Source: Flavobacterium rhamnosiphilum | GTDB taxonomy: Bacteria; Bacteroidota; Bacteroidia; Flavobacteriales; Flavobacteriaceae | Assembly: GCF_004349195.1 (NCBI RefSeq) | Contig: NZ_SMLG01000001.1 | Coordinates: forward strand, 372,001 to 436,000 | Length of the DNA: 64,000 nt | Reading direction: 5' to 3' | Part shown: positions 1 through 64,000 of the stretch, piece after piece | How positions within the stretch are numbered: position 1 is the first letter of the stretch | Layout: every line of letters begins with the position of its first letter | Notes under the pieces: generated by a model | The model's input: the letters and a program-made list of their open reading frames with translations, nothing else | Databases searched by the model: none | What the model was told of the DNA's origin: nothing | Translations under genes and position numbers: made by a program

Positions 1-2
1 AA

Positions 3-242
3 TCAACAGGAACGATTGATTATGAGTTTTATAAGAACAATCATTTCAATTTTTCAGCAAACTTTGCTAATGTTGGAGACAGGATTTTCGAAACGGTAGA
101 TTGGATTTCAATCCCAAAATATTCAGGTTATGCAGTAGGGTATGGTTTAGAAACAAGAATTGGACCTATAGAAATAAAATATTCCTGGTCTCCGGAAAAT
201 GCAAAAGGATATACTTGGTTTAGCATTGGGTTTATGTTTTAA
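3..242 (+). CDS. C-terminal end of a patatin-like / BamA-like outer membrane protein (partial)
   Basis: Only the last 79 codons are present; the gene begins before the window. The frame is open from base 3 to a TAA at 240-242. The residues alternate in the way of outer-membrane beta strands and end in ...WFSIGFMF, with a terminal Phe that is typical of the BAM recognition signal. The stretch GYGLETRIGPIEIKYSW resembles the last strands of the barrel fused to patatin-like phospholipases (RssA/PlpD type) in Flavobacteriia. I infer that family from the shape of the last strands; no catalytic part is visible. Another surface-antigen/BamA-like barrel is possible. Confidence 0.6.
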   Translation, partial: STGTIDYEFYKNNHFNFSANFANVGDRIFETVDWISIPKYSGYAVGYGLETRIGPIEIKYSWSPENAKGYTWFSIGFMF

Positions 243-430
243 TTGTAATTTAATTCAATAATAATTCCGATATTTGTTATCATGAAAACAACTTGGAGCG
301 GTTTATTAGGATATCTGCAATTTCTCATCAAGAGGAACCCTGAATAAATTGCATTTTTTTGATTTAATTAAATAAGTTTAGTTCGATAAAACTTTAAACT
401 TTTAAACGTTAATTTTTAAGCAAAAGAATC

Positions 431-1588
431 ATGCCTTTATATCATAAATTGGGAAACTTCCCCCAAAAAAGACACACACAATTCGAAAAGCCAAACGGCG
501 GTTTATACTATGAACAGCTTTTTGGAACAGAAGGTTTTCACGGTCATTCGTCATTATTATATCACGTTCACAGACCAACACAGGTAAAGGAAATTCTAAA
601 ATCCTATTCGGTGGAGCCTAAAATTGCCATTGGAAAAAACATAAAATCGTTGTTGTTAAAAGGTTTTGAGTTAAAACCTGAAGATGATTTTCTGGACAGT
701 CGCAAAGCGATGTTAGTCAATAAGGATTGTACTATTGGGTTGGCTGCGCCAAGACAATCGTTGCGCAACTATTTCTATAAAAATGCCGATGCCGATGAAA
801 TGATTTTCATTCACAAAGGAAAAGGAAAATTGCGCACTATGATGGGAAATATTCCTTTCGAATATGGAGATTACTTGATTATTCCTCGCGGAATGATTTA
901 TCAAATTGATTTCGAAACATCAGAAAATCGATTGTTTTACGTAGAATCTTTTGCGCCTTTTTATACGCCAAAAAGATATAAAAACGAATCAGGTCAGCAT
1001 TTAGAACATTCGCCATTTTGCGAGCGCGATTTCATTTTGCCAACAGAATTAGAAACGCACGATGAAAAAGGCGACTTTCTAATCAAAATCAAAAAAGAAG
1101 GAATGATACATGAATTCGTTTACGCTACGCATCCCTTTGATGTAGTAGGTTGGGACGGATATAATTTTCCGTACGGATTCAGCATTCACAATTTTGAACC
1201 TATAACAGGTCGCGTGCACCAGCCGCCACCGGTTCATCAAACATTTGAAACGTCAACATTCGTAGTTTGTTCGTTTTGTCCACGATTGTATGATTACCAC
1301 CCAAAAGCAATTCCGGCACCTTATAATCACAGTAATATTGATAGTGATGAGGTTTTGTACTATGTAGATGGCGATTTTATGAGCCGCAACAATATCGAGC
1401 AAGGACACATTACATTGCATCCAAAAGGCATTCCGCATGGACCCGCACCAGGAGCAATGGAGCGCAGTATTGGCCAAACCATAACCCACGAATTAGCAGT
1501 AATGGTCGATACATTTCGCCCGTTAATGGTAACCGAAGAAGCCATGGGATTAGATGATGGTCAGTATTACAAATCTTGGGTTGACTAG
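431..1588 (+). CDS. hmgA: homogentisate 1,2-dioxygenase
   Basis: 385 aa. It opens the aromatic ring of homogentisate to give maleylacetoacetate in tyrosine/phenylalanine breakdown. It is a cytoplasmic cupin-fold Fe(II) enzyme. The C-terminal half contains the conserved block GRVHQPPPVHQTFE (His around residue 263) and HPKGIPHGP (around residues 328-336), which supply the iron and active-site histidines of the family. The length matches the shorter bacterial/Bacteroidota form. The start follows an AT-rich leader without a strong Shine-Dalgarno, normal for this phylum. hpd, which makes its substrate, follows on the same strand 235 bases later, so the pair forms a catabolic unit. Two interspersed repeats lie between them. 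No fumarylacetoacetase or maleylacetoacetate isomerase is visible here. Confidence 0.95.
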   Translation: MPLYHKLGNFPQKRHTQFEKPNGGLYYEQLFGTEGFHGHSSLLYHVHRPTQVKEILKSYSVEPKIAIGKNIKSLLLKGFELKPEDDFLDSRKAMLVNKDCTIGLAAPRQSLRNYFYKNADADEMIFIHKGKGKLRTMMGNIPFEYGDYLIIPRGMIYQIDFETSENRLFYVESFAPFYTPKRYKNESGQHLEHSPFCERDFILPTELETHDEKGDFLIKIKKEGMIHEFVYATHPFDVVGWDGYNFPYGFSIHNFEPITGRVHQPPPVHQTFETSTFVVCSFCPRLYDYHPKAIPAPYNHSNIDSDEVLYYVDGDFMSRNNIEQGHITLHPKGIPHGPAPGAMERSIGQTITHELAVMVDTFRPLMVTEEAMGLDDGQYYKSWVD

Positions 1589-1591
1589 GTC

Positions 1592-1611
1592 ATTGCGAGG
1601 AACGAAGCAAT
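1592..1611 (+). repeat. interspersed short hairpin repeat, family D (copy 1)
   Basis: The 20-nt hairpin attgcgaggaacgaagcaat starts four bases after the hmgA stop. The five-base stem is ATTGC/GCAAT with a ten-base loop gaggaacgaa. A second copy with the identical loop lies at 37770-37789, where the outer pair has changed from A-T to G-C. Confidence 0.6.
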
Positions 1612-1634
1612 CGCACTTAAGTATATAATAATAA

Positions 1635-1714
1635 GGAGCTATTTCCTGCTGTACGTTTTATCTTTTCCTGGCTAAAGAAGCCAGAAAAAGGATGCCACTT
1701 TCATCAGGGCTAGG
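1635..1714 (+). repeat. interspersed palindromic repeat, family A (copy 1)
   Basis: An 80-base element in the hmgA-hpd spacer. The left arm begins GGAGCTATTTCCTGCT and the right arm ends ATCAGGGCTAGGG. Between them lies a stem of its own, CTGGCT/AGCCAG. The same arms with unrelated internal stems occur at 13762, 28930 and 45307, all in the same orientation. Confidence 0.7.
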
Positions 1715-1823
1715 GCTTTAGAGTAAATAACAACATTTTTAAATTAATAAATCCGTGTAAATCTATTTTATCCGCATCAACAGCGTTCCAGAATTAGATG
1801 TACCGAATCAAAAAATAAATACC

Positions 1824-2984
1824 ATGTCAAAAGAAGTAAAATCAGTAGAATACGGACTAGAAAAAATATTTGAAGGAGCACAGGATTTTCTTCCTTTATT
1901 AGGAACCGATTATGTAGAATTCTACGTAGGAAACGCAAAACAATCTGCACATTATTATAAGACTGCTTTCGGATACCAGTCATTGGCCTATGCCGGATTA
2001 GAAACCGGAGTACGAGACAGAACGTCGTATGTGCTAAAACAAGATAAGATCCGCATCGTATTGACCACGCCATTAACACAAGATTCTCCTATACACGACC
2101 ATTTGAGAAAACATGGTGATGGCGTAAAAGTCGCGGCACTTTGGGTAGAAGATGCAACAAGCGCTTACGAAGAGACAATGAAACGTGGGGCGCGTTCTTT
2201 TATGGAGCCAACCGTAGAAAAAGATGAATTTGGAGAAGTAGTACGTTCCGGAATTTATACTTACGGCGAAACAGTGCATATTTTTGTAGAACGCAAAAAT
2301 TACAATGGTGTTTTCTTACCAGGATACAAAGAATGGAAATCCGATTACAATCCGGAGCCAACAGGATTAAAATACATAGACCACATGGTGGGTAATGTGG
2401 GTTGGAACGAAATGAATACTTGGGTTAAGTTCTATGAAGACGTCATGGGATTTGTAAATTTCCTTTCCTTTGATGACAAACAAATCAATACCGAATATTC
2501 GGCGTTGATGAGTAAAGTAATGTCGAATGGAAACGGAAGAATTAAATTCCCAATCAACGAACCTGCCGAAGGAAAGAAAAAATCACAAATTGAGGAATAT
2601 CTGGACTTTTATGGCGGACCTGGAATTCAGCATATCGCTATAGCGACGGATGATATTATCAAAACAGTATCGCAATTGAAAGCAAGAGGAATCGAATTCT
2701 TGTCAGCTCCTCCACATACCTATTATGAGGCTATTCCGGAACGATTGGGCGATCACATGAAAATGATGAAAGAAGATTTGAACGAAATTGAAAAGCTGGC
2801 CATTATGGTTGATGCCGATGAAGAAGGGTATTTATTACAAATATTTACAAAACCTGTACAAGACAGACCAACCTTGTTTTTTGAGATTATTCAAAGAATG
2901 GGAGCCAAAGGCTTTGGTGCGGGTAACTTTAAGGCACTATTTGAATCAATTGAGAGAGAACAGCAATTGCGAGGAACGCTGTAA
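1824..2984 (+). CDS. hpd: 4-hydroxyphenylpyruvate dioxygenase
   Basis: 386 aa. It converts 4-hydroxyphenylpyruvate to homogentisate, the substrate of the upstream hmgA product. It has two tandem vicinal-oxygen-chelate domains: an N-terminal one (about 25-150) and a C-terminal catalytic one (about 180-345). The Fe(II) ligands can be seen as His in DHMVGNV (about 186), His in GIQHIAIATDDI (about 270) and a Glu in the C-terminal region after LLQIFTKPV (about 340-355). The C-terminal lid reads FFEIIQRMGAKGFGAGNFKALFESIE, shown here as the family expects though it exceeds a short motif only in part: the key pieces are FFEIIQR and GFGAGNFKALF. The length is typical of HPPD. The start ATG at 1824 begins MSKEVKSVEYG. 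Confidence 0.95.
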   Translation: MSKEVKSVEYGLEKIFEGAQDFLPLLGTDYVEFYVGNAKQSAHYYKTAFGYQSLAYAGLETGVRDRTSYVLKQDKIRIVLTTPLTQDSPIHDHLRKHGDGVKVAALWVEDATSAYEETMKRGARSFMEPTVEKDEFGEVVRSGIYTYGETVHIFVERKNYNGVFLPGYKEWKSDYNPEPTGLKYIDHMVGNVGWNEMNTWVKFYEDVMGFVNFLSFDDKQINTEYSALMSKVMSNGNGRIKFPINEPAEGKKKSQIEEYLDFYGGPGIQHIAIATDDIIKTVSQLKARGIEFLSAPPHTYYEAIPERLGDHMKMMKEDLNEIEKLAIMVDADEEGYLLQIFTKPVQDRPTLFFEIIQRMGAKGFGAGNFKALFESIEREQQLRGTL

Positions 2985-3092
2985 AAAAGCATTATTTTTA
3001 CATATTGTGAAAAAATAACCGACAAACAACATGTTTCTTTGTAAATGTTGTGTTAAACTTTATTTTTCGCTAAAATAACTGGATTTGTTAGC

Positions 3093-3100
3093 TACCTTTG
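3093..3100 (+). promoter_or_regulatory. -7 promoter element (TACCTTTG)
   Basis: This is an exact match to the Bacteroidota -7 consensus TAnnTTTG. No good -33 TTG is seen at the expected distance. It lies 109 bases past hpd and reads into a 110-base non-coding stretch that ends in a terminator. Confidence 0.5.
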
Positions 3101-3106
3101 CACTCG

Positions 3107-3217
3107 CAAAAAGGGAAGGGGTGGTTTCCTTCCTGATTTCATATAAATTTCATAGTTTATAGTTTTTTGGTTAGTTAATAGCATAAAAACTCAGTCATTA
3201 TTTGACTGAGTTTTTTT
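3107..3217 (+). ncRNA. candidate small RNA between hpd and the DUF3108 gene
   Basis: About 110 bases run from the predicted start site after TACCTTTG to a Rho-independent terminator at 3189-3217, with no convincing coding frame. Near the 5' end is a hairpin with stem ggaagg/ccttcc. The 3' end is the stem actcagtca/tgactgagt followed by seven Ts. I do not recognise it as a known RNA family. It could also be the leader of the downstream gene, but the downstream gene has its own -7 element past the terminator. Confidence 0.4.
3189..3217 (+). terminator. Rho-independent terminator
   Basis: Nine-base stem actcagtca/tgactgagt, loop ttatt, then TTTTTTT. It ends the candidate small RNA and any read-through from hpd. 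Confidence 0.75.
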
Positions 3218-3224
3218 GTTTTAA

Positions 3225-3232
3225 TATATTTG
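3225..3232 (+). promoter_or_regulatory. -7 promoter element (TATATTTG) for the DUF3108 operon
   Basis: Exact TAnnTTTG match 48 bases before the ATG at 3280, just past the terminator. It is the likely promoter of the three-gene run DUF3108, tryptophan 2,3-dioxygenase, M23 lipoprotein. Confidence 0.5.
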
Positions 3233-3279
3233 GAACAAAATTTGCTATTAGAGTCACTGAATTGACGAATAAAGTAACG

Positions 3280-4050
3280 ATGAAAAAAATAATACTATTC
3301 TTTGTGCTGATAATGACCGTAAGTTTTGATTCTCCAAAAGAGGATGCTTATGACGTGGGAGAATGGTTCAAATTTCGAATTCATTATGGGATAGTCAATG
3401 CCGGCTATGCCACACTGGAAGTAAAAGACGCTACCGTGAATGACAAAAAGACGTTTCATGTTGTAGGTAGAGGATATACTACCGGAGTGTCTCGCTTCTT
3501 CTTTAAAGTGGATGATTTATACGAAAGCTATATTGACAAGGATACCAGAAATCCATACCAGTTTGTCCGGAAAATTAATGAAGGTGGCTACACTAAAAAT
3601 CAAGAAGGTTTTTTTAATCAATCTACAAATAGAGTTCTTGTCAAAGATTACAAACATAAAACAGAGAAGACACTTTACGTTCCTAAAAACACACAGGACA
3701 TTTTGTCTACCTTCTATTATCTAAGAAATTATCCTGGGATTGATAAGTTAAAAATAGGAGAGTCAGTTGCGATAGATATGTTTTTTGATGATGAAACTAC
3801 AAAGTTTAAACTCAAATTTATAGGCCGTGAAAATATTACAACTAAATTTGGTGTGGTATCAACAATGGTTTTTAGACCTTTAGTACAATCAGGACGTGTT
3901 TTTAAAGAACAAGAAAGTCTTACCGTTTGGATTTCAGATGACGATAATAAATTACCAGTCAGAATAAAAGCCAGCTTGGCAGTAGGTTCAATAAAAGCAG
4001 ATATAGATGCATACAGAGGATTGAAAAATCCTTTTAAAACAAATAAATAA
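3280..4050 (+). CDS. DUF3108 domain exported protein
   Basis: 256 aa from the ATG at 3280. The frame is open upstream to 3202, but that stretch overlaps the terminator and promoter, and the internal ATG begins a signal peptide (MKKIILFFVLIMTVSF), so 3280 is preferred. The mature part starts YDVGEWFKFRIHYGIVNAGYA and is rich in beta strands, as in the DUF3108 family of predicted periplasmic/outer-membrane-associated proteins of unknown function. The stop overlaps the next ATG by one base (TAATG), so translation of the tryptophan dioxygenase gene is probably coupled. The function is unknown. DUF3108 proteins are thought to have a lipocalin-like barrel, but that is family knowledge and not seen here. 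Confidence 0.8.
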   Translation: MKKIILFFVLIMTVSFDSPKEDAYDVGEWFKFRIHYGIVNAGYATLEVKDATVNDKKTFHVVGRGYTTGVSRFFFKVDDLYESYIDKDTRNPYQFVRKINEGGYTKNQEGFFNQSTNRVLVKDYKHKTEKTLYVPKNTQDILSTFYYLRNYPGIDKLKIGESVAIDMFFDDETTKFKLKFIGRENITTKFGVVSTMVFRPLVQSGRVFKEQESLTVWISDDDNKLPVRIKASLAVGSIKADIDAYRGLKNPFKTNK

Positions 4051-4985
4051 TGAGTAATACTGATAATTCAGAAGCGATTTTAAAAGAAATTGAAATTAAA
4101 TACCAAGCAATAAATCAAAAAACAGAGACACAGCTGGAAGGATTGTTATGGTCAAAACCAATTACGTATTGGGATTATATTCAAACGGATGCATTATTGG
4201 GTCTTCAAATTCAAAGAACAACGCTTCCTGATGAAATGGTTTTTATCATGTATCACCAGGTAAATGAGTTGATATTTAAGATGATACTTTGGGAAATGAA
4301 CCAGATTTCTTATTGTGAAAATATCAAAACAGATTTTTTTACTGAAAGATTAATGAGAATCAGTCGGTATTTTGATATGCTGACAACTTCTTTCGGTATT
4401 ATGGAAAATGGAATGGAAGTGGATCAATACATGAAATTTAGAAATACGCTAACTCCTGCCAGTGGTTTTCAAAGCGCGCAATACCGTTTAATAGAATTTT
4501 CTTCTACAGACCTAATAAATCTTATCGATCACCGTTATAGAGATTCAATAGATAGAAATACGCCTTATGAATTTGCCTTAGAGCATTTGTATTGGCAAGC
4601 GGCCGGAAAAGATTATCATACCGGCAAAAAATCTTTTTTACTGGAGGAATTTGAAAGAAAATATAAGAAGATGTTCCTAAATCATATGGAAGAATACAAT
4701 ACCATAAATATTTGGCAAAAATTCAAACAGCTTCCAGAATTAGATCAAAAAAATCCAGAGTTAATAGTAGCGATGCGTCATTATGATCATACGGTGAATA
4801 TCACTTGGGTAATGCAGCATTTGAATACGGCAAAGAAATATATTGATCAGAGCGGTAAAGGTGACGGTGAAGCGACGGGCGGAAGTGACTGGAAAAAATA
4901 CATGCATCCAAAATACCAACGCAGAATATTTTTTCCGGAATTATGGTCGGCAGAGGAACTGGCGCATTGGGGAGAAGAAAAATAA
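4050..4985 (+). CDS. kynA: tryptophan 2,3-dioxygenase
   Basis: 311 aa. It is a haem enzyme that oxidises L-tryptophan to N-formylkynurenine, the first step of the kynurenine pathway. The all-helical fold shows the family blocks ITYWDYIQTDALLGLQ (about 30-45), MYHQVNELIFKMILWEM (about 67-83), GFQSAQYRLIE (about 138-148), HTVNITWVMQHL with the proximal haem His (about 245-258), and GEATGGSDWKKYM (about 272-284). It starts one base inside the stop of the DUF3108 gene and is followed 20 bases later by the M23 lipoprotein gene. No kynurenine formamidase or kynureninase gene lies in the window. With hmgA and hpd nearby, the locus breaks down at least two aromatic amino acids. Confidence 0.9.
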   Translation: MSNTDNSEAILKEIEIKYQAINQKTETQLEGLLWSKPITYWDYIQTDALLGLQIQRTTLPDEMVFIMYHQVNELIFKMILWEMNQISYCENIKTDFFTERLMRISRYFDMLTTSFGIMENGMEVDQYMKFRNTLTPASGFQSAQYRLIEFSSTDLINLIDHRYRDSIDRNTPYEFALEHLYWQAAGKDYHTGKKSFLLEEFERKYKKMFLNHMEEYNTINIWQKFKQLPELDQKNPELIVAMRHYDHTVNITWVMQHLNTAKKYIDQSGKGDGEATGGSDWKKYMHPKYQRRIFFPELWSAEELAHWGEEK

Positions 4986-5005
4986 TTTGAATAAAAAAAC
5001 ATAAT

Positions 5006-6226
5006 TTGAAACAAGTATTATTAGCGATTATAGTATTATTTTCTTTGGTTTCTTGTAATAAATCCGATGAGATTCTAGAAAAAGAAATTATAAAACCAGC
5101 GGTTAAAAAGATAGAGTTTGGGTTTAAATATTCTGATTTTAATGTCATTCAGGATACTATAAAAAAGGGAGACACTTTTGGAACTATAATTGAAAAACAA
5201 AATATTGGAGACAAAAAAGTCTATGATATTATTGCTAAGGTCAAAGATACGTTTGATGTCAGGTCCATTAGATTCAATAAGCCTTATACACTGCTTCGGT
5301 CTAAAAACAAGAAGAACGATTTACAGGTTTTTATCTATCAGCCGGATGCATTGAACTATTATGTAATTGATTTACGTGACACTGCAGTTGTTGTTTATAA
5401 AAAAACAAAACCCATTACGATTAAGCGACGCACCATTGGCGGGGTTTTGAAAGAATCATTGTCTGAGACTTTAGGCAATGCCAAAATTGAAGGGGCATTG
5501 GCAAGTAAAATTTCTAAAATTTATGCTTATTCCATTGATTTTATGAAACTCAAAAAAGGAGATCGTTTTGCGATAACTTTTACGGAACGGTTCATAAATG
5601 ATTCTGTTTATGATGGAGTGGAAGAGCTGGAAGCATCCTTTTTTGAATATAAAGGAAAAATTATTTACGCATTTCCTTTTGCTCAAAATCCGGACTCAGA
5701 TAAAATAGAATATTACGATGAAGATGGAAAAACGTTAAAAAATTTCTTTCTTAAATCTCCAATAAAATTCAGTAGAATATCCTCTCGGTTTTCAACTAGT
5801 CGATTTCATCCAGTTCAACACAGATGGAAAGCGCATAAAGGAACGGATTATGCGGCGCCACGCGGTACGCCTATTACTACAACGGCTGGCGGAGTTGTGG
5901 AGCAAAGTGGTTTTACGGCCGGAAACGGGAATTTTGTAAAAGTAAAACATAACGGAACCTACTCAACGCAATATTTACACATGTCTAAAATATTGGTAAG
6001 ACGTGGGCAACGTGTCAGTCAAGGACAGGTTATCGGTTTAGTAGGAAGCACAGGTTTGGCAACAGGACCGCACGTTTGTTATCGATTTTGGAAAAACGGT
6101 AAGCAAGTGGATGCGCTAAGACTTAAATTGCCTAGCGGTGAACCGATGAGCGGAAGAAATAAAGATCGATACATTAAAACGATTACTCCGTTAAAGTTTG
6201 AATTGGATAGTGTTGCTAATTTATAG
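5006..6226 (+). CDS. M23 family peptidase, lipoprotein (peptidoglycan hydrolase)
   Basis: 406 aa from a TTG start at 5006; no ATG is nearby and the lipoprotein signal begins at once (KQVLLAIIVLFSLVSC). The lipobox LVSC predicts a lipid-anchored envelope protein. The N-terminal half resembles the OapA/LysM-like region before M23 domains. The LytM-type domain covers about 270-375. Zinc-site motifs are HKGTDYAAP (His and Asp, about 277-281), YLHMS (about 325) and GPHVCYRF (about 354-361). The last motif has Cys where the classic HxH has its second His, which is normally a zinc ligand. The role is probably trimming of cell-wall crosslinks during growth. It is the third gene of a tight run after tryptophan dioxygenase. 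Confidence 0.85.
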   Translation: MKQVLLAIIVLFSLVSCNKSDEILEKEIIKPAVKKIEFGFKYSDFNVIQDTIKKGDTFGTIIEKQNIGDKKVYDIIAKVKDTFDVRSIRFNKPYTLLRSKNKKNDLQVFIYQPDALNYYVIDLRDTAVVVYKKTKPITIKRRTIGGVLKESLSETLGNAKIEGALASKISKIYAYSIDFMKLKKGDRFAITFTERFINDSVYDGVEELEASFFEYKGKIIYAFPFAQNPDSDKIEYYDEDGKTLKNFFLKSPIKFSRISSRFSTSRFHPVQHRWKAHKGTDYAAPRGTPITTTAGGVVEQSGFTAGNGNFVKVKHNGTYSTQYLHMSKILVRRGQRVSQGQVIGLVGSTGLATGPHVCYRFWKNGKQVDALRLKLPSGEPMSGRNKDRYIKTITPLKFELDSVANL

Positions 6227-6422
6227 TTCAACTTTAGTATTTTGATTCTATACCTAAATTTAGGAGTCAGTATTAGGTATTTAGTAGTCGTTTATTGGTT
6301 TCAAATTATAGTTTAAAATTATGCGCTTTAGTGTATTTCGCTTTTGCTTCTAAAATTTTTTCGCCCCGAATTTCTACTAATTAATTTGGGCTATATACTA
6401 AAATAAACAGCATTAAATTTTA

Positions 6423-6490
6423 ACCATATAAGAAATATAAGTTATTGCTTTTTACAGCCTGCTTAAATGCTCTTATATTTCTTATATGGT
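6423..6490. repeat. hairpin repeat, family E (copy 1)
   Basis: The 19-base arms accatataagaaatataag and its exact complement are separated by 30 bases. A related pair with longer spacing is at 56602-56784. Confidence 0.6.
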
Positions 6491-6546
6491 AAACCTTTAC
6501 ACAAAGGTGGTATTTTAATTATCTGTTTGAAAAGTAGTATAAATTA

Positions 6547-6720
6547 ATCGAGTTACTTATTTAAATATCACTCTTATTCTCTTAATCTCTTTGTTTATTA
6601 AAGTCTTGATTTTATTGACAAATAAAAAACAAATTACTAAAATTTTTGGAATGCCTGTTCATTAATGTTTTTTCAATAGTAACACGATATTCTAAGTGTT
6701 TTTTATGTAAGTAACTCGAT
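6547..6720. repeat. inverted repeat inside the pre-pgi element
   Basis: The 13-base arms atcgagttactta (6547-6559) and taagtaactcgat (6708-6720) are exact complements, 148 bases apart. They sit inside the 423-base element. Confidence 0.5.
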
Positions 6721-6889
6721 AAGTTATAAACGTCTTGCTTTATAGAACTAAGCCTTAATTTTGATAATTAGTAGAAATTCGGGGCTTATATTTGGTTTGC
6801 AAAGTTGATTTAGAGCTTTACTATTTTGGTATTTTTCTTCTAAATTGTTATATAATTCAAAACTCATTTAGCGTTAAAACTAATTTCAG

Positions 6890-6897
6890 TATTTTTG
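6890..6897 (+). promoter_or_regulatory. -7 promoter element (TATTTTTG) of pgi
   Basis: TAnnTTTG match 35 bases before the pgi ATG. No clear -33 element. Confidence 0.45.
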
Positions 6898-6932
6898 CCT
6901 GAATTTAAATAATACTACAAACTACCTAATAG

Positions 6933-8576
6933 ATGGCTTTAAATACTATAAACCCAACAGAAACGAACGCTTGGAAGAAACTTGAGATGCATTACAACGA
7001 AATGCAAAAAGCTTCGATGCAGGAATTATTTCAATTAGACGCAACCAGAACTGAAAAATTCAACTTACAATGGAATGATTTTTTAATTGACTATTCAAAA
7101 AATATTATCAATCAAGAAACACTTCAGTTGTTATTGGAATTGACAGATGAAGTAGGTCTTAAAAGTGCCATTAAAGACTATTTTGATGGCGAAATAATCA
7201 ATCAAACCGAAAATAGAGCCGTACTTCATACCGCATTGCGAGCCAAAGAATCGGCAGTTATAAATATTGATGGGGATAATGTGGTTTCTGAAATTTATGA
7301 AGTAAAAAGTAAAATAAAAACATTCACGAATCAGGTTACTTCAGGTGAAAGAACTGGTTATACGGGAAAATCTTTCACGGATGTTGTTAATATAGGTATT
7401 GGAGGTTCTGATTTAGGCCCTGCTATGGCTGTTGAGGCATTACAATTTTATAAAAATCACCTGAACGTTCATTTTGTTTCCAATGTGGATGGCGATCATG
7501 TAAATGAGATTATAAAAAAACTAAATCCGGAAACGACACTTTTTGTAATTGTTTCTAAAACATTTACAACGCAGGAAACACTGACTAATTCTGAAACTAT
7601 CAGAAAATGGTTTTTAGAATCAGCGACTCAAAAGGATGTGGCCAAGCATTTTGTTGCAGTTTCCACCAATATTCAAAAAGTAACAGAGTTTGGGATAAAT
7701 CCAGACAATGTATTTCCTATGTGGGATTGGGTTGGCGGAAGATTTTCTTTGTGGAGTGCCGTTGGACTTACGATAAGTTTAGCCGTTGGATACGATAATT
7801 TTGATGAATTGTTAGAAGGGGCAAATGAAATGGACGAACATTTCAAAACAACCGATTTCGACAAAAACATGCCAGTAATTTTGGCTTTATTGAGTGTTTG
7901 GTACAATAATTTTTTTGGTGCCGAAAGTGAGGCTTTAATTCCTTATACGCAATATTTGCAAAAATTAGCTCCTTATTTGCAACAAGGGACTATGGAAAGT
8001 AATGGTAAAAGTATAGGTCGTGATGGGAAGCCGGTAAATTATCAAACGGGAACTATTATTTGGGGAGAGCCGGGAACTAATGCACAACATGCTTTTTTTC
8101 AATTGATTCACCAAGGAACAAAATTGATTCCTGCTGATTTCATTGGGTTTGTAGCTCCTTTGTATGGAGATAATGACCATCATGATAAGCTAATGTCTAA
8201 CTTTTTTGCACAAACAGAAGCGTTAATGCATGGGAAATCTGGAGAGCAAGTTCAGGCTGAATTCGATAAACAAGGAATTTCAGAAGAGAAAGCTAAGTTT
8301 CTTTTGCCGTTTAAAGTTTTCACGGGCAATAAGCCTACCAATACTATTTTAATCCAGAAACTATCTCCAAAAACGTTGGGTTCTTTGATTGCTTTGTATG
8401 AGCACAAGATTTTTGTGCAAGGAATTATCTGGAATATTTTTAGTTTTGATCAATGGGGAGTTGAATTAGGAAAACAATTGGCTAATTCTATTTTGGAGGA
8501 GATTAATACAAAAACAGTCAAAAATCATGACAGTTCTACAACCTTTTTGTTGAATCATTTTTTGCAGCATAAATAA
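6933..8576 (+). CDS. pgi: glucose-6-phosphate isomerase
   Basis: 547 aa. It interconverts glucose 6-phosphate and fructose 6-phosphate in glycolysis/gluconeogenesis. The length and order of motifs match the long PGI of E. coli type: the SIS-domain phosphate-binding loop [18 protein letters not shown] (about 151-168), [40 protein letters not shown] with the catalytic Glu (about 350-362), [19 protein letters not shown] with the catalytic His, and a C-terminal [13 protein letters not shown]. It is a stand-alone gene between the repeat-rich spacer upstream and a strong hairpin downstream. Confidence 0.97.
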
Positions 8577-8600
8577 GTTTTTTTATTCTTAATCGATATT

Positions 8601-8647
8601 CTAAACGACAAAACCTTGACTTGAAAAGTCAAGGTTTTGTCGTTTAG
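8601..8647 (+). terminator. 20-bp perfect stem-loop after pgi
   Basis: Arms 8601-8620 and 8628-8647 are exact complements with a 7-base loop. It lies 24 bases after the pgi stop. There is no T-run directly after the stem, so it may stabilise the mRNA 3' end more than it terminates transcription. The rest of the 315-base spacer holds only AT-rich DNA and the promoter below. Confidence 0.55.
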
Positions 8648-8859
8648 GGGATTAAATGATTTTTTTTTAGAATTAATAGGGTATTTTGGGTTCAGTTATG
8701 TTACGATTTTTTTGATTAAAAATATAAAAATACTATGCATGAATAGTAATTATGTATTTTTTTAACAAAAAAACAAAACAAATCATTTTAAGGTAAAAAA
8801 TCCTACTTAAAAATATGCCATTCTTAACGTTATGTTAACTTTTTTAGTCAAAAATGTTA

Positions 8860-8867
8860 TATTTTTG
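8860..8867 (+). promoter_or_regulatory. -7 promoter element (TATTTTTG) of the TonB receptor gene
   Basis: TAnnTTTG match 25 bases before the ATG at 8892. The -33 region has GTTAAC but no TTG. Confidence 0.45.
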
Positions 8868-8891
8868 CCAAATATTAATAAATTAAACAAT

Positions 8892-11800
8892 ATGAAAAAA
8901 TTATTAAAATTATTTTTAATTCTAGTTGTACTAATGTTTGCTAACTCGGGAGCTTATGCTCAGGGTAACACTACCTCTTCTATTAGCGGTAATGTTTATG
9001 ATAAGGACTCTCAATCCTTACCAGGAGCATCAATTCTTGCAACCCACACTCCATCAGGTACTCGATACACTGCATCTACAGATTATACGGGTAATTTCAG
9101 AATCTCAAATATGAGAGTTGGAGGTCCGTACAAAATCGTTGTTACTTTTATTGGTTTTAAGACATTTGAAGATAGTGAAATTTACCTTCAATTAGGTGAT
9201 TCAAAAGATTTTAAAGTTGTATTACAAGAAGAATCAAATGAATTGCAAGAGGTTGTAGTTAGAACTTCAAGAGATAATACTTTTAATTCACAAAGAACTG
9301 GAGCTCAAACAGTAATTAATTCAGATAAGATTAAAGCATTGCCTTCTTTATCTAGAAACATTTCAGATTTTGCCAGACTAACACCACAAGCTCAATTAAG
9401 AGGTGATGATGTTTTATCAATCGGAGGTCAAAACAATAGATTTAATGCTATTTACATTGATGGTGCTGTAAGCAATGACGTTTTTGGATTAGCTGCAAAT
9501 GGAACTAATGGAGGTCAAACAGGAGTAAGTCCTATCTCTATTGATGCAATTGAGCAATTTCAAGTGAGCGTAGCTCCTTATGATGTAAAGCTTTCTGGTT
9601 TTGCAGGAGGAGCAATTAGCGCGATTACTAAATCAGGAACTAATAATTTTGAAGGTTCAGCTTACTTTTTTAATAGAGATGAATCTTTAGCAGGAAAAAC
9701 TCCGCCTTCTTTAGTTGGAATAAATGGAAGACAAAAATTAGCTGATTTCTCTGCTCAAACTTATGGTGTTCGTGCAGGTGGAGCTTTAATAAAGGATAAA
9801 TTATTTTATTTTGTTAATTATGAGCGACAAGATAATGAAACGCCTCAACCATTTGATATTGGAATATACACGGGTGCAATTGGAGGTACCCCTTTTAATC
9901 CAACAACTGCATTGGCTAAAATCGAACAATTAAGAGCGAAATTGGTTAATGATTATGGATATAATCCGGGATCTTATGATAATAATGTAAGAACTCTTGT
10001 GAGTGATAAATTGATTGGTAAGATAGATTGGAATATCAATGATAACCACAAATTATCTTTAAAACACAGTTATGTGAAAGCAGAGAATTTCTCTCCAAGT
10101 AGATCTTCTGCAACTGCATTAAGCTTTATTAATGGTAGCCAATTGTTTAATTCAACAACTAATTCAACAACTTTAGAGTTGAGTTCAAGATTTGGAAACA
10201 AATTTTCAAATAATTTAGTTGTTGCTTATACTAGTGTAATTGATGACAGAGATGCGTCAGGAAATCCGTTTCCGTCTGTTCAAATTTTTGATGGTTCTAG
10301 AGCAAGTATTTTCTTTGGAGCGGAAGCGTTTTCTACCGCAAATTTCCTGAGTCAAAAGGTCTTGACGATTTCAGATAATTTTGAAATTAATGCAGGAATG
10401 AGTAAAATAACTATTGGTACTCATAATGAATTTTCACAATCAAGAAATGTTTTCCTTGGTAATAATTTTGGATCATACAGATACGATAGCTTGGATAATT
10501 TCTTGAATGGCTTAAAACCTAATAGATTTCAATTAAACTATTCTTTACTCGGTGGTGAAGGTGATGAGTCATTAGGTGCAGCTGAATTTGGAACTAAACA
10601 ATTTGGATTTTACATTCAAAATGATATGAAACTATCTAATAATTTTAAAGTTTCTTATGGTGTTAGAGTAGATGTTCCTGTTTGGGAAGATGGTTTAGTA
10701 AATGATGATTTTAATAATAGAACAATTGGTTTGTTGCAAGCTGCCGGTAAAAATTTACAAGGAGCGACTGTTGGACAAGGAATCAGAAATTCTGCTCACT
10801 TTGCACCACGCTTTGGTTTCAACTATGATGTTAATGGAAAAAGATCTACACAAATTAGAGGTGGATTTGGGATATTCACTTCTAGGTTACCTTTAGTTTG
10901 GCCTGGTGGAACTTATAATAATAACGGTGCTTCTCAAGGTGCTATTCAAATTATAAATACTTCGAGTTCTCCAAGTCCAATAATTCCAGTTTTCAATTCT
11001 AATCCGAGTGTTGCCAGTCAAATTATGAATGGATCAGTTGCTTTAGGGCCATTGCCAGGTTCTGGTCAAAAAGGTGGAAATGTAGATTTGTTTGCAAAAA
11101 ATTTCAAATTGCCACAAGTATTCAAAGCAAGTTTTGCAGTTGACCAAAAATTACCATTAGGTTTTGTTTTGACTTCTGAAATTACGTATAATGATAATAT
11201 CAGCGCAATTACCTATGAAAACTTAAATATCAAAGCTTCTTCAAGCGCTTTAACTGGGGCTGATACCAGACCCCGCTATAATGGAAATTCAAGGGTGGAT
11301 AGTAAGTATTTAGGGATTTATTTAGCTTCAAATACGGATGAAGGGAAAGCATATAATCTTGCTTTTACATTGACTAAAAATTTCAGATCTGATTTCGTTG
11401 ATGCTAATATCTCTGGAACGTACTCTTACGGTAAATCTACTGTTCTGCTTGATGCAACTTCTTCTCAAAATAGTTCACAATGGAATAATACTGAAACAGT
11501 GAATGGTGCAAATTATTTAGCACTTTCAAGATCTGATTTTGATCCAGGAAGAAGAATTATTTCTAATGGTAATGCCACATTCAAATGGAGTAAATTTACT
11601 AAATCTAGAATTGGTGTATTTTATGAAGGTGCTCAAGGAACTCCAATCAGTTATGTATATAATGATACTGGTCGTTTGTTACAAGATACGTTCTCTAATT
11701 CAGCATTAATTTATGTTCCTGCTACACAAAGTGAAATTAACTTAGTTTCTACAACAGCAAATCCATTATCACCTCAATTACAATGGGAAGCTCTTAGTGC

Positions 11801-12185
11801 TTATATAGAAGGGAATGAGTATTTAAGAGGAAGAAAGGGTACTTATGCGGAACGTAATGGAGATCGTTTAAAAACATCTCATGTTGTCGATTTGAAATTT
11901 GCACAAGAATTTACGATTAATGTTGGTAAAAAGAAACATACATTGGAATTTACTGCGGATATTTTTAACTTCACAAACCTTTTAAATAAAAATTGGGGTA
12001 AAAGATATTTTACAAGTAATGACCAAGTACAGTTGTTAACACAAGTTAATTTCTTGCCAGGTACTAGCACACCAACATTCAGCTATGATCCTAATGTAGG
12101 TAATAAAGTTAATGAAGTTGATGATGTAGGTTTGAATTCATCAAGATGGCAAATGCAAACTGGTGTTCGTTACACGTTCAACTAG
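8892..12185 (+). CDS. TonB-dependent receptor, Oar-like, with carboxypeptidase-regulatory N-terminal domain
   Basis: 1097 aa from the ATG at 8892, which begins a signal peptide (MKKLLKLFLILVVLMFANSGAYAQ); an in-frame ATG at 8832 lies upstream of the promoter and is rejected. Residues about 25-110 form the CarboxypepD_reg-like beta sandwich (SISGNVYDKDSQSLPGAS). The plug follows (IKALPSLSRNISDFARLTPQ, then SIGGQNNRFNAIYIDG and GAISAITKSGTNNFEGSA), then a large beta barrel. The end, GVRYTFN, has the aromatic penultimate residue of outer-membrane barrels. The plug/barrel pattern is that of Oar-type proteins of Bacteroidota and myxobacteria. The substrate cannot be told from sequence, and no SusD partner is adjacent. 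It is monocistronic, with a promoter in front and a terminator right after. Confidence 0.9.
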   Translation: MKKLLKLFLILVVLMFANSGAYAQGNTTSSISGNVYDKDSQSLPGASILATHTPSGTRYTASTDYTGNFRISNMRVGGPYKIVVTFIGFKTFEDSEIYLQLGDSKDFKVVLQEESNELQEVVVRTSRDNTFNSQRTGAQTVINSDKIKALPSLSRNISDFARLTPQAQLRGDDVLSIGGQNNRFNAIYIDGAVSNDVFGLAANGTNGGQTGVSPISIDAIEQFQVSVAPYDVKLSGFAGGAISAITKSGTNNFEGSAYFFNRDESLAGKTPPSLVGINGRQKLADFSAQTYGVRAGGALIKDKLFYFVNYERQDNETPQPFDIGIYTGAIGGTPFNPTTALAKIEQLRAKLVNDYGYNPGSYDNNVRTLVSDKLIGKIDWNINDNHKLSLKHSYVKAENFSPSRSSATALSFINGSQLFNSTTNSTTLELSSRFGNKFSNNLVVAYTSVIDDRDASGNPFPSVQIFDGSRASIFFGAEAFSTANFLSQKVLTISDNFEINAGMSKITIGTHNEFSQSRNVFLGNNFGSYRYDSLDNFLNGLKPNRFQLNYSLLGGEGDESLGAAEFGTKQFGFYIQNDMKLSNNFKVSYGVRVDVPVWEDGLVNDDFNNRTIGLLQAAGKNLQGATVGQGIRNSAHFAPRFGFNYDVNGKRSTQIRGGFGIFTSRLPLVWPGGTYNNNGASQGAIQIINTSSSPSPIIPVFNSNPSVASQIMNGSVALGPLPGSGQKGGNVDLFAKNFKLPQVFKASFAVDQKLPLGFVLTSEITYNDNISAITYENLNIKASSSALTGADTRPRYNGNSRVDSKYLGIYLASNTDEGKAYNLAFTLTKNFRSDFVDANISGTYSYGKSTVLLDATSSQNSSQWNNTETVNGANYLALSRSDFDPGRRIISNGNATFKWSKFTKSRIGVFYEGAQGTPISYVYNDTGRLLQDTFSNSALIYVPATQSEINLVSTTANPLSPQLQWEALSAYIEGNEYLRGRKGTYAERNGDRLKTSHVVDLKFAQEFTINVGKKKHTLEFTADIFNFTNLLNKNWGKRYFTSNDQVQLLTQVNFLPGTSTPTFSYDPNVGNKVNEVDDVGLNSSRWQMQTGVRYTFN

Positions 12186-12202
12186 TTTATTTTAAAATAG
12201 TG

Positions 12203-12236
12203 AAACCCTCATTTCAATTGAAATGAGGGTTTTTTT
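12203..12236. terminator. bidirectional Rho-independent terminator
   Basis: Perfect palindrome of two 15-base arms (aaaccctcatttcaa and its complement) followed by a run of Ts, 17 bases after the TonB receptor stop. Confidence 0.85.
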
Positions 12237-12250
12237 ATGCCTTTTTTTCT

Positions 12251-12258
12251 TATATTTG
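12251..12258 (+). promoter_or_regulatory. -7 promoter element (TATATTTG)
   Basis: Exact TAnnTTTG match 20 bases before the ATG at 12279, directly after the terminator. Its position argues that the true start of the next gene is 12279 and not 12237. Confidence 0.5.
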
Positions 12259-12278
12259 TTAAAACAAAAACATTATTT

Positions 12279-12713
12279 ATGTACGATTTTATTCAAAAAT
12301 TCCATTCAGGTTGGGGGTATTTAGCACTTTTAGTATTAGTGATTGCGGTGGTTAATTCTTTTATTGGAATGTCTTCAAAAAGAGAGTTTGCTTCCAAAGA
12401 CAGGAAAATAGCATTGTTTGCATTAATAGCAATACATACTCAATTGTTAGTTGGGTTGATTTTATACTTTGTATCTCCTAATGGATTAAATATGATAAAA
12501 GCAGTTGGAATGGGTGGTTTAACAACCGAAAGCAGATTGTTGGCTTTAGAGCATCCGTTAATAAATATCATTGCAATTGTTCTAATTACGATTGGTTGGT
12601 CAAAACATAAAAAAATAATTGCTAGTGAATCAAAATTCAAAACCTTTTCTATTTTTTATGGCTTGGGATTAGTACTTATTTTAAGTAGGATTCCATGGAA
12701 AATTTGGTTTTAA
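12279..12713 (+). CDS. four-helix integral membrane protein of unknown function
   Basis: 144 aa. The ATG at 12279 is chosen because an earlier in-frame ATG at 12237 precedes the promoter. It has four hydrophobic segments, roughly residues 13-31, 43-63, 88-105 and 118-136, with short polar loops (SSKREFASKDRK, GWSKHKKIIASESK). A conserved-looking His sits in helix 2 (AIHTQLLVGL) and another before helix 3 (LEHPLINIIAIV). The layout recalls small cytochrome b-like four-helix bundles, but with too few paired histidines to claim haem binding. It lies alone between two terminators. I do not recognise a named family. Confidence 0.7.
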   Translation: MYDFIQKFHSGWGYLALLVLVIAVVNSFIGMSSKREFASKDRKIALFALIAIHTQLLVGLILYFVSPNGLNMIKAVGMGGLTTESRLLALEHPLINIIAIVLITIGWSKHKKIIASESKFKTFSIFYGLGLVLILSRIPWKIWF

Positions 12714-12719
12714 AAAACC

Positions 12720-12747
12720 AAAAAAGCCCTAGAAATAGGGCTTTTTT
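12720..12747. terminator. Rho-independent terminator
   Basis: Stem aaaagccct/agggctttt followed by a T-run, starting about 7 bases after the membrane-protein stop. A-run and T-run flank it, so it may work in both directions. Confidence 0.8.
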
Positions 12748-12794
12748 TATCTAGGTATGGTTTTTGTAAAATAGATTTAACTAATACGATATAT

Positions 12795-13277
12795 ATGAAA
12801 AAATCAATAACATTATTTTTTTTACTTGCAATTATTAGCTTAGTCAGCAGCCAAAGTTCAATCTCAGATAAACAAAAAGCAGCGATACAAAAAGACACGC
12901 TTAAAAAAGGTAAAGCAGGAATTGAATTACAAGATAACAAATTAGATTCTTTAATAACTTCATTAGGAAAATTCAAAATCTATAAAAAGGAGGCGCATGC
13001 ATCCTATTATGCCGATAAGTTTAATGGAAGACGAACTACAAGCGGTAGGAAATTTGATAATAACAAGTATACTGCAGCGCACAAAAAACTCCCTTTTGGC
13101 ACAAAAGTAAAAGTGACTAATGAGAAAAATGGGAAGTCCGTAATTGTGGAAATTACTGATAGAGGACCATTTGTGAAATCCAGAGAAATTGATCTTTCAA
13201 AACGAGCATTTATGGATATAGCCTCCAATAAAAGCAGTGGCGGAATGCAAGTGACAATAGCAGTATTAAGTAATTAA
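12795..13277 (+). CDS. septal ring lytic transglycosylase RlpA family protein
   Basis: 160 aa with an N-terminal signal peptide (MKKSITLFFLLAIISLVSSQ). Residues about 65-158 are a double-psi beta-barrel RlpA domain: ASYYADKFNGRRTTSG, then AAHKKLPFGTKVKVTN, then VEITDRGPF with the catalytic-type Asp, and REIDLSKRAF. RlpA enzymes cleave naked glycan strands at the division site. There is no SPOR domain, as is usual in short Bacteroidota versions. It converges with the CYTH gene; the two stop codons are separated by one base. Confidence 0.88.
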   Translation: MKKSITLFFLLAIISLVSSQSSISDKQKAAIQKDTLKKGKAGIELQDNKLDSLITSLGKFKIYKKEAHASYYADKFNGRRTTSGRKFDNNKYTAAHKKLPFGTKVKVTNEKNGKSVIVEITDRGPFVKSREIDLSKRAFMDIASNKSSGGMQVTIAVLSN

Positions 13278-13278
13278 A

Positions 13279-13746
13279 TCACCAATTTTTGTATGGATTA
13301 GTACTTAAATAAGCATTGTAATAGCGATTAATATTTGTCACTTCTTCACCTATCCAACTTGGTTTTTCAAAAGTTTCCATTTCAGAATCAAGTTCAATTT
13401 CAGCGACAATCAAACCTTCATTTTCGCCATAAAATTCATCAACCTCAAAAATATGGTCGCCTCGTTTTATCTCAAAACGGGTTTTATCAATAACACCTTT
13501 TTCGCATAACAATAGTAATTCCTTTGCTTCAGCAACAGGGATTTCTTTTTCCCATTCAAAACGGGACATTCCGGAATCATTTGAAATCCCTTTTATGGTC
13601 AAATACCCCTTGTCGCCTTTTATGCGTACTCGCACCGTGCGTTCTGGTGCAGAACTCAAATACCCTTGCGCAATATGATTTTGTGCGAAAGCTTCAGCTT
13701 TGAATGAATCGTTTAAAACCAAAAATTTTCTTTCTATTTCAATCAT
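13279..13746 (-). CDS. CYTH domain protein (triphosphate tunnel metalloenzyme)
   Basis: 155 aa from the ATG at 13746. The protein begins MIEIERKFLV, the ExExK signature of the CYTH fold, so this start is preferred over the in-frame one at 13800. The extra 18 residues from 13800 are encoded by a dispersed family A repeat. The tunnel residues can be followed as EIERKFL, RTVRVRIKGDKGYLTIKG, RFEWEKEIP, KTRFEIKRGDHIFEVDEF and LIVAEIELDSE. Members hydrolyse inorganic triphosphate or related substrates. The small bacterial type resembles the tripolyphosphatase/NeuTTM group. No partner gene suggests a specific substrate. Confidence 0.85.
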   Translation of the reverse strand: MIEIERKFLVLNDSFKAEAFAQNHIAQGYLSSAPERTVRVRIKGDKGYLTIKGISNDSGMSRFEWEKEIPVAEAKELLLLCEKGVIDKTRFEIKRGDHIFEVDEFYGENEGLIVAEIELDSEMETFEKPSWIGEEVTNINRYYNAYLSTNPYKNW

Positions 13747-13761
13747 TTTTATAAATATTTT

Positions 13762-13905
13762 GGAGCTATATCCAGCTATTCGTTTCAATTTCTCAATCAT
13801 AAAACTTTTTTTCTATTTTTAAAAAAGGAGCTTCTTGGGTCGCTCTTTTTTAAAAAGAAAAAATAGTTTTTTTCAATCGAAGATTTCCACTTCTATCCGG
13901 GCTAA
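13762..13905 (+). repeat. interspersed palindromic repeat, family A (copy 2)
   Basis: Left arm GGAGCTATATCCAGCTATTC, right arm GATTTCCACTTCTATCCGGG. The interior is an A/T-rich stem (ctatttttaaaaa paired with tttttaaaaagaaaaaatag). It overlaps the false N-terminal extension of the CYTH gene. Confidence 0.6.
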
Positions 13906-13992
13906 TCCAGAAACTCAAAGGTATCAAATATTTCTATTTTTCTTACTTATACTATTTAAGCTTTCTTTGTAATGAAATAAAAACGGTGTCTA

Positions 13993-14066
13993 TTTGTCAT
14001 TTCGACGAAGGAGAAATCTCATTAGTTGCTCTCGTTATGTGATTTCTCCTTCGTCGAAATGACAAA
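13993..14066. repeat. 26-bp perfect inverted repeat, family C
   Basis: Arms 13993-14018 and 14041-14066 are exact complements (left arm begins tttgtcatttcgacgaagga), with a 22-base loop. It lies in the 428-base spacer between the divergent CYTH and Gcr-like genes. Apart from family A copy 2 and this palindrome, nothing else was seen in that spacer. Confidence 0.8.
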
Positions 14067-14174
14067 ACTACAACAACGGAATCCAGTAAATTTTATGTTC
14101 AAACGGTATGACAGTTATTTTATGAATAAGTTAATGGAAGTTGTTGCGTCGATTTGTATTTTTACAAAAACCGA

Positions 14175-16265
14175 ATGAATTCAAATATGCCAATTTTTAA
14201 AGTAAAATCTAAACCAACACCAGCAGGACTACTAATCAAGTTTTTTGGTAAAAATCAATCTTGGCGTGAAACAGACGATAGCTTAGAACCCTTAATTGAA
14301 TTGATTAGGCTGATTAGACCTTTGAAATTTAAAAATCTGGAAACGGTTGATTTACAGGAAATCATTTCTTTTTTCAATGAAAATGATTCTTGCAGGGAAC
14401 AATTCTCAATATATCTCAAAGAAATAGTAAAAGATAAAAAATTCAACAAAATACTTTCTGATGCAGCTATTCTGCAAGATGTAGATTTTATTTTTGAAGT
14501 CAAAAAAAGAATTTTCGCTAAATTTTTACCGTATCAGCCACAAAAAGATACTTTGGAATATATTCTTAATCAGGTTTTCTATTTGGCCAATGATACGATT
14601 TGGATTAATAAAATTCCATCCAATCAATTGGAAGAATTATACAGGCTTTTAAAATTCAAATCAATTTATGAAAGTGTAGCACCTAATTCAGTTTTGTCGG
14701 AATTATTAGTTGCAATGGATTTAATTACGCAACGCATTAGTGGTCGTGCTTTGGAAACCGATGTTATCAAAATGGTGCCTGAATTTGATGATTACGAAAG
14801 TCCTTTTACAGCTTTTGAAAAGGAACTATTTCTGATTGAAGACCGAATCAGAAATTCTGAAAACCATTTTATTAAACCTGATGATTTGTCCTATGCCCAG
14901 CTGTTAGTTTTACATAAACAATGCGAAGACTTTGTGGAGAAAGCATTTCACAACAGTTCAAAATACGGAATTTCACTTCGTGTAAATCAGAACTTATTAA
15001 AAATAAGACAGCAATTAGTGCGACTTAAATTTTTAATTTCATTGTTGATTATAGAAAAAGGAAATGATAAAAGAAATAACGGAATTACATTGGTTTTGCA
15101 TTTGATTAAATACAATTGCTACAAAAATAATGTCAGGAAATTTATTGCCGAAAGCACCCAACTTATTTCCTATGAAATAACGCAACATACCGCTAAAACG
15201 GGGGAGCATTATATTACTGAGAGCCGACAAGAGTATTTCAAAATGTTTAGAACTGCTTTAGGAGGAGGATTTATAGTGGGGATTTTATGCATCATTAAAG
15301 TTTTACTTTCTAAAGCTGATACCAGTTTTTTTGGGCACGCTTTTCTTTATAGTATGAATTATGCTTTTGGATTTATTACTATTTATCTTTTAGGTTTTAC
15401 GCTTGCTACAAAACAACCGGCTATGACAGCTTCAGCTTTGATAAAAGCATTGGAAGAAGGTGTCATAAAAAAAGGAAAAGATGCTGAGAAATACAAAGCT
15501 TTTGCGATTCTTTTTGCACGTGTATTTCGTTCTCAGTTTATCGCTTTTGTGGGTAATGTAATCATGGCTTTTCCGATTTCATTACTTGGAATCTGGGGTA
15601 TTGATTACACGTTGCAGTATAATATTGCCGCAACTAAATGGGAAGGCTTACTTATTGATTTAAGTCCGATTCACTCTTTAGCCATACTGCATGCGGCTAT
15701 TGCCGGAGTATTTTTGTTTTTATCAGGAATTATCTCAGGAAGTATCGCAAACAGGGATAAACACAACCAAGTGTACTTTCGAATTACAGAACACCCTTTG
15801 CTGAAAAGGAGTTTTGGAAAAAACAGAACGGTTAAATTAGCCAAATTATACAGAAAAAGATGGGCTGGGATTATTTCAAATTTCTGGTTTGGAATATTCA
15901 TGGGAAGCACGGCATCTATCGGCTTGTTTTTGGGATTGAATCTTGATATTCGACATATCACTTTTGGAAGCGGAAACCTCGCTCTGGCGTTATACGGGGC
16001 GAATTATGCGGTAAGCAACTCCATGTTATTCTGGGGTATTTTTGGGATTGGCATTATAGGATTAGTTAACTTTATGGTGAGTTTTAGTCTTTCACTGGGA
16101 TTGGCATTTCGTTCGAGAGCCATCTCATTATTCGAATTGCGATTTGTTACGGTTTCCATTTGGAATCATTTCAAATCAAGACCCATTAGTTTCTTTTTTC
16201 CAACGGAGAAGAAAAATAAATCAGTTGTTGTAGAAAACTATTTGCACGTAGAAGACCAAAAATAA
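14175..16265 (+). CDS. Gcr-like 'site-specific recombinase' family membrane protein
   Basis: 696 aa from the ATG at 14175 (MNSNMPIFKVKSKP); an in-frame ATG at 14154 adds seven odd residues. The first half is soluble and helical. From about residue 360 there are at least six to seven hydrophobic segments (for example GGGFIVGILCIIKVLL, YAFGFITIYLLGFTLA, FIAFVGNVIMAFPISLLGIW, AGVFLFLSGIISGSIA and FWGIFGIGIIGLVNFMVSF). This matches the family named after Neisseria Gcr, which is annotated as a site-specific recombinase although it is plainly a membrane protein and shows no Tyr or Ser recombinase motif. TKQPAMTASALIKALE is a family-like conserved patch. Its real function is unknown. dinB follows 54 bases later on the same strand. 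Confidence 0.75.
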   Translation: MNSNMPIFKVKSKPTPAGLLIKFFGKNQSWRETDDSLEPLIELIRLIRPLKFKNLETVDLQEIISFFNENDSCREQFSIYLKEIVKDKKFNKILSDAAILQDVDFIFEVKKRIFAKFLPYQPQKDTLEYILNQVFYLANDTIWINKIPSNQLEELYRLLKFKSIYESVAPNSVLSELLVAMDLITQRISGRALETDVIKMVPEFDDYESPFTAFEKELFLIEDRIRNSENHFIKPDDLSYAQLLVLHKQCEDFVEKAFHNSSKYGISLRVNQNLLKIRQQLVRLKFLISLLIIEKGNDKRNNGITLVLHLIKYNCYKNNVRKFIAESTQLISYEITQHTAKTGEHYITESRQEYFKMFRTALGGGFIVGILCIIKVLLSKADTSFFGHAFLYSMNYAFGFITIYLLGFTLATKQPAMTASALIKALEEGVIKKGKDAEKYKAFAILFARVFRSQFIAFVGNVIMAFPISLLGIWGIDYTLQYNIAATKWEGLLIDLSPIHSLAILHAAIAGVFLFLSGIISGSIANRDKHNQVYFRITEHPLLKRSFGKNRTVKLAKLYRKRWAGIISNFWFGIFMGSTASIGLFLGLNLDIRHITFGSGNLALALYGANYAVSNSMLFWGIFGIGIIGLVNFMVSFSLSLGLAFRSRAISLFELRFVTVSIWNHFKSRPISFFFPTEKKNKSVVVENYLHVEDQK

Positions 16266-16319
16266 TTTTTAGCACTAATAAATCATTCGGAAATAGTATT
16301 GGATATTCAATCAGTTTAG

Positions 16320-17402
16320 ATGCAGGAATTAATTCCAAATAGAAAAATCATACACGTTGACATGGATGCTTTCTATGCTTCAGTGGAGCAAATGGATAAT
16401 CCCTTGTTGCGTGGGAAACCTATTGCTGTTGGCGGCTCAGAAAATCGAGGAGTTGTTGCGGCGGCAAGTTATGAAGCTAGAAAATTTGGAGTTCGAAGCG
16501 CTATTAGTGGGGTTATGGCCAAAAAAAATTGTCCGGAACTCATTTTTGTAAGACCGCGTTTTGACAGATACAAGGAAATTTCGAGTAAAATCCAAAAGAT
16601 TTTTTATGAATATACGGACTTGGTTGAGCCATTGTCGCTCGACGAAGCCTATTTAGATGTCACCAATAATAAAAAAGGAAATCCAAGTGCTACCTTATTG
16701 GCACAGGAAATAAGACAGCGTATTTTCAACGAAGTCGGTTTAACGGCTTCGGCCGGAATATCAGTGAATAAGTTTGTGGCTAAAATTGCCAGTGATTACA
16801 ACAAACCCAATGGTCAAAAAACGGTCAATCCGGATGAAGTTATTTCGTTTTTGGAGGAACTGCCCATTCGGAAATTTCATGGTGTTGGAAAAGTAACCAC
16901 TGAAAAAATGTATCAACTGGGGATTTTCACCGGTGTGGAGTTGAAGAGCAAAACATTGGAGTTTCTGGAGAAACATTTCGGAAAATCAGGAAATTTTTAT
17001 TACAATGTAGTAAGAGGAATCCATAACAGCGAAGTGAAATCAGATCGAATTACAAAATCAGTTGCCGCCGAACATACTTTTGATGTTAATCTTTCTTCAG
17101 AAATTTTCATGATTGAGAAATTGGAGGTTATTGCCAGTGCATTGGAAAAAAGATTAAAAAGATACAATGTAGCCGGTAAAACAATTACTTTAAAAATAAA
17201 ATATAGCGACTTTTCACAACAAACCCGAAGTAAAACTTTGCCTTACTTTATTTCAGATAAAGGATTGATTTTAGAAATTGTAAAGGAGCTTTTGTATCAA
17301 GAACGTATGAAAGATTCGGTTCGATTATTAGGAATTTCACTCAGTAATTTAAATACCGAAGAGAAGAAGTTTGTCGTCGTGCAGTTGAAATTTGATTTTT
17401 GA
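16320..17402 (+). CDS. dinB: DNA polymerase IV (Y-family translesion polymerase)
   Basis: 360 aa. It is an error-prone polymerase that extends across damaged template and mismatched primer ends. Active-site motifs are intact: IIHVDMDAFYASVEQ (about 9-23; metal-binding Asp), the steric-gate/fingers patch GVVAAASYEARKFGVRSAM-like (here GVRSAISGVMAKK), and SLDEAYLDVT with the catalytic Asp-Glu pair (about 104-113). The helix-hairpin-helix thumb reads IRKFHGVGKVTTEKMYQLGI, and the little-finger domain fills the C-terminus. There is no obvious beta-clamp motif beyond the C-terminal VVQLKFDF. No LexA-type operator was recognised upstream; Bacteroidota regulation is not legible here. Confidence 0.93.
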   Translation: MQELIPNRKIIHVDMDAFYASVEQMDNPLLRGKPIAVGGSENRGVVAAASYEARKFGVRSAISGVMAKKNCPELIFVRPRFDRYKEISSKIQKIFYEYTDLVEPLSLDEAYLDVTNNKKGNPSATLLAQEIRQRIFNEVGLTASAGISVNKFVAKIASDYNKPNGQKTVNPDEVISFLEELPIRKFHGVGKVTTEKMYQLGIFTGVELKSKTLEFLEKHFGKSGNFYYNVVRGIHNSEVKSDRITKSVAAEHTFDVNLSSEIFMIEKLEVIASALEKRLKRYNVAGKTITLKIKYSDFSQQTRSKTLPYFISDKGLILEIVKELLYQERMKDSVRLLGISLSNLNTEEKKFVVVQLKFDF

Positions 17403-17470
17403 GGAACTAATTTGCTCGTTCAACAATGGTTAAAGTCAGGAATATGTTGTTCTACTTTTATAAATAAAAT

Positions 17471-17478
17471 TATATTTG
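17471..17478 (+). promoter_or_regulatory. -7 promoter element (TATATTTG) of the PAS gene
   Basis: Exact TAnnTTTG match 20 bases before the ATG at 17499. Confidence 0.5.
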
Positions 17479-17498
17479 GTTTTTTAACATAAAAAAGC

Positions 17499-18014
17499 AT
17501 GAGTAGTTTTGGACAATATGAAGAGGCAATTGCTAAGTATCACAATAGTTTAAGCGTAAAAACAGTTCCTGTTTCTTCTTGGGATTTCCATAATGATTTT
17601 TTAGGTTTAATAAAAAATCTCTTTGTGGATTTAAATAAACTGGATGCTCTTGCTTCCCAAAATAAATGGATTCGTAATAATTGGGATTTAAAAACAAGAT
17701 TACGAGAAGAAGTAATAATTGTGACAGATACTAAATTGAATATTGTTTTTGCGTCGCATAATATGATGAAAATGAATGGTTATCTGGAAGCAGAAGTTCT
17801 GGGTAAAAGTCCTAAGATGTTTCAAGGTGCAGCAACCGATTTGACAATTTTGAACGAAATTCGTACTGCAATACTAATTCAAGAACCTTTTGAAAAAACA
17901 ATTATGAATTATAAAAAAAACGGAGATGTTTATGGATGTAAGATAAAAGGATTTCCAGTCTTCAATACAAAAGGGAAGTTAAGTCACTTTATAGCTTTTG
18001 AGAAAGCGGCATAA
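17499..18014 (+). CDS. single-PAS-domain protein
   Basis: 171 aa. Residues about 65-170 form one PAS domain: EEVIIVTDTKLNIVFASHNM (core strands), GYLEAEVLGKSPKMFQG (the helical segment typical of PAS folds), then the PAC-type end GDVYGCKIKGFPVFN and GKLSHFIAFEK. The N-terminal 60 residues are helical and contain Trp-rich spots (SSWDFHNDF, KWIRNNWDL). There is no output domain (no kinase, GGDEF or HTH), so it probably acts as a small sensor or adaptor for another protein. The bound ligand is unknown. It is monocistronic between its own promoter and a strong terminator. Confidence 0.85.
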   Translation: MSSFGQYEEAIAKYHNSLSVKTVPVSSWDFHNDFLGLIKNLFVDLNKLDALASQNKWIRNNWDLKTRLREEVIIVTDTKLNIVFASHNMMKMNGYLEAEVLGKSPKMFQGAATDLTILNEIRTAILIQEPFEKTIMNYKKNGDVYGCKIKGFPVFNTKGKLSHFIAFEKAA

Positions 18015-18053
18015 AAGAGAAAACCTTTCCGATTTGGAAAGGTTTTCTCTTTT
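18013..18053. terminator. bidirectional Rho-independent terminator
   Basis: The 18-base perfect stem aaaagagaaaacctttcc has a 5-base loop and lies between the convergent PAS and BI-1 genes. The A/T ends provide U-runs in both directions. Confidence 0.9.
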
Positions 18054-18073
18054 ATGAAATTTTTATAATGGTT

Positions 18074-18844
18074 TTAATTCTTACTGTTCAGTTTAGATAG
18101 CAATCTTAAAAATTCAATATACAACCAAACCAGTGTGATCATTAATCCCATGGCACCATACCATTCCATGTATTTTGGCATTTTTTGTTCGGCTCCTTTT
18201 TCTATTCGATCAAAATCTAAAAATAGATTTAAAGCAGCAATTACAATAACAAAAATGCTGATTCCAATGCTCATCATTGAGTTTCCATAATGCACAGGAA
18301 CAAAACTGGTAAACATAGAAAAAACCCAAGATATAAGATAGTAAGTTGCAATTGCAAGTGTAGCTGCCACAACAACCGATTTGAATTGTTCCGTTACTTT
18401 TACGATTTTATATTTATACAATCCCAGACAAACCATAAACGTTACAAAAGTTGCGCCTACTGCCTGAATTACGATTCCGGGATACATGGCTTCAAATATT
18501 GCCGAAATTCCACCAATAAATAACCCTTCGAACAAGGCATATCCCGGAGCTAAATAAGGAGAATATTGTGGTTTGAAAGCTGAAATAAGCACTAAAACTA
18601 ATCCAACAATAGCACCGCCAATTGCCGGAACCATTGGATTCATACCGTTAAAAGCCATCCACCAAATTACAGTTGCAGAAGCGGTAAGCAGTAAAAACAA
18701 GATTAAACTTTTATTGATGGTTCCTGACAAAGTCATTTCGTCGTTATAATCAATGATGGTAGCGTGATGTACTTCGTCATTTTTTGAAACTGCAGTGGAA
18801 AAAGTTTTATTATTTAAAAATGGATTTTTAGAATTGAAACTCAT
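18074..18844 (-). CDS. Bax inhibitor-1 / YccA family membrane protein
   Basis: 256 aa with seven hydrophobic segments after a polar N-terminus (about residues 45-65, 72-92, 103-122, 127-146, 157-180, 190-212 and 228-248). The family patches are visible: SKNPFLNN, TLSGTINKSLILFLLL, APGYALFEGLFIGGISAIFE and AALNLFLDFDRIEKG with the Asp pair linked to the pH/Ca2+ switch in bacterial BsYetJ. Members behave as proton-sensitive calcium leak channels or as modulators of membrane proteases. Which applies here is not known. It is a single gene facing the PAS gene. Confidence 0.9.
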   Translation of the reverse strand: MSFNSKNPFLNNKTFSTAVSKNDEVHHATIIDYNDEMTLSGTINKSLILFLLLTASATVIWWMAFNGMNPMVPAIGGAIVGLVLVLISAFKPQYSPYLAPGYALFEGLFIGGISAIFEAMYPGIVIQAVGATFVTFMVCLGLYKYKIVKVTEQFKSVVVAATLAIATYYLISWVFSMFTSFVPVHYGNSMMSIGISIFVIVIAALNLFLDFDRIEKGAEQKMPKYMEWYGAMGLMITLVWLYIEFLRLLSKLNSKN

Positions 18845-18953
18845 AGTTGGTGGGATTATTTGTTGCTCAAATATAATTTTTATTTTGCAGAAGATTGTTT
18901 AAATAGTCTTAAATTTTTTTCGCATGAGAGTAGGACCGAAATACGTTTATGAA

Positions 18954-18999
18954 TAAAAAAATCCGTCTTATTTCGTTTTAAAAGCGAGACAAGACGGAT
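18954..18999 (-). terminator. Rho-independent terminator of the pyk operon
   Basis: On the minus strand the stem atccgtctt/aagacggat is followed by a T-run (the A-run at 18955-18960 on the plus strand). It ends 23 bases after the pyk stop. Confidence 0.75.
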
Positions 19000-19021
19000 A
19001 AGTATTTAAGTAATTTTTAAA

Positions 19022-20452
19022 CTACTCTATTTCTGAAACTCTCAAGGTGTTAACCATTCCTTTTTCTTTTATTGGCATTGCGGCTAAATTAATAACAAAA
19101 TCTCCTTTGGTAACATATCCCTTTTCTTTAACGATATCATTTATATCAGTCACAGTATCGTCGGTGCTTACTCTTTTGTCATACAAGAACGATTTTACGC
19201 CCCATAACAAATTCAATTGGGTAAGGATTCTTTTATTTGAAGTAAAAACTAAAATATGAGCGTTAGGTCTCCAAGCCGAAATCTGGAAAGCAGTATAGCC
19301 ACTATTTGTCAAGGTACAAATCGCTTTAGCTTTGATGACATTAGCCATAGTTGCAGCGTGATGACAAATTGTTTTAGTGATAAAACGTTTTGTTTTAATC
19401 TGTGGGGTGTTTTGTGGTACTTGAATTAGCGGAGAATCTTCCACTGCTTCAATAATTTGTGTCATTTTTTGAATTACCTGAACCGGATAGTTACCGGTAG
19501 CCGTTTCTCCAGAAAGCATTACTGCATCTGCACCGTCCATAACCGAGTTTGCAACGTCATTCACCTCTGCACGAGTTGGCGTCAAGCTAGTAATCATCGT
19601 TTCCATCATTTGAGTGGCAACAATTACCGGAATTCGAGCTGTTTTAGCTCTGCGAATCAATTCTTTTTGAACAAGTGGCACTTCATGAGCAGGAAGTTCC
19701 ACTCCTAAGTCTCCACGAGCAACCATCAAAGCATCACAATACGCAACAATTTTGTCAATATTTTCTAATGCTTCCGGCATTTCTATCTTGGCAATAATTG
19801 GAATTTTATAGTCCGAGTGTTCCGCAATTAATTCTTGTAGGTCTTGTAAGTCTCTTGGTGTTTTTACAAAAGATAATGCAATCCAATCAACGTTTTGTCC
19901 AATAGCAAAAATAGCATCTGCTATATCTTTTTCGGTCATTGCGGGAAGAGAAATTTTTGTATTAGGTAGATTTACTCCTTTTTTAGATTTCAATTCACCA
20001 CCTTGAATCACTTTTGCTATAACTTCTGTTTTTTTATCCGTTTCAACGATTTCAAAGATAAGTTTTCCATCATCAAGCAAAATTCTTTCTCCAGGATTAA
20101 CATCATTTGGAAAGTTTTGGTATTTCATGAATACTTTCTTTGCAGTTCCAAGAATGTCTTCGGCAGTGGTAAATGTAATTAAATCACCATCATGAACTAT
20201 TACACCTTCTTCCATAACTCCTACACGAAGTTTTGGTCCTTGTAAATCACCTAGGATTGCAGTTGTATAGCCAAATTCTTCGTTAAGGCCTCGTATGATA
20301 TTAATTTTTTCTTTTACATCATTGTAATCAGCATGTGAGAAATTCACTCTAAATACATTTACACCGGCATCAATCATGTCTTTTATGATTTCTCTTGTAC
20401 TACATGCGGGCCCAAGTGTGGCTACAATTTTTGTTTTTTTGTTTGTGAGCAT
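19022..20452 (-). CDS. pyk: pyruvate kinase
   Basis: 476 aa. It transfers phosphate from phosphoenolpyruvate to ADP, the last glycolytic step. It begins KKTKIVATLGPACST (substrate-binding N-terminus), then NVFRVNFSHADY, GDLQGPKLRVG, the catalytic patch IPIIAKIEMPEALENIDKI (Lys-x-Glu, about 222-240), MVARGDLGVELP (metal and phosphate), TQMMETMITSLTPTRAEVNDVANSVMDGADAVMLSGETA, quoted here only by its key parts TRAEVND and DAVMLSGETA. The C-terminal allosteric domain is present. It is the last gene of the leftward block acpP-fabF-rnc-IPExxxVDY-pyk, 5 bases after the preceding stop, so it is probably co-transcribed with it. Confidence 0.97.
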   Translation of the reverse strand: MLTNKKTKIVATLGPACSTREIIKDMIDAGVNVFRVNFSHADYNDVKEKINIIRGLNEEFGYTTAILGDLQGPKLRVGVMEEGVIVHDGDLITFTTAEDILGTAKKVFMKYQNFPNDVNPGERILLDDGKLIFEIVETDKKTEVIAKVIQGGELKSKKGVNLPNTKISLPAMTEKDIADAIFAIGQNVDWIALSFVKTPRDLQDLQELIAEHSDYKIPIIAKIEMPEALENIDKIVAYCDALMVARGDLGVELPAHEVPLVQKELIRRAKTARIPVIVATQMMETMITSLTPTRAEVNDVANSVMDGADAVMLSGETATGNYPVQVIQKMTQIIEAVEDSPLIQVPQNTPQIKTKRFITKTICHHAATMANVIKAKAICTLTNSGYTAFQISAWRPNAHILVFTSNKRILTQLNLLWGVKSFLYDKRVSTDDTVTDINDIVKEKGYVTKGDFVINLAAMPIKEKGMVNTLRVSEIE

Positions 20453-20457
20453 TTGTA

Positions 20458-20946
20458 TTAAAAAATTAAATTGTTTTTCGATTTTATTTGATTTGTATCT
20501 ACTGCATAAACTGTTGATACGTTATCTATGGTATTTAATAGTATCTGTATTTTTGATACATTCATAGTATCGTCGTTGTTTTCTATTTTTAAAAAGTAAT
20601 CTACTTTTTTAAATTCCGGAAGTAAAAATACTTTGGTTGAAACTTCCATTGCTACATCTGAAAATAGATTTTGAGTATTTCCTTTTTTGTATTGGGTAAC
20701 CTCATTTTTATTTTGAATCAAATCCCAAGAAACGTCTTTTTCGGTGTCATTATAATAAAATCTCGAAAAATTGGTCTCGCCTTCTTTTATATTAATTTGA
20801 ATTTCATTTTTGCTTTTACTCAAATTTATAGGCAGCTTTTGATTAATAAAATAAGCCAATCGATAGTCTTCTAATGAAGTATGAATTGCGATGAGATCGT
20901 AATCTATTTCGTCAAATTCGCCAAGATCCAATTTATGAATAGCCAT
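20458..20946 (-). CDS. IPExxxVDY family protein
   Basis: 162 aa. It is a small soluble protein restricted to Bacteroidota and named after a short motif, present here as LPEFKKVDYFL in the second half. Function is unknown. In flavobacteria the gene is regularly found between rnc and pyk, exactly as here. It starts MAIHKLDLGEFDEIDYDLIAIHTSLEDYRLAYFIN in the usual way (key piece: YDLIAIHTSLEDYRLAYF). It has no signal peptide or membrane segment. Only five bases separate it from pyk. The conserved neighbourhood suggests a link to RNase III or central metabolism, but nothing in the sequence proves it. Confidence 0.85.
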   Translation of the reverse strand: MAIHKLDLGEFDEIDYDLIAIHTSLEDYRLAYFINQKLPINLSKSKNEIQINIKEGETNFSRFYYNDTEKDVSWDLIQNKNEVTQYKKGNTQNLFSDVAMEVSTKVFLLPEFKKVDYFLKIENNDDTMNVSKIQILLNTIDNVSTVYAVDTNQIKSKNNLIF

Positions 20947-21060
20947 TTTATGAAAAAATAAGATGTAAATATAGTATTTCTATCGAAGTATAGACCTCTC
21001 AGAATAAGATGTTTTCGTTAATTTATGAACGAAAACGTTATAGTTTTATGAAAATTGATA

Positions 21061-21801
21061 TTATTTTCTATCCATTTTTTCTTGAAATGCAAAATAAGCA
21101 CGTTGGGATGCTTTTTCTTCCGCTTTCTTCTTTGAGGTTGCTCTTGCTCTTGCAATCACTTTGTCATCAATACTTAGTTTTACGCCAAATAAACGTTGCC
21201 CGTCAATTGCGTTATCTTCGAAAATATCATAATGAAATATTTTCTTTTCTTTTTGGCACCATTCTATTACCAAACTTTTATAGCTAATTACTTTTCCTTC
21301 GAGTCTTGCGATATCTACGTAAGGAATTATAACTCTTTTTTGAATGAATTTTTCACAATATACATAGCCTCTATCAAGATAAATTGCTCCTACTAGTGAT
21401 TCAAAGATATTGCCATGTATGTTTTCTCCAAAATGCTGTATTGGCACTTTGCTTTCTATGTATTGTACTAAATTTAGGTCTTTTCCTAATTCGTTCAAGT
21501 GTTCTCTGCTTACAATCTTTGAACGCATTTTAGTAAGATACCCTTCATCTCCGGCGGGTGCTTTGCTGAATAAATGTGCTGCAATTACCGAGCTTAGCAT
21601 GGCATCACCCAAAAACTCTAATCGTTCGTAATTGATAGGGTTTCCTAAAATATCCAGTCGATTTGAGGAACGATGTGTGAAGGCTTTCTTATAAAAATCT
21701 AAGTTTACTGGGTCAAAACCCAAGATTTTCTGAATAGAATCAAAAAAAATCCCGTCTTCTGGAGAACGGGATTTTGAAAATATTTTTCTGATTATACGCA
21801 T
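21061..21801 (-). CDS. rnc: ribonuclease III
   Basis: 246 aa. It cleaves double-stranded RNA, including the rRNA precursor. The signature NYERLEFLGDAMLSSVIA (about 57-74) holds the catalytic Glu/Asp pair. A second acidic cluster ESLVGAIYLDRG lies around 133-144. The C-terminal double-stranded RNA-binding domain spans about 170-240 (SYKSLVIEWCQKEKK, then ARARATSKKKAEEKASQRAYFAF). It follows fabF with a 9-base gap, and the order acpP-fabF-rnc is ancient and conserved. The N-terminal 25 residues are longer than in E. coli, as is usual in this phylum. Confidence 0.95.
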   Translation of the reverse strand: MRIIRKIFSKSRSPEDGIFFDSIQKILGFDPVNLDFYKKAFTHRSSNRLDILGNPINYERLEFLGDAMLSSVIAAHLFSKAPAGDEGYLTKMRSKIVSREHLNELGKDLNLVQYIESKVPIQHFGENIHGNIFESLVGAIYLDRGYVYCEKFIQKRVIIPYVDIARLEGKVISYKSLVIEWCQKEKKIFHYDIFEDNAIDGQRLFGVKLSIDDKVIARARATSKKKAEEKASQRAYFAFQEKMDRK

Positions 21802-21810
21802 ATATAATTA

Positions 21811-23064
21811 TTAGATTTCTAATTTTTTTACCAATACACAAGCATTGTGACCGCCAAAACCAAAAGTATTACTCATTAACACTTTTACGTCTCTTTTTTG
21901 AGCCGTATTGAAAGTAAAGTTTAGTTTAGGGTCAATGTTTTCATCATCTGTGAAATGATTTATTGTAGGAGGAATAATTCCGTATTTTAAAGAAAGTATG
22001 CATGAAATAGCTTCAACCGCACCAGTAGCACCAAGTAAATGGCCTGTCATGGATTTTGTTGAATTTAAGTTCATTGTATAAGCGTGCTCGCCAAAAACAT
22101 GTAGAATCGCTTTAGATTCTCCGATGTCACCAAGTGGTGTTGAAGTTCCGTGCATATTTACACCATCAACATCAGTTGGTTTTAATCCTGCGTCTCTTAA
22201 GCAGTTTAACATTACATTTTTAGCGCCCATTCCTTCAGGATGTGGAGCGGTTATGTGGTAAGCATCTGCTGACATACCACCACCGCCAATTTCGCAATAA
22301 ATAGTTGCGCCACGAGCAACAGCGTGTTCGTATTCTTCAAGAACCAGAGCGCCGGCTCCTTCGCCAAGAACAAATCCATCTCTGTCTTTATCCATCGGTC
22401 TAGATGCGGTTTTTGGGTCGTCATTTCTTGTAGAAAGCGCATGCATGGCATTAAAGCCACCCATTCCGGCAATAGTTACTGCTGCTTCCGAACCTCCGGT
22501 TACAATTGCATCAGCATGTCCTAAACGAATATAATTGAATGCGTCAATAATGGCATTTGTTGAAGAGGCGCAAGCGGAAACAGTTGTGAAATTTGGCCCT
22601 CTAAAGCCGTATTTCATAGAAATGTGACCGCCGGCTATATCGGCAATCATTTTTGGTATAAAGAAAGGATTGAATCGAGGTGTTCCGTCTCCGGCTGCAA
22701 AATTAAGTACTTCTATTTGAAAAGTTTCTAATCCTCCAATTCCAGATCCCCAAATAACACCTACTCTATCTTTGTCTAATTTTTCGAAATCGAAACCGGC
22801 GTCTTTTATGGCTTCGTCTGATGCAACCATAGCATATTGTGCGTAACGGTCCATTTTTCTGGCCTCTTTTCTGTCGATATAATCTTCAACATTAAAGTTT
22901 TTTACTTCACAGGCAAACTGGGTTCTAAACTTTGAAGCATCGAAATAAGTGATTGGAGCAGCTCCGCTAACTCCGTTAATTAGACCATTCCAAAATTCCT
23001 GAATGTTATTTCCAATGGGTGTAAGAGCGCCTAAACCTGTTACAACAACTCGTCTTAATACCAT
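21811..23064 (-). CDS. fabF: beta-ketoacyl-ACP synthase II
   Basis: 417 aa from the ATG at 23064 (MVLRRVVVTGLGALTPIG). The ten codons before it (from 23094) run into the leader and are rejected. The thiolase-fold enzyme elongates acyl-ACP with malonyl-ACP. The catalytic triad motifs are intact: TVSACASSTNAI (nucleophile Cys, about 164), VNMHGTSTPLGD (His, about 304) and STKSMTGHLLGATGAVEA (His, about 340; also the conserved Lys). Gly-rich NTFGFGGHNAC closes the pocket. acpP is 182 bases upstream, separated by two hairpins that may set different expression levels for the two genes. Confidence 0.96.
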   Translation of the reverse strand: MVLRRVVVTGLGALTPIGNNIQEFWNGLINGVSGAAPITYFDASKFRTQFACEVKNFNVEDYIDRKEARKMDRYAQYAMVASDEAIKDAGFDFEKLDKDRVGVIWGSGIGGLETFQIEVLNFAAGDGTPRFNPFFIPKMIADIAGGHISMKYGFRGPNFTTVSACASSTNAIIDAFNYIRLGHADAIVTGGSEAAVTIAGMGGFNAMHALSTRNDDPKTASRPMDKDRDGFVLGEGAGALVLEEYEHAVARGATIYCEIGGGGMSADAYHITAPHPEGMGAKNVMLNCLRDAGLKPTDVDGVNMHGTSTPLGDIGESKAILHVFGEHAYTMNLNSTKSMTGHLLGATGAVEAISCILSLKYGIIPPTINHFTDDENIDPKLNFTFNTAQKRDVKVLMSNTFGFGGHNACVLVKKLEI

Positions 23065-23195
23065 AAATTCTTTATTTTTGTTATCTTTAAACAAATAAAA
23101 CCCATGCTTTCTTTACTGTATTACTATTACGAAAGAGCCATGGGTATTACAATAAATATAGTTTTGATTGAAATTCAATCTCGAATTTAATTTTA

Positions 23196-23238
23196 AAAAA
23201 AAATAATAACACCCGCTTGCAGGATTGCAAACGGGTGT
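23196..23238 (-). terminator. intra-operon terminator after acpP
   Basis: On the minus strand the stem ACACCCG/CGGGTGT with an inner TGCA pair is followed by a T-rich run. It lies 8 bases after the acpP stop and before fabF. A second hairpin (acccatg/catgggt) stands at about 23099-23145. Together they probably let acpP be made in excess over fabF. Confidence 0.65.
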
Positions 23239-23246
23239 ATACTTTA

Positions 23247-23483
23247 TTATTTTTTAGCTTCCTCGATGTAAGAGATTGCTTGACCTACAGTAGCGATGTT
23301 TTCTGCTTGATCGTCTGGAATTTGAATGTCAAATTCTTTTTCGAATTCCATAATAAGCTCAACAGTGTCTAATGAGTCAGCTCCTAAATCATTAGTGAAG
23401 CTTGCTTCTGTTACAACTTCGTTTTCGTCAACACCTAATTTGTCTACGATAATCGCTTTTACTCTTGATGCAATGTCTGACAT
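23247..23483 (-). CDS. acpP: acyl carrier protein
   Basis: 78 aa. It carries growing fatty acyl chains on a 4'-phosphopantetheine arm. The attachment Ser lies in [18 protein letters not shown] (about residue 37). The protein is small and acidic, as expected ([25 protein letters not shown]). It is first in the acpP-fabF-rnc block and has its own promoter just upstream. The Bacteroidota form begins [18 protein letters not shown], as here. Confidence 0.97.
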
Positions 23484-23513
23484 AATCTTTAATTTTAGAA
23501 TTTAATTTGTTGG

Positions 23514-23542
23514 CAAAAATAAAAAACTTTATTTTAAAACAA
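23514..23542 (-). promoter_or_regulatory. promoter of acpP (TTG ... TATTTTTG)
   Basis: On the minus strand TATTTTTG (plus-strand 23514-23521) fits TAnnTTTG, and TTG (23540-23542) stands 18 bases upstream, close to the expected -33/-7 spacing. The acpP ATG is 31 bases downstream. Confidence 0.6.
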
Positions 23543-23659
23543 CTATTTAGTTAATAAATGTGACATCTAATTTATGAAATTTATTTTAACAAAGCTGTCG
23601 GAATGTTATTTATTTTCGATTTTTATGCCTTTTTTTGTGCAATTAAAATAGGATAGGTT

Positions 23660-24223
23660 ATGAAAAAAATTGTGGTTTTTGCTTCTGGATCGGGGACTAA
23701 TGCTGAAAATATCATAAAGTATTTTGCGAAAACAAAAATTGGAACGGTTGAAGCGGTGTTTACAAATAACCAAAGTGCTCTAGTGATTGAAAGGGCAAAA
23801 AACTATGGAGTTCCAGCAATAATTTTCTCAAAAGAGGAACTAATTGAAGGTATTGTATTACAAAAAATAAATAAAATTCAACCTGATTTGATTGTTTTGG
23901 CAGGATTTTTATTAAAATTTCCCGAAAACATCATTGAAGTCTATCCTAATAAGATCATAAATATTCATCCGGCATTACTACCAAAGTACGGAGGAAAAGG
24001 GATGTATGGAATGTATATTCATAGAGCAATTGTTGGGAATAAAGAGGTGGAAACTGGAATTACCATTCATTTTGTTGATGAAAATTATGATGAAGGGAAT
24101 ATTATTTTTCAAAAAAAGGTAGCCTTATCAGGAGATGAAACTCCAGAAGAAGTGGCCGGAAAAATACATGAATTAGAACAAAAATATTTCCCAGAAGTAA
24201 TTGAGAGATTATTAGAAGATTAG
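23660..24223 (+). CDS. purN: phosphoribosylglycinamide formyltransferase
   Basis: 187 aa. It transfers a formyl group from 10-formyl-THF to GAR, the third step of purine synthesis. Motifs are VFASGSGTNAENIIKYF (phosphate loop, about 6-22), NIHPALLPKYGGKGMYG with the catalytic Asn-His (about 104-120) and TGITIHFVDENYDEGNI with the catalytic Asp (about 137-153). The gene is divergent from acpP and its leader is short. It lies apart from any pur operon in the window; a PurF-like gene is 1.8 kb downstream, with two unrelated genes between. Confidence 0.95.
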   Translation: MKKIVVFASGSGTNAENIIKYFAKTKIGTVEAVFTNNQSALVIERAKNYGVPAIIFSKEELIEGIVLQKINKIQPDLIVLAGFLLKFPENIIEVYPNKIINIHPALLPKYGGKGMYGMYIHRAIVGNKEVETGITIHFVDENYDEGNIIFQKKVALSGDETPEEVAGKIHELEQKYFPEVIERLLED

Positions 24224-24228
24224 ATGAG

Positions 24229-24350
24229 TTAGATTTTTAGACTTCTTAGATTTTTCTGTTGTACATAAAATAAAACATGTTCAATACTTAAAATTTTAGA
24301 AAAGCCTAAATCAATTATAGTTTATTGTTCTAACCAGTCTAAAAATCTAA
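24229..24350. repeat. 15-bp inverted repeat between purN and rnhA
   Basis: The arms ttagatttttagact (24229-24243) and agtctaaaaatctaa (24336-24350) are exact complements. Variants of aatctaagaa recur in both arms. The right arm ends ten bases before the rnhA ATG, so the repeat supplies most of the rnhA leader. Confidence 0.55.
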
Positions 24351-24360
24351 GAAATCTAAA

Positions 24361-24840
24361 ATGGAACACGAAGTACATATATATACGGATGGTGCTGCCA
24401 AGGGAAACCCTGGGAACGGTGGTTATGGAGTAGTAATGGAGTGGGTAGGAAAACCTTATAAGAAAGAATTCTATGAGGGTTTTCGTCGAACTACGAATAA
24501 TAGAATGGAATTATTGGGGGTAATTGTAGGTCTCGAAAAATTAAAAAATCCAAACACTAGAGTTTTAGTAGTTTCTGATTCTAAGTATGTGGTAGATTCA
24601 GTTGTGAAAAAATGGGTTTTAGGCTGGGAAAAAAAAGGATTTGTTGACAGAAAAAACTCCGACTTGTGGAAACGTTTTTTAGTGGTGTATAGAAAACATA
24701 AAGTTGATTTCAAATGGATCAAAGGACATAACAATCATGTCCAAAACGAAAGATGTGATGAGTTAGCCGTTATGGCTTCGATGCAAAAGCAACTTTCAGT
24801 CGATGCTTTTTACGAAAAAGAAGAAGAAAAATTGTTGTAA
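24361..24840 (+). CDS. rnhA: ribonuclease HI
   Basis: 159 aa. It degrades the RNA strand of RNA-DNA hybrids. The four acidic active-site residues can be followed: IYTDGAAKGNPGNGGYG (Asp, about 9), NNRMELLGVI (Glu, about 48), SDSKYVVDSV (Asp, about 72) and the final Asp in NERCDELAVMA, with the flexible-loop His in KGHNNHVQNE. It has the basic helix KKWVLGWEKKG of the bacterial type I enzyme. The start ATG is fixed by the DGAAKG block nine residues in. Just upstream lies an inverted repeat in place of a recognisable leader. Confidence 0.95.
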   Translation: MEHEVHIYTDGAAKGNPGNGGYGVVMEWVGKPYKKEFYEGFRRTTNNRMELLGVIVGLEKLKNPNTRVLVVSDSKYVVDSVVKKWVLGWEKKGFVDRKNSDLWKRFLVVYRKHKVDFKWIKGHNNHVQNERCDELAVMASMQKQLSVDAFYEKEEEKLL

Positions 24841-24891
24841 ACAACTGTTTTTCAGAGTGATAAATTGTGAAAATTTTACAATTGTGAGGCA

Positions 24892-24922
24892 TTGCAACTT
24901 TACAACTTATAAACTATCTTTG
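24892..24922 (+). promoter_or_regulatory. promoter (TTG-N20-TATCTTTG)
   Basis: TTG at 24892-24894 and TATCTTTG at 24915-24922, 20 bases apart: a good match to the Bacteroidota -33/-7 pair. It lies 24 bases before the ATG of the PfkB-family kinase. Confidence 0.65.
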
Positions 24923-24946
24923 CGCCTTAATTCGAAACCTATATAA

Positions 24947-25870
24947 ATGAATAAATTATTGATTGTTGGAAGCGTTGCTTTTGATGCCATAGAAACGCCT
25001 TTTGGCAAAACTGATAAAATTTTAGGTGGAGCTGCACCTTATATAGGACTTTCGGCTTCTTTTTTTAATTTACAATCTGCCATAGTTTCTGTAGTTGGCG
25101 ATGATTTTCCACAAGAATATTTAGATTTATTGACAGCAAGAAACATTGATATTTCGGGACTTGAAGTGGTAAAAGGAGGTAAAACGTTTTTTTGGAGCGG
25201 ACTTTACCATAATGATTTGAATTCAAGAGATACATTGGCTACCGAACTTAATGTTTTGGGTGATTTTCAACCAAAAGTGCCTCAAAATTTTAAAAATGCT
25301 GATGTGGTGATGTTGGGAAACCTACATCCATTAGTACAAAGCAGTGTTTTGGATCAAATGGAAAGTAAACCAAAATTAGTAGTTTTAGACACTATGAATT
25401 TTTGGATGGATTGTGCTTTACCGGAATTACTTGATGTAATGAAACGTATAGATGTAATCACCATTAATGATGAAGAAGCAAGACAGCTTTCCGGAGAATA
25501 TTCTTTGGTAAAAGCAGCTGCAAAAATTCGTAAAATGGGACCAGAATACGTGGTGATAAAAAAAGGAGAGCACGGAGCGCTTTTGTTTCATAAAAAAGAA
25601 GTGTTTTTTGCGCCAGCATTGCCATTAGAAGAGGTTTTTGATCCAACTGGGGCAGGAGATACTTTTGCAGGTGGATTTGCAGGATTTATAACGCAGAGTG
25701 AAAACATCTCTTTTGAGAATATGAAAAATGCCGTTATTTATGGTTCTAATTTAGCTTCATTTAGTGTAGAAAAATTTGGAACAGAAAGGATGGTTGATTT
25801 AGATAAAGAGGAAGTTGTGTCCAGATTACAACAATTCAAATCACTGACACAATTCGATATAGAATTATAA
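24947..25870 (+). CDS. PfkB-family sugar/nucleoside kinase
   Basis: 307 aa. It is a ribokinase-fold enzyme with the N-terminal LGGAAPYIGLSASFF substrate loop (about 27-41) and the C-terminal DPTGAGDTFAGGFAGFI anion hole with the catalytic Asp (about 228-244). The protein begins directly with the first strand (KLLIVGSVAFDAIETPFG). The close bacterial relatives are annotated as sugar kinases or adenosine-kinase-like. The substrate cannot be told. It has its own promoter and terminator, so it is a single-gene unit before the PurF-like gene; an involvement in nucleoside salvage is conceivable from the neighbours purN and the PurF-like gene, but this is inference. Confidence 0.85.
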   Translation: MNKLLIVGSVAFDAIETPFGKTDKILGGAAPYIGLSASFFNLQSAIVSVVGDDFPQEYLDLLTARNIDISGLEVVKGGKTFFWSGLYHNDLNSRDTLATELNVLGDFQPKVPQNFKNADVVMLGNLHPLVQSSVLDQMESKPKLVVLDTMNFWMDCALPELLDVMKRIDVITINDEEARQLSGEYSLVKAAAKIRKMGPEYVVIKKGEHGALLFHKKEVFFAPALPLEEVFDPTGAGDTFAGGFAGFITQSENISFENMKNAVIYGSNLASFSVEKFGTERMVDLDKEEVVSRLQQFKSLTQFDIEL

Positions 25871-25877
25871 TGCACGG

Positions 25878-25902
25878 AAACCTCGGAAACGAGGTTTTTT
25901 TG
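25878..25902 (+). terminator. Rho-independent terminator
   Basis: Stem aaacctc/gaggttt, loop ggaaac, then a T-run, 8 bases after the kinase stop. Confidence 0.8.
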
Positions 25903-26000
25903 TTAAATAAAATTAGCAGGGAATTACATCTGATTTATCGATTTTTTAGATCAGTTCAATATATTTTTTAGAATAACACAACAACACAAACAACTTTACA

Positions 26001-27899
26001 ATGAGTGATGCTTTAAAACACGAGTGTGGTATAGCCTTAATTAGACTACTCAAACCGCTTGAATTTTATAAAGAAAAATACGGAACTGCTTTCTACGGAA
26101 TACAAAAAATGTATCTTCTTATGGAAAAGCAGCACAATCGCGGGCAAGACGGAGCAGGTTTTGCAAGCATAAAACTAGATGTGGAGCCGGGAGAACGTTA
26201 CATCAGTAGAGTTCGTTCTAATCATGCGCAACCTATTCAAGATGTTTTTGCTCAAATAAATGACAGAATAAATGAGGAAATGGCTTCTCATCCGGAATAT
26301 GCGGATGATGTAGCGCTTCAAAAACAGAAAATCCCGTATTTAGGGGAACTGTTTTTAGGACATGTTCGTTATGGAACTTTTGGTAAAAACAGTATTGAGA
26401 GTGTTCATCCATTTTTACGTCAGAATAACTGGATGCACAGAAACTTGATTTTGGCCGGAAATTTTAACATGACTAATGTTAAAGAGCTTTTTCAAAGTTT
26501 AGTTGAACTAGGTCAGCATCCAAAAGAAATGGCGGATACGGTTACGGTAATGGAAAAAATCGGTCATTTTCTGGATGATGCAGTGACTGATTTGTACCAA
26601 GAATGTAAAGTTAATGGATTGACAAAAAGAGAAGCTTCGCCAGTAATTGCTGAAAAACTGGATGTTGCTAAGATTTTGACTCGTGCGTCTAAAAATTTAG
26701 ATGGAGGTTATGCTATGGCTGGACTTCTGGGTCATGGTGATTCATTTGTATTTAGAGACCCGGCAGGAATTCGTCCCGCTTATTTTTATCAAGATGATGA
26801 AATAGTTGTAGTGGCTTCAGAAAGACCGGTAATCCAAACTGTTTTTAATGTTCCTTTTGAAAAAGTTCAAGAAATTGAACCTGGAAATGCATTAATTATC
26901 AAGAAAAACGGAACGGTTTCTATGCAGGAAATTCTTCCACCAACGGTTAAAAAAGCATGCTCTTTTGAGCGAATTTATTTCTCGAGAGGAAGTGATGCCG
27001 AAATATATCAAGAAAGAAAAAATTTAGGAAAACTTATTTTGCCTGCCGTTTTAAAGTCAATAGACGAAGATACAGACAATACCGTTTTCTCTTATATACC
27101 AAATACGGCCGAGACTTCATTTTACGGATTAGTTGAAGCAGCGCAAGATTTCTTGAACCAAAGAAAGAACAACTACATTCTGGAAAATAAAGATACTTTG
27201 ACAAAAGATTCTTTGCAGGAATTACTTTCAGTGAAAATCCGTACCGAAAAAGTAGCCATTAAAGACGCTAAATTAAGAACCTTTATTACAGAGGATAGCA
27301 GTCGGGATGATTTAGTAGCCCACGTATATGATGTTACGTATGGTGTTATAAAACCAACGGATAATTTGGTAATAATAGATGATAGTATTGTTCGAGGAAC
27401 GACCTTGAAAATGAGTATTATCAAAATGATGGATCGTTTGAATCCAAAGCGAATTGTTGTCGTGTCATCAGCGCCGCAAATACGCTATCCGGATTGTTAC
27501 GGAATTGATATGGCAAAACTGGAAGGTTTGGTAGCTTTCAAAGCAGCCTTAGAATTGCTTAAAGAAAGAAACTTATACCATATTGTTGACGAAGTATATG
27601 TGAAATGTAAAGCACAAGAAAACTTCAAGGACATTGATGTCGTAAATTACGTAACAGCAATATATGCGCCTTTTCAACCACAAGAGGTTTCAGATAAAAT
27701 TGCACAAATGTTGAGTTCTCCTGAGATAAAAGCTGAAGTGAAAATTATTTTTCAAACCGTAGAAGATCTGCATATTGCTTGTCCTAAAAATTTAGGAGAT
27801 TGGTACTTTACCGGTGACTATCCAACACCTGGAGGGAACCGAGTAGTAAATCGAGCATTCATGAATTTCTATGAAGGAAAAGATGCTAGAGCATACTAA
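26001..27899 (+). CDS. amidophosphoribosyltransferase-like protein, long form
   Basis: 632 aa. It has an N-terminal class II glutamine amidotransferase domain followed by a phosphoribosyltransferase domain, the PurF layout (glutamine plus PRPP to phosphoribosylamine). The nucleophile Cys is in KHECGIALI (residue 9, after a short propeptide). NRGQDGAGFASIKL, GHVRYGTFG and GNFNMTN are glutaminase-site patches. The PRPP loop is VIIDDSIVRGTTLKMS (about 457-472). Ordinary PurF has about 470-510 residues; this one carries extra segments, including a long Lys/Glu-rich stretch around 30-110 and an extension after 540 ending FMNFYEGKDARAY. Flavobacteria often have such a second, long paralogue; whether it makes phosphoribosylamine is unproven. 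Confidence 0.8.
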   Translation: MSDALKHECGIALIRLLKPLEFYKEKYGTAFYGIQKMYLLMEKQHNRGQDGAGFASIKLDVEPGERYISRVRSNHAQPIQDVFAQINDRINEEMASHPEYADDVALQKQKIPYLGELFLGHVRYGTFGKNSIESVHPFLRQNNWMHRNLILAGNFNMTNVKELFQSLVELGQHPKEMADTVTVMEKIGHFLDDAVTDLYQECKVNGLTKREASPVIAEKLDVAKILTRASKNLDGGYAMAGLLGHGDSFVFRDPAGIRPAYFYQDDEIVVVASERPVIQTVFNVPFEKVQEIEPGNALIIKKNGTVSMQEILPPTVKKACSFERIYFSRGSDAEIYQERKNLGKLILPAVLKSIDEDTDNTVFSYIPNTAETSFYGLVEAAQDFLNQRKNNYILENKDTLTKDSLQELLSVKIRTEKVAIKDAKLRTFITEDSSRDDLVAHVYDVTYGVIKPTDNLVIIDDSIVRGTTLKMSIIKMMDRLNPKRIVVVSSAPQIRYPDCYGIDMAKLEGLVAFKAALELLKERNLYHIVDEVYVKCKAQENFKDIDVVNYVTAIYAPFQPQEVSDKIAQMLSSPEIKAEVKIIFQTVEDLHIACPKNLGDWYFTGDYPTPGGNRVVNRAFMNFYEGKDARAY

Positions 27900-28028
27900 T
27901 ATAGCCGATGATGGGTTTTTAATCGGTTTTCTAAGTTGTTTGTCTAATTTATTTGGTGGCAACCAAGAACTGATATAAATTTGAATCACCATAACATTAG
28001 TAGGTTAAGTTTATGGTAGATTTGGGGC

Positions 28029-28058
28029 AAAAAGGGTGGAAGAAATTCCACCTTTTTT
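28029..28058 (+). terminator. Rho-independent terminator
   Basis: Stem ggtggaa/ttccacc with loop gaaa, flanked by an A-run and a T-run, about 130 bases after the PurF-like stop. Confidence 0.75.
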
Positions 28059-28136
28059 ATTGGACTAAAGTCAATAAAAAAAGTTAGAAGTACGAAATTG
28101 CAAAAGCAATATAAAACCTCTTAACCCCCAACTTCT

Positions 28137-28162
28137 AACCTTTTACTTTAACCTTTTACTTT
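28137..28162 (+). repeat. short tandem repeat (13 bp x 2)
   Basis: Two exact copies of aaccttttacttt, with a partial third, just downstream of the sod stop codon (minus strand). Similar A/T-rich word runs occur before kbl (49164-49203). Confidence 0.5.
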
Positions 28163-28180
28163 AACCTTTAACTTCTTAAA

Positions 28181-28789
28181 CTATTTCTCTAAAGCGTATC
28201 TTCTCGCTACTTCCGTCCAGTTAATTACATTGAAAAAAGCTTCGATATAATCAGGTCTTCTGTTTTGATAATGCAAATAGTAAGCATGTTCCCAAACATC
28301 CATTCCTAAAATTGGAGTTCCGCCACAACCTACACCTGGCATTAATGGATTGTCTTGGTTTGGAGTACCGCAAACATCTACTTTTCCGCCTTTATGAACA
28401 CAAAGCCAAGCCCATCCAGAACCAAATTGAGTTGCTCCAGCTTTGCTGAAACTTGCTTTAAATTCTTCAAAAGTTCCAAAAGCAGCTTCAATAGCAACTA
28501 GTAAATCTCCTGTTGGAAGTCCGCCACCGTTTGGCGTCATTACGGTCCAAAACAAGTTATGATTGTAAAAGCCACCACCATTGTTACGAACAGCAGCGTT
28601 TTTTAGGTCAAGATTAATCAAAATGTTTTCAATCGTCTTACCTTCCATATCCGTTCCAACAATAGCTGCATTAAGATTGGTAGTATAAGCATTGTGATGT
28701 TTAGAATGGTGAATTTCCATTGTACGCGCATCAATATAAGGTTCTAATGCGTCATACGCATAAGGTAATTGTGGTAATTCAAAAGCCAT
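28181..28789 (-). CDS. sodA: superoxide dismutase (Mn/Fe family)
   Basis: 202 aa. It converts superoxide to oxygen and peroxide. Metal ligands: His in [12 protein letters not shown] (residue 27), His in [11 protein letters not shown] (about 80), and Asp plus His in [22 protein letters not shown] (about 163 and 167; key part DVWEHAYY). The Gly-Gly-Gly before FYNH and the [10 protein letters not shown] block look more Mn-type than Fe-type, but cambialistic use cannot be excluded. There is no signal peptide, so it is cytoplasmic. It is a single gene on the minus strand. Confidence 0.93.
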
Positions 28790-28929
28790 AATATGATTGT
28801 TTAAATGATTTATAAATATTTTTATTCAAATTTAAACATTAAACTTTGGAAACGGAAATTCTATTTCGTTATAATTTCATTAAATTAATTGATAGTGTGC
28901 TCTTTGGAATTGTAACAGACTTGTTTTCA

Positions 28930-29035
28930 GGAGCTATTCCCTGCTTTCCGTTACAATCTTTCTAGTCCTGAACTTGTTCTCAGGATCCTGAAACAAGTTC
29001 AGGACTAGAAAGGATTTCCACTTCAATCAGGGCTA
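28930..29035 (+). repeat. interspersed palindromic repeat, family A (copy 3)
   Basis: Left arm GGAGCTATTCCCTGCTTTCC, right arm GATTTCCACTTCAATCAGGG. The interior is a long stem of its own (ctagtcctgaacttgtt paired with aacaagttcaggactag). It lies in the 312-base spacer between sod and comF; nothing else was recognised there. Confidence 0.75.
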
Positions 29036-29101
29036 AAAAACGACTGTGCTTTAAGTTATCATTCTGTTTTAAATACACGTTTTAGTACCAAAATTTCCAA
29101 A

Positions 29102-29785
29102 TTACGATTGCGCCATTGCCATACAAACAATACTGATTTTTGCGCCGGAAATTTTTAATAAAGCGCGCGAACAGGCTTCTAATGTGGCTCCGGTTGTAAT
29201 AACATCATCAATTAAAAGAAAATGTTTATCATGGTCTTTTTCAGTAAAGGAAACATCAAAAATGGTTTCGATTCCTTCTGTTCTTCCTAATAAGTTTTTC
29301 TTGGATTGGGTTTTTGAGTATACATTCCGAATCAACAGCGAATCATTATAAACTAAATTTAAACTGGAAGAAAGTGCTTTTCCAAAAGTCGTTACCTGAT
29401 TGAATCCTCTTTCTTTTAACTTTTTTCGGTGTAATGGAACTGGAATAATTTCATCAACAGACTCTAGTGATTCGATATTCTTCAAATCTTCGGCGTACCA
29501 TTCGCCAAGAATTGTTCCTATTTCCTCATGTCCTTTGTATTTTAAATTATGAATAAGCTCTTGTACGATTCCTTTTTTATGAAAATAAAATAATGCCGAG
29601 GTATGAAGTACAGGAATTCGTCCGTAAAACTTTTTGAAAGCGTCGTTTTCTGGATTCAAATGATGATTCGTCAACGGAATATCGTGTCTGCAAACCGTAC
29701 AAATTACATTTTCATTGGTCAATAAAAAGGAGCTGCAACCGGAACAGACTTTTGGAAAAAAGAGATTTATAATGCTTTCAAACAT
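29102..29785 (-). CDS. comF: ComF family protein (phosphoribosyltransferase-like)
   Basis: 227 aa. It is related to the ComF/GntX proteins needed for DNA uptake in competent bacteria. The N-terminus has a four-Cys knuckle (CSGCSSFLL and ICTVCRHD, about 15-36). The C-terminal type I phosphoribosyltransferase fold carries the PRPP-like loop LLIDDVITTGATLEA (about 190-204). EIIPVPLHRKKLKERGFNQ in the middle is a strong family mark. The partner DNA-uptake genes are not in the window. The gene diverges from glyS; the 97-base spacer holds the glyS promoter. Confidence 0.9.
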   Translation of the reverse strand: MFESIINLFFPKVCSGCSSFLLTNENVICTVCRHDIPLTNHHLNPENDAFKKFYGRIPVLHTSALFYFHKKGIVQELIHNLKYKGHEEIGTILGEWYAEDLKNIESLESVDEIIPVPLHRKKLKERGFNQVTTFGKALSSSLNLVYNDSLLIRNVYSKTQSKKNLLGRTEGIETIFDVSFTEKDHDKHFLLIDDVITTGATLEACSRALLKISGAKISIVCMAMAQS

Positions 29786-29867
29786 GTAATCAGGGATTTA
29801 TTTATAAAAATAGACAAATCAATGCTTCAATCTTTAACAATTTTCTTTTTTTTAAGTTCACTTTTTA

Positions 29868-29875
29868 TATTTTTG
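29868..29875 (+). promoter_or_regulatory. -7 promoter element (TATTTTTG) of glyS, very close to the start codon
   Basis: The G of TAnnTTTG is only 8 bases before the ATG at 29883. With the usual distance to the start site, transcription would begin at or within a few bases of the ATG, giving a leaderless or nearly leaderless mRNA. Confidence 0.5.
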
Positions 29876-29882
29876 CATCATT

Positions 29883-31424
29883 ATGGCAAAACAAGAAGAT
29901 TTATTTAAGAATGTAGTTTCGCACGCAAAAGAATACGGATTTATTTTTCCGTCAAGCGAAATATACGATGGTTTAAGTGCAGTCTATGATTATGCACAAA
30001 ACGGAGTAGAATTAAAAAAGAACATACGCGAATATTGGTGGAAAGCAATGGTTCAAATGAACGATAACATTGTTGGCCTTGACGCGGCAATTTTGATGCA
30101 CCCAACCACTTGGAAAGCATCAGGTCACGTAGACGCTTTCAATGATCCATTGATTGATAACAAAGATTCGAAAAGAAGATATAGAGCCGACGTTTTGATT
30201 GAAGATTATGCCGAAAAGCTAAATCAAAAAGCAATCAAAGAAATCGAAAAAGCGCGTGCTCGTTTTGGTGATGCTTTCAACGAACAGGAATTTGTAACAA
30301 CAAATGCCCGTGTGATGGAGTACAAAGCCAAAGAAAGAGAAATTCTGGAAAGAATGGCGCGTTCTCTTGGCAATGAAGACCTTGATGATGTAAAAGCGTT
30401 AATCGAAGAATTAGAAATTGCTTGCCCAGAATCGGGTTCCAGAAATTGGACCGAAGTGCGTCAATTCAACTTGATGTTTGGAACTAAATTAGGTGCGTCT
30501 GCAGATTCAGCTATGGATTTGTATTTGCGTCCGGAAACGGCTCAAGGTATTTTTGTTAATTTCTTGAATGTTCAAAAATCAGGAAGAATGAAAGTTCCTT
30601 TTGGTATTGCACAAACCGGAAAAGCATTTAGAAACGAAATTGTTGCCAGACAATTCATTTTCCGTATGCGTGAGTTTGAACAAATGGAAATGCAATTTTT
30701 TGTGCGTCCAGGCGAAGAAATGAAGCATTATGAATTCTGGAAAGAAGCTCGTTTAAAATGGCATTTATCACTTGGTTTAGGAAGAGAAAATTACCGTTTT
30801 CACGATCACGAAAAATTAGCACATTATGCAAATGCTGCTGCTGATATTGAATTTAATTTTCCTTTTGGTTTCAAAGAATTGGAAGGAATTCACTCTCGTA
30901 CAGATTTCGATTTGAAAGCACACGAACAGTTTTCCGGTAGAAAATTACAGTATTTTGATGCTGAATTGAACCAGAATTATGTTCCTTATGTAGTGGAAAC
31001 TTCGGTTGGATTAGACAGAATGTTCTTGGCTGTTTTTGCAACTTCATTAAAAGAAGAAACTTTAGAAGATGGTTCCACAAGAACAGTTTTGAAATTACCT
31101 TCAGTTCTGGCTCCAACAAAAGCGGCGATTTTGCCATTAGTTAAAAAAGACGGATTACCGGAAATCGCACATAAAATTATTGATGATTTGCGTTGGGATT
31201 TCAACGTGGCGTATGACGAAAAAGATGCGGTAGGAAGACGTTACAGAAGACAAGATGCATTAGGAACTCCGTTTTGTATTACCGTAGATCATCAAACTAT
31301 CGAAGATCAAACCGTAACGATTCGTCATAGAGATACAATGAAACAAGACCGTGTAGCAATTGCAGACTTGAAATCAATTATCGAGAATGAAGTTTCAATG
31401 AAAAACTGGTTGATGAAAATGTAA
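29883..31424 (+). CDS. glyS: glycine--tRNA ligase (homodimeric class II type)
   Basis: 513 aa. It charges tRNA-Gly. It is the single-chain alpha-2 form, unlike the alpha-beta form of E. coli. Class II motifs are visible: the N-terminal FKNVVSHAKEYGFIFPSSEIYDGL, quoted for its key part GFIFPSSEIYDG; motif 2 RNEIVARQFIFRMREFEQMEMQFF (key part FRMREFEQ, about 255-262); and motif 3 ETSVGLDRMFLAVF with the ATP-binding Arg (about 372-385). The C-terminal anticodon-binding domain includes RRYRRQDALGTPFCITVD (about 450-467). No T-box or riboswitch precedes it; the promoter is almost on the ATG. Confidence 0.96.
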   Translation: MAKQEDLFKNVVSHAKEYGFIFPSSEIYDGLSAVYDYAQNGVELKKNIREYWWKAMVQMNDNIVGLDAAILMHPTTWKASGHVDAFNDPLIDNKDSKRRYRADVLIEDYAEKLNQKAIKEIEKARARFGDAFNEQEFVTTNARVMEYKAKEREILERMARSLGNEDLDDVKALIEELEIACPESGSRNWTEVRQFNLMFGTKLGASADSAMDLYLRPETAQGIFVNFLNVQKSGRMKVPFGIAQTGKAFRNEIVARQFIFRMREFEQMEMQFFVRPGEEMKHYEFWKEARLKWHLSLGLGRENYRFHDHEKLAHYANAAADIEFNFPFGFKELEGIHSRTDFDLKAHEQFSGRKLQYFDAELNQNYVPYVVETSVGLDRMFLAVFATSLKEETLEDGSTRTVLKLPSVLAPTKAAILPLVKKDGLPEIAHKIIDDLRWDFNVAYDEKDAVGRRYRRQDALGTPFCITVDHQTIEDQTVTIRHRDTMKQDRVAIADLKSIIENEVSMKNWLMKM

Positions 31425-31444
31425 AACATCATCCATTATAAACG

Positions 31445-31487
31445 AAAAATCCCAAACCCCTTAATTTAGGAATTTGGGATTTTTTTT
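31445..31487. terminator. bidirectional Rho-independent terminator
   Basis: Stem aaaaatcccaaa/tttgggattttt between the convergent glyS and outer-membrane protein genes. Confidence 0.85.
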
Positions 31488-31499
31488 AATTATAATTTT

Positions 31500-32063
31500 C
31501 TAGAAACGATACCCTACTGTAAATCCGCCACGGCCTACAATTTCATAATCATCATTATTATTACCATTAAACAAATTCCTTCCAATACCAGAATTTATTT
31601 CAAACAGAAAACCTTTTTTTGTTATCCATTTTGCTCCTAATCCAAAACCAAGAGCAAAATCTGTTATGTTGTCTTTAGTTTCAGTAGTTGTGAGTAAGCC
31701 AAGTGAATTACCCCCATTCACGGGAACATACGGTGTATTGGTGTAAGTTTTTTGGGTGTAAGAATTTAACATTCCAAATCCTTCAACAAAAAAACCAGCT
31801 GTCGGTTTTTTCCCGAAATAAAAGCGATAGTAAGGAGTCAGGCTAAATTTGGTGTCAAATTGATCATCATAATTGAAAAATAATGACACTCCAACCCCAG
31901 ATTCTTCGTTAAGTAATCGCTCGTAAGTGAATTCCCCTGCGCCCAGTACTAAAAAAAGTGCATTTCCTTTTAATTCATTTCTTTTGAAATCGGTTGTTTC
32001 TTTTTCTTGGCTAAAACCAAATAAAAAAGAAGATAAGCACATTAGAACAAATAGTTTTTTCAT
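31500..32063 (-). CDS. predicted outer-membrane beta-barrel protein
   Basis: 187 aa with a signal peptide (MKKLFVLMCLSSFLFGFSQ). The mature part alternates polar and aromatic residues in eight or so short strands (GNALFLVLGAGEFTYERL, GVGVSLFFNYDDQ, FSLTPYYRFYFG, AGFFVEGFGMLNSY, FALGFGLGAKWITK, FLFEINSGIGRNLF) and ends GFTVGYRF with the terminal Phe. This is the outer membrane protein beta-barrel type common in Bacteroidota (small OmpW/OMP_b-brl-like barrels). No ligand or enzyme motif is seen. A 16-base direct repeat lies upstream of its start and may be an operator. Confidence 0.75.
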   Translation of the reverse strand: MKKLFVLMCLSSFLFGFSQEKETTDFKRNELKGNALFLVLGAGEFTYERLLNEESGVGVSLFFNYDDQFDTKFSLTPYYRFYFGKKPTAGFFVEGFGMLNSYTQKTYTNTPYVPVNGGNSLGLLTTTETKDNITDFALGFGLGAKWITKKGFLFEINSGIGRNLFNGNNNDDYEIVGRGGFTVGYRF

Positions 32064-32529
32064 AACATTAGTTTTTTGTGTAAAAGTAAGATAAATTTGT
32101 AAAAAAAATACTTTTAAATTTAATTTATGTTGGTTAATTCGGACAAAATATTTGTTGGTTAATTCGGATGTTTTCTTTTCCTTTAATGAAAACGAGTAAA
32201 GGCTTTTCCTTGCGAAATTTTATGTTTCTGTATTCACATGAAATATTTTTAATGCACAATTGAAGGAATGAATTGAGAATTTAATTTCTTTTAAAAAAGC
32301 AATAATGCTCTTCAACGGATTTATTTGCATTTCATCTTAATGTATCAACATTTGTTAAAAACATATTAACAACACCCGTGCAAAATGGGTTAAATGCTTA
32401 TTTTTAGAATGTTAAATAAAAGTTTTTTGTTTAATTAGTTTCCCAAAACTACCATTATTACTTAATAATTTGAAGTGTATTTTGCTTTGGATATTTGACA
32501 ATGCCTAACAATTCCAGTAAAAACCATCG
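32064..32529. other. 466-base intergenic region, no gene seen
   Basis: AT-rich DNA between the divergent outer-membrane protein and LytTR genes. It holds the direct repeat at 32128-32168. No convincing short reading frame, RNA or palindrome was found in the remainder. No clean TAnnTTTG element precedes the LytTR gene. Confidence 0.5.
32128..32168. promoter_or_regulatory. 16-bp direct repeat, possible operator
   Basis: The word tgttggttaattcgga occurs exactly at 32128-32143 and 32153-32168, 25 bases apart, 65-105 bases upstream of the minus-strand outer-membrane protein gene. It occurs nowhere else that I noticed. Confidence 0.4.
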
Positions 32530-33342
32530 ATGAATTATTCGTACATTATTATTGACGACGATCAAGAAAGTGTTTTGAAAACAAAAGCCATGGCTGACAG
32601 TTTTTCAGAGCTCGATTTTGTAGCATCGGCTAATAATTATGAAGAGGGTTTAAATCTCATATTAGAGCACACTCCGCAAATAGTTTTTCTGGAAATCGAT
32701 CCGGCTAATCCAGCCAGTAATTTGTCGTTGGCTCTTATTAATGAGTTGCACAGGTATTTGAAAGTGATCCCTAAAATTATTGTAACAACGGCCAAAAAAG
32801 ATTTGGCTTTTGAGGCTTTAAAATATGAAGTTTTCGATTATTTATTAAAACCACTGGTACGAATTGATGTTATAAAATCAATTTTAAAATTGAATAAATC
32901 GATTGTTCCAAAAGAAGTTTTTTTAGAACAATTGCCGATTCCTGATGAAAGACCAATAGTTTTTGCTAAACAAGAAACGTCAAATCAAGACCAATCTCTT
33001 ATTCTGTGTATCAAATCTTATGGTGATTACAGATATATTGATGCTAATGATATTTGCTATTTACAAGCAGATAATAACTCTACGGACATATACCTGAATA
33101 ATGGTGAAATGATAACGGCTTTCAAAACATTGAAGCATTTTGAAGGGGTTTTGTCTTTTCCTTTTATTAGAATTCATAACAGTTATATAGTCAATCGTAA
33201 TTATATTTCTAGAATTCATAGTGGAAATTCAGTGTGTTATATTAAAAACAGCGCTGTAAAACTTCCCTTCTCCAAATCCTATAAGGTAAATATCGACCTT
33301 ATTATTTCTGATTTTTCCAATGGGAATTATCTGGAAATTTAA
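32530..33342 (+). CDS. LytTR-family response regulator with Glu in place of the phospho-acceptor Asp
   Basis: 270 aa. The N-terminal receiver-like domain (about 1-125) has the acidic pair in IIIDDDQ (9-11), the conserved Thr in IIVTTAKKD and Lys in YLLKPLV, but the acceptor position reads IVFLEIDP, with Glu55 where Asp is expected. A linker (about 126-160) follows. The C-terminal LytTR DNA-binding domain (about 165-268) shows YRYIDANDICYLQADNN, FIRIHNSYIVNRNYISRI and VKLPFSKSYK. Glu can mimic a phosphorylated Asp, so the protein may be active without a kinase. It precedes the repeat-peptide gene, whose upstream direct repeat has the spacing of LytTR sites. No LytS-type kinase lies beside it. 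Confidence 0.88.
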   Translation: MNYSYIIIDDDQESVLKTKAMADSFSELDFVASANNYEEGLNLILEHTPQIVFLEIDPANPASNLSLALINELHRYLKVIPKIIVTTAKKDLAFEALKYEVFDYLLKPLVRIDVIKSILKLNKSIVPKEVFLEQLPIPDERPIVFAKQETSNQDQSLILCIKSYGDYRYIDANDICYLQADNNSTDIYLNNGEMITAFKTLKHFEGVLSFPFIRIHNSYIVNRNYISRIHSGNSVCYIKNSAVKLPFSKSYKVNIDLIISDFSNGNYLEI

Positions 33343-33347
33343 AAAAC

Positions 33348-33385
33348 AGTCATTCACTTTAATTTGATAGTCATTCACTATCAAA
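33348..33385 (+). promoter_or_regulatory. candidate LytTR-type binding site (direct repeat) and overlapping palindrome
   Basis: The word agtcattcact occurs at 33348-33358 and again at 33369-33379. The 21-base periodicity (two helix turns) is that of LytTR regulators, and acagtcatt/atagtcatt resemble the AgrA-type half site. The second copy also sits in a perfect hairpin tttgatagt-cattc-actatcaaa (33363-33385), so an mRNA 3' hairpin is an alternative reading. It lies just after the LytTR gene and 135 bases before the repeat-peptide gene. Confidence 0.5.
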
Positions 33386-33519
33386 CGGCTGTATTCTACC
33401 ATAAACGCCTTTTTTTGTAGGATTTTCTGAGGTTGTCTGTGTAGTTTTACAATGAATCTCATGCGAATGTGGGTTCGAAAACAAGATAAAACAAAACAAC
33501 AACATAAAAACCCCAAATT

Positions 33520-33801
33520 ATGAAAAAAGCAATCTTAACAATCGGATTATTCTCTTTAGTAATGATATTAACATCTTTTACTACGCCAGAAAAAACTAAT
33601 GTAGTTTTAACTAATTCTTTATCAGTGGATTTAACTGGTGGAGCTAGTGTTGGAGGTAACAAGAAAATAGATTTAACTGGCGGAGCTAGTGTTGGAGGTA
33701 ACAAGAAAATAGATTTAACTGGCGGAGCTAGTGTTGGAGGTAACAAGAAAATAGATTTAACTGGCGGAGCTAGTGTTGGAGGTAACAAGAAAATAGATTA
33801 A
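33520..33801 (+). CDS. secreted tandem-repeat peptide precursor (novel, unknown)
   Basis: 93 aa. It begins with a signal peptide (MKKAILTIGLFSLVMILTSF), then a short linker (TTPEKTNVVLTNSLSV), then four units of DLTGGASVGGNKKI and a final Asp. The units are identical in protein and nearly so in DNA (see the repeat entry). Each contains Gly-Gly pairs and one Lys-Lys, which would allow cutting into identical peptides of 12-14 residues. No transmembrane or enzyme motif is present. It lies between a LytTR regulator and a lipoprotein sensor kinase/response regulator, and ends at its own terminator. I do not recognise the family. Possible roles: a peptide signal precursor, a substrate for modification, or a small envelope repeat protein. 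The reverse-strand frame over the repeats is a shadow. Confidence 0.7.
   Translation: MKKAILTIGLFSLVMILTSFTTPEKTNVVLTNSLSVDLTGGASVGGNKKIDLTGGASVGGNKKIDLTGGASVGGNKKIDLTGGASVGGNKKID
33628..33795 (+). repeat. 42-bp tandem repeat, four units
   Basis: Units at 33628-33669, 33670-33711, 33712-33753 and 33754-33795, each 14 codons. Units 2-4 look identical; unit 1 differs by a silent change (GGT for GGC, third base of the fourth codon). Such identity points to recent duplication or gene conversion. Confidence 0.9.
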
Positions 33802-33837
33802 ATTTTTTCTGAAATTTAATTTTAAAAATAATGTTAA

Positions 33838-33866
33838 GGCTATCAAATTTTTGATAGCCTTTTTTT
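33838..33866 (+). terminator. Rho-independent terminator of the repeat-peptide gene
   Basis: Stem ggctatcaaa/tttgatagcc with a short loop and seven Ts, 37 bases after the stop. It isolates the peptide gene from the kinase operon. Confidence 0.85.
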
Positions 33867-33882
33867 ATGTCAATAGTTTTAG

Positions 33883-33890
33883 TATTTTTG
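33883..33890 (+). promoter_or_regulatory. -7 promoter element (TATTTTTG) of the kinase operon
   Basis: TAnnTTTG match 21 bases before the TTG start of the kinase gene, after the terminator. Confidence 0.5.
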
Positions 33891-33910
33891 ATAAAATTCA
33901 AAATTAACTA

Positions 33911-35959
33911 TTGAAAAAGACTTCTAACATATACATAGTATTATTGCTAGTTTTTGTTTTATTTGGTTGTTCCAAAAAAAATGAAATAAAGAATGATGTC
34001 ATTACTTCTAAAGACAGTCTTTCATCGTATCTAACTTTAGCAAATAATTTTCAATCATCAAAAGAGAAAAGAGAAGAGTATAATAGGAAAGCTTTTAATA
34101 TTATTAAACTTCAAGAAAATGATTCGCTAAATAGAGTAAACTTATTCAGAGTTGCGAACCGTTATTATAATATGGATAATTGGAAAGATTTTAAAGTAAC
34201 AGTAGATCTGGTTTTAGAAAATTCAGTTAGCAGTAAAGATTCTGTAAACATAGCTAAATCTTATACTTATTTAGGAGACTATTATAGTACACAAGCTATA
34301 TCAGAAAGTGCTTTTTTGAATTATTCCAATGCTGAAAAAATTTATGATAAATTAGACGACACTTATAATTTAGCTAAAACTCGCCTAAGTAAAGCTTATC
34401 TAAGATATGGTGAAAATGATTTTTCGGGAAGTGAATTAGAAGTATTTGATGCTTTACGTGTTATAAAAGGTGAAAAAGCAAATGACATTTTATATGAGTC
34501 CTATAATTTATTGGGTGTAATATACAATGAAATTGGAGAATTCGACAATGCTATTACTTACCATAATAAAGCATTATCTAGTATAGATGATGATGTGATA
34601 GCATTACAGTTTCAATCAAAAGCAACTTCTCTAAATAACATGGGGCTAGTTTATCAAAATTTAAATAAACATAAACAAGCCAAAATCTATTTTCAACAAG
34701 GATTAGAGCAAAAGAATTTAAGTATTGATAAAGTGTCATTATATGCGATGTTATTGGATAATTTAGCTTATTCTAAAAGCAAATTAAAAGAGTCAGATGG
34801 TCTTCCTGATATGTTTTATAAATCCTTAAAAATTAGAGACAGTCTTGAATTAACGACAGGTATTTTTCTTAATAAAATTCATTTGTCGGAATATTTTGCT
34901 TCCAAAAAAGATACAGTTAAAGCAATAAATTACTCTAAAGAGGCGCTTGAGTTGTCTAGAAGGACTAAAAATTTTAGAAATATTTTAGGAGGTCTTAAAC
35001 AGTTAGCAATTATTGAGCCCCAAAAGGCATCAGTTTACACTAAAGAATATATCCACATCAATGATAGTTTGCAAAAAGCTGAGCGTAATATGGGTGAAAA
35101 ATTTACCCGCATAGAATATGAAACAGATAGGATACAAGAGGAGAACACCAGTTTAACAGCTCAAAACAGGAATTTAGTTTTTATTTTCAGTGGATTAGCG
35201 ATGTTGGGATTATTTACATTTGTAATTAAAACTCAAAAAGCTAAAAATCGAGAGTTACTATTCAAACAACAACAGCAAAAAGCAAATGAGGAAATCTATA
35301 ATTTAATGATTTCGCAACAGAATACCATTGAGGGGATTAGAATTAAAGAGAAAAAAAGAGTGGCTCAGGAATTGCACGATGGAGTTTTGGGGAGAATGTT
35401 TGGTATTCGAATGAACTTAGATAGTTTAAATAAAATTCACGACGTAACTGCTGTTGAAAAAAGAAACAACTACTTAACAGAGTTGAAAAGCATTGAGCAG
35501 GATATTCGTGAAATTTCCCATGATTTAAATAGAGAAAAATCAGAATTAATTAATAACTTCGTTGCTATTGTAGATAATTTACTTGAAGAACAGAAAAAGA
35601 CATTCAAGCCTAAATTATTTACAAGTATTGACAGAACCATAAAATGGGAGTTGTTAAGCAATTCGATTAAAATAAATTTATACAGAATTATTCAAGAGTC
35701 ACTTCAAAACATTAATAAGTATGCTGAAGCAAATACTATTAAAGTAGAACTAAAAAAAATTGAGGAAGATTTATTTTTAACCATAAGTGATGATGGTAAT
35801 GGATTTGATGTAAAAAAATCGAAAAAGGGCATTGGTTTGCAAAATATACAATCTCGTACCGTAGAATGCAATGGAACGGTTGACATAAAATCAAAAAAAG
35901 GGAATGGAACAATTATTACGATTGCAGTTCCATTTGAAAACAAACAAATACTTACATAG
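33911..35959 (+). CDS. lipoprotein TPR sensor histidine kinase (NarL-system type)
   Basis: 682 aa from a TTG start at 33911 (the signal sequence begins there and no ATG fits). The signal KKTSNIYIVLLLVFVLFGC ends in a lipobox (LFGC), which is followed by Ser-Lys. Residues about 30-410 are tetratricopeptide repeats (for example AKSYTYLGDYYSTQ, ESYNLLGVIYNEIGEFDNAI and LNNMGLVYQNLNKHKQAKIYF) on the periplasmic side. One transmembrane helix spans about 422-440. The HisKA_3 motif ELHDGVLGRMFG has phospho-His near 489. The HATPase domain has RIIQESLQNINKYAEA, ISDDGNGFD and GIGLQNIQSR. The response regulator starts two bases after its stop. The periplasmic TPR could bind the neighbouring repeat peptide; this is inference. 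Confidence 0.9.
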   Translation: MKKTSNIYIVLLLVFVLFGCSKKNEIKNDVITSKDSLSSYLTLANNFQSSKEKREEYNRKAFNIIKLQENDSLNRVNLFRVANRYYNMDNWKDFKVTVDLVLENSVSSKDSVNIAKSYTYLGDYYSTQAISESAFLNYSNAEKIYDKLDDTYNLAKTRLSKAYLRYGENDFSGSELEVFDALRVIKGEKANDILYESYNLLGVIYNEIGEFDNAITYHNKALSSIDDDVIALQFQSKATSLNNMGLVYQNLNKHKQAKIYFQQGLEQKNLSIDKVSLYAMLLDNLAYSKSKLKESDGLPDMFYKSLKIRDSLELTTGIFLNKIHLSEYFASKKDTVKAINYSKEALELSRRTKNFRNILGGLKQLAIIEPQKASVYTKEYIHINDSLQKAERNMGEKFTRIEYETDRIQEENTSLTAQNRNLVFIFSGLAMLGLFTFVIKTQKAKNRELLFKQQQQKANEEIYNLMISQQNTIEGIRIKEKKRVAQELHDGVLGRMFGIRMNLDSLNKIHDVTAVEKRNNYLTELKSIEQDIREISHDLNREKSELINNFVAIVDNLLEEQKKTFKPKLFTSIDRTIKWELLSNSIKINLYRIIQESLQNINKYAEANTIKVELKKIEEDLFLTISDDGNGFDVKKSKKGIGLQNIQSRTVECNGTVDIKSKKGNGTIITIAVPFENKQILT

Positions 35960-35961
35960 AA

Positions 35962-36657
35962 ATGACAATTGCCTCAGATGTAAAGACAACAACTAAAAAT
36001 AATATATTAATCGTTGATGATCACCCTTTTATTATTGAAGGATACAAAAATGCGATTACAAGATATAATCCTCAAGAATTTGAATTTTTAATTAGTCAGG
36101 CCAAAGATTGTGAATCGGCATATAATATCATTACAAACCCCGATACTATAGCTTTTGATATTGCTTTTTTAGATATTAGTATGCCTTCTTATGAAGAAAA
36201 AGGTATTTATAACGGCGAGGATTTGGCAAGATTGATTTCTGAATACATGCCCAGTTGCAAAATTATTTTGCTAACGATGTATACTGAATTGTTGAAAATA
36301 AAGACCATTATCAAAACAATTAACCCAAGTGGTTTGGTTATAAAAAATGATTTGACATTTGATGAATTGCTTTTTGCTTTTGATAAAGTTATAAAAGATG
36401 AAATATATTATAGTGAATCAGTTTTAAAAATGTTAAACCTGTCTGAAAAAGATACTATAGAAATTGACCAATTTGACAAACAAATTTTATTTCATTTGTC
36501 TAAAGGAACTAAGTTGAATGATATCCCACAATACATTCCAATTTCATTAGGGGCAATTGAAAGTAGAAAAATAAAATTAAAAGAATTATTAAAAATAGAA
36601 GAAGGCAGTGATGTCGACTTAATCCGAGAGGCAAAAAATAAAGGCTTACTTTTTTAA
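35962..36657 (+). CDS. response regulator, NarL/LuxR-type (divergent HTH)
   Basis: 231 aa. The receiver domain (about 13-135) has ILIVDDHPFIIEGY (acidic pair at 19-20), phospho-acceptor Asp71 in AFLDISMP, Thr in ILLTMYTE and Lys in GLVIKNDLT. The C-terminal part (about 165-225) fits the place of a LuxR helix-turn-helix (DKQILFHLSKGTKLNDIPQY, then SLGAIESRKIKLKELLKI) but is a weak match. It starts two bases after the kinase stop, so the pair is translationally coupled. A terminator follows. It is the obvious partner of the TPR kinase. Confidence 0.88.
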   Translation: MTIASDVKTTTKNNILIVDDHPFIIEGYKNAITRYNPQEFEFLISQAKDCESAYNIITNPDTIAFDIAFLDISMPSYEEKGIYNGEDLARLISEYMPSCKIILLTMYTELLKIKTIIKTINPSGLVIKNDLTFDELLFAFDKVIKDEIYYSESVLKMLNLSEKDTIEIDQFDKQILFHLSKGTKLNDIPQYIPISLGAIESRKIKLKELLKIEEGSDVDLIREAKNKGLLF

Positions 36658-36670
36658 ATTTTCTTAAACA

Positions 36671-36703
36671 AAAAAACGACACTATTTAGGTGTCGTTTTT
36701 TTT
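36671..36703 (+). terminator. Rho-independent terminator
   Basis: Stem acgacac/gtgtcgt flanked by an A-run and eight Ts, between the convergent response regulator and thiL genes. Confidence 0.85.
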
Positions 36704-36718
36704 GTTTTTAAAGAGATT

Positions 36719-37765
36719 TTATTCGCTTAAAGCATCCCAACCACGTGCTTTCAAAGCAATTTTTGTATTGGCTCGAGTTACTAAATGAATGCCTTCACTT
36801 TCTTGTGTCATGTGACCTATAATTGTAAAATTTGGATTCCCTTTGATTTTTTCAAAATCTTCCATGGCAATGGTGAAGAGTAATTCATAATCTTCTCCTC
36901 CGTTTATTGCCACTGTTGTACTGTCGATGTTGAATTCTTCACAAACATTAATGAATTGAGGATCAATAGGTAATTTGTCTTCATATAAATTACAACCCAC
37001 TTTTGATTGTTTGCACAAATGCATAACTTCCGATGACAATCCATCAGAGATATCAATCATAGAAGTTGGTTTTATTTCTAAAGCGTGCAATAAAGTACGG
37101 ACATCTTTTCTGGCTTCTGGCTTCAATTGACGCTCGATTAAATACGTATAGGCATCTAAATCAGGTTGTGAATTTGGGTTCACCTGAAACACTTGTTTTT
37201 CTCTTTCTAAAACTTGCAATCCCATGTAAGCTGCGCCAATATCGCCAGTAACCACTAACAAATCAGTTTGTTTGGCGCCATTTCTATAAACGATCTCCTC
37301 TTCATCTGCTTCGCCGATTGCGGTAATACTAATGATTAAGCCTTTTTGTGATGAGGTAGTGTCACCGCCTATAACATCTACATTATATTCACGGGCTGCA
37401 TGTGTTATTCCTGCAAATAATTCGTCTAAAGCTTCCAAAGGAAAACGATTAGATACCGCAATTGAAACCGTGATTTGAGTTGGTTTGGCATTCATCGCAC
37501 AAATGTCAGAAACATTGACTACGACTGCTTTATAACCTAAATGTTTTAAGGGCATGTAGGCCAAATCAAAATGTACACCTTCAATCAATAAATCAGTAGA
37601 AACAACTACTTTTTTATCTTTGAAATCCAAAACAGCAGCATCATCCCCAATTCCTTTTAAAGTCGAAGGTTGGTTGATTTCAAAGTTTTTTGTCAAATGG
37701 TCTATCAATCCAAATTCTCCTAATTGGGCAATACTTGTACGTTGTGGGGTTTTATCTTCGATCAT
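36719..37765 (-). CDS. thiL: thiamine-monophosphate kinase
   Basis: 348 aa from the ATG at 37765 (MIEDKTPQRTSIAQLGEFGL). An in-frame ATG at 37801 is rejected because its 12 extra codons are encoded by a copy of the family D hairpin repeat. The enzyme phosphorylates TMP to TDP, the last step of thiamine cofactor synthesis. AIR-synthase-like motifs include GIGDDAAVLDF, VVSTDLLIEGVHFD, NVSDICAMNAKP, GGDTTSSQKGLIISI and SMIDISDGLSSEVMH, with NGGEDYELLFT near the C-terminus. No other thi genes are near. Confidence 0.93.
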   Translation of the reverse strand: MIEDKTPQRTSIAQLGEFGLIDHLTKNFEINQPSTLKGIGDDAAVLDFKDKKVVVSTDLLIEGVHFDLAYMPLKHLGYKAVVVNVSDICAMNAKPTQITVSIAVSNRFPLEALDELFAGITHAAREYNVDVIGGDTTSSQKGLIISITAIGEADEEEIVYRNGAKQTDLLVVTGDIGAAYMGLQVLEREKQVFQVNPNSQPDLDAYTYLIERQLKPEARKDVRTLLHALEIKPTSMIDISDGLSSEVMHLCKQSKVGCNLYEDKLPIDPQFINVCEEFNIDSTTVAINGGEDYELLFTIAMEDFEKIKGNPNFTIIGHMTQESEGIHLVTRANTKIALKARGWDALSE

Positions 37766-37769
37766 GATT

Positions 37770-37789
37770 GTTGCGAGGAACGAAGCAAC
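37770..37789. repeat. interspersed short hairpin repeat, family D (copy 2)
   Basis: gttgcgaggaacgaagcaac, the same loop as at 1592-1611 but with the outer pair changed to G-C. It lies 4 bases upstream of the true thiL start and creates the false N-terminal extension. Confidence 0.6.
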
Positions 37790-37914
37790 CGCTTCATTCA
37801 CTTATTTTAATTTAAAAAAGTTTATTTGGTTGCAAATATACGAAGAAATATTCGCCTTGGTTTGTACCATTTTTCCAAATTTTATCGCACCTTTAGGTAG
37901 TTAAATCGTGCAAA

Positions 37915-38847
37915 ATGAAATTATTTGATATAGTTACCCTTACAGTTAATCCTGCTTTGGACAAAAGTGCTCATTTTTCCGGATTGGTGCCTGAGCAAAA
38001 AATTAGATGTGAAGAACCGCGTTATGATGCCGGAGGTGGAGGAATCAATGTGTCTAAAGCAATTTCTCGTTTAGAAGGAACTTCTTTAGCGGTATTCACT
38101 TCTGGCGGTCCAACAGGTAAAATGCTTGAAAATCTTGTGAATAAGGAATCGATAGACTACAAAGCTATCGGAATTCAAAGCTGGACAAGAGAAAGTTTCG
38201 TGGCTGTTGATGATAATACGAATTCTCAATATCGTTTTAGTTTTCCAGGACCAGCCATTTCATCAGCCGAAAAAGAGGAGGTCATTCAAATCATACGAGA
38301 ACTTAAACCTAAATTTCTGGTTGTCAGTGGGGGCTTGAACAAAGATTTATCAATAGATTTTTATCAAAAAATTGCTGAAATAGCAAGAGAATCAAACTCA
38401 AAAATGATTGTAGATACCTCAGGCGAAGCACTAAAAAAGGTATTGGAAACAGGTGTTTATATGATAAAACCCAATGTTGGAGAATTGGCAAAATTGATAG
38501 GTGTGGAGCGATTGGAACTGGAAGAAGTAAACGAAGCCGCAAAACAAATCATTGCCAAAGGCGGAGCCGAAATCGTAGTCGTTTCCCTTGGCCCGCAAGG
38601 TGCAGTATTAGTTACCAAAGATTCTTACGACTTTGTTCCTGCTCCTAATGTTGCCAAAAAGAGTACTGTTGGTGCTGGAGACAGTATGGTTGGTGGAATG
38701 GTTTGGGCACTTTCGCAAAATAAAAGCCTGAAAGAAGTTATTCGTTGGGGGGTTGCTTGCGGATCGGCAGCAACGATGAATGAAGGAACCCAATTGTTTA
38801 AATTCGAAGATGCAAAACGATTGTTTGAATGGTTGCAGAATAAATAA
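37915..38847 (+). CDS. pfkB: 6-phosphofructokinase II family hexose-phosphate kinase
   Basis: 310 aa. It is a ribokinase-fold kinase close to E. coli PfkB: IVTLTVNPALDKS at the start, RCEEPRYDAGGGGINVSKAI (about 32-51), the middle block KMIVDTSGEAL, VKPN-type YMIKPNVGELAKL, VVSLGPQGAVLVT, and the anion hole STVGAGDSMVGGMVWAL with the catalytic Asp (about 253). WGVACGSAATMNEGTQL is the family end block. It may phosphorylate fructose 6-phosphate, although 1-phosphofructokinase or tagatose-6-phosphate kinase activity cannot be excluded. It is divergent from thiL and convergent with lepA. Flavobacteria also have ATP-PfkA, so this may be a second enzyme. Confidence 0.85.
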   Translation: MKLFDIVTLTVNPALDKSAHFSGLVPEQKIRCEEPRYDAGGGGINVSKAISRLEGTSLAVFTSGGPTGKMLENLVNKESIDYKAIGIQSWTRESFVAVDDNTNSQYRFSFPGPAISSAEKEEVIQIIRELKPKFLVVSGGLNKDLSIDFYQKIAEIARESNSKMIVDTSGEALKKVLETGVYMIKPNVGELAKLIGVERLELEEVNEAAKQIIAKGGAEIVVVSLGPQGAVLVTKDSYDFVPAPNVAKKSTVGAGDSMVGGMVWALSQNKSLKEVIRWGVACGSAATMNEGTQLFKFEDAKRLFEWLQNK

Positions 38848-38849
38848 AA

Positions 38850-38883
38850 ACAAAAAAACCTGACAATTTTAATTATCAGGTTT
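38850..38883 (-). terminator. Rho-independent terminator of lepA (minus strand)
   Basis: On the minus strand aaacctga/tcaggttt is followed by seven Ts (plus-strand A-run 38850-38857). It is weaker in the plus direction for pfkB. Confidence 0.7.
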
Positions 38884-38899
38884 CTAATATATTTATTCC

Positions 38900-38927
38900 T
38901 AGTTCCCCCTTCGGGGGTTAGGGGGAT
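38900..38927. repeat. GC-rich hairpin, family F (solo copy 1)
   Basis: tccccct-tcg-gggggttaggggga, directly abutting the lepA stop codon. It is similar to the ends of the element inside addA. It stands out in AT-rich DNA. Confidence 0.5.
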
Positions 38928-40724
38928 TTAATCATTCAACTTCAAAACAGCCATAAACGCTTCTTGTGGAATTTCAACATTTCCAACCAATCTCATACGT
39001 TTTTTACCTTTTTTCTGTTTTTCTAATAATTTACGTTTACGGGAAATATCTCCACCATAACATTTGGCGGTAACGTCTTTACGTAAGGCTTTTATCGTTT
39101 CACGAGAGATTACTTTCACCCCGATAGCAGCTTGAACAGGAATGTCAAATTGTTGACGCGGAATTAATTCTTTCAGTTTCTCACACATTTTTTTACCAAT
39201 CGAATAGGCGTTGTCAGCATGCATCAAAGAGGATAAAGCATCCACAATGGTAGCGTTCAATAAGATATCCACTTTAACCAAATTAGAAGTTCTCATTCCA
39301 ATTGGCGTATAGTCGAAGGAAGCGTAACCTTTAGAAACGGTTTTCAAACGGTCGTAAAAATCAAACACAATCTCTGCCAAAGGCATGTCAAAAGTCAACT
39401 CTACACGTTCCGTAGTCAAATACGTTTGATTGGTAATCAATCCACGTTTTTCGATACACAAACTCATTACATTTCCAACATAATCGGATTTGGTAATGAT
39501 TGTGGCTTTAATAAAAGGTTCTTCAACATGGTCTAAGCGAGATGGCTCCGGCAAGTCAGAAGGATTGTTTACTATAAGTGGTGTTGTAGGATCTTTTTTG
39601 GTGTAAGCCAAATACGAAACGTTGGGAACTGTAGTAATCACAGTCATGTTGAACTCTCTCTCCAAACGCTCCTGAATAATTTCCATGTGTAACATTCCCA
39701 AGAATCCGCAACGGAAACCAAATCCCAAAGCTGCTGAGCTTTCCGGTAAAAACACCAACGAGGCATCATTCAACTGTAATTTTTCCATAGAGTTTCTCAA
39801 CTCTTCATAATCTTCGGTGTCTACAGGATAAATTCCAGCAAAAACCATTGGTTTTACATCTTCAAAACCTTTAATTATATTCGTTGTTGGCGTTTTCGCA
39901 TCCGTCAACGTATCTCCTACTTTTACTTCTTTCGCTTCTTTAATTCCAGAAATTAAATACCCAACGTCACCTGCTGAAATTACTTGTTTCGGAACTTGGT
40001 TTAATTTCAAAGTACCAATTTCATCCGCAAAATATTCATTTCCGGTAGCCATAAATTTAATCTTTTGGCCTTTTTTAATCTGTCCGTTTTTTACACGGAA
40101 AATAACTTCGATTCCTCGAAACGGATTGTAATGCGAGTCAAAAATCAATGCTTGTAAAGGTTCGTCAACATTTCCTGATGGAGGCGGAATTTTTTCGATA
40201 ATGGCTGCCAATATATTTTCTACACCAAAACCAGTTTTACCCGAAGCGTGAATAATATCTTCTAATTTACATCCAAGTAAATCGATAATATCGTCGCTCA
40301 CTTCCTCAGGATTGGCGCTTGGTAAATCTACTTTATTCAAAACCGGAATAATTTCCAAGTCATTCTCCAAAGCCAAATATAAATTCGAAATTGTTTGTGC
40401 CTGGATACTTTGCGCTGCATCTACAATCAAAAGCGCACCTTCACAAGCCGCGATTGAACGAGAAACCTCATACGAAAAATCCACGTGTCCCGGAGTATCA
40501 ATCAAATTCAGGATGTATTCTTGTCCTTTATACGTATATTCCATCTGAATCGCGTGACTCTTAATCGTAATCCCACGTTCACGCTCCAAGTCCATGTTGT
40601 CAAGCAATTGCGCTTTTTCTTCACGAGCAGTTACTGTTTGTGTAGCACCAAGTAATCGGTCAGCAAGCGTGCTTTTCCCATGATCAATATGTGCAATAAT
40701 GCAAAAATTCCTAATATGTTTCAT
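38928..40724 (-). CDS. lepA: elongation factor 4 (LepA)
   Basis: 598 aa. It is a ribosome-binding GTPase similar to EF-G that affects initiation and back-translocation. GTPase motifs are G1 [14 protein letters not shown] (about 10-23), [28 protein letters not shown] (about 77-90), NKVDLP (about 131) and the later SASGKTG-type ASGKTG. The LepA-specific C-terminal end is present: [29 protein letters not shown] (key part [17 protein letters not shown]) and [14 protein letters not shown]. It is a stand-alone minus-strand gene. A family F hairpin abuts its stop and a family B repeat lies upstream of its start. Confidence 0.97.
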
Positions 40725-40749
40725 TTTCTGTTGATATCAAATTTATTTT

Positions 40750-40855
40750 GGGCGTGACCCGCTGAAAAACCGGGTCGGGCTATTCGCTACAAGTCCTCGC
40801 AAAGTTCCGCTGTCGCTACACTTTGCTGTGGGCTTTCCACTGCTATCCCTCACGC
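40750..40855 (+). repeat. interspersed palindromic repeat, family B (copy 1)
   Basis: Outer stem GCGTGA/TCACGC, then ACCCG/CGGGT, the conserved word GGGCTATTCGCTACAAGTCC, an inner stem gcaaag/ctttgc and the conserved word TGTGGGCTTTCCACTGCTAT. The second copy, in the opposite orientation, is at 57727-57834. It lies between the divergent lepA and dusB genes. Confidence 0.75.
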
Positions 40856-40988
40856 AATCGCCAAACAGCGACAATTAATCTGCAAATATAAGCTAAATTC
40901 AACAGTTTCAAAGTCCCGAATTCGCAAACTAATCGCTTTAATACTAAGTCTTTCTTCTTTCTTCTTTTATCCTTTCATCTAAAAAACG

Positions 40989-40996
40989 TAATTTTG
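40989..40996 (+). promoter_or_regulatory. -7 promoter element (TAATTTTG) of dusB
   Basis: Exact TAnnTTTG match 11 bases before the dusB ATG at 41008; the leader would be only a few bases. Confidence 0.45.
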
Positions 40997-41007
40997 CACC
41001 AAAATAA

Positions 41008-42006
41008 ATGAAGATGATTAAGATTGGCAACATAATATTACCCGAATTCCCTTTACTTCTCGCACCTATGGAAGATGTGAGTGATCCGCCTTTTCGCAGA
41101 TTGTGTAAAGCCCACGGTGCCGATTTGATGTATTCAGAATTTATTTCTTCCGAAGGATTAATTCGGGATGCCATTAAAAGCCGAATGAAATTAGATATTT
41201 TCGATTACGAAAGACCCGTAGGCATCCAGATTTTTGGCGGAGACGAAGAAGCAATGGCGATGTCCTCCAAAATTGTTTCCGCAGTAAACCCCGATTTAAT
41301 TGATATTAATTTTGGTTGCCCTGTCAAAAAAGTCGTTTGCAAAGGTGCCGGAGCCGGAGTTCTCAAAGACGTTGATTTGATGATTCGCTTGACTCAAGCC
41401 GTTATCGATAGCACGCATTTACCGGTAACCGTAAAAACACGTTTGGGTTGGGACGATAATTCCATTAATATTGATGAGGTTGCAGAGCGTTTACAAGATA
41501 TTGGTGTTGCTGCATTGAGCATTCACGCCAGAACTCGTGCCCAAATGTACAAAGGCCATTCTGACTGGTCACATATTGCCAGAGTGAAAAATAATCCTAG
41601 AATTACGATGCCTATTTTTGGTAATGGCGATATCGATTCTCCAGAAAAAGCATTACAGTATAAAAATGAATACGGTATTGACGGAATCATGATTGGTCGT
41701 GCCGCAATTGGTTATCCTTGGATTTTTGATGAAATCAAACATTACTTCAAAACTGGCGAGCATATGCCAAAACCTACTGTTATTGATAGAGTAGAAGCCG
41801 TGAGAAATCACCTCACTTGGGCAATGGAATGGAAAGGTGAAAGATTAGGCATTGTTGAAACAAGACCACATTATACCAATTATTTCAAAGGAATTCATTC
41901 TTTTAAAACCTACAAACAAAAATTAGTAACGCTGGATCGTCCTGAAGAATTGTTTGCAGCTTTGAATGAAATCGAAGAAGCGTACGCAGGATACGAGGTT
42001 GTTTGA
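41008..42006 (+). CDS. dusB: tRNA-dihydrouridine synthase
   Basis: 332 aa. This FMN enzyme reduces uridine to dihydrouridine in tRNA D-loops. The N-terminal TIM barrel shows LLAPMEDVSDPPFRRLC (about 17-33), the active-site INFGCPVKKVVCKGAGAGVL (about 96-115; catalytic Cys in VCKG), VKTRLGWDD, LSIHARTRAQMYKGHSDWSHI (about 171-191; key part HARTRAQMYKG) and IFGNGDI. A helical RNA-binding domain follows (KGIHSFKTYKQKLV). In Bacteroidota the gene is usually called dusB. The leader is very short. It converges with the MATE gene through a perfect palindromic terminator. Confidence 0.93.
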   Translation: MKMIKIGNIILPEFPLLLAPMEDVSDPPFRRLCKAHGADLMYSEFISSEGLIRDAIKSRMKLDIFDYERPVGIQIFGGDEEAMAMSSKIVSAVNPDLIDINFGCPVKKVVCKGAGAGVLKDVDLMIRLTQAVIDSTHLPVTVKTRLGWDDNSINIDEVAERLQDIGVAALSIHARTRAQMYKGHSDWSHIARVKNNPRITMPIFGNGDIDSPEKALQYKNEYGIDGIMIGRAAIGYPWIFDEIKHYFKTGEHMPKPTVIDRVEAVRNHLTWAMEWKGERLGIVETRPHYTNYFKGIHSFKTYKQKLVTLDRPEELFAALNEIEEAYAGYEVV

Positions 42007-42011
42007 AATAT

Positions 42012-42041
42012 AAAAGGCTTAACAAATTTGTTAAGCCTTTT
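42012..42041. terminator. bidirectional Rho-independent terminator
   Basis: A 30-base perfect palindrome (aaaaggcttaacaaa and its complement) between the convergent dusB and MATE genes. Confidence 0.9.
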
Positions 42042-42044
42042 GTC

Positions 42045-43472
42045 TTATACTTTTATACGTTTCCATTTTCCTCTTTTGTACAGCACAATACTTGCTAAAG
42101 TAATTGCAGTTTCGGCTATAGGAATAGCTATAAAAACACCTGTTGGTCCCATTTTATAATATTTGGACAATAAATAAGCCAACGGAATTTGGAATAACCA
42201 GAATCCGAAAAAATTAATCATTGTTGGAGTCCAGGTATCACCGGCTCCATTGAATGTGTTAATTAACACCATCCCAATTCCGTAAAAAACATATCCCAAA
42301 CACATTGTCTGTAATGCTTCAACAGCAATCTTTTGAATAATCAGGTCGTTAGTAAAAAATGAAATCAGAGAGCGGGAAAAAATCAGTGTAATAACTGTAA
42401 TAATAGCCATAAAAATCACATTGTATTTTGCGGTGGTAAAAACCGATTTTTCGGCACGTTCAATTTTTTTTGCGCCTAAATTTTGACCTACCAAAGTTGC
42501 AGCGGCATTACTTAATCCCCAAGCAGGAAGAATAAAAAACATCATGATACGCAATGCAGTTTGATATCCTGCTGAACCATGATCTCCGCCTGTTGTGGCT
42601 ACCAATTGAGCCAGAAATATCCAACTGCAGGAAGCAATTACAAATTGTAATACTCCAGGAGCAGCGATTTTTACCAATGCTTTAATCTGTTCCAAATCTG
42701 GGATAAAATAAGAAGGGATGATTTTTAAAATTCCTCTGCCATTAAATAAATGGTACAATTGGTACAAAACACCAATACTTCTTCCGATAGTTGTTGCCAT
42801 TGCAGCACCCATCAACCCAAAAGCGGGAATGGGGCCAAATCCATTAATTAATATGGGGCATAAAATAATGTTGCAAATATTAGCTAGCCAAAGACTTTTC
42901 ATGGCAATGGCAGCATTTCCTGCGCCACGGAATATTCCGTTAATAAGAAACAGAAGCATGATACATAAACTTCCGCCAATCATAATTCGAGTGAAGTTTA
43001 GCCCATATTCAGCAGCTTCGACGGAGGCTCCCATAAATAACAAAATATCTTTGGCGTAAATAAAACCAAAAATGCTGATTATTGTATTGATAACAAATGC
43101 TATAATGATGGCTTGCATTCCGGCTTTTGCGGCAGCGACAGGATCTTTTTCGCCAATTCGACGAGCAACAACCGCAGTAGCGGCCATGCTAATGCCAATA
43201 GCAATAGAATAAACAATCGTGATTACCGATTCGGTCAAACCAACCGCCTGAATAGCATAACTGCTTTGCTCTAAATGACCGACAAAATACAAATCGACTA
43301 AAGCGAAAACCGATTCCATAAGCATTTCTAATACCATCGGAATGGCAAGAAGAATTACCCCTTTTTTGATGCTTCCAGACGTATAATCAAAAGATTCATC
43401 TCCTTTGATAGCTTGTTTTAATGTTGTAAAAATTCGAGAAAATAAGTTTTTTTCTAATGTTGTTTCTGTCAT
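42045..43472 (-). CDS. MATE family efflux transporter
   Basis: 475 aa with twelve hydrophobic segments in two similar six-helix halves, the NorM/DinF layout: GVILLAIPMVLEMLMESVFALVDLYFVGHL (key part PMVLEMLMESVF) opens the first half and APGVLQFVIASCSWIFLAQLVA the second. AVVARRIGEKDPVAAAKAGMQ and ATLVGQNLGAKKIERAEKS are the conserved loop patches at equivalent places in the two halves. It would export cationic drugs or metabolites in exchange for Na+ or H+. The substrate is unknown. It has a 30-residue cytoplasmic N-terminus and stands alone. Confidence 0.92.
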   Translation of the reverse strand: MTETTLEKNLFSRIFTTLKQAIKGDESFDYTSGSIKKGVILLAIPMVLEMLMESVFALVDLYFVGHLEQSSYAIQAVGLTESVITIVYSIAIGISMAATAVVARRIGEKDPVAAAKAGMQAIIIAFVINTIISIFGFIYAKDILLFMGASVEAAEYGLNFTRIMIGGSLCIMLLFLINGIFRGAGNAAIAMKSLWLANICNIILCPILINGFGPIPAFGLMGAAMATTIGRSIGVLYQLYHLFNGRGILKIIPSYFIPDLEQIKALVKIAAPGVLQFVIASCSWIFLAQLVATTGGDHGSAGYQTALRIMMFFILPAWGLSNAAATLVGQNLGAKKIERAEKSVFTTAKYNVIFMAIITVITLIFSRSLISFFTNDLIIQKIAVEALQTMCLGYVFYGIGMVLINTFNGAGDTWTPTMINFFGFWLFQIPLAYLLSKYYKMGPTGVFIAIPIAETAITLASIVLYKRGKWKRIKV

Positions 43473-43638
43473 GATAAATTAGGATTGATGAGAGGGTCAG
43501 TCCAGACTTATTAGCCGAACTTAAAAGTAAATAAAGGGGTCCTAATTATTTTAGAAATAAAGAAGGACTAGACAGAAACTATCATAGCGTTTAGATTTTA
43601 AGAAAGGTAAATGTATATATTCTTTTTAATTTAAAAAA

Positions 43639-44838
43639 TTAATCTAACAACTTCTTACTCACGCGACTACTTGCAATTAGCGAAGCGATAAAGCCAAGCG
43701 TGACAATCGTTCCCATAACAATCAGTACATTTTCGAGAGAGAAAATTACTGGATAAGCCAGTGTAGGAGTAATCATAACCAACTGAAAATACTCTTGTAG
43801 CAACACGATTATAATTCCTAGAACCAAGCCAATAATTCCGCCAAAAACACTCAATAAAGTACCTTGAAGCAGGAATATTTTTCGCAAATCCTTAATTTCA
43901 GTTCCCAGATTAAAAAGGGTTTTTAGGTTTCCTTTTTTGTCCAAAATCATCATTATCAGTGCGCCAATCAAGTTGAAAAGTGCCACAACAATCACCAAAG
44001 TAAAGATTAAATACACGGCAATATTTTCCGTATTCAACATTTTATAGAGCGATTCATTGAGTTGTGCCCTGTTTTTTACGGTGATTTTATTGTTGAAAAT
44101 AGTTTGAAGTTGATTTATAATAGCAGTTTCATCAGCGCCAGTTTTTACTTTGATTTCAATTCCAGAAACCTGATTGGTTTTGTATTCCAATAATTCTTGC
44201 GCTAAACCTAAATCGGCAAAAACATATTTCGAATCTAAATCCTCGCTGATGGCATAAATCCCAACAGGAATAATATCAGTTTTGTTAAAAGCTTGTTCTG
44301 GATTTTCGATAGCACCTTTTCCTGGTTTTGGAACTAAAACCTCTAATTGACGATTAAAATCCAATAATCCCATCGAGAATTTTTGTGCAATCCCGTAACC
44401 AACTACTACTTGATAGGTGTCTGGTTTAAGCCACTGACCGTTGAAAAGTTTCGTTTCTATGGCGTTTACTTTGCTAAAATTGGAGTCAACACCTTTCAAA
44501 TAAGTAACTTCCTGTTTTCCGTCAAAAGTGAATAAAACACGCTCTTCAATAATTTTAGTATACGAAGCTAAGCCGTCAATTTTCTTGATTTGGCTTTCCT
44601 GACTTGGAGAAATCAAAAAGGATTTTCCTAAAGTGCTGCTTATTTTTAGGTCGGGATCAATGTCATTCGTAAACGAAAGACTAAAAACTTTCAAGCCGCT
44701 AAAAACAGATAAAACCACAAACAAAGCCATTGCGCCAACAATAATTCCCATGCTGGCAATACGATTGATGATATTTATAGCGTTGTTTTTGCTATTACTA
44801 AGAATATACCGTTTGGCTATGTAAAGGGGAAAATTCAA
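43639..44838 (-). CDS. ABC transporter permease, LolC/LolE-like (MacB/FtsX type)
   Basis: 399 aa. Four transmembrane segments in the FtsX arrangement: one after the N-terminus (SMGIIVGAMALFVVLSVFSGL, about 28-48), a long periplasmic domain (about 50-270), then three (IAVYLIFTLVIVVALFNLIG, TLLSVFGGIIGLVLGIIIVLL and LENVLIVMGTIVTLGFIASLIA). FPLYIAKRYILSNSKNNAINIIN is the typical LolE opening. These permeases extract lipoproteins from the inner membrane or export small molecules. The ATPase partner is not adjacent. It follows rbfA with a 3-base gap, as is usual in flavobacteria. Confidence 0.88.
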   Translation of the reverse strand: MNFPLYIAKRYILSNSKNNAINIINRIASMGIIVGAMALFVVLSVFSGLKVFSLSFTNDIDPDLKISSTLGKSFLISPSQESQIKKIDGLASYTKIIEERVLFTFDGKQEVTYLKGVDSNFSKVNAIETKLFNGQWLKPDTYQVVVGYGIAQKFSMGLLDFNRQLEVLVPKPGKGAIENPEQAFNKTDIIPVGIYAISEDLDSKYVFADLGLAQELLEYKTNQVSGIEIKVKTGADETAIINQLQTIFNNKITVKNRAQLNESLYKMLNTENIAVYLIFTLVIVVALFNLIGALIMMILDKKGNLKTLFNLGTEIKDLRKIFLLQGTLLSVFGGIIGLVLGIIIVLLQEYFQLVMITPTLAYPVIFSLENVLIVMGTIVTLGFIASLIASSRVSKKLLD

Positions 44839-44841
44839 ATT

Positions 44842-45234
44842 TTATTGAAATCTGCGTTTATCTAAAAGATCTCTGTTTTCTATAGGATTATCTCTATTTG
44901 CTAACGCATTGTCAATCTTTTCAATGTAATCCAAAGAGTCATCAATAAAGAAAACCAAATTAGGAACTTTTCTTAATTGTAAACGAACACGCTGCGATAA
45001 ATCATGTTTTATGTTTTTAGCATTGGACTTAACCGCCTCTAAAATCTCTTTTGCTTTATCCTGAGGAAAAACGCTTAAATGAACTGTAGCCACAGATAAA
45101 TCTGAAGTTACAACAACCTTGGATACCGAAATAATTAAATTAGCTACTCCGTTTTTTCTCACTTCACCTTGTAGGATGTCAACCAAATCTTTTTGGATAA
45201 CCCCACCTATTTTTTTCTGTCTATTTGTTTCCAT
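44842..45234 (-). CDS. rbfA: ribosome-binding factor A
   Basis: 130 aa. It is a KH-fold protein that helps mature the 17S rRNA/30S subunit and is needed in the cold. Family marks: RQKKIGGVIQKDLVDIL (about 4-20), ISVSKVVVTSDLSVATVHLSVFP (key part VTSDLSVATVHLSVFP, about 42-57), LRKVPNLVFFIDDSLDYIEKID (about 93-114; key part RKVPNLVFFIDDSLD). The length is typical. It is directly followed by the LolE-like permease. Upstream, between rbfA and addA, lie a family A and a family F repeat. Confidence 0.92.
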   Translation of the reverse strand: METNRQKKIGGVIQKDLVDILQGEVRKNGVANLIISVSKVVVTSDLSVATVHLSVFPQDKAKEILEAVKSNAKNIKHDLSQRVRLQLRKVPNLVFFIDDSLDYIEKIDNALANRDNPIENRDLLDKRRFQ

Positions 45235-45306
45235 GCTGCAAAAATACTACTTTTAAGTTTTATACGAACAAATTTTAAAAGTAACCTGTTAATAGTTGTG
45301 TTTTTA

Positions 45307-45406
45307 GGAGCTATTTCCTGCTATCCGTTGCAATCTTTTATAAAGCTGGAAGCCTTCAAAAGGCTTTCAGCTTTATAAAAGGATTTTCACTTCTATCAGG
45401 GCTAGG
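45307..45406 (+). repeat. interspersed palindromic repeat, family A (copy 4)
   Basis: Left arm GGAGCTATTTCCTGCTATCC, right arm GATTTTCACTTCTATCAGGG. The interior is a stem of its own (tataaagctg..aagcctt paired with aaggctt..cagctttata). It lies in the 269-base divergent spacer rbfA-addA. Confidence 0.75.
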
Positions 45407-45457
45407 ATATTTGGGAACTATCAAATTCAGATTACAGACAAACTAATTCCGCTTTGT

Positions 45458-45489
45458 CTCCCTTCCCATTGGGGAGGGTTGGGGAGGGG
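45458..45489 (+). repeat. GC-rich hairpin, family F (solo copy 2)
   Basis: ctcccttcccattggggagg followed by gttggggagggg, 15 bases before the addA ATG. Same orientation and near-identical to the right end of the element inside addA (48013-48044). It must be part of the addA leader. Confidence 0.65.
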
Positions 45490-45503
45490 AAAACATAAAA
45501 CTC

Positions 45504-48500
45504 ATGCAAAGACCTTCATTCTCTATATACGACGCCTCGGCCGGATCCGGAAAAACCTATGCGCTTGTCAAAGAATACCTAAAAATTATCCTTGTCGCGC
45601 CAAAAAATGATGCTTATCGGAACATTCTCGCCATTACGTTTACCAACAAAGCGGTACACGAAATGAAAAGCCGAATTGTGGGCAGTCTCTCTGAATTTGC
45701 TAAAGACGAACCAGCGCAAAAAGCACAGGATTTAATGCAGGATTTGGCCATAGATACGGAATTGTCTATTATTCAAATCAAAACCAAGTCACAGCAAATT
45801 ATCAAGCATATTATTCACAATTATGCCGCTTTTGATATTTCTACCATCGATAAATTTACGCATAAAGTGATTCGTGCTTTTGCGCACGATTTGAATTTAC
45901 CCATGACTTTTGAAGTCACATTGGATACTGAAAATTTATTAATTGAAGCCGTCGATGCCATTATTGCCCAAGCCGGAGAAGATGAAACATTAACTAAGCT
46001 GTTAATAGATTTCACGATGGAAAAAACCGATGACGATAAATCTTGGGACATTTCACGAGAGATTCTCGAAACCGGTCGGTTGGTTTTAAACGAAAATAAT
46101 AGAAATGAAATCACTCATTTTCAAGACAAATCCATAGCTGAATTTGTCGAAATAAAAAACAAATTGGCAGAAGCCTGCAAAGTTTTGGAAAAAGAAAGTG
46201 TTGTTTTTGCGGAAGAAGCATTATCATTAATTGATAAAAACGGAATTGACACTAAATCCTTTTCGGCAGGACATTTTCCAAAACATTTGTTGAGTATTCA
46301 AGAAGGAAAATTCAATCCAAAAAATAAAACCTATCACGAATTTGATGATATAAAAATCAATAAAACGGCAAAAGACCGAGCGATTATTGAAAACATTGTC
46401 CCAGATTTATTGCAATTTCTAGATAAAGTTTACAAAACTTTCGAAAAAATAAATTTCTATAAAGCGTTCTTGAAAAACATTACGCCACTATCATTGTTAA
46501 ATACCGTAAGCAATGAATTAGCCAAAATTCAGGAAGAACAAAATGTACTTTCCATTTCCGAATTTAATGCGATTATTCATCGTGAGATTCAAAATCAGCC
46601 AGCACCTTTTATATACGAACGATTGGGCGAGCGCTACCGTCATTTTTTCATTGATGAATTTCAGGATACGTCCGAAATGCAATGGCAGAACCTGATTCCG
46701 CTGATTGACAATGCACTTTCGGGTCAGGATGACTTTGGTGTAAAAGGAACTTTGATGATTGTGGGCGATCCGAAACAATCCATTTACAGATGGCGTGGCG
46801 GAAAAGCGGAACAGTTTATTGAATTGAGTAAAGATCAAAATCCGTTCAATAATCCCGATAAAAAACTCGAACATTTAGATAAAAATTACCGTTCTTATTC
46901 TCAGATAATCGAATTCAATAATGATTTTTTTAAATTGTTGTCTAATGAATTTGAGCATTTGGATTATAAAGATTTGTATGAAAATCACAGCCATCAAAAA
47001 ACCAATGATAAAACTGGTGGTTATGTAAATATTTCATTCATTCCAAAAGTAGAAACTTCAGAAGAAGATGAAGAAATGTTGGATAAAACGGATTTATATG
47101 TCTTAGCGACTTTAAATACCATTCAAAAATCCGTTCAAAAAGGCTTTCAATACAAAGATATTGTGATTCTGACTAGAAAACGAGACCAAGGAATTGCAAT
47201 TGCTAATTATTTGACGGAGCAAGGGATTCCACTTTTGTCATCGGAAACATTAATGATTCAAAATGCCACCGAAGTCCGATTGATTATTCATTTATTAAAA
47301 TACCTGAAAAACAGTTCTGATTTGGAATCCAAAGCAAATTTTCTTCAATATTTAGCACAAAACAGTCAGGATAAATTACCGATTCACGATTTTATTGCCC
47401 AAGGAATGGCGTTATTTCAGGAAACTGATTTCGAAAATTGGCTGATGAGTTTCGATGTTTCGCTTTCGTTTCAAAACATTAGGAAAAAATCTTTGTATGA
47501 GGCGGTTGAAACTATAATAGCAAAATTCCTCTCCCCAGCCCTCTCCAAAGGAAAGGGTGGCGGTGTGTTTAATCGTGTGGATAAAAATGACCTTATTGAA
47601 TCAGATAAATTAGGGTACATGACAGGCGGAAATTATTCTCATCTTTTAATTGAAAAAGCAAAAGAGATGCGAAAAGAGCCAACACATGCTGAAAAAATTC
47701 TTTGGATGGAGCTTAAATCTAAATCACTAGAAGATTATAAATTCAGGCAACAACATTTGATAGATGATTTTATTGTTGATTTTGTTTGTTTGTCAAAAAA
47801 ATTGGTTGTTGAAGTTGATGGCGATTATCATTTTGCTGAAGAACAAGTTCAGTTAGATAATAATAGAACAATTACTCTAAATAAATTAGGATATAAAGTT
47901 ATTCGATTTACAAATGAGCAAGTTACAAAGAACATTTCAGAGGTTTTAAAAAGAATACAAGAAGAATTAATTCTACAAGAAATTTTTCTAAATTCCAGTT
48001 CTCCAGTTATGGCTCCCTCCCCTTCGGGGAGGGTCGGGGAGGGGAATGCCTACGTTCAATATTTTCTAGATATTGTTTTAGAACGAGACATTCGCAACCA
48101 AGCAGGGATTTCGGACTTCTTAAATTTCTGGGATAAAAATGCGGAGAAATTCAGTATTCCATCTCCGGAAGGGACTAATGCAGTTCGGATTATGACGATT
48201 CATAAGTCGAAAGGATTGGAATTTCCGGTTGTGATTTTTCCTTTTGCCGAGGAAGATTACAACAGAAAACCCAAAGATAAATTATGGCTTAATGCAGAGG
48301 AACAGGATTTTGGTTTGCCTAAGGTTTTAATCGACAACAGCAGTGCGGTGGAAGGATTTGGAGAAGAAGCCGCTGAGGTTTACAATCAAAAGAAACAGGA
48401 AGAATTATTGGATAACATCAATGTTTTGTATGTGGCTTTGACCCGAGCTGAAGAGCAGTTGTATGTGATTTCGAACATGAATTTATCCAGTAAAGGCGAA

Positions 48501-49154
48501 ATTCCAAAAAATAATATGTGTAGCTTTTTTATTAATTATTTGGGTAATAAAGGCGAATTTGATGAAAATAAATTGGAGTATGAATTTGGAAATGCAACGA
48601 AATTATCTTCAGAGAAACAGCACGTAGATACTTCAAAAACGATTCCTTTGGTTGCAGAAATTCTAAATCCTAAGAATATAAAAATTGCGCAACGGGAAGC
48701 ATTAATGTGGGGAACGCACCAGCAGGAGGCTATAGAATACGGAAATGTGATTCACGAAATTCTATCTTTCATAAAAACAAAAGCTGATGTGGATTTAGCA
48801 ATTACAAAATCTATCGAGAGCGGATTAATCACTTTTAGCCAAAAAGAAACAGTTTTTAAAACTATTCAGGAAATTGTTAATCATAGTGAACTTTCAACTT
48901 ATTTTTCTGAGGGAAATGAAATTATGAATGAACAAACCATCATTCAGAAAGAAGGAAAAACAATCAAACCAGACCGAATGGTTGTGACCAAAGAAAAAGA
49001 CGTGTTTCTGTTAGATTATAAAACAGGAATTCACAATTCAAAATACCAATTGCAATTAGAGAATTATCAACATGCGATTGAATTAATGGGATTTAAAGTG
49101 GTAAAAAAAGCACTAGTATATATAGGTTTGTCAATCGATGTAGTACATTTGTAG
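45504..49154 (+). CDS. addA: AddA/RecB-type helicase-nuclease subunit, interrupted in frame by a DUF559 domain
   Basis: 1216 aa. It processes double-strand DNA ends for recombinational repair together with AddB (52030). UvrD-type helicase motifs are SAGSGKTYALVKEY (about 10-23), ILAITFTNKAVHEMKSR, FIDEFQDTSEMQW (about 384-396), VGDPKQSIYRWRGGKAEQF, LDKNYRS, MTIHKSKGLEFPVVIF (about 895-910) and LYVALTRAEEQLYV (about 974-987). The C-terminal PD-(D/E)XK nuclease has DRMVV and FLLDYKTG (Asp1171, Lys1173). Residues about 675-847 do not belong: they form a complete DUF559 domain with flanking repeat-encoded peptides (LSPALSKGKGGG and PSPSGRVGEG). Without them the protein would have about 1045 residues, normal for flavobacteria. 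The frame is open throughout, so the protein may be functional with an extra domain between helicase motifs IV and V. Confidence 0.9.
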   Translation: MQRPSFSIYDASAGSGKTYALVKEYLKIILVAPKNDAYRNILAITFTNKAVHEMKSRIVGSLSEFAKDEPAQKAQDLMQDLAIDTELSIIQIKTKSQQIIKHIIHNYAAFDISTIDKFTHKVIRAFAHDLNLPMTFEVTLDTENLLIEAVDAIIAQAGEDETLTKLLIDFTMEKTDDDKSWDISREILETGRLVLNENNRNEITHFQDKSIAEFVEIKNKLAEACKVLEKESVVFAEEALSLIDKNGIDTKSFSAGHFPKHLLSIQEGKFNPKNKTYHEFDDIKINKTAKDRAIIENIVPDLLQFLDKVYKTFEKINFYKAFLKNITPLSLLNTVSNELAKIQEEQNVLSISEFNAIIHREIQNQPAPFIYERLGERYRHFFIDEFQDTSEMQWQNLIPLIDNALSGQDDFGVKGTLMIVGDPKQSIYRWRGGKAEQFIELSKDQNPFNNPDKKLEHLDKNYRSYSQIIEFNNDFFKLLSNEFEHLDYKDLYENHSHQKTNDKTGGYVNISFIPKVETSEEDEEMLDKTDLYVLATLNTIQKSVQKGFQYKDIVILTRKRDQGIAIANYLTEQGIPLLSSETLMIQNATEVRLIIHLLKYLKNSSDLESKANFLQYLAQNSQDKLPIHDFIAQGMALFQETDFENWLMSFDVSLSFQNIRKKSLYEAVETIIAKFLSPALSKGKGGGVFNRVDKNDLIESDKLGYMTGGNYSHLLIEKAKEMRKEPTHAEKILWMELKSKSLEDYKFRQQHLIDDFIVDFVCLSKKLVVEVDGDYHFAEEQVQLDNNRTITLNKLGYKVIRFTNEQVTKNISEVLKRIQEELILQEIFLNSSSPVMAPSPSGRVGEGNAYVQYFLDIVLERDIRNQAGISDFLNFWDKNAEKFSIPSPEGTNAVRIMTIHKSKGLEFPVVIFPFAEEDYNRKPKDKLWLNAEEQDFGLPKVLIDNSSAVEGFGEEAAEVYNQKKQEELLDNINVLYVALTRAEEQLYVISNMNLSSKGEIPKNNMCSFFINYLGNKGEFDENKLEYEFGNATKLSSEKQHVDTSKTIPLVAEILNPKNIKIAQREALMWGTHQQEAIEYGNVIHEILSFIKTKADVDLAITKSIESGLITFSQKETVFKTIQEIVNHSELSTYFSEGNEIMNEQTIIQKEGKTIKPDRMVVTKEKDVFLLDYKTGIHNSKYQLQLENYQHAIELMGFKVVKKALVYIGLSIDVVHL
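47528..48044 (+). mobile_element. DUF559 nuclease-like element with GC-rich inverted ends (family F), inserted in addA
   Basis: About 517 bases. The left end (47528-47560, cctctccccagccctctcc...) is the reverse complement of the right end (48013-48044, ctccctccccttcggggagg...) at 23 of 30 aligned positions, and each end is itself a hairpin. The interior reads in the addA frame and encodes a DUF559 (Vsr-like, PD-(D/E)XK-type) domain from about Met706: HAEKILWMELKSKSL, YKFRQQHLIDDFIVDFVC with Asp759, KLVVEVDGDYHF with Glu770, Asp772 and His776, then LGYKVIRFTNEQV. All expected active-site residues are present. There is no stop before addA resumes at NAYVQYFLDIVLE. Ends are approximate by a few bases. 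Confidence 0.75.
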
Positions 49155-49163
49155 CCAAAAACT

Positions 49164-49203
49164 AAAAACTAAAAACTTTAAACCTTAAACTTTTAACAAA
49201 ATT
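49164..49203 (+). repeat. A/T-rich word repeat before kbl
   Basis: Runs of aaaaact and aaactt-type words between addA and kbl. It resembles the tract beside sod (28137-28162). No other feature is seen in the 49-base spacer. Confidence 0.3.
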
Positions 49204-50397
49204 ATGTACGGGAAAATACAACAACATCTGCAGTCAGAACTTCAAACGATTGTAGACAACGGAATTTTTAAATCAGAAAGAATTATCACTTCACCACAAG
49301 GAGCAGAAATCACTATTTCTACAGGAGAAACGGTTTTGAATTTTTGTGCCAATAACTATCTGGGGTTGTCTTCGCATCCAGAGGTGATTCAGGCAGCAAA
49401 AGATGCTTTGGATACACATGGTTTCGGAATGTCATCAGTACGTTTTATTTGTGGAACTCAGGATATTCATAAAACATTGGAGAAAAAGATTTCTGAATTT
49501 TACGGGACAGAAGACACGATTCTTTATGCTGCAGCATTTGATGCGAATGGAGGGGTTTTCGAGCCGTTATTAGGAGATCAAGATTGCATTATTTCTGACA
49601 GTTTGAATCATGCTTCCATTATTGATGGGGTTCGTTTGTGTAAAGCAGCACGTTATCGTTATGAAAATAGCAATATGGAAGATTTAGAAAAGCAGTTGAT
49701 TAAGGCTACAGAAGCTGGAACTCGTTTTAAATTAATTGTTACGGACGGTGTTTTCTCTATGGATGGGGTTGTAGCGCCATTAGATAAAATTTGTGATTTA
49801 GCTGATAAATATGATGCTATGGTCATGGTTGATGAATGTCATGCTGCTGGATTTATTGGTGCAACCGGAAAAGGGACGCTCGAGGCAAAAGGTGTGATGG
49901 GAAGAGTAGATATCATTACAGGAACATTAGGGAAAGCGCTTGGTGGTGCTATGGGTGGTTATACTACTGCCAAAAAAGAAATTATCGAAATATTGCGTCA
50001 ACGTTCCAGACCTTATTTGTTTTCAAATTCATTGGCGCCTGCTATTGTTGGAGCTTCCATAAAAGTTTTTGAAATATTAGATAGAGATACCGTTTTACGT
50101 GATAAATTAGAATGGAATACGAATTATTTCAAGGAAGGAATGAAAAAAGCTGGTTTTGATATCATTGATGGTGATTCGGCAATCGTTCCTGTCATGTTGT
50201 ATGATGCTAAATTATCTCAGACTATGGCAAATGAGTTGTTGAAAAAGGGAATTTATGTCATAGGATTCTTTTTTCCAGTGGTGCCAAAAGATAAAGCTAG
50301 GATTAGAGTGCAATTATCGGCAGCTCACACAAAAGGCCATTTAGACAAGGCTATCAGTGCTTTTGTTGAAGTTGGGAGAATGTTAAATGTTGTATAA
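49204..50397 (+). CDS. kbl: glycine C-acetyltransferase (2-amino-3-ketobutyrate CoA ligase)
   Basis: 397 aa. This PLP enzyme of the alpha-oxoamine synthase family cleaves 2-amino-3-ketobutyrate with CoA into glycine and acetyl-CoA in threonine breakdown. Motifs: NFCANNYLGLSSHPEV (about 46-61), GFGMSSVRFICGTQ, DSLNHASIIDGVRL (His stacking on PLP, about 136), VDECHAAGFIGATGKG (Asp holding the pyridine N, about 209) and the PLP-Lys in GTLGKALGGAMGG (about 243). Close relatives (KAS, ALAS, BioF) share these, but the KBL-specific start and the overall length favour kbl. No threonine dehydrogenase gene is adjacent. Confidence 0.9.
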   Translation: MYGKIQQHLQSELQTIVDNGIFKSERIITSPQGAEITISTGETVLNFCANNYLGLSSHPEVIQAAKDALDTHGFGMSSVRFICGTQDIHKTLEKKISEFYGTEDTILYAAAFDANGGVFEPLLGDQDCIISDSLNHASIIDGVRLCKAARYRYENSNMEDLEKQLIKATEAGTRFKLIVTDGVFSMDGVVAPLDKICDLADKYDAMVMVDECHAAGFIGATGKGTLEAKGVMGRVDIITGTLGKALGGAMGGYTTAKKEIIEILRQRSRPYLFSNSLAPAIVGASIKVFEILDRDTVLRDKLEWNTNYFKEGMKKAGFDIIDGDSAIVPVMLYDAKLSQTMANELLKKGIYVIGFFFPVVPKDKARIRVQLSAAHTKGHLDKAISAFVEVGRMLNVV

Positions 50398-50462
50398 TTT
50401 CGATTTGAAGTTGTATAATTTCCACTTTTAGGGATTTTTATAGGTTTTTTTTAACATTTAGT

Positions 50463-50493
50463 TTTGTAGTTAAAAATTTACGCATTACTTTTG
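50463..50493 (+). promoter_or_regulatory. promoter of the OmpA gene (TTTTG-N19-TACTTTTG)
   Basis: The -33 TTTG ends at 50466 and TACTTTTG stands at 50486-50493, 19 bases later: a near-ideal Bacteroidota promoter. It fits a highly expressed outer-membrane protein. The leader would be about 30 bases. Confidence 0.7.
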
Positions 50494-50530
50494 TTTATAA
50501 TTAACTAAATCGTAATTAAAAAAATTAAGT

Positions 50531-51964
50531 ATGAAACATCTTAAAAAACTTTTACTTGCTGTGATGATGGTGATGGGTCTAAGCTCTCACGCACAAGACA
50601 GTAACAATCCATGGGCTATCTCTTTTGGAGTTAATGCCGTTGATACTAAAACCAGTGCTGGTGGAGGGAAAAATTGGGCAGATCGCCATTTTTCTCAACC
50701 ATTTGCAGTTAAAGACAACTGGAACATTCTTCCTTCAGTATCGTACCTTAGTGTATTTAGAAACGTAGGAGATAATTTCTCTTTTGGACTTACAGGTTCT
50801 GTGAACAAGATTGACAAATATGTGAAATTTGCTCCAACTGCAGTTGGTCATGATTCTCGTGGATATGTTGTATCTAACCCAGGTGATTTGATGTACTACG
50901 GTGTTGATGCAACTATCAAATATAGTTTGATGAATTTGATTGGTTCAAAAGTTGTTGATCCATCTCTTTCTGTTGGTGGTGGTTATACTTTTTTTGGAGA
51001 CAGTAGCTACGGAACTTTAAATCCAGGTGCTGGTTTAACTTTTTGGTTTACTGAGAATGTTGGATTAGAACTTGCTACAAAATATAAAAAATCTTTTGGT
51101 GATAGAGAAGATGCTTCTGGAACTCCAGATGCTCCATCACATTTTCAACACTCAGCTGGTATTGTCTTCAAATTTGGAGGTAAAGATACAGACGGTGATG
51201 GAATTTATGACAAAGATGATGCTTGTCCAGAAGTTGCTGGTTTAAAAGAATTCAACGGATGTCCTGATACTGATGGAGATGGAATCCAAGATAGTGCTGA
51301 TGCTTGTCCAGAAGTTGCTGGTTTAGCTGCATTAAACGGATGTCCTGATACAGACGGAGATGGAATTGCTGATAAAGATGATGCTTGTCCAGAAGTTGCT
51401 GGTTTAGCTGCATTGAAAGGTTGTCCAGATGCTGACGGAGATGGAGTAGCTGATAAAGATGACAAATGTCCTACTGTTGCAGGTCCAAAAGAAAACGCAG
51501 GTTGTCCTTGGCCAGATACTGATGGAGATGGTGTTTTAGACAAAGATGATAAATGTCCAGACGTAAGAGGTACTGTTGCTAATCAAGGTTGTCCAGAAGT
51601 TTCAGAAGAAGTTATGAAAACTTTAAATAACTATGGTAAAATAATCTTGTTTGATTCTGGTAAATCTACTTTCCAAAAAGGAACTTACACAGTTTTACAA
51701 TCAATCACTTCTATCTTAAAAGAATATCCTTATTCTAAATTTATGGTTGAAGGTCACACAGATAGCGATGGTGCTAATTTAATGAACCAAACTTTATCTG
51801 AAAACAGAGCTGCTGCAGTTAAAAACTATTTAATTGAAAACGGAATTGCTACTGACAGACTTAGATCTACAGGTTTTGGAGAAACTAAACCAATTGCAAC
51901 TAATAAAACTGCAAAAGGTAAAGCAATGAACAGAAGAGTTGAAATATCTTTGATTAAAGAATAA
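50531..51964 (+). CDS. OmpA-family porin-like protein with thrombospondin type 3 repeats
   Basis: 477 aa with a signal peptide ([22 protein letters not shown]). Residues about 25-215 form an eight-strand outer-membrane barrel. Residues about 218-355 are five Ca2+-binding type 3 repeats of about 27 residues, each with [18 protein letters not shown] and a final GCP; paired Cys in each. Residues about 360-477 are the peptidoglycan-binding OmpA domain ([65 protein letters not shown]), here cited by key parts. It tethers the outer membrane to the cell wall and is probably abundant, given its strong promoter and terminator. Confidence 0.93.
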
Positions 51965-51987
51965 TTTCTTTCTAAAATATTTATGGA

Positions 51988-52019
51988 AAACGCCTCGATT
52001 TATCGGGGCGTTTTTTTTA
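51988..52019 (+). terminator. Rho-independent terminator of the OmpA gene
   Basis: Stem acgcctcg/cggggcgt with loop atttat, followed by eight Ts, 24 bases after the stop. Confidence 0.85.
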
Positions 52020-52029
52020 TTTTTATAAA

Positions 52030-54795
52030 ATGACAAATACTTCTTTTTTAGATAAAATAGCTTCGGTTTTAATCGAAAATTACTCGGACAATCTTTCCAA
52101 TACGATTGTAGTTTTACCAAACAAACGAGCCAAAATATTCCTGATTGAAGCGTTAAAAAATCAAGTTACAGCAAATATACTTTCTCCCGAAATTATAAGT
52201 ATTGAAGATTTTGTTCAAAACATAGCCGGTATCCGTACCATAGATCCCATTGAACTATTATTTGAATTCTACGAAGTCTACTTGTCTATTACTGATAAAG
52301 CAAACCAACAATCTTTTGAATTGTTTGCCAATTGGGCTAAAACATTGTTACAGGACTTTAATGAAATTGATCGCTATTTGTTAGAACCATCCCATGTTCT
52401 TTCGTATTTGAAAGATATTGAAGACATCAAAAAGTGGGGAATTGAAGTCGAAAACAAAACTGTATTATTAGAAAAATATATCGATTTTTGGAAATTACTG
52501 CCCAATTACTATCAATCACTTTATACTCATTTACTGAATAAAGGAATCGGTTATCAGGGATTAATTTATCGTGAAGCGGTAAACAATTTAAACCATTTTT
52601 CGAATTCTGTACAAAATAAACAATTCCTGTTTGCCGGTTTTAATGCATTAAATGCAGCAGAAGAAAAAATAATCCAGCACCTTATCGCTTCTGATCAGGC
52701 CAAAATATATTGGGACGTAGACCAAACCTTTCTCAATGATCCGTATCACGATGCAGGACTCTTTGTGCGACGTTTCAAAGAAAGTTGGAAACATTATAAA
52801 CTGCATCCGTTTGAATGGATTGTAAATGATTTTTCGCAGACAAAAAACATTCAGGTTATTGGTACACCCAAAACAATTGGTCAAGCCAAAATAGCCGGAA
52901 GCATTATCGAAAATATCATCAATGAAAATCCAGAAGGGAAACTGGATAAAGTAGCTGTGGTTCTGGGAGAGGAAAATCTTTTGGTTCCGCTTTTATATTC
53001 GTTACCGTCAAGCGTTGGCGCTTTGAATATCACGATGGGGTATTCGAGTAAGAATAATCCAGCGCAGATTTTGATTGCCAAATTATTCAAAATGCACACG
53101 AATGCGTTGTCCAGAAATGCTAAAAGTTATGTGTTGTATTACAAAGATGTATTGGATATTTTGACCCATCCTTTGGTGGAACCGTATGCGAAAACCAGCG
53201 CGCTTGTCCATACCATCAATCAAAATAATTATACCTTTATTACGCACCATAAATTGATGGAATTGAATACAATTCCGAGCGAATTGTTTCTTTTATTATT
53301 TCAAAAATGGGAAAAGGGTTCGATTCCGGTATTAGAGACTATTTCTAAATTATTGCAAACCATAAAAGAAAATTTAAGTAACGATAACGAGGAAGAAAAA
53401 ATTACGAAAGCTTTTGTTTTTGCCATTTTCAAAGTAATTAATAAACTGATTAATTACTATTCAAAGCACGAACATATCGATAAAATAGAAACGCTTTATG
53501 CCATTTACAAACAAGTAATTGATTTAGCGGAAGTTTCTTTTGAAGGTGAACCGTTGAATGGTTTGCAGATTATGGGAGTGTTAGAAAGCCGTGTTTTGGA
53601 TTTTGACACCGTTATTGTCACTTCGATGAATGAAGGGAAATTTCCGGCGGGAAAATCGCAAAACTCGTTTATTCCGTATGATGTGAAACGCGAACTGGGT
53701 TTGCCGACATTCAAAGAAAAAGATGCGATTTATACCTATCATTTCTATCATTTGTTGCAACGCGCCAAAAACATCTACTTGCTGTATAATACGGAGAGTG
53801 AAGGATTGGATGCGGGTGAAAAAAGCCGATTCATAACCCAACTGGAAGTCGAAAAGCAGGTTAATCATACGCTAACGCATGAAATTTATAATGCGGTTTT
53901 ACCCGAAACAGCGTATCAACCTATGGTAATTCCAAAATCGGAAAGTGTGATGCTGCGACTGAAAGAAATTGCTGAAAAAGGGTTTTCTCCATCGGCATTG
54001 ACGAGTTATATTAGGAATCCAATTCAGTTTTATTTCCAGAAGATTTTGCGCATCAGCGAAGTCGAAGAAGTTGAGGAAAATATTGCCTTGAATACGTTGG
54101 GAACCATTATCCACGAAACATTAGAAGTTTTGTATACTCCATTTATTGGTAAATTTATTTCTGAAAGTGATATTTTAAACTGTTTCAAGCAAATAGACGC
54201 TGAGGTTTTGAAACAATTCAAAATCATTTATAAAGAAGGTGAAATCAAAAAAGGTCGGAATTTATTGGCGTTTGAAGTAGCCAAACGTAATGTTTCTAAT
54301 TTTTTGAAAGTGGAACTGGAAAGTATTAAAAACGGCGATGCAATAAAAATTTTGCATCTGGAAAAACCTTGCGAAAGAGTTTTAGAGCATGTTAGCTTAC
54401 CATTTCCAATTAAGATTGCAGGAAAAGTAGACAGAATTGAAGAACGCAACGGAATCATTCGAATTATCGATTACAAAACGGGTAAAGTAGAAAAAGCAAG
54501 TGTCACTTTGAAATCCTGGAAAGGATTAACCGAAGATATTAAAAGCGACAAAATTATTCAGGTTTTGGCGTATGCTTACATGTATGAACACGAAGCAAAA
54601 GGCAAACCAATTGAAGCGGGAATTATCTCTTTCAAGAATTTAAAAGCAGGTTTTCTTCCGTTTAATTTTAAAGAAGACAAAGAGATAAATTCTATTATCA
54701 ATGAAGAAATTTTGAATAATTATTTAGAGCAAATGGTGCTGCTATTAAGCGAAATTTTAGATGAGAATATTCCTTTTGAAGAGAAAATAATTTAA
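52030..54795 (+). CDS. addB: AddB-like nuclease subunit (PD-(D/E)XK, inactive-helicase type)
   Basis: 921 aa. It is the probable partner of AddA in the double-strand-break resection complex. The N-terminal part is the degenerate UvrD-like fold (IVVLPNKRAKIFLIEAL, about 28-44; Walker A is not intact). NGLQIMGVLESRVLDFDTVIVTSMNEGKFP (key parts LQIMGVLESR and NEGKFP) is the AddB block. The C-terminal nuclease domain has SPSALTSYIRNPIQFYF (about 653), LGTIIHETLEVLY (His, about 694), KVDRIEERNGIIRIIDYKTGKVE (Asp and Lys of the active site, about 813-816; key part IIDYKTG). It is separated from addA by kbl and ompA, as often in flavobacteria. It lies 10 bases past the ompA terminator. Confidence 0.85.
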   Translation: MTNTSFLDKIASVLIENYSDNLSNTIVVLPNKRAKIFLIEALKNQVTANILSPEIISIEDFVQNIAGIRTIDPIELLFEFYEVYLSITDKANQQSFELFANWAKTLLQDFNEIDRYLLEPSHVLSYLKDIEDIKKWGIEVENKTVLLEKYIDFWKLLPNYYQSLYTHLLNKGIGYQGLIYREAVNNLNHFSNSVQNKQFLFAGFNALNAAEEKIIQHLIASDQAKIYWDVDQTFLNDPYHDAGLFVRRFKESWKHYKLHPFEWIVNDFSQTKNIQVIGTPKTIGQAKIAGSIIENIINENPEGKLDKVAVVLGEENLLVPLLYSLPSSVGALNITMGYSSKNNPAQILIAKLFKMHTNALSRNAKSYVLYYKDVLDILTHPLVEPYAKTSALVHTINQNNYTFITHHKLMELNTIPSELFLLLFQKWEKGSIPVLETISKLLQTIKENLSNDNEEEKITKAFVFAIFKVINKLINYYSKHEHIDKIETLYAIYKQVIDLAEVSFEGEPLNGLQIMGVLESRVLDFDTVIVTSMNEGKFPAGKSQNSFIPYDVKRELGLPTFKEKDAIYTYHFYHLLQRAKNIYLLYNTESEGLDAGEKSRFITQLEVEKQVNHTLTHEIYNAVLPETAYQPMVIPKSESVMLRLKEIAEKGFSPSALTSYIRNPIQFYFQKILRISEVEEVEENIALNTLGTIIHETLEVLYTPFIGKFISESDILNCFKQIDAEVLKQFKIIYKEGEIKKGRNLLAFEVAKRNVSNFLKVELESIKNGDAIKILHLEKPCERVLEHVSLPFPIKIAGKVDRIEERNGIIRIIDYKTGKVEKASVTLKSWKGLTEDIKSDKIIQVLAYAYMYEHEAKGKPIEAGIISFKNLKAGFLPFNFKEDKEINSIINEEILNNYLEQMVLLLSEILDENIPFEEKII

Positions 54796-54849
54796 ATAGA
54801 ATTCACAATCAGAAAATTAGCCAACATTTTTGAGTTTTACAAAAGTACT

Positions 54850-55101
54850 TTGACGATAAACGTGTCAATAAGCGCTTTGGCATGGGTTTTTGGAGGATTT
54901 GAAACCTTCAAATATGTGCTTATTATTTTTGGTTTCTGTATCAGTATTTTGATAAAAGAAGTGAATGCTAAAAATGAATACCTGTTTTATTACAACAACG
55001 GAATCTCTAAATTGCATCTATTCATCTATGGTTTTCTAATGAATTTTGTTTTTTCGTTGGTGCTGATTTTAGTCATTAATATAGTATTGAAATTCGTATG
55101 A
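54850..55101 (+). CDS. small membrane protein of an ABC system (start uncertain)
   Basis: 83 aa from the TTG at 54850. The same frame is open from 54796, directly after the addB stop, and the extra residues (IRKLANIFEFYKSTLTINV) look like genuine protein, so the true start may be upstream at a non-standard codon (ATA 54796 or ATC 54808). No ATG exists. There are two or three hydrophobic segments (SISALAWVFGGF, YVLIIFGFCISILI and LMNFVFSLVLILVINIVL) with a polar loop KEVNAKNEYLFYYNNGISKL. Its end overlaps the ABC ATPase start by four bases (ATGA), so it is probably the membrane half of a very small ABC transporter. No named family is recognised. Confidence 0.65.
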   Translation: MTINVSISALAWVFGGFETFKYVLIIFGFCISILIKEVNAKNEYLFYYNNGISKLHLFIYGFLMNFVFSLVLILVINIVLKFV

Positions 55102-55769
55102 CTAAAAGTGTTTTAGAAGTGGACAGTGTTCAAAAACAATATGATGGAAAAATCATAGTTTCTGATGTGTATTTGAAATGTGAAACAGCCGATATTATTG
55201 GTGTTTTAGGAAGAAATGGTTCCGGAAAATCGACTTTATTAAAAATCATTTTCGGAATTGTAACAGCCGATTTTAAGTTTGTTCGAGTTGATGGCATAGT
55301 GAAATCAAAAACCAGCGATTTGCTAAATGAAATCAGTTACTTGCCTCAGGATAATTTTATTCCAAATTCATTTTCGATAAAAAAGACAATTCGATTGTCA
55401 ATTGCCAAAGAGAAATTGCAGGATTTTTATGCAGATGAAATGATCCAATCGATGTTGGACAAAAAAATAAAGCATTTGTCCGGCGGAGAATTACGGTATT
55501 TAGAAATTAAATTAATCCTGAATAACGCGTCAAAATTTGTTTTGCTGGACGAACCTTATAATGGTTTGTCACCCATAATGATTGAAAAGATAAATGGATT
55601 AATCACTGTAATGTCTAGTGTAAAAGGCATCATTATCACGGATCATAATTATGAAAATGTGATTAAAGTTTCCACAAAACTGGCGCTGATGAAAGAAGGA
55701 AAAATGCACCACTTAAAAGACAAAAGCGAATTGGTTGAAAAAGGGTATTTGAAATCAGGAATGATTTAG
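55098..55769 (+). CDS. ABC transporter ATP-binding protein
   Basis: 223 aa, one nucleotide-binding domain. Walker A GRNGSGKSTLLKI (about 39-51), Q-loop SYLPQDNFIP, signature LSGGELRYLEIKLIL (about 125-139), Walker B FVLLDEPYNGLSP (about 148-160), H-loop IIITDHNYEN. It overlaps the small membrane protein by four bases. It resembles export-type ATPases of LptB-like or MacB-like size, but the tiny partner is unusual. Its stop overlaps the stop of the convergent hydrolase gene (bases 55766-55769). The substrate is unknown. Confidence 0.88.
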   Translation: MTKSVLEVDSVQKQYDGKIIVSDVYLKCETADIIGVLGRNGSGKSTLLKIIFGIVTADFKFVRVDGIVKSKTSDLLNEISYLPQDNFIPNSFSIKKTIRLSIAKEKLQDFYADEMIQSMLDKKIKHLSGGELRYLEIKLILNNASKFVLLDEPYNGLSPIMIEKINGLITVMSSVKGIIITDHNYENVIKVSTKLALMKEGKMHHLKDKSELVEKGYLKSGMI

Positions 55770-56548
55770 ATGCTTTTGAAAAAAGCCAACAATACGATCA
55801 ATAATTGGTCTTGGTTCTCAATATGACTCATGTGTCCGTCCGGAAAAGTCACCAGTTTCATAGCTGTGTTTTCTATCTGTTCTTTAGTTTCTTCGTAATT
55901 TAAAACTGGATCTTTTTCACCCAGAATCAATAATTTTGGATAAGGTGTAAGATGCAACAATACTTCCCGATCTTGTCGTATTTTCATTCCTTCCAGTGAC
56001 GCGACAATTCCTTGTAATGGTGTTTTTAGAGCTTCTTTTTTTACGCTTTCAATTTCTGACGAAAGTCGTTCTCTGTTGGATTCGCTGAATAAGTTTGCGA
56101 TAGAAAGCGAAACAAAATTCATAAAAGATTGTTTTACCGCTTTAATAGCTCTATCCCGATTTGTTTTTCGTTCCTCGCTGTCGGCTTTTGCGGTCGAGTT
56201 TAATAAAACCAATCCTTTTATCGTGTCAGGATATAATTCGGCGAAAGCCAAAGCCACATAACCGCCCATAGAATGCCCGACAAAAATGGCTTTTCGGATG
56301 CGTAGTTCCGATAAAACAGCGTGAACTGCATCAGCATTATCTTCCATTGTTTGTACGTAACTCAAACATTCCGTTTCGCCATGTCCCAATAAATCTATAG
56401 TGATGACGCGGTTTTTTTTAGCAAACTCCGGAATGTAAAAATCCCACATGCCTTTGTTTTCCAAGAAACCATGAAGCAAGACAATAGCGGTTCCTTTCCC
56501 GGTATCGGAGTAGGAGATGTTGGTGTTTTTAAAGAGAATTTGTTTCAC
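55766..56548 (-). CDS. alpha/beta-fold hydrolase
   Basis: 260 aa. The nucleophile elbow is GHSMGGYVALAFAE (Ser about 93). The oxyanion His-Gly is in VLLHGFLENKGMWDFY (about 23-38). The acid Asp is probably in LILGEKDPVLNYEE (about 208), and the catalytic His in FPDGHMSHIENQDQ (about 238-241). There is no signal peptide. This is the general ester/epoxide/lactone hydrolase fold, and the substrate cannot be told. It is one gene on the minus strand, overlapping the stop of the ABC ATPase gene by four bases. Confidence 0.88.
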   Translation of the reverse strand: MKQILFKNTNISYSDTGKGTAIVLLHGFLENKGMWDFYIPEFAKKNRVITIDLLGHGETECLSYVQTMEDNADAVHAVLSELRIRKAIFVGHSMGGYVALAFAELYPDTIKGLVLLNSTAKADSEERKTNRDRAIKAVKQSFMNFVSLSIANLFSESNRERLSSEIESVKKEALKTPLQGIVASLEGMKIRQDREVLLHLTPYPKLLILGEKDPVLNYEETKEQIENTAMKLVTFPDGHMSHIENQDQLLIVLLAFFKSI

Positions 56549-56601
56549 TTTTTTAGTTTTGTTTTGAGCGACTGCAAAATTAGGACTTTAATTTTTTTTA
56601 A

Positions 56602-56784
56602 ACCATGTAAGTCATATAAGTTATTATAGGTTTTTAGAATTGTTGTGCTATACTAAACGAAAAAACACGAACTAAAATTTAGAAAATCCTTATATAGAAT
56701 AATTGAACAAAATGTCATATCAACCAGGTAAGAATATAAGTTTATTTATAGCATTACTACTATATGTTTATATGACTTATATGG
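56602..56784. repeat. inverted repeat, family E (copy 2)
   Basis: Arms accatgtaagtcatataag (56602-56620) and its near-complement at 56765-56783 (one G-T mismatch), about 145 bases apart. They are related to the 19-base arms at 6423-6490. The 286-base spacer between the hydrolase and the AIM24-like gene holds only this and the terminator below. Confidence 0.55.
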
Positions 56785-56818
56785 TTAAAAAAAACGGCTC
56801 CCATTTCTGAAAGCCGTT
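56785..56818 (-). terminator. Rho-independent terminator of the AIM24-like gene
   Basis: On the minus strand aaacggc/gccgttt is followed by a T-run of eight. It lies 17 bases past the stop. Confidence 0.8.
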
Positions 56819-56834
56819 TGTAATTATTTAAATT

Positions 56835-57635
56835 TTAAAATCGTCTGTCGCCATCAATAAGACTTCCTAATCCACCTAATAAACTGCCTTCGTCGCGACT
56901 ATTTCCGCCAGCTCTTGGAGCTGATGCGATTATTCTGTCGGCGAGTCGGCTGAAAGGCAAGGATTGTACATAAACCGTTCCCGGACCGCGAAGCGTGGCG
57001 TAAAATAATCCTTCGCCACCAAAAATAGAATTCTTGATTCCGCCAATAAATTCAATATCATAATCGACATCTTTGGTAAAACCTACGATGCAACCGGTGT
57101 CGACTTTTAAGATTTCGCCTGCTGCTAATTCTTTTTTGGCTAATGTTCCGCCGGTATGTACGAATGCCAGACCGTCGCCTTCTATTTTTTGCATGATGAA
57201 ACCTTCGCCGCCAAACAATCCACGACCGAGTTTTTTAGAGAATTCAATCCCCACAGAAACGCCTTTGGCAGCGCAGAGAAAAGAATCTTTTTGGCAAATG
57301 AATTTTCCGCCAAATTGCGTCAAGTCAATTGGGATAATTTTCCCGGGATACGGTGAGGCAAAGGAAACTTTGCTTTTGGTATTGTTTTGATTAATGAACG
57401 CAGTCATAAAAAGACTTTCGCCCGTCAGGACTCTTTTTCCGGCGCTTAAAAGCTTGCCGAACAATCCGTTTTCCTGTCCGGAACCGTCTCCAAAAATGGT
57501 TTCCATTTGGATATTATTGTCCATCATCATAAAACTTCCCGCTTCGGCAATTACAATTTCCTGTGGGTCTAATTCTATTTCCACATATTGCATTTCCTCG
57601 CCGTAAATGTGGTAGTCTATTTCGTGTGCTTGCAT
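56835..57635 (-). CDS. TIGR00266/AIM24 family protein
   Basis: 266 aa, no signal peptide. It is a beta-rich, glycine-rich protein: QYVEIELDPQEIVIAEAGSFMMMD (key part AEAGSFMMMD), GESLFMTAFIN, FGGKFICQKDSFLCAAKGVSVGI, GLFGGEGFIMQKIEGDGLAFVHTGGTL (key part FGGEGFIMQKIEGDG), FGGEGLFYATLRGPGTVYVQSLPFS. The family is found in bacteria, archaea and as mitochondrial AIM24; function is unknown. In bacteria it is sometimes next to signalling or membrane-stress genes; here it is a single gene. The C-terminus is Arg/Gly-rich (RAGGNSRDEGSLLGG). Confidence 0.88.
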   Translation of the reverse strand: MQAHEIDYHIYGEEMQYVEIELDPQEIVIAEAGSFMMMDNNIQMETIFGDGSGQENGLFGKLLSAGKRVLTGESLFMTAFINQNNTKSKVSFASPYPGKIIPIDLTQFGGKFICQKDSFLCAAKGVSVGIEFSKKLGRGLFGGEGFIMQKIEGDGLAFVHTGGTLAKKELAAGEILKVDTGCIVGFTKDVDYDIEFIGGIKNSIFGGEGLFYATLRGPGTVYVQSLPFSRLADRIIASAPRAGGNSRDEGSLLGGLGSLIDGDRRF

Positions 57636-57726
57636 GGTTTCTGTACTTTAAGTTTTTTAAATAAGTCGAAAGGGTGATTATAAAGTTACAGATTTAAGAT
57701 GGAATTACAGATTTTCTCGTTGAAGC

Positions 57727-57834
57727 GCGCAAGGGATAATAGCGGAAAGCCCACAGTGCCGCATTTTTTGCGGTGCGAGGACTTATAGCGAATAGCCCGA
57801 CGCAGCTGGAGTTTACGGAAGCTGGGTTGCGCCC
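57727..57834 (-). repeat. interspersed palindromic repeat, family B (copy 2)
   Basis: Reverse orientation relative to 40750-40855. Read on the minus strand it has outer stem GCGCAA/TTGCGC, the conserved words GTCGGGCTATTCGCTATAAG and CTGTGGGCTTTCCGCT, and an inner stem ccgca/tgcgg. It lies in the spacer between the AIM24-like gene and the aminopeptidase gene. Confidence 0.75.
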
Positions 57835-57869
57835 AAAAAAAATCGGTTCACATTGCTGTAAACCGATTT
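57834..57869 (-). terminator. Rho-independent terminator of the aminopeptidase gene
   Basis: On the minus strand aaatcggtt/aaccgattt is followed by a T-run. It abuts the family B repeat. Confidence 0.75.
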
Positions 57870-57889
57870 CGTTGTGTGTATTTAAGGAA

Positions 57890-59182
57890 TTAACTGTTCA
57901 TTAATTCTTCGATTTCGTCCACTTCAATTGGGATGTTGCGCATCATATTGAATGGTTCGCCGCTTTCCTGAACGATAATGTTATCTTCCAGACGGATTCC
58001 GAAACCTTCAGCAGGAATGTAAATTCCAGGCTCTACGGTGAACACCATATTGGCTTGCATTGGCTCGGTCAGGATTCCGTAATCGTGCGTGTCCAATCCC
58101 ATGTGATGCGATGTTCCGTGCATGAAATATTTTTTGTAAGCGGGCCATTCCGGTTTTTCGTTTTGCACATCGGCTTTGTCAATAAGACCCAAACCTAACA
58201 GTTCTGAAGTCATTAATTTCCCTACTTCGATATGGTATTGTTTCCAAAGTGTTCCTGTTGTCAGCATTTTGGTCGCTTCATTTTTTACACGCAATACCGC
58301 ATTGTACACTTCTTTTTGTCTTTTGGTATATTTTCCTGAAACTGGAATTGTTCGTGTCATATCACTGGAATAATTTGCATATTCAGCCGCAACATCCAGT
58401 AAAATCAAATCGCCGGCTTTGCTTTGTTGGTTGTTTTCGATGTAGTGCAAAACATTGGCATTGTTTCCAGAAGCGATAATTGGCGTGTAAGCGAAACCTC
58501 TGGAACGGTTACGAATGAATTCATGAATCAACTCGGCTTCGATTTCGTATTCGGTCACGTTTGGTTTCACGAAAGGTAATAATCTTCTAAAACCAAGTTC
58601 AGTAATGTTGCAGGCTTTTTGGATTAAATCCAATTCTTCGGTTTCTTTTACAGAACGAAGGCGTTGCAATATCGGGTTGCTTTTTGCGACAGCATGTGCC
58701 GGATATTTCTCTTTCCACCATTTTACAAAACGGGCTTCACGCGTTTCGGTTTCTACTGTAGCACGGTAATGCTCGTTTGTATTGATGTAAATCGTGTCAG
58801 CGTGCGTCATCATTTCGAATAAGACTTTCTCAAATTCCTGCAACCAATACACGGTTCTGATTCCTGTTACTTCAAAAGCACGCTCTTTAGTCAGTTTTTC
58901 GCCTTCCCAAATCGCAATGTGTTCGCTGGTTTCTTTTAAGAATACCATTTCTCTTTGGTGCTCGTAAGGCGCATCCGGAAAAAGCAATAAAATGCTTTCT
59001 TCCTGATCTACTCCGCTTAAATAAAAGATGTCGCGGTGTTGTGCAAATGGCAAAGTACTATCGGCAGAAACAGGATAAATATCATTAGAATTGAAAACAG
59101 CAACGCTTTTTGGCTTCATTTGAGCCATGAATTTTTCTCTATTTTTTATAAATAAATCTCGGTCAATTTGATGGTATTTCAT
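57890..59182 (-). CDS. pepP: aminopeptidase P family protein (Xaa-Pro aminopeptidase, M24B)
   Basis: 430 aa. It removes an N-terminal residue before Pro. The N-terminal creatinase-like domain covers about 1-170. The C-terminal pita-bread domain has the five metal ligands: LLDVAAEYANYSSDMTRTIPVSG (the two Asp; key part YANYSSDMTR), the His in HGTSHHMGLDTHDYG, the Glu in FTVEPGIYI and the Glu in RLEDNIIV. The QHRDIFYLSGVDQEES patch near residue 50 is the AMP_N mark. There is no signal peptide, so it is cytoplasmic. A -7 element TACATTTG on the minus strand (59211-59218) lies 29 bases upstream. Confidence 0.93.
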   Translation of the reverse strand: MKYHQIDRDLFIKNREKFMAQMKPKSVAVFNSNDIYPVSADSTLPFAQHRDIFYLSGVDQEESILLLFPDAPYEHQREMVFLKETSEHIAIWEGEKLTKERAFEVTGIRTVYWLQEFEKVLFEMMTHADTIYINTNEHYRATVETETREARFVKWWKEKYPAHAVAKSNPILQRLRSVKETEELDLIQKACNITELGFRRLLPFVKPNVTEYEIEAELIHEFIRNRSRGFAYTPIIASGNNANVLHYIENNQQSKAGDLILLDVAAEYANYSSDMTRTIPVSGKYTKRQKEVYNAVLRVKNEATKMLTTGTLWKQYHIEVGKLMTSELLGLGLIDKADVQNEKPEWPAYKKYFMHGTSHHMGLDTHDYGILTEPMQANMVFTVEPGIYIPAEGFGIRLEDNIIVQESGEPFNMMRNIPIEVDEIEELMNS

Positions 59183-59310
59183 TTGTTAATTTTTATTGTT
59201 TTTTATGGGTCAAATGTAATTCGCATAGCGCTAGTATTTGTATTTATACCATTTCTCTCCATGCTCATGTCATAACAATTCGTTTTTATAGATTGAATAT
59301 TCAAAAATAC

Positions 59311-59318
59311 TAACTTTG
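59311..59318 (+). promoter_or_regulatory. -7 promoter element (TAACTTTG) of the BNR-repeat gene
   Basis: TAnnTTTG match 82 bases before the ATG at 59400. A TTG 16 bases upstream is too close for an ideal -33. Confidence 0.4.
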
Positions 59319-59399
59319 AGAGAAACGGATGTTAATTACACGATAAAATTTTCAGATAACTATTTTTATGATTAATTTTCCAATTCAAATCAGTTTTAC

Positions 59400-62237
59400 A
59401 TGAAAAAAATAGTACTCTTTTCTGCCCTCATTGTACAAAGTGTGTCTTGGGGACAAGTTTCCACCGCAGCGATTCAGCAATCATTGGAAGCCAAAAAAAT
59501 AATGGAGAAACAATCGCTTTTTCAAAATGTTACTTTCGAAAATGTGGGTCCAACGGTGATGAGCGGTAGAGTGGTGGATGTGGATGTAAATCCGGAAAAT
59601 CCAACCGAGTTTTATGTAGGATATGCTTCAGGCGGACTTTGGTACACGAATAATAATGGAATGAGTTTTTCTCCGGTTATGGATGCGGCGCCTACGCAAA
59701 ATGTGGGTGATATTGCGATAGACTGGAAACGAGGGACCATCTGGGTAGGAACTGGCGAAGTGAATTCGTCCCGATCGTCTTACGCAGGAATTGGAGTTTT
59801 GAAATCTGAAGATAAAGGAAAGACATGGCAAAATATGGGATTGCACGACAGTCATCACATCAGCAGAATCCTGATTAATCCAGCAAATCCTGATGAAGTT
59901 GTTGTGGGAGTAGTGGGGCATTTGTATTCGAAAAATGAAGAAAGAGGAATTTATAAAACGACTAATGGCGGAAAAACGTGGAGTAAAACCCTTTATATAG
60001 ACGATGAAACGGGGATTATAGATGTGGCTGTTTCGCCAAAAAATTTCAAGGTTCAATATGCGGCTTCTTGGAGTAAAGTCAGAAAAGCATGGGATTTTAT
60101 AGGAAGCGGAGCCACTTCGGGAATTTATAAAAGTGAAGATGCTGGATTGACATGGAAGCTTTACACAACTAGTGAAAGCGGATTTCCTGCAGGGGAAGGT
60201 GTTGGTCGAATCGGTTTAGCGGTGTATGATGATGATAATGTTTATGCCATTTTGGATAACCAATTCAAGAGACCGTTGCAGTCCAAAAAAAGCAATTCGT
60301 TACCAATTGCGTTTGCTATGCCGGGAGACGAATTCGTGAAATTGCCGAATAAAAGTTTGAATTCTATTTTAAAGAATTATGGATTAACCGAAAAATACAG
60401 AGCTGAAAACATTAAACACTGGGTTCAAAACGGGTATTTGCAACCTGATGAAGCCGCCAAAGTAGTTCTGGATGCGATAAACAGTTTTGCCGAGACGGAA
60501 GTTATCGGTGCCGAAGTATACAAATCAGATAACGGAGGAAAAAATTGGACGAAGACCCATCAAGATTTTATTGATGATTTCTTTTATTCGTACGGGTATT
60601 ATTTCAGTGTTATTTCTGTTGATCCGAACGATGTGAATAAAATTTATTTATCGGGCGTACCAATCATAAAATCAAATGATTGCGGAAAAACATTTACATC
60701 CATAAGTGAAGATAATGTTCACTCGGATCATCACGTAGTTTGGGTGAACCCAAATAAACCAGGGCATTTAATTAATGGAAATGATGGTGGTTTGAATATT
60801 TCGTATGATGATGGAGCGCATTGGGTGAAAAGTAATTCACATTCTGTAAGCCAGTTTTATGCAGTGAATGTGGATGAGCAAGAACCGTATAATATCTATG
60901 GCGGAATGCAGGATAACGGTGTTTGGGTCGGGTCAAGTACGTACAAATATTCGTCAGAATGGTACCAAACCGGAAAATATCCGTACGAAAATTTGATGGG
61001 TGGCGACGGAATGCAAATTCAAATTGACAAAAGAAATCCAAATATTGTTTTTACAGGTTTTCAATTTGGAAATTATTATAGAATTGATCGAGCGAATAAC
61101 AAGCGTGACTATATTTCGCCAAAGCCAAAAAAAGACGAGAAGCCCTTTCGATTCAATTGGCAAACGCCGATTTTATTGTCTTCACACAATCAGGATATTT
61201 TATACATGGGGACTAATTTCTTGCACCGTTCGATGAATCAAGGGGAAACTTGGACTGCTATTTCACCTGATTTGACACAAGGAGTGAAGGAAGGAAATGT
61301 CGCTTTTGGAACAATCGCTGCCATCAGCGAAAGTCCATTGCAGTTTGGTTTACTCTACACGGGAAGCGATGACGGATTGCTGAATGTATCGAAAGATGGC
61401 GGTGCGACTTGGAACAAAATTTCAGAAAATTTACCTCAAAACCGATGGATTTCCAGAGTAGTGGCTTCGGCGCACAAGAAAGAAAGAGTGTATGCGACTT
61501 TAAACGGATACCGTAATGATGATTTCACCAGTTATGTGTATGTGTCAGATGATTTTGGACAAACTTGGAAAAATATAGCGAATAATTTACCTGCAAGTCC
61601 AGTGAATGTAATTGTGGAGGATAATGTCAATGAGAATATTTTATATCTGGGAACGGACAGCGGATTGTATGTTTCGTTAAATAAAGGAACGAGCTGGGAT
61701 GATTTTTCTAACGGAATTCCTAATGTAGCCGTTCACGATTTAGTGATTCAAAAGAAAGCAAAAGATTTAGTGGTAGGAACCCACGGTCGTTCGGTGTATA
61801 AAGTCAATTTGGGGCAAGTGCAGCAATTGAATGATAAAGTGGTAGCGAAAAATCTTTATGTTTTTGAAGTTAAAAAAATAGAAAAATCCAAAAATTGGGG
61901 TAACAGTTGGAGTTCTTGGGCTAAGGCTCCAGAGCCAGAAGCGGAGATTTGGTTTTATTCAAATGCTGCTGCAGAAGTGCTGCTGCAGATTGAAAACAGC
62001 TTAAAAGAAGTTGTTTTTTCTCAAAAGGTAAAAGCTATAAAAGGACTGAACAAACACGTTTATGATCTTTCTTTGATCAAAGAAGCTGCGGATAGATTAA
62101 AAAATAAAGACAAAAAACTAAAATTGGAACAAGCTAAAAACGGCAAATATTACCTTCCAATTTCAGTGAATAAAATTAGCATTCAAAAAGGAAGCGAGAA
62201 AGTCGTTACTGATCTTGAAATTATCGAATCAAAATAA
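59400..62237 (+). CDS. secreted BNR/Asp-box (VPS10-like) beta-propeller protein
   Basis: 945 aa with a signal peptide (MKKIVLFSALIVQSVSWGQ). It holds at least nine Asp-box turns of the form S-x-D-x-G-x-T-W: TNNGGKTWSKT, SEDAGLTWKLY, SDNGGKNWTKT, SNDCGKTFTSI, SYDDGAHWVKS, SMNQGETWTAI, SKDGGATWNKI, SDDFGQTWKNI and SLNKGTSWDDF. This is the two-propeller layout of the sortilin/VPS10 and glycosidase-like superfamily of Bacteroidota. No sialidase-type Arg triad was recognised, so a binding or structural role is as likely as an enzyme. The end after about 810 (LGQVQQLNDKVVAKNLYVFE...) is a mixed alpha/beta tail without a type IX secretion signal visible. Regulation is unknown. Confidence 0.85.
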   Translation: MKKIVLFSALIVQSVSWGQVSTAAIQQSLEAKKIMEKQSLFQNVTFENVGPTVMSGRVVDVDVNPENPTEFYVGYASGGLWYTNNNGMSFSPVMDAAPTQNVGDIAIDWKRGTIWVGTGEVNSSRSSYAGIGVLKSEDKGKTWQNMGLHDSHHISRILINPANPDEVVVGVVGHLYSKNEERGIYKTTNGGKTWSKTLYIDDETGIIDVAVSPKNFKVQYAASWSKVRKAWDFIGSGATSGIYKSEDAGLTWKLYTTSESGFPAGEGVGRIGLAVYDDDNVYAILDNQFKRPLQSKKSNSLPIAFAMPGDEFVKLPNKSLNSILKNYGLTEKYRAENIKHWVQNGYLQPDEAAKVVLDAINSFAETEVIGAEVYKSDNGGKNWTKTHQDFIDDFFYSYGYYFSVISVDPNDVNKIYLSGVPIIKSNDCGKTFTSISEDNVHSDHHVVWVNPNKPGHLINGNDGGLNISYDDGAHWVKSNSHSVSQFYAVNVDEQEPYNIYGGMQDNGVWVGSSTYKYSSEWYQTGKYPYENLMGGDGMQIQIDKRNPNIVFTGFQFGNYYRIDRANNKRDYISPKPKKDEKPFRFNWQTPILLSSHNQDILYMGTNFLHRSMNQGETWTAISPDLTQGVKEGNVAFGTIAAISESPLQFGLLYTGSDDGLLNVSKDGGATWNKISENLPQNRWISRVVASAHKKERVYATLNGYRNDDFTSYVYVSDDFGQTWKNIANNLPASPVNVIVEDNVNENILYLGTDSGLYVSLNKGTSWDDFSNGIPNVAVHDLVIQKKAKDLVVGTHGRSVYKVNLGQVQQLNDKVVAKNLYVFEVKKIEKSKNWGNSWSSWAKAPEPEAEIWFYSNAAAEVLLQIENSLKEVVFSQKVKAIKGLNKHVYDLSLIKEAADRLKNKDKKLKLEQAKNGKYYLPISVNKISIQKGSEKVVTDLEIIESK

Positions 62238-62260
62238 ACAGTCATTCTGCTTTTAAAACA

Positions 62261-62294
62261 AAAAACACGATTTCAGATGAAATCGTGTTTTTTT
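62261..62294. terminator. bidirectional Rho-independent terminator
   Basis: Stem aaacacgatttc/gaaatcgtgttt with loop agat and T-runs both ways, between the convergent BNR and aceA genes. Confidence 0.85.
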
Positions 62295-62309
62295 ATGGTT
62301 GCTACTTTT

Positions 62310-63590
62310 CTAAAACTGTGCTACTTCTGTAGAATCTTTCATTGCAGTTGTAGAAGATTTTCCAATTGTCACGGTATTTTGTACCGCATCAAAATAGGAA
62401 GTTCCTACGAAACCTTGATGTTTTACCGCTTTGAAACCGTGTTTTTGCAAAGCAAATTCTCTTTCTTGCAATTCAGAATATCCGGCCATTCCTCTTTCTT
62501 TGTAGGCTTTAGACAATTCGAACATACTGGTGTTCAACGCGTGGAATCCGGCTAATGTGATGAACTGGAATTTGTATCCCATTGCCGCAAGATCTTCTCT
62601 GAATGTTTCCATTTCGGCAACTGATAATTTAGCAGCCCAGTTGAAAGATGGTGAGCAGTTGTAAGCCAACATTTTTCCAGGGAATTTTGCGTGAATTCCT
62701 TCAGCAAATTTTCTTGCATAGTCAAGATCCGGATTGCTGGTTTCCATCCAAATTAAATCAGCATAAGGCGCATAACTTAATCCTCTGTCAATTCCTTGTT
62801 CTACACCACAATTTACATAGAAAAAGCCTTCTCCAGTTTTTTCTCCCGTGATGAATTTAGCATCTCTAGGGTCAATATCGCTAGTTAATAAGTTGGCTGC
62901 ATCAGCATCTGTACGGGCAACAACAATTGTTGGCGTCCCCATAACATCTGCTGCTAGTCTTGCTGCAATCAATTTGTTTATGGCTTCTTGTGTTGGAACC
63001 AATACTTTTCCGCCTAAGTGTCCACATTTTTTTGCAGAACTCAATTGATCTTCAAAGTGAACTCCGGCAGCTCCCGCTTCAATCATCGATTTCATTAATT
63101 CGAAAGCATTAAGATTTCCACCGAAACCAGCTTCAGCATCAGCAACAATAGGAACTAGATATTCTTTTTTGTCTGCAGTTCCGTTAACGACTTGTATTTG
63201 ATCCGCTCTCAAAAGAGCATTATTGATTCGTTTCACTACCAATGGAACACTGTTGGCAGGATATAAAGATTGGTCAGGATACATTTCTCCGGCTACATTT
63301 GCATCAGCAGCTACCTGCCATCCGCTCAAATAAATAGCGTCTAAACCCGCTTCTACTTCTTGAATGGCTTGATTTCCGGTAAGCGCGCCAAGTCCGGCTA
63401 CAAAATCCTGAGAATTTAGTTTATTCCATAAAGTATTCGCTCCAATTCTGGCAACACTATGCTCTATTTGATAAGAACCTTGCAATTTCACCACTTCCTC
63501 AGCGGTGTATGGTCGCTCGATGCCATTCCATCTTGGGTTAGTAATCCAGTCGGTAACTAATTCTTGAATTCTTGTTTCGGTTGTTTTCAT
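62310..63590 (-). CDS. aceA: isocitrate lyase
   Basis: 426 aa. It splits isocitrate into glyoxylate and succinate in the glyoxylate bypass, allowing growth on acetate or fatty acids. The catalytic loop is [18 protein letters not shown] (about 188-205; Cys in KKCGH). Mg2+ and substrate sites are [17 protein letters not shown] (about 151-167), [15 protein letters not shown] and WMETSNPDL. The length is the short bacterial type (about 430). It lies 61 bases after the stop of aceB, so the pair is probably an operon with aceB first. Confidence 0.96.
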
Positions 63591-63651
63591 AGTGTTTATA
63601 AAGGTTTAATGGTGTTTAATAGTTTTTTTTATTACAATTGATGTTGGAATT

Positions 63652-64000
63652 TTAGATGTATTTGTATCCTGGAATGGTCAAAAATTCGATAAAACTGTCG
63701 TTCACGACCAGAATGTCTAGTAATTGTTCGGCCAGTCTGTATTTTTGTTTTTCATGATTTTCATTTCCAACAAGTTCTCTGATTTTTTCAAATTCTTCCA
63801 TGGCTAATCGGTGATAGTATTTTTCAGTCAGGACTTTTTGATTGTCTAAAACCACTCCGTTTTGAAGCCATTGCCACAATTGTGATCTCGAAATCTCAGC
63901 AGTAGCGGCATCTTCCATTAAATTATGTAAGGCTGCGGCGCCTTGTCCGTTGAGCCATGAAGCGATATATAAAACCGAAATGCTGATGTTTTTTCGAACG
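63652..64000 (-). CDS. aceB: malate synthase A, C-terminal part (partial)
   Basis: The last 115 codons are present; the gene continues beyond the window. It makes malate from glyoxylate and acetyl-CoA, the second glyoxylate-bypass reaction. The visible part reads ISVLYIASWLNGQGAAALHN then LMEDAATAEISRSQLWQWL, the diagnostic AceB end block, with the catalytic Asp in MEDAATAEI. The ATG at 63918 is internal, and the frame is open upstream to the window edge. It stands directly before aceA. Confidence 0.95.
   Translation of the reverse strand, partial: VRKNISISVLYIASWLNGQGAAALHNLMEDAATAEISRSQLWQWLQNGVVLDNQKVLTEKYYHRLAMEEFEKIRELVGNENHEKQKYRLAEQLLDILVVNDSFIEFLTIPGYKYI

Follow-up and report, generated by a model that had tools for sequence, protein, structure and literature searches.

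A hairpin-ended DUF559 nuclease element lies in frame, without signs of splicing, in addA and other conserved genes of Bacteroidota

Inteins that carry a homing endonuclease lie in frame in conserved proteins, have nuclease lineages particular to each site, are patchily distributed and enter the same site horizontally. The element described here, found in the helicase gene addA of Flavobacterium rhamnosiphilum, has the same in-frame state, site lineages, patchiness and same-site entry. Inteins splice out, whereas the element has neither a splicing domain nor junction residues, and its segment is read as retained in the protein. The Rickettsia palindromic elements (RPE) are palindromic repeats of about 150 bp (PMC10969869) that lie in frame in protein-coding genes (PMC10969869, PMC3733652); no nuclease is mentioned in the accessible parts of these two papers. 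To the extent that these sources describe RPE, the element resembles them in its palindromic repeats and in-frame position in genes, but differs in its length (517 nt), its nuclease, its phylum, its site-following lineages and its traces of movement without the host gene, a comparison made on these descriptions and not on RPE sequences. EDxHD enzymes are long multi-domain proteins, according to the part of the source available (PMC3943268). With one EDxHD/Vsr-like enzyme, I-Bth0305I, the element has nuclease sequence and fold in common; its structure, 3r3p, is labelled as a mobile intron protein, whereas the element is a bare 106-aa domain translated within the host. The likeness to REP sequences and MITEs lies in GC-rich hairpin-plus-tail repeats that occur solo and paired, with 15 matches in the genome; unlike these, the element carries a nuclease and lies in frame in genes, and no GTAG tag was seen by eye in its ends. 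The free-standing DUF559 protein 3hrl (NGO0050) belongs to the same family and is the nearest structure to the element nuclease, although most in-gene copies form a separate branch (support 96*). We found no description of in-frame DUF559 elements among the titles and abstracts listed in searches of the open literature, which is weak evidence of novelty, as subscription papers and preprints were mostly outside the search. The reading that we consider likely is that the unit belongs to a group of mobile elements widespread in Bacteroidota, in frame in conserved genes and unspliced, with hairpin ends on either side of a Vsr/I-Bth0305I-like DUF559 nuclease; that it homes is inferred.

The features of the locus are listed below, with positions counted along the window, the 64,000-nt stretch of DNA that was analysed.

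45504-49154, plus strand: addA, a RecB-like helicase of the UvrD family and host of the element; a single open frame of 1216 aa
47528-48044, plus strand: the entire 517-nt element, in frame; relative to the empty gene of G010, between codons TTC (F) and AAT (N)
47528-47557, minus strand: left end, outward-reading, with a C-rich tail (47528-47536), the spacer AG and an imperfect hairpin (47539-47557)
47539-47557: the left-end hairpin, CCCTCTCC-AAA-GGAAAGGG, imperfect
47652-47969, plus strand: DUF559 nuclease domain (PF04480), AddA residues 717-822, with the E/D/E/D/H/D columns all there
48015-48044, plus strand: right end, with a perfect hairpin (48015-48033), the spacer TC and a G-rich tail (48036-48044)
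48015-48033: the right-end hairpin, CCCTCCCC-TTC-GGGGAGGG, perfect, 8 bp
45460-45489, plus strand: solo copy of the end, hairpin and tail, 14 nt 5' of the addA ATG (45504)
38903-38929, plus strand: solo end adjoining lepA, of the C5/G5 hairpin family (the type of the LeuS and MetH sites)

The original prediction placed a complete DUF559 domain in frame within AddA, and the Pfam match at the residues listed, in an uninterrupted frame, agrees with it (117.3 bits against a curated cut-off of 20.6; E 3.7e-34). The segment is nested within a UvrD_C match (AddA residues 457-991, Pfam). The predicted Asp/Glu/Asp/His pattern is also intact: across an alignment of 67 domains (66 in-gene and one free-standing, selected from the window and 80 loci), E31, D60, E71, D73, H77 and D86 never vary, and some of these residues are presumed to be catalytic. 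The tails are CCTCTCCCC at the left end and GGGGAGGGG at the right. The end motif, at up to three mismatches, occurs three times in the window, at both element ends and in the solo copy before addA (match at 45471-45489), against a mean of 0.00 in 100 shuffled windows. GC-rich hairpins thus do flank the element; they had been called inverted copies of each other, which is true only of similar and inexact copies, the left end having three mismatches. Both predicted solo ends exist, but the one beside lepA belongs to another end family and lies outside the pattern of the AddA ends.

The 15 matches in this organism's own genome were to the right end at up to three mismatches; the reversed pattern gave none there at the same threshold. 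Four solo ends in this genome (L013, L014, L017, L018) lie from a few to about 20 codons 5' of the start codons of unrelated genes, much like the solo copy at addA, and another, L008, is more distant from its start codon. Elsewhere in the genome (L004, C7:13534-13892) an outward-facing end pair lies about 300 nt apart with no DUF559 match between. An Rfam Flavo-1 RNA (RF01705, 74.5 bits) is located shortly 5' of addA, at 45310-45407 on the minus strand.

We surveyed 101 Flavobacterium genomes and found addA in 98, of which six carry DUF559 in it, in frames of 1210-1286 aa. The same domain at the same place in all flavobacterial AddA proteins, which would have refuted the original prediction, is therefore not what is seen. 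The 30 closest addA genes were retrieved and their sites read (29 parsed by motif, L041 by eye); the other 68 were judged only from frame length and the positions of DUF559 matches, the site in G028 lies past the contig end and several other frames are incomplete. All six occupied genes have the domain at a single site, between KF(L/I) and NAYVQ, where the unoccupied genes among the 30 have a short variable linker. In the empty relative G010 this linker is 18 nt long, and the next 143 residues are 99% identical to the window AddA. Three further sites look, by eye, like remains or in-frame scars of the element: in G070 most of the left end is fused to the final bases of the right end, G045 has a degenerate end pair, and in G056 two hairpin ends are separated by only a short sequence that contains no nuclease. 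A tree of the 30 genes built from downstream DNA requires five changes to explain the six occupied genes (4-6 in bootstraps; mean of 5.7 after shuffling), and occupation is thus scattered among the AddA lineages. Judged by these sequences, DUF559 is not an old or native AddA domain. At both AddA and MetH the element replaces a short variable linker. Comparison of relatives thus provided the empty sites that had been called for, but no clear target-site duplication at AddA or MetH against empty sites, where the linkers are too variable for certainty.

AddA does host the element, as predicted, but the accommodation is not peculiar to it, as nine other hosts, large proteins and mostly housekeeping ones, can be named. 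On the question whether DUF559 frames are usually free-standing or inside genes, the 101 Flavobacterium genomes have 55 full-length matches (E up to 1.3e-21): for 31 of them the surrounding open frame is 597-1386 aa long, and for the other 24 it is 99-180 aa. Across the phylum Bacteroidota a DUF559 match is present in 222 of 395 genomes, a survey whose individual matches are only partly itemised. Scanning the genome_contigs collection with five in-gene domains matched at least 589 stretches, at least 567 of them relatives. Among the best 80 of these, 79 lie in frames of at least 485 aa (some ended by a contig edge) and one, L167, is free-standing; this sample leans towards in-gene copies because the query domains were in-gene. 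Because a long open frame was the criterion for an in-gene copy, broken copies would be overlooked.

One example of each of ten other host frames was scored against NCBIfam and Pfam host models. Seven (LeuS, IleS, ValS, MetH, RecG, PurL and HsdR) exceed the curated NCBIfam cut-off despite the insert, two match Pfam host domains (an epimerase and a family 2 glycosidase), and for the tenth, L080, DUF559 is the sole match in both libraries. In the sorting of 145 domains by host, 25 are free-standing and six have no assignment; the labels of the remaining host loci rest on sequence motifs that we chose. MetH and IleS have two sites each. Two DUF559 domains at different sites of one host gene are seen in L071 (LeuS of G016, in a frame of 1386 aa) and L184 (IleS). 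At the loci L078, L079, L080 and L083, which form a separate nuclease branch, DUF559 has ends of the PSPSGRG type and lies in longer frames that on inspection partly resemble restriction-modification systems. In two LeuS genes of Sphingobacteriales (L128, L131), short in-frame repeats of the PPQPPEGG...DTPPSGAGG type are stacked around the nuclease and resemble nuclease-free copies, nested or in tandem. Phages and plasmids were considered as vehicles and rejected: DUF559 relatives occur in three phage and 40 plasmid records (15 of the 40 plasmid matches itemised), all below 60% identity.

MetH was found in 92 of the 101 genomes (in G074 at only 27% identity), ten of which have the domain at site A; in the 30 loci read, the empty linker is like IEAQKDGKSSSAGK and the occupied site reads IEAxK[...]AGK. 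LeuS was found in 96 of the 101, with an adjoining DUF559 match in seven (30 loci read). The LeuS gene of this organism's own genome (L007/L221, C11:513.4 kb) has both GC ends in frame with about 30 aa between and no nuclease, and looks like a fossil of the element. In element-free strains (L222, L228, L232, L234, L239, L240, L245, L247) the LeuS loop before FTTRPDT holds other in-frame sequences that resemble repeats: a CATTGCGAGC...GAAGCAATC palindrome, AAAGTCGAAAGTC-like tandems and CCAACTT tandems. From its sequence, this loop looks like a general landing pad.

The DUF559 model (pLDDT 86.6) has its best structural matches in 3hrl and the catalytic domain of I-Bth0305I, with Vsr lower. The element nuclease is thus related in both sequence profile (E 4.3e-6) and fold (Foldseek E 2.3e-5, against 3r3p) to a characterised homing endonuclease. 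No DNA-binding module is attached to the 106 aa of the domain, which leaves target specificity unexplained. An AlphaFold model of AddA 450-1010 from 16 sequences was poor (mean pLDDT 45.8, with only the DUF559 part at 61-91), and we therefore make no claim on how the domain is seated on the helicase. Median dN/dS of the nuclease is 0.10 for AddA (44 usable of 187 pairs), 0.175 for LeuS (62 of 1079), 0.216 for MetH site A (six usable pairs) and 0.124 for RecG (two pairs), and the host-part medians are 0.050-0.136. These substitution patterns indicate that the element nuclease is under purifying selection.

A quick-search tree was made of 140 nuclease domains over 106 columns, and 66 of its 137 inner branches are unresolved. 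Copies group by insertion site across genera, with 15 changes over 14 groups against a minimum of 13 and a shuffled mean of 86.9. The AddA copies form one clade (99*), as do the RecG copies of Flavobacterium, Tenacibaculum, Croceitalea and Polaribacter (96*), the HsdR copies and the epimerase copies (100* each); LeuS needs three changes, MetH site A three and IleS site 1 five. The branch of in-gene copies (96*) has 109 members: 107 in-gene rows, one free-standing copy and a LeuS copy from the second site. Not included in it are HsdR and four further in-gene copies. The nuclease phylogeny largely follows the insertion site, as for inteins. The AddA clade groups with Flavobacterium-type LeuS copies at an SH-aLRT of only 85, and the AddA copies may stem from one jump from LeuS to AddA. 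Of nine nuclease splits at or above 95, five are incompatible with one or more host splits that also reach 95, which is weak support. An AU test strongly rejected the nuclease data on the LeuS host tree (delta lnL 272); we discarded it as evidence because, of four control windows of the same size taken from the host, three met with rejection too (delta lnL 114-208), the fourth having no second tree.

If the ends were absent around other DUF559 genes, the original prediction would fail. We searched 115 different in-gene copies for a GC hairpin within 180 nt, using the union of a strict and a lenient definition drawn up after the ends had been seen. Of these copies, 81 have a left hairpin, 99 a right one and 74 have both. 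Windows shifted by 300, 600, 900 and 1200 nt have both-side hairpins in 0/112, 0/108, 0/106 and 3/103 cases (0/326 pooled over 300-900 nt). Many other in-gene copies thus have such ends, and the refuting condition does not hold. The strict definition alone gives 34/115 (controls 0/112 at a shift of 400 and 0/106 at 800), and the lenient one 48/115 (with the same 300-1200 nt controls as the union). Free-standing copies have hairpins on both sides in 11/24 cases (control 2/22 at a shift of 300). Among AddA copies the left hairpin is found in only 6/17, the left end being often imperfect. Direct scoring of left-right inverted repeats was only partly positive (p<=0.02 in 59/120 in-gene copies, with 6/20 for AddA, and in 8/24 free-standing copies), and for this reason the hairpin counts with shifted controls were adopted.

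The right hairpin is translated in differing frames at differing sites. Over the 10-13 codons of the right end, aligned without gaps, the differences at third versus first and second positions are 0.162/0.124 for AddA, 0.332/0.276 for MetH site A, 0.484/0.346 for RecG and 0.604/0.519 for LeuS. Because these positions vary about equally, unlike those of host codons (0.379/0.038 in AddA, 0.558/0.220 in LeuS), the ends seem to evolve as DNA and not as protein. We rejected the idea that they are specially stop-free: the fraction of windows with all six frames open is 0.31 at the ends, 0.12 in the GC-richest host sequence and 0.04 in host sequence at large, an effect mostly of GC content. The ends are REP-like hairpin-plus-tail repeats only loosely common between sites. 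The notion of an intein-like or REP-type parasite without splicing thus keeps its intein-like, non-splicing character and its REP-like ends, but not a single set of ends.

With such ends, the element could instead be a REP/MITE pair in which the nuclease is a passenger, new sites being reached through a transposase in trans (e.g. Y1/RAYT) and the same site through homologous recombination. The solo ends and the nuclease-free pair in this genome, a short two-ended insert without nuclease at the L034 AddA site and three Y1_Tnp matches in the genome all speak for this explanation. No end motif lies within about 3.2-3.3 kb around those matches (L108, L109, L110), however, whose RAYT identity is undetermined; the nuclease keeps its invariant columns and purifying selection, which is not required of a passenger, and its clades track the insertion site. 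We regard a passenger nuclease as possible but unlikely.

The reading of the unit as a mobile element in its own right is supported by pairs in which the element moved without its host. In two Dokdonia assemblies, third positions differ at 3/103 in the domain versus 288/877 (33%) in LeuS (Fisher 4e-13), and the limits of the near identity coincide, to about ten bases, with those of the element. Because the switch in divergence falls at the ends, the sequences show that the unit moved by itself and that it entered the identical site of a different species. This pair, the strongest, derives from assemblies of uncultured organisms' DNA, whereas named strains provide the weaker pairs of Psychroflexus and Tenacibaculum. 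The Psychroflexus pair (L147/L153) differs at 8/104 third positions in the element versus 263/907 in the host, with about 27 nt of left host flank also identical, at most a weak hint of co-conversion. Two Tenacibaculum RecG genes differ at 13/105 versus 187/646, and L145/L150 at 13/103 versus 192/597. Overall, the element is significantly closer than the host in nine of 456 unsaturated same-site pairs (p<1e-3, uncorrected), against 0/205 for control host windows of similar size; the 456 pairs overlap in members, and L082 and L153, with identical counts, look like one sequence, leaving eight distinct cases. In 446 of the 456 there is no significant difference between element and host, and one pair (L075/L142) is reversed, with close LeuS genes, elements of different lineages and the element more distant. 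Most copies may have been inherited vertically, or are unresolved. The proposal of a small mobile unit is therefore supported as far as movement of the element alone goes, and mobilisation by the nuclease remains an inference.

Reuse of a site need not mean site-directed homing. Insertion could be random with survival only in permissive loops, a reading favoured by the other repeat-like sequences in the LeuS loop of element-free strains and by the fact that the sites read appear to be linkers or loops. It predicts nuclease lineages mixed between sites, of which little is seen (15 changes for a minimum of 13), and recent transfers have hit the identical site; we consider it improbable. Alternatively, DUF559 could be a useful accessory domain, a repair nuclease in AddA and RecG or a defence function, inherited vertically and lost. 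A nuclease is plausible in a repair helicase, and purifying selection and the single AddA clade fit. Yet the same domain is also in LeuS, IleS, ValS, MetH and PurL, it is absent from most relatives and scattered on the AddA tree, and the element alone moves between species. This explanation is already strained, and we judge it very unlikely.

The expectation of an unspliced insert is borne out by sequence. Neither in AddA nor in the ten further host frames scanned with Pfam is there an intein or Hint splicing domain, the Cys/Ser start and His-Asn end of inteins were not found at the junctions read by eye, and an Rfam search for introns over 45300-49300 returned none, its only match, the Flavo-1 RNA, lying beyond the element. 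That the insert is an intein or intron of an unusual kind, removed from protein or RNA, can hardly be credited: its host genes, site-following lineages and homing-type nuclease are all intein-like, but no intein family, junction residues or intron was detected in these searches, and the frame is maintained throughout. Because the splicing parts were sought and not found, we do not claim that the element is an intein; we would place it among the homing endonucleases only once cutting had been demonstrated.

Returning to the unspliced mobile element, we suggest how it may persist and spread. The ends are translated as Pro/Gly/Ser-rich linkers, by which the nuclease may be tethered to a loop or interdomain linker that tolerates it, host and nuclease folding separately. 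The host-nuclease fusion, or a fragment of it, would then cut element-free alleles met after DNA exchange, and repair would copy the element into the cut allele, which amounts to homing; there is no cleavage or homing assay behind either inferred step. Later, the nuclease could be lost by in-frame internal deletion, and rare jumps may establish new sites, perhaps that in AddA from a LeuS-type lineage, for which the support is the SH-aLRT value given above. Sequence comparison bears out the in-frame state, patchiness, empty sites, scar-like remnants, site lineages, selection, invariant columns and element-only transfer. That the nuclease drives homing is inferred and not shown, and gene conversion without a nuclease could move the element as well. 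Whether these elements are a separate class, non-splicing parasites of essential genes with a loop-borne domain, ends that are at once DNA repeats and flexible linkers, and spread by homing, is a proposition that we hold to be evenly balanced.

These observations describe a homing-type nuclease in conserved and partly essential genes of many genera, with no sign of splicing and with direct traces of movement. They suggest a biology for DUF559 and account for the oddly long AddA, LeuS, MetH, IleS and RecG proteins of some Bacteroidota. The occupied genes amount to a natural record of positions at which an extra domain of about 150 aa is tolerated, and the ends show REP-like repeats serving as protein linkers.
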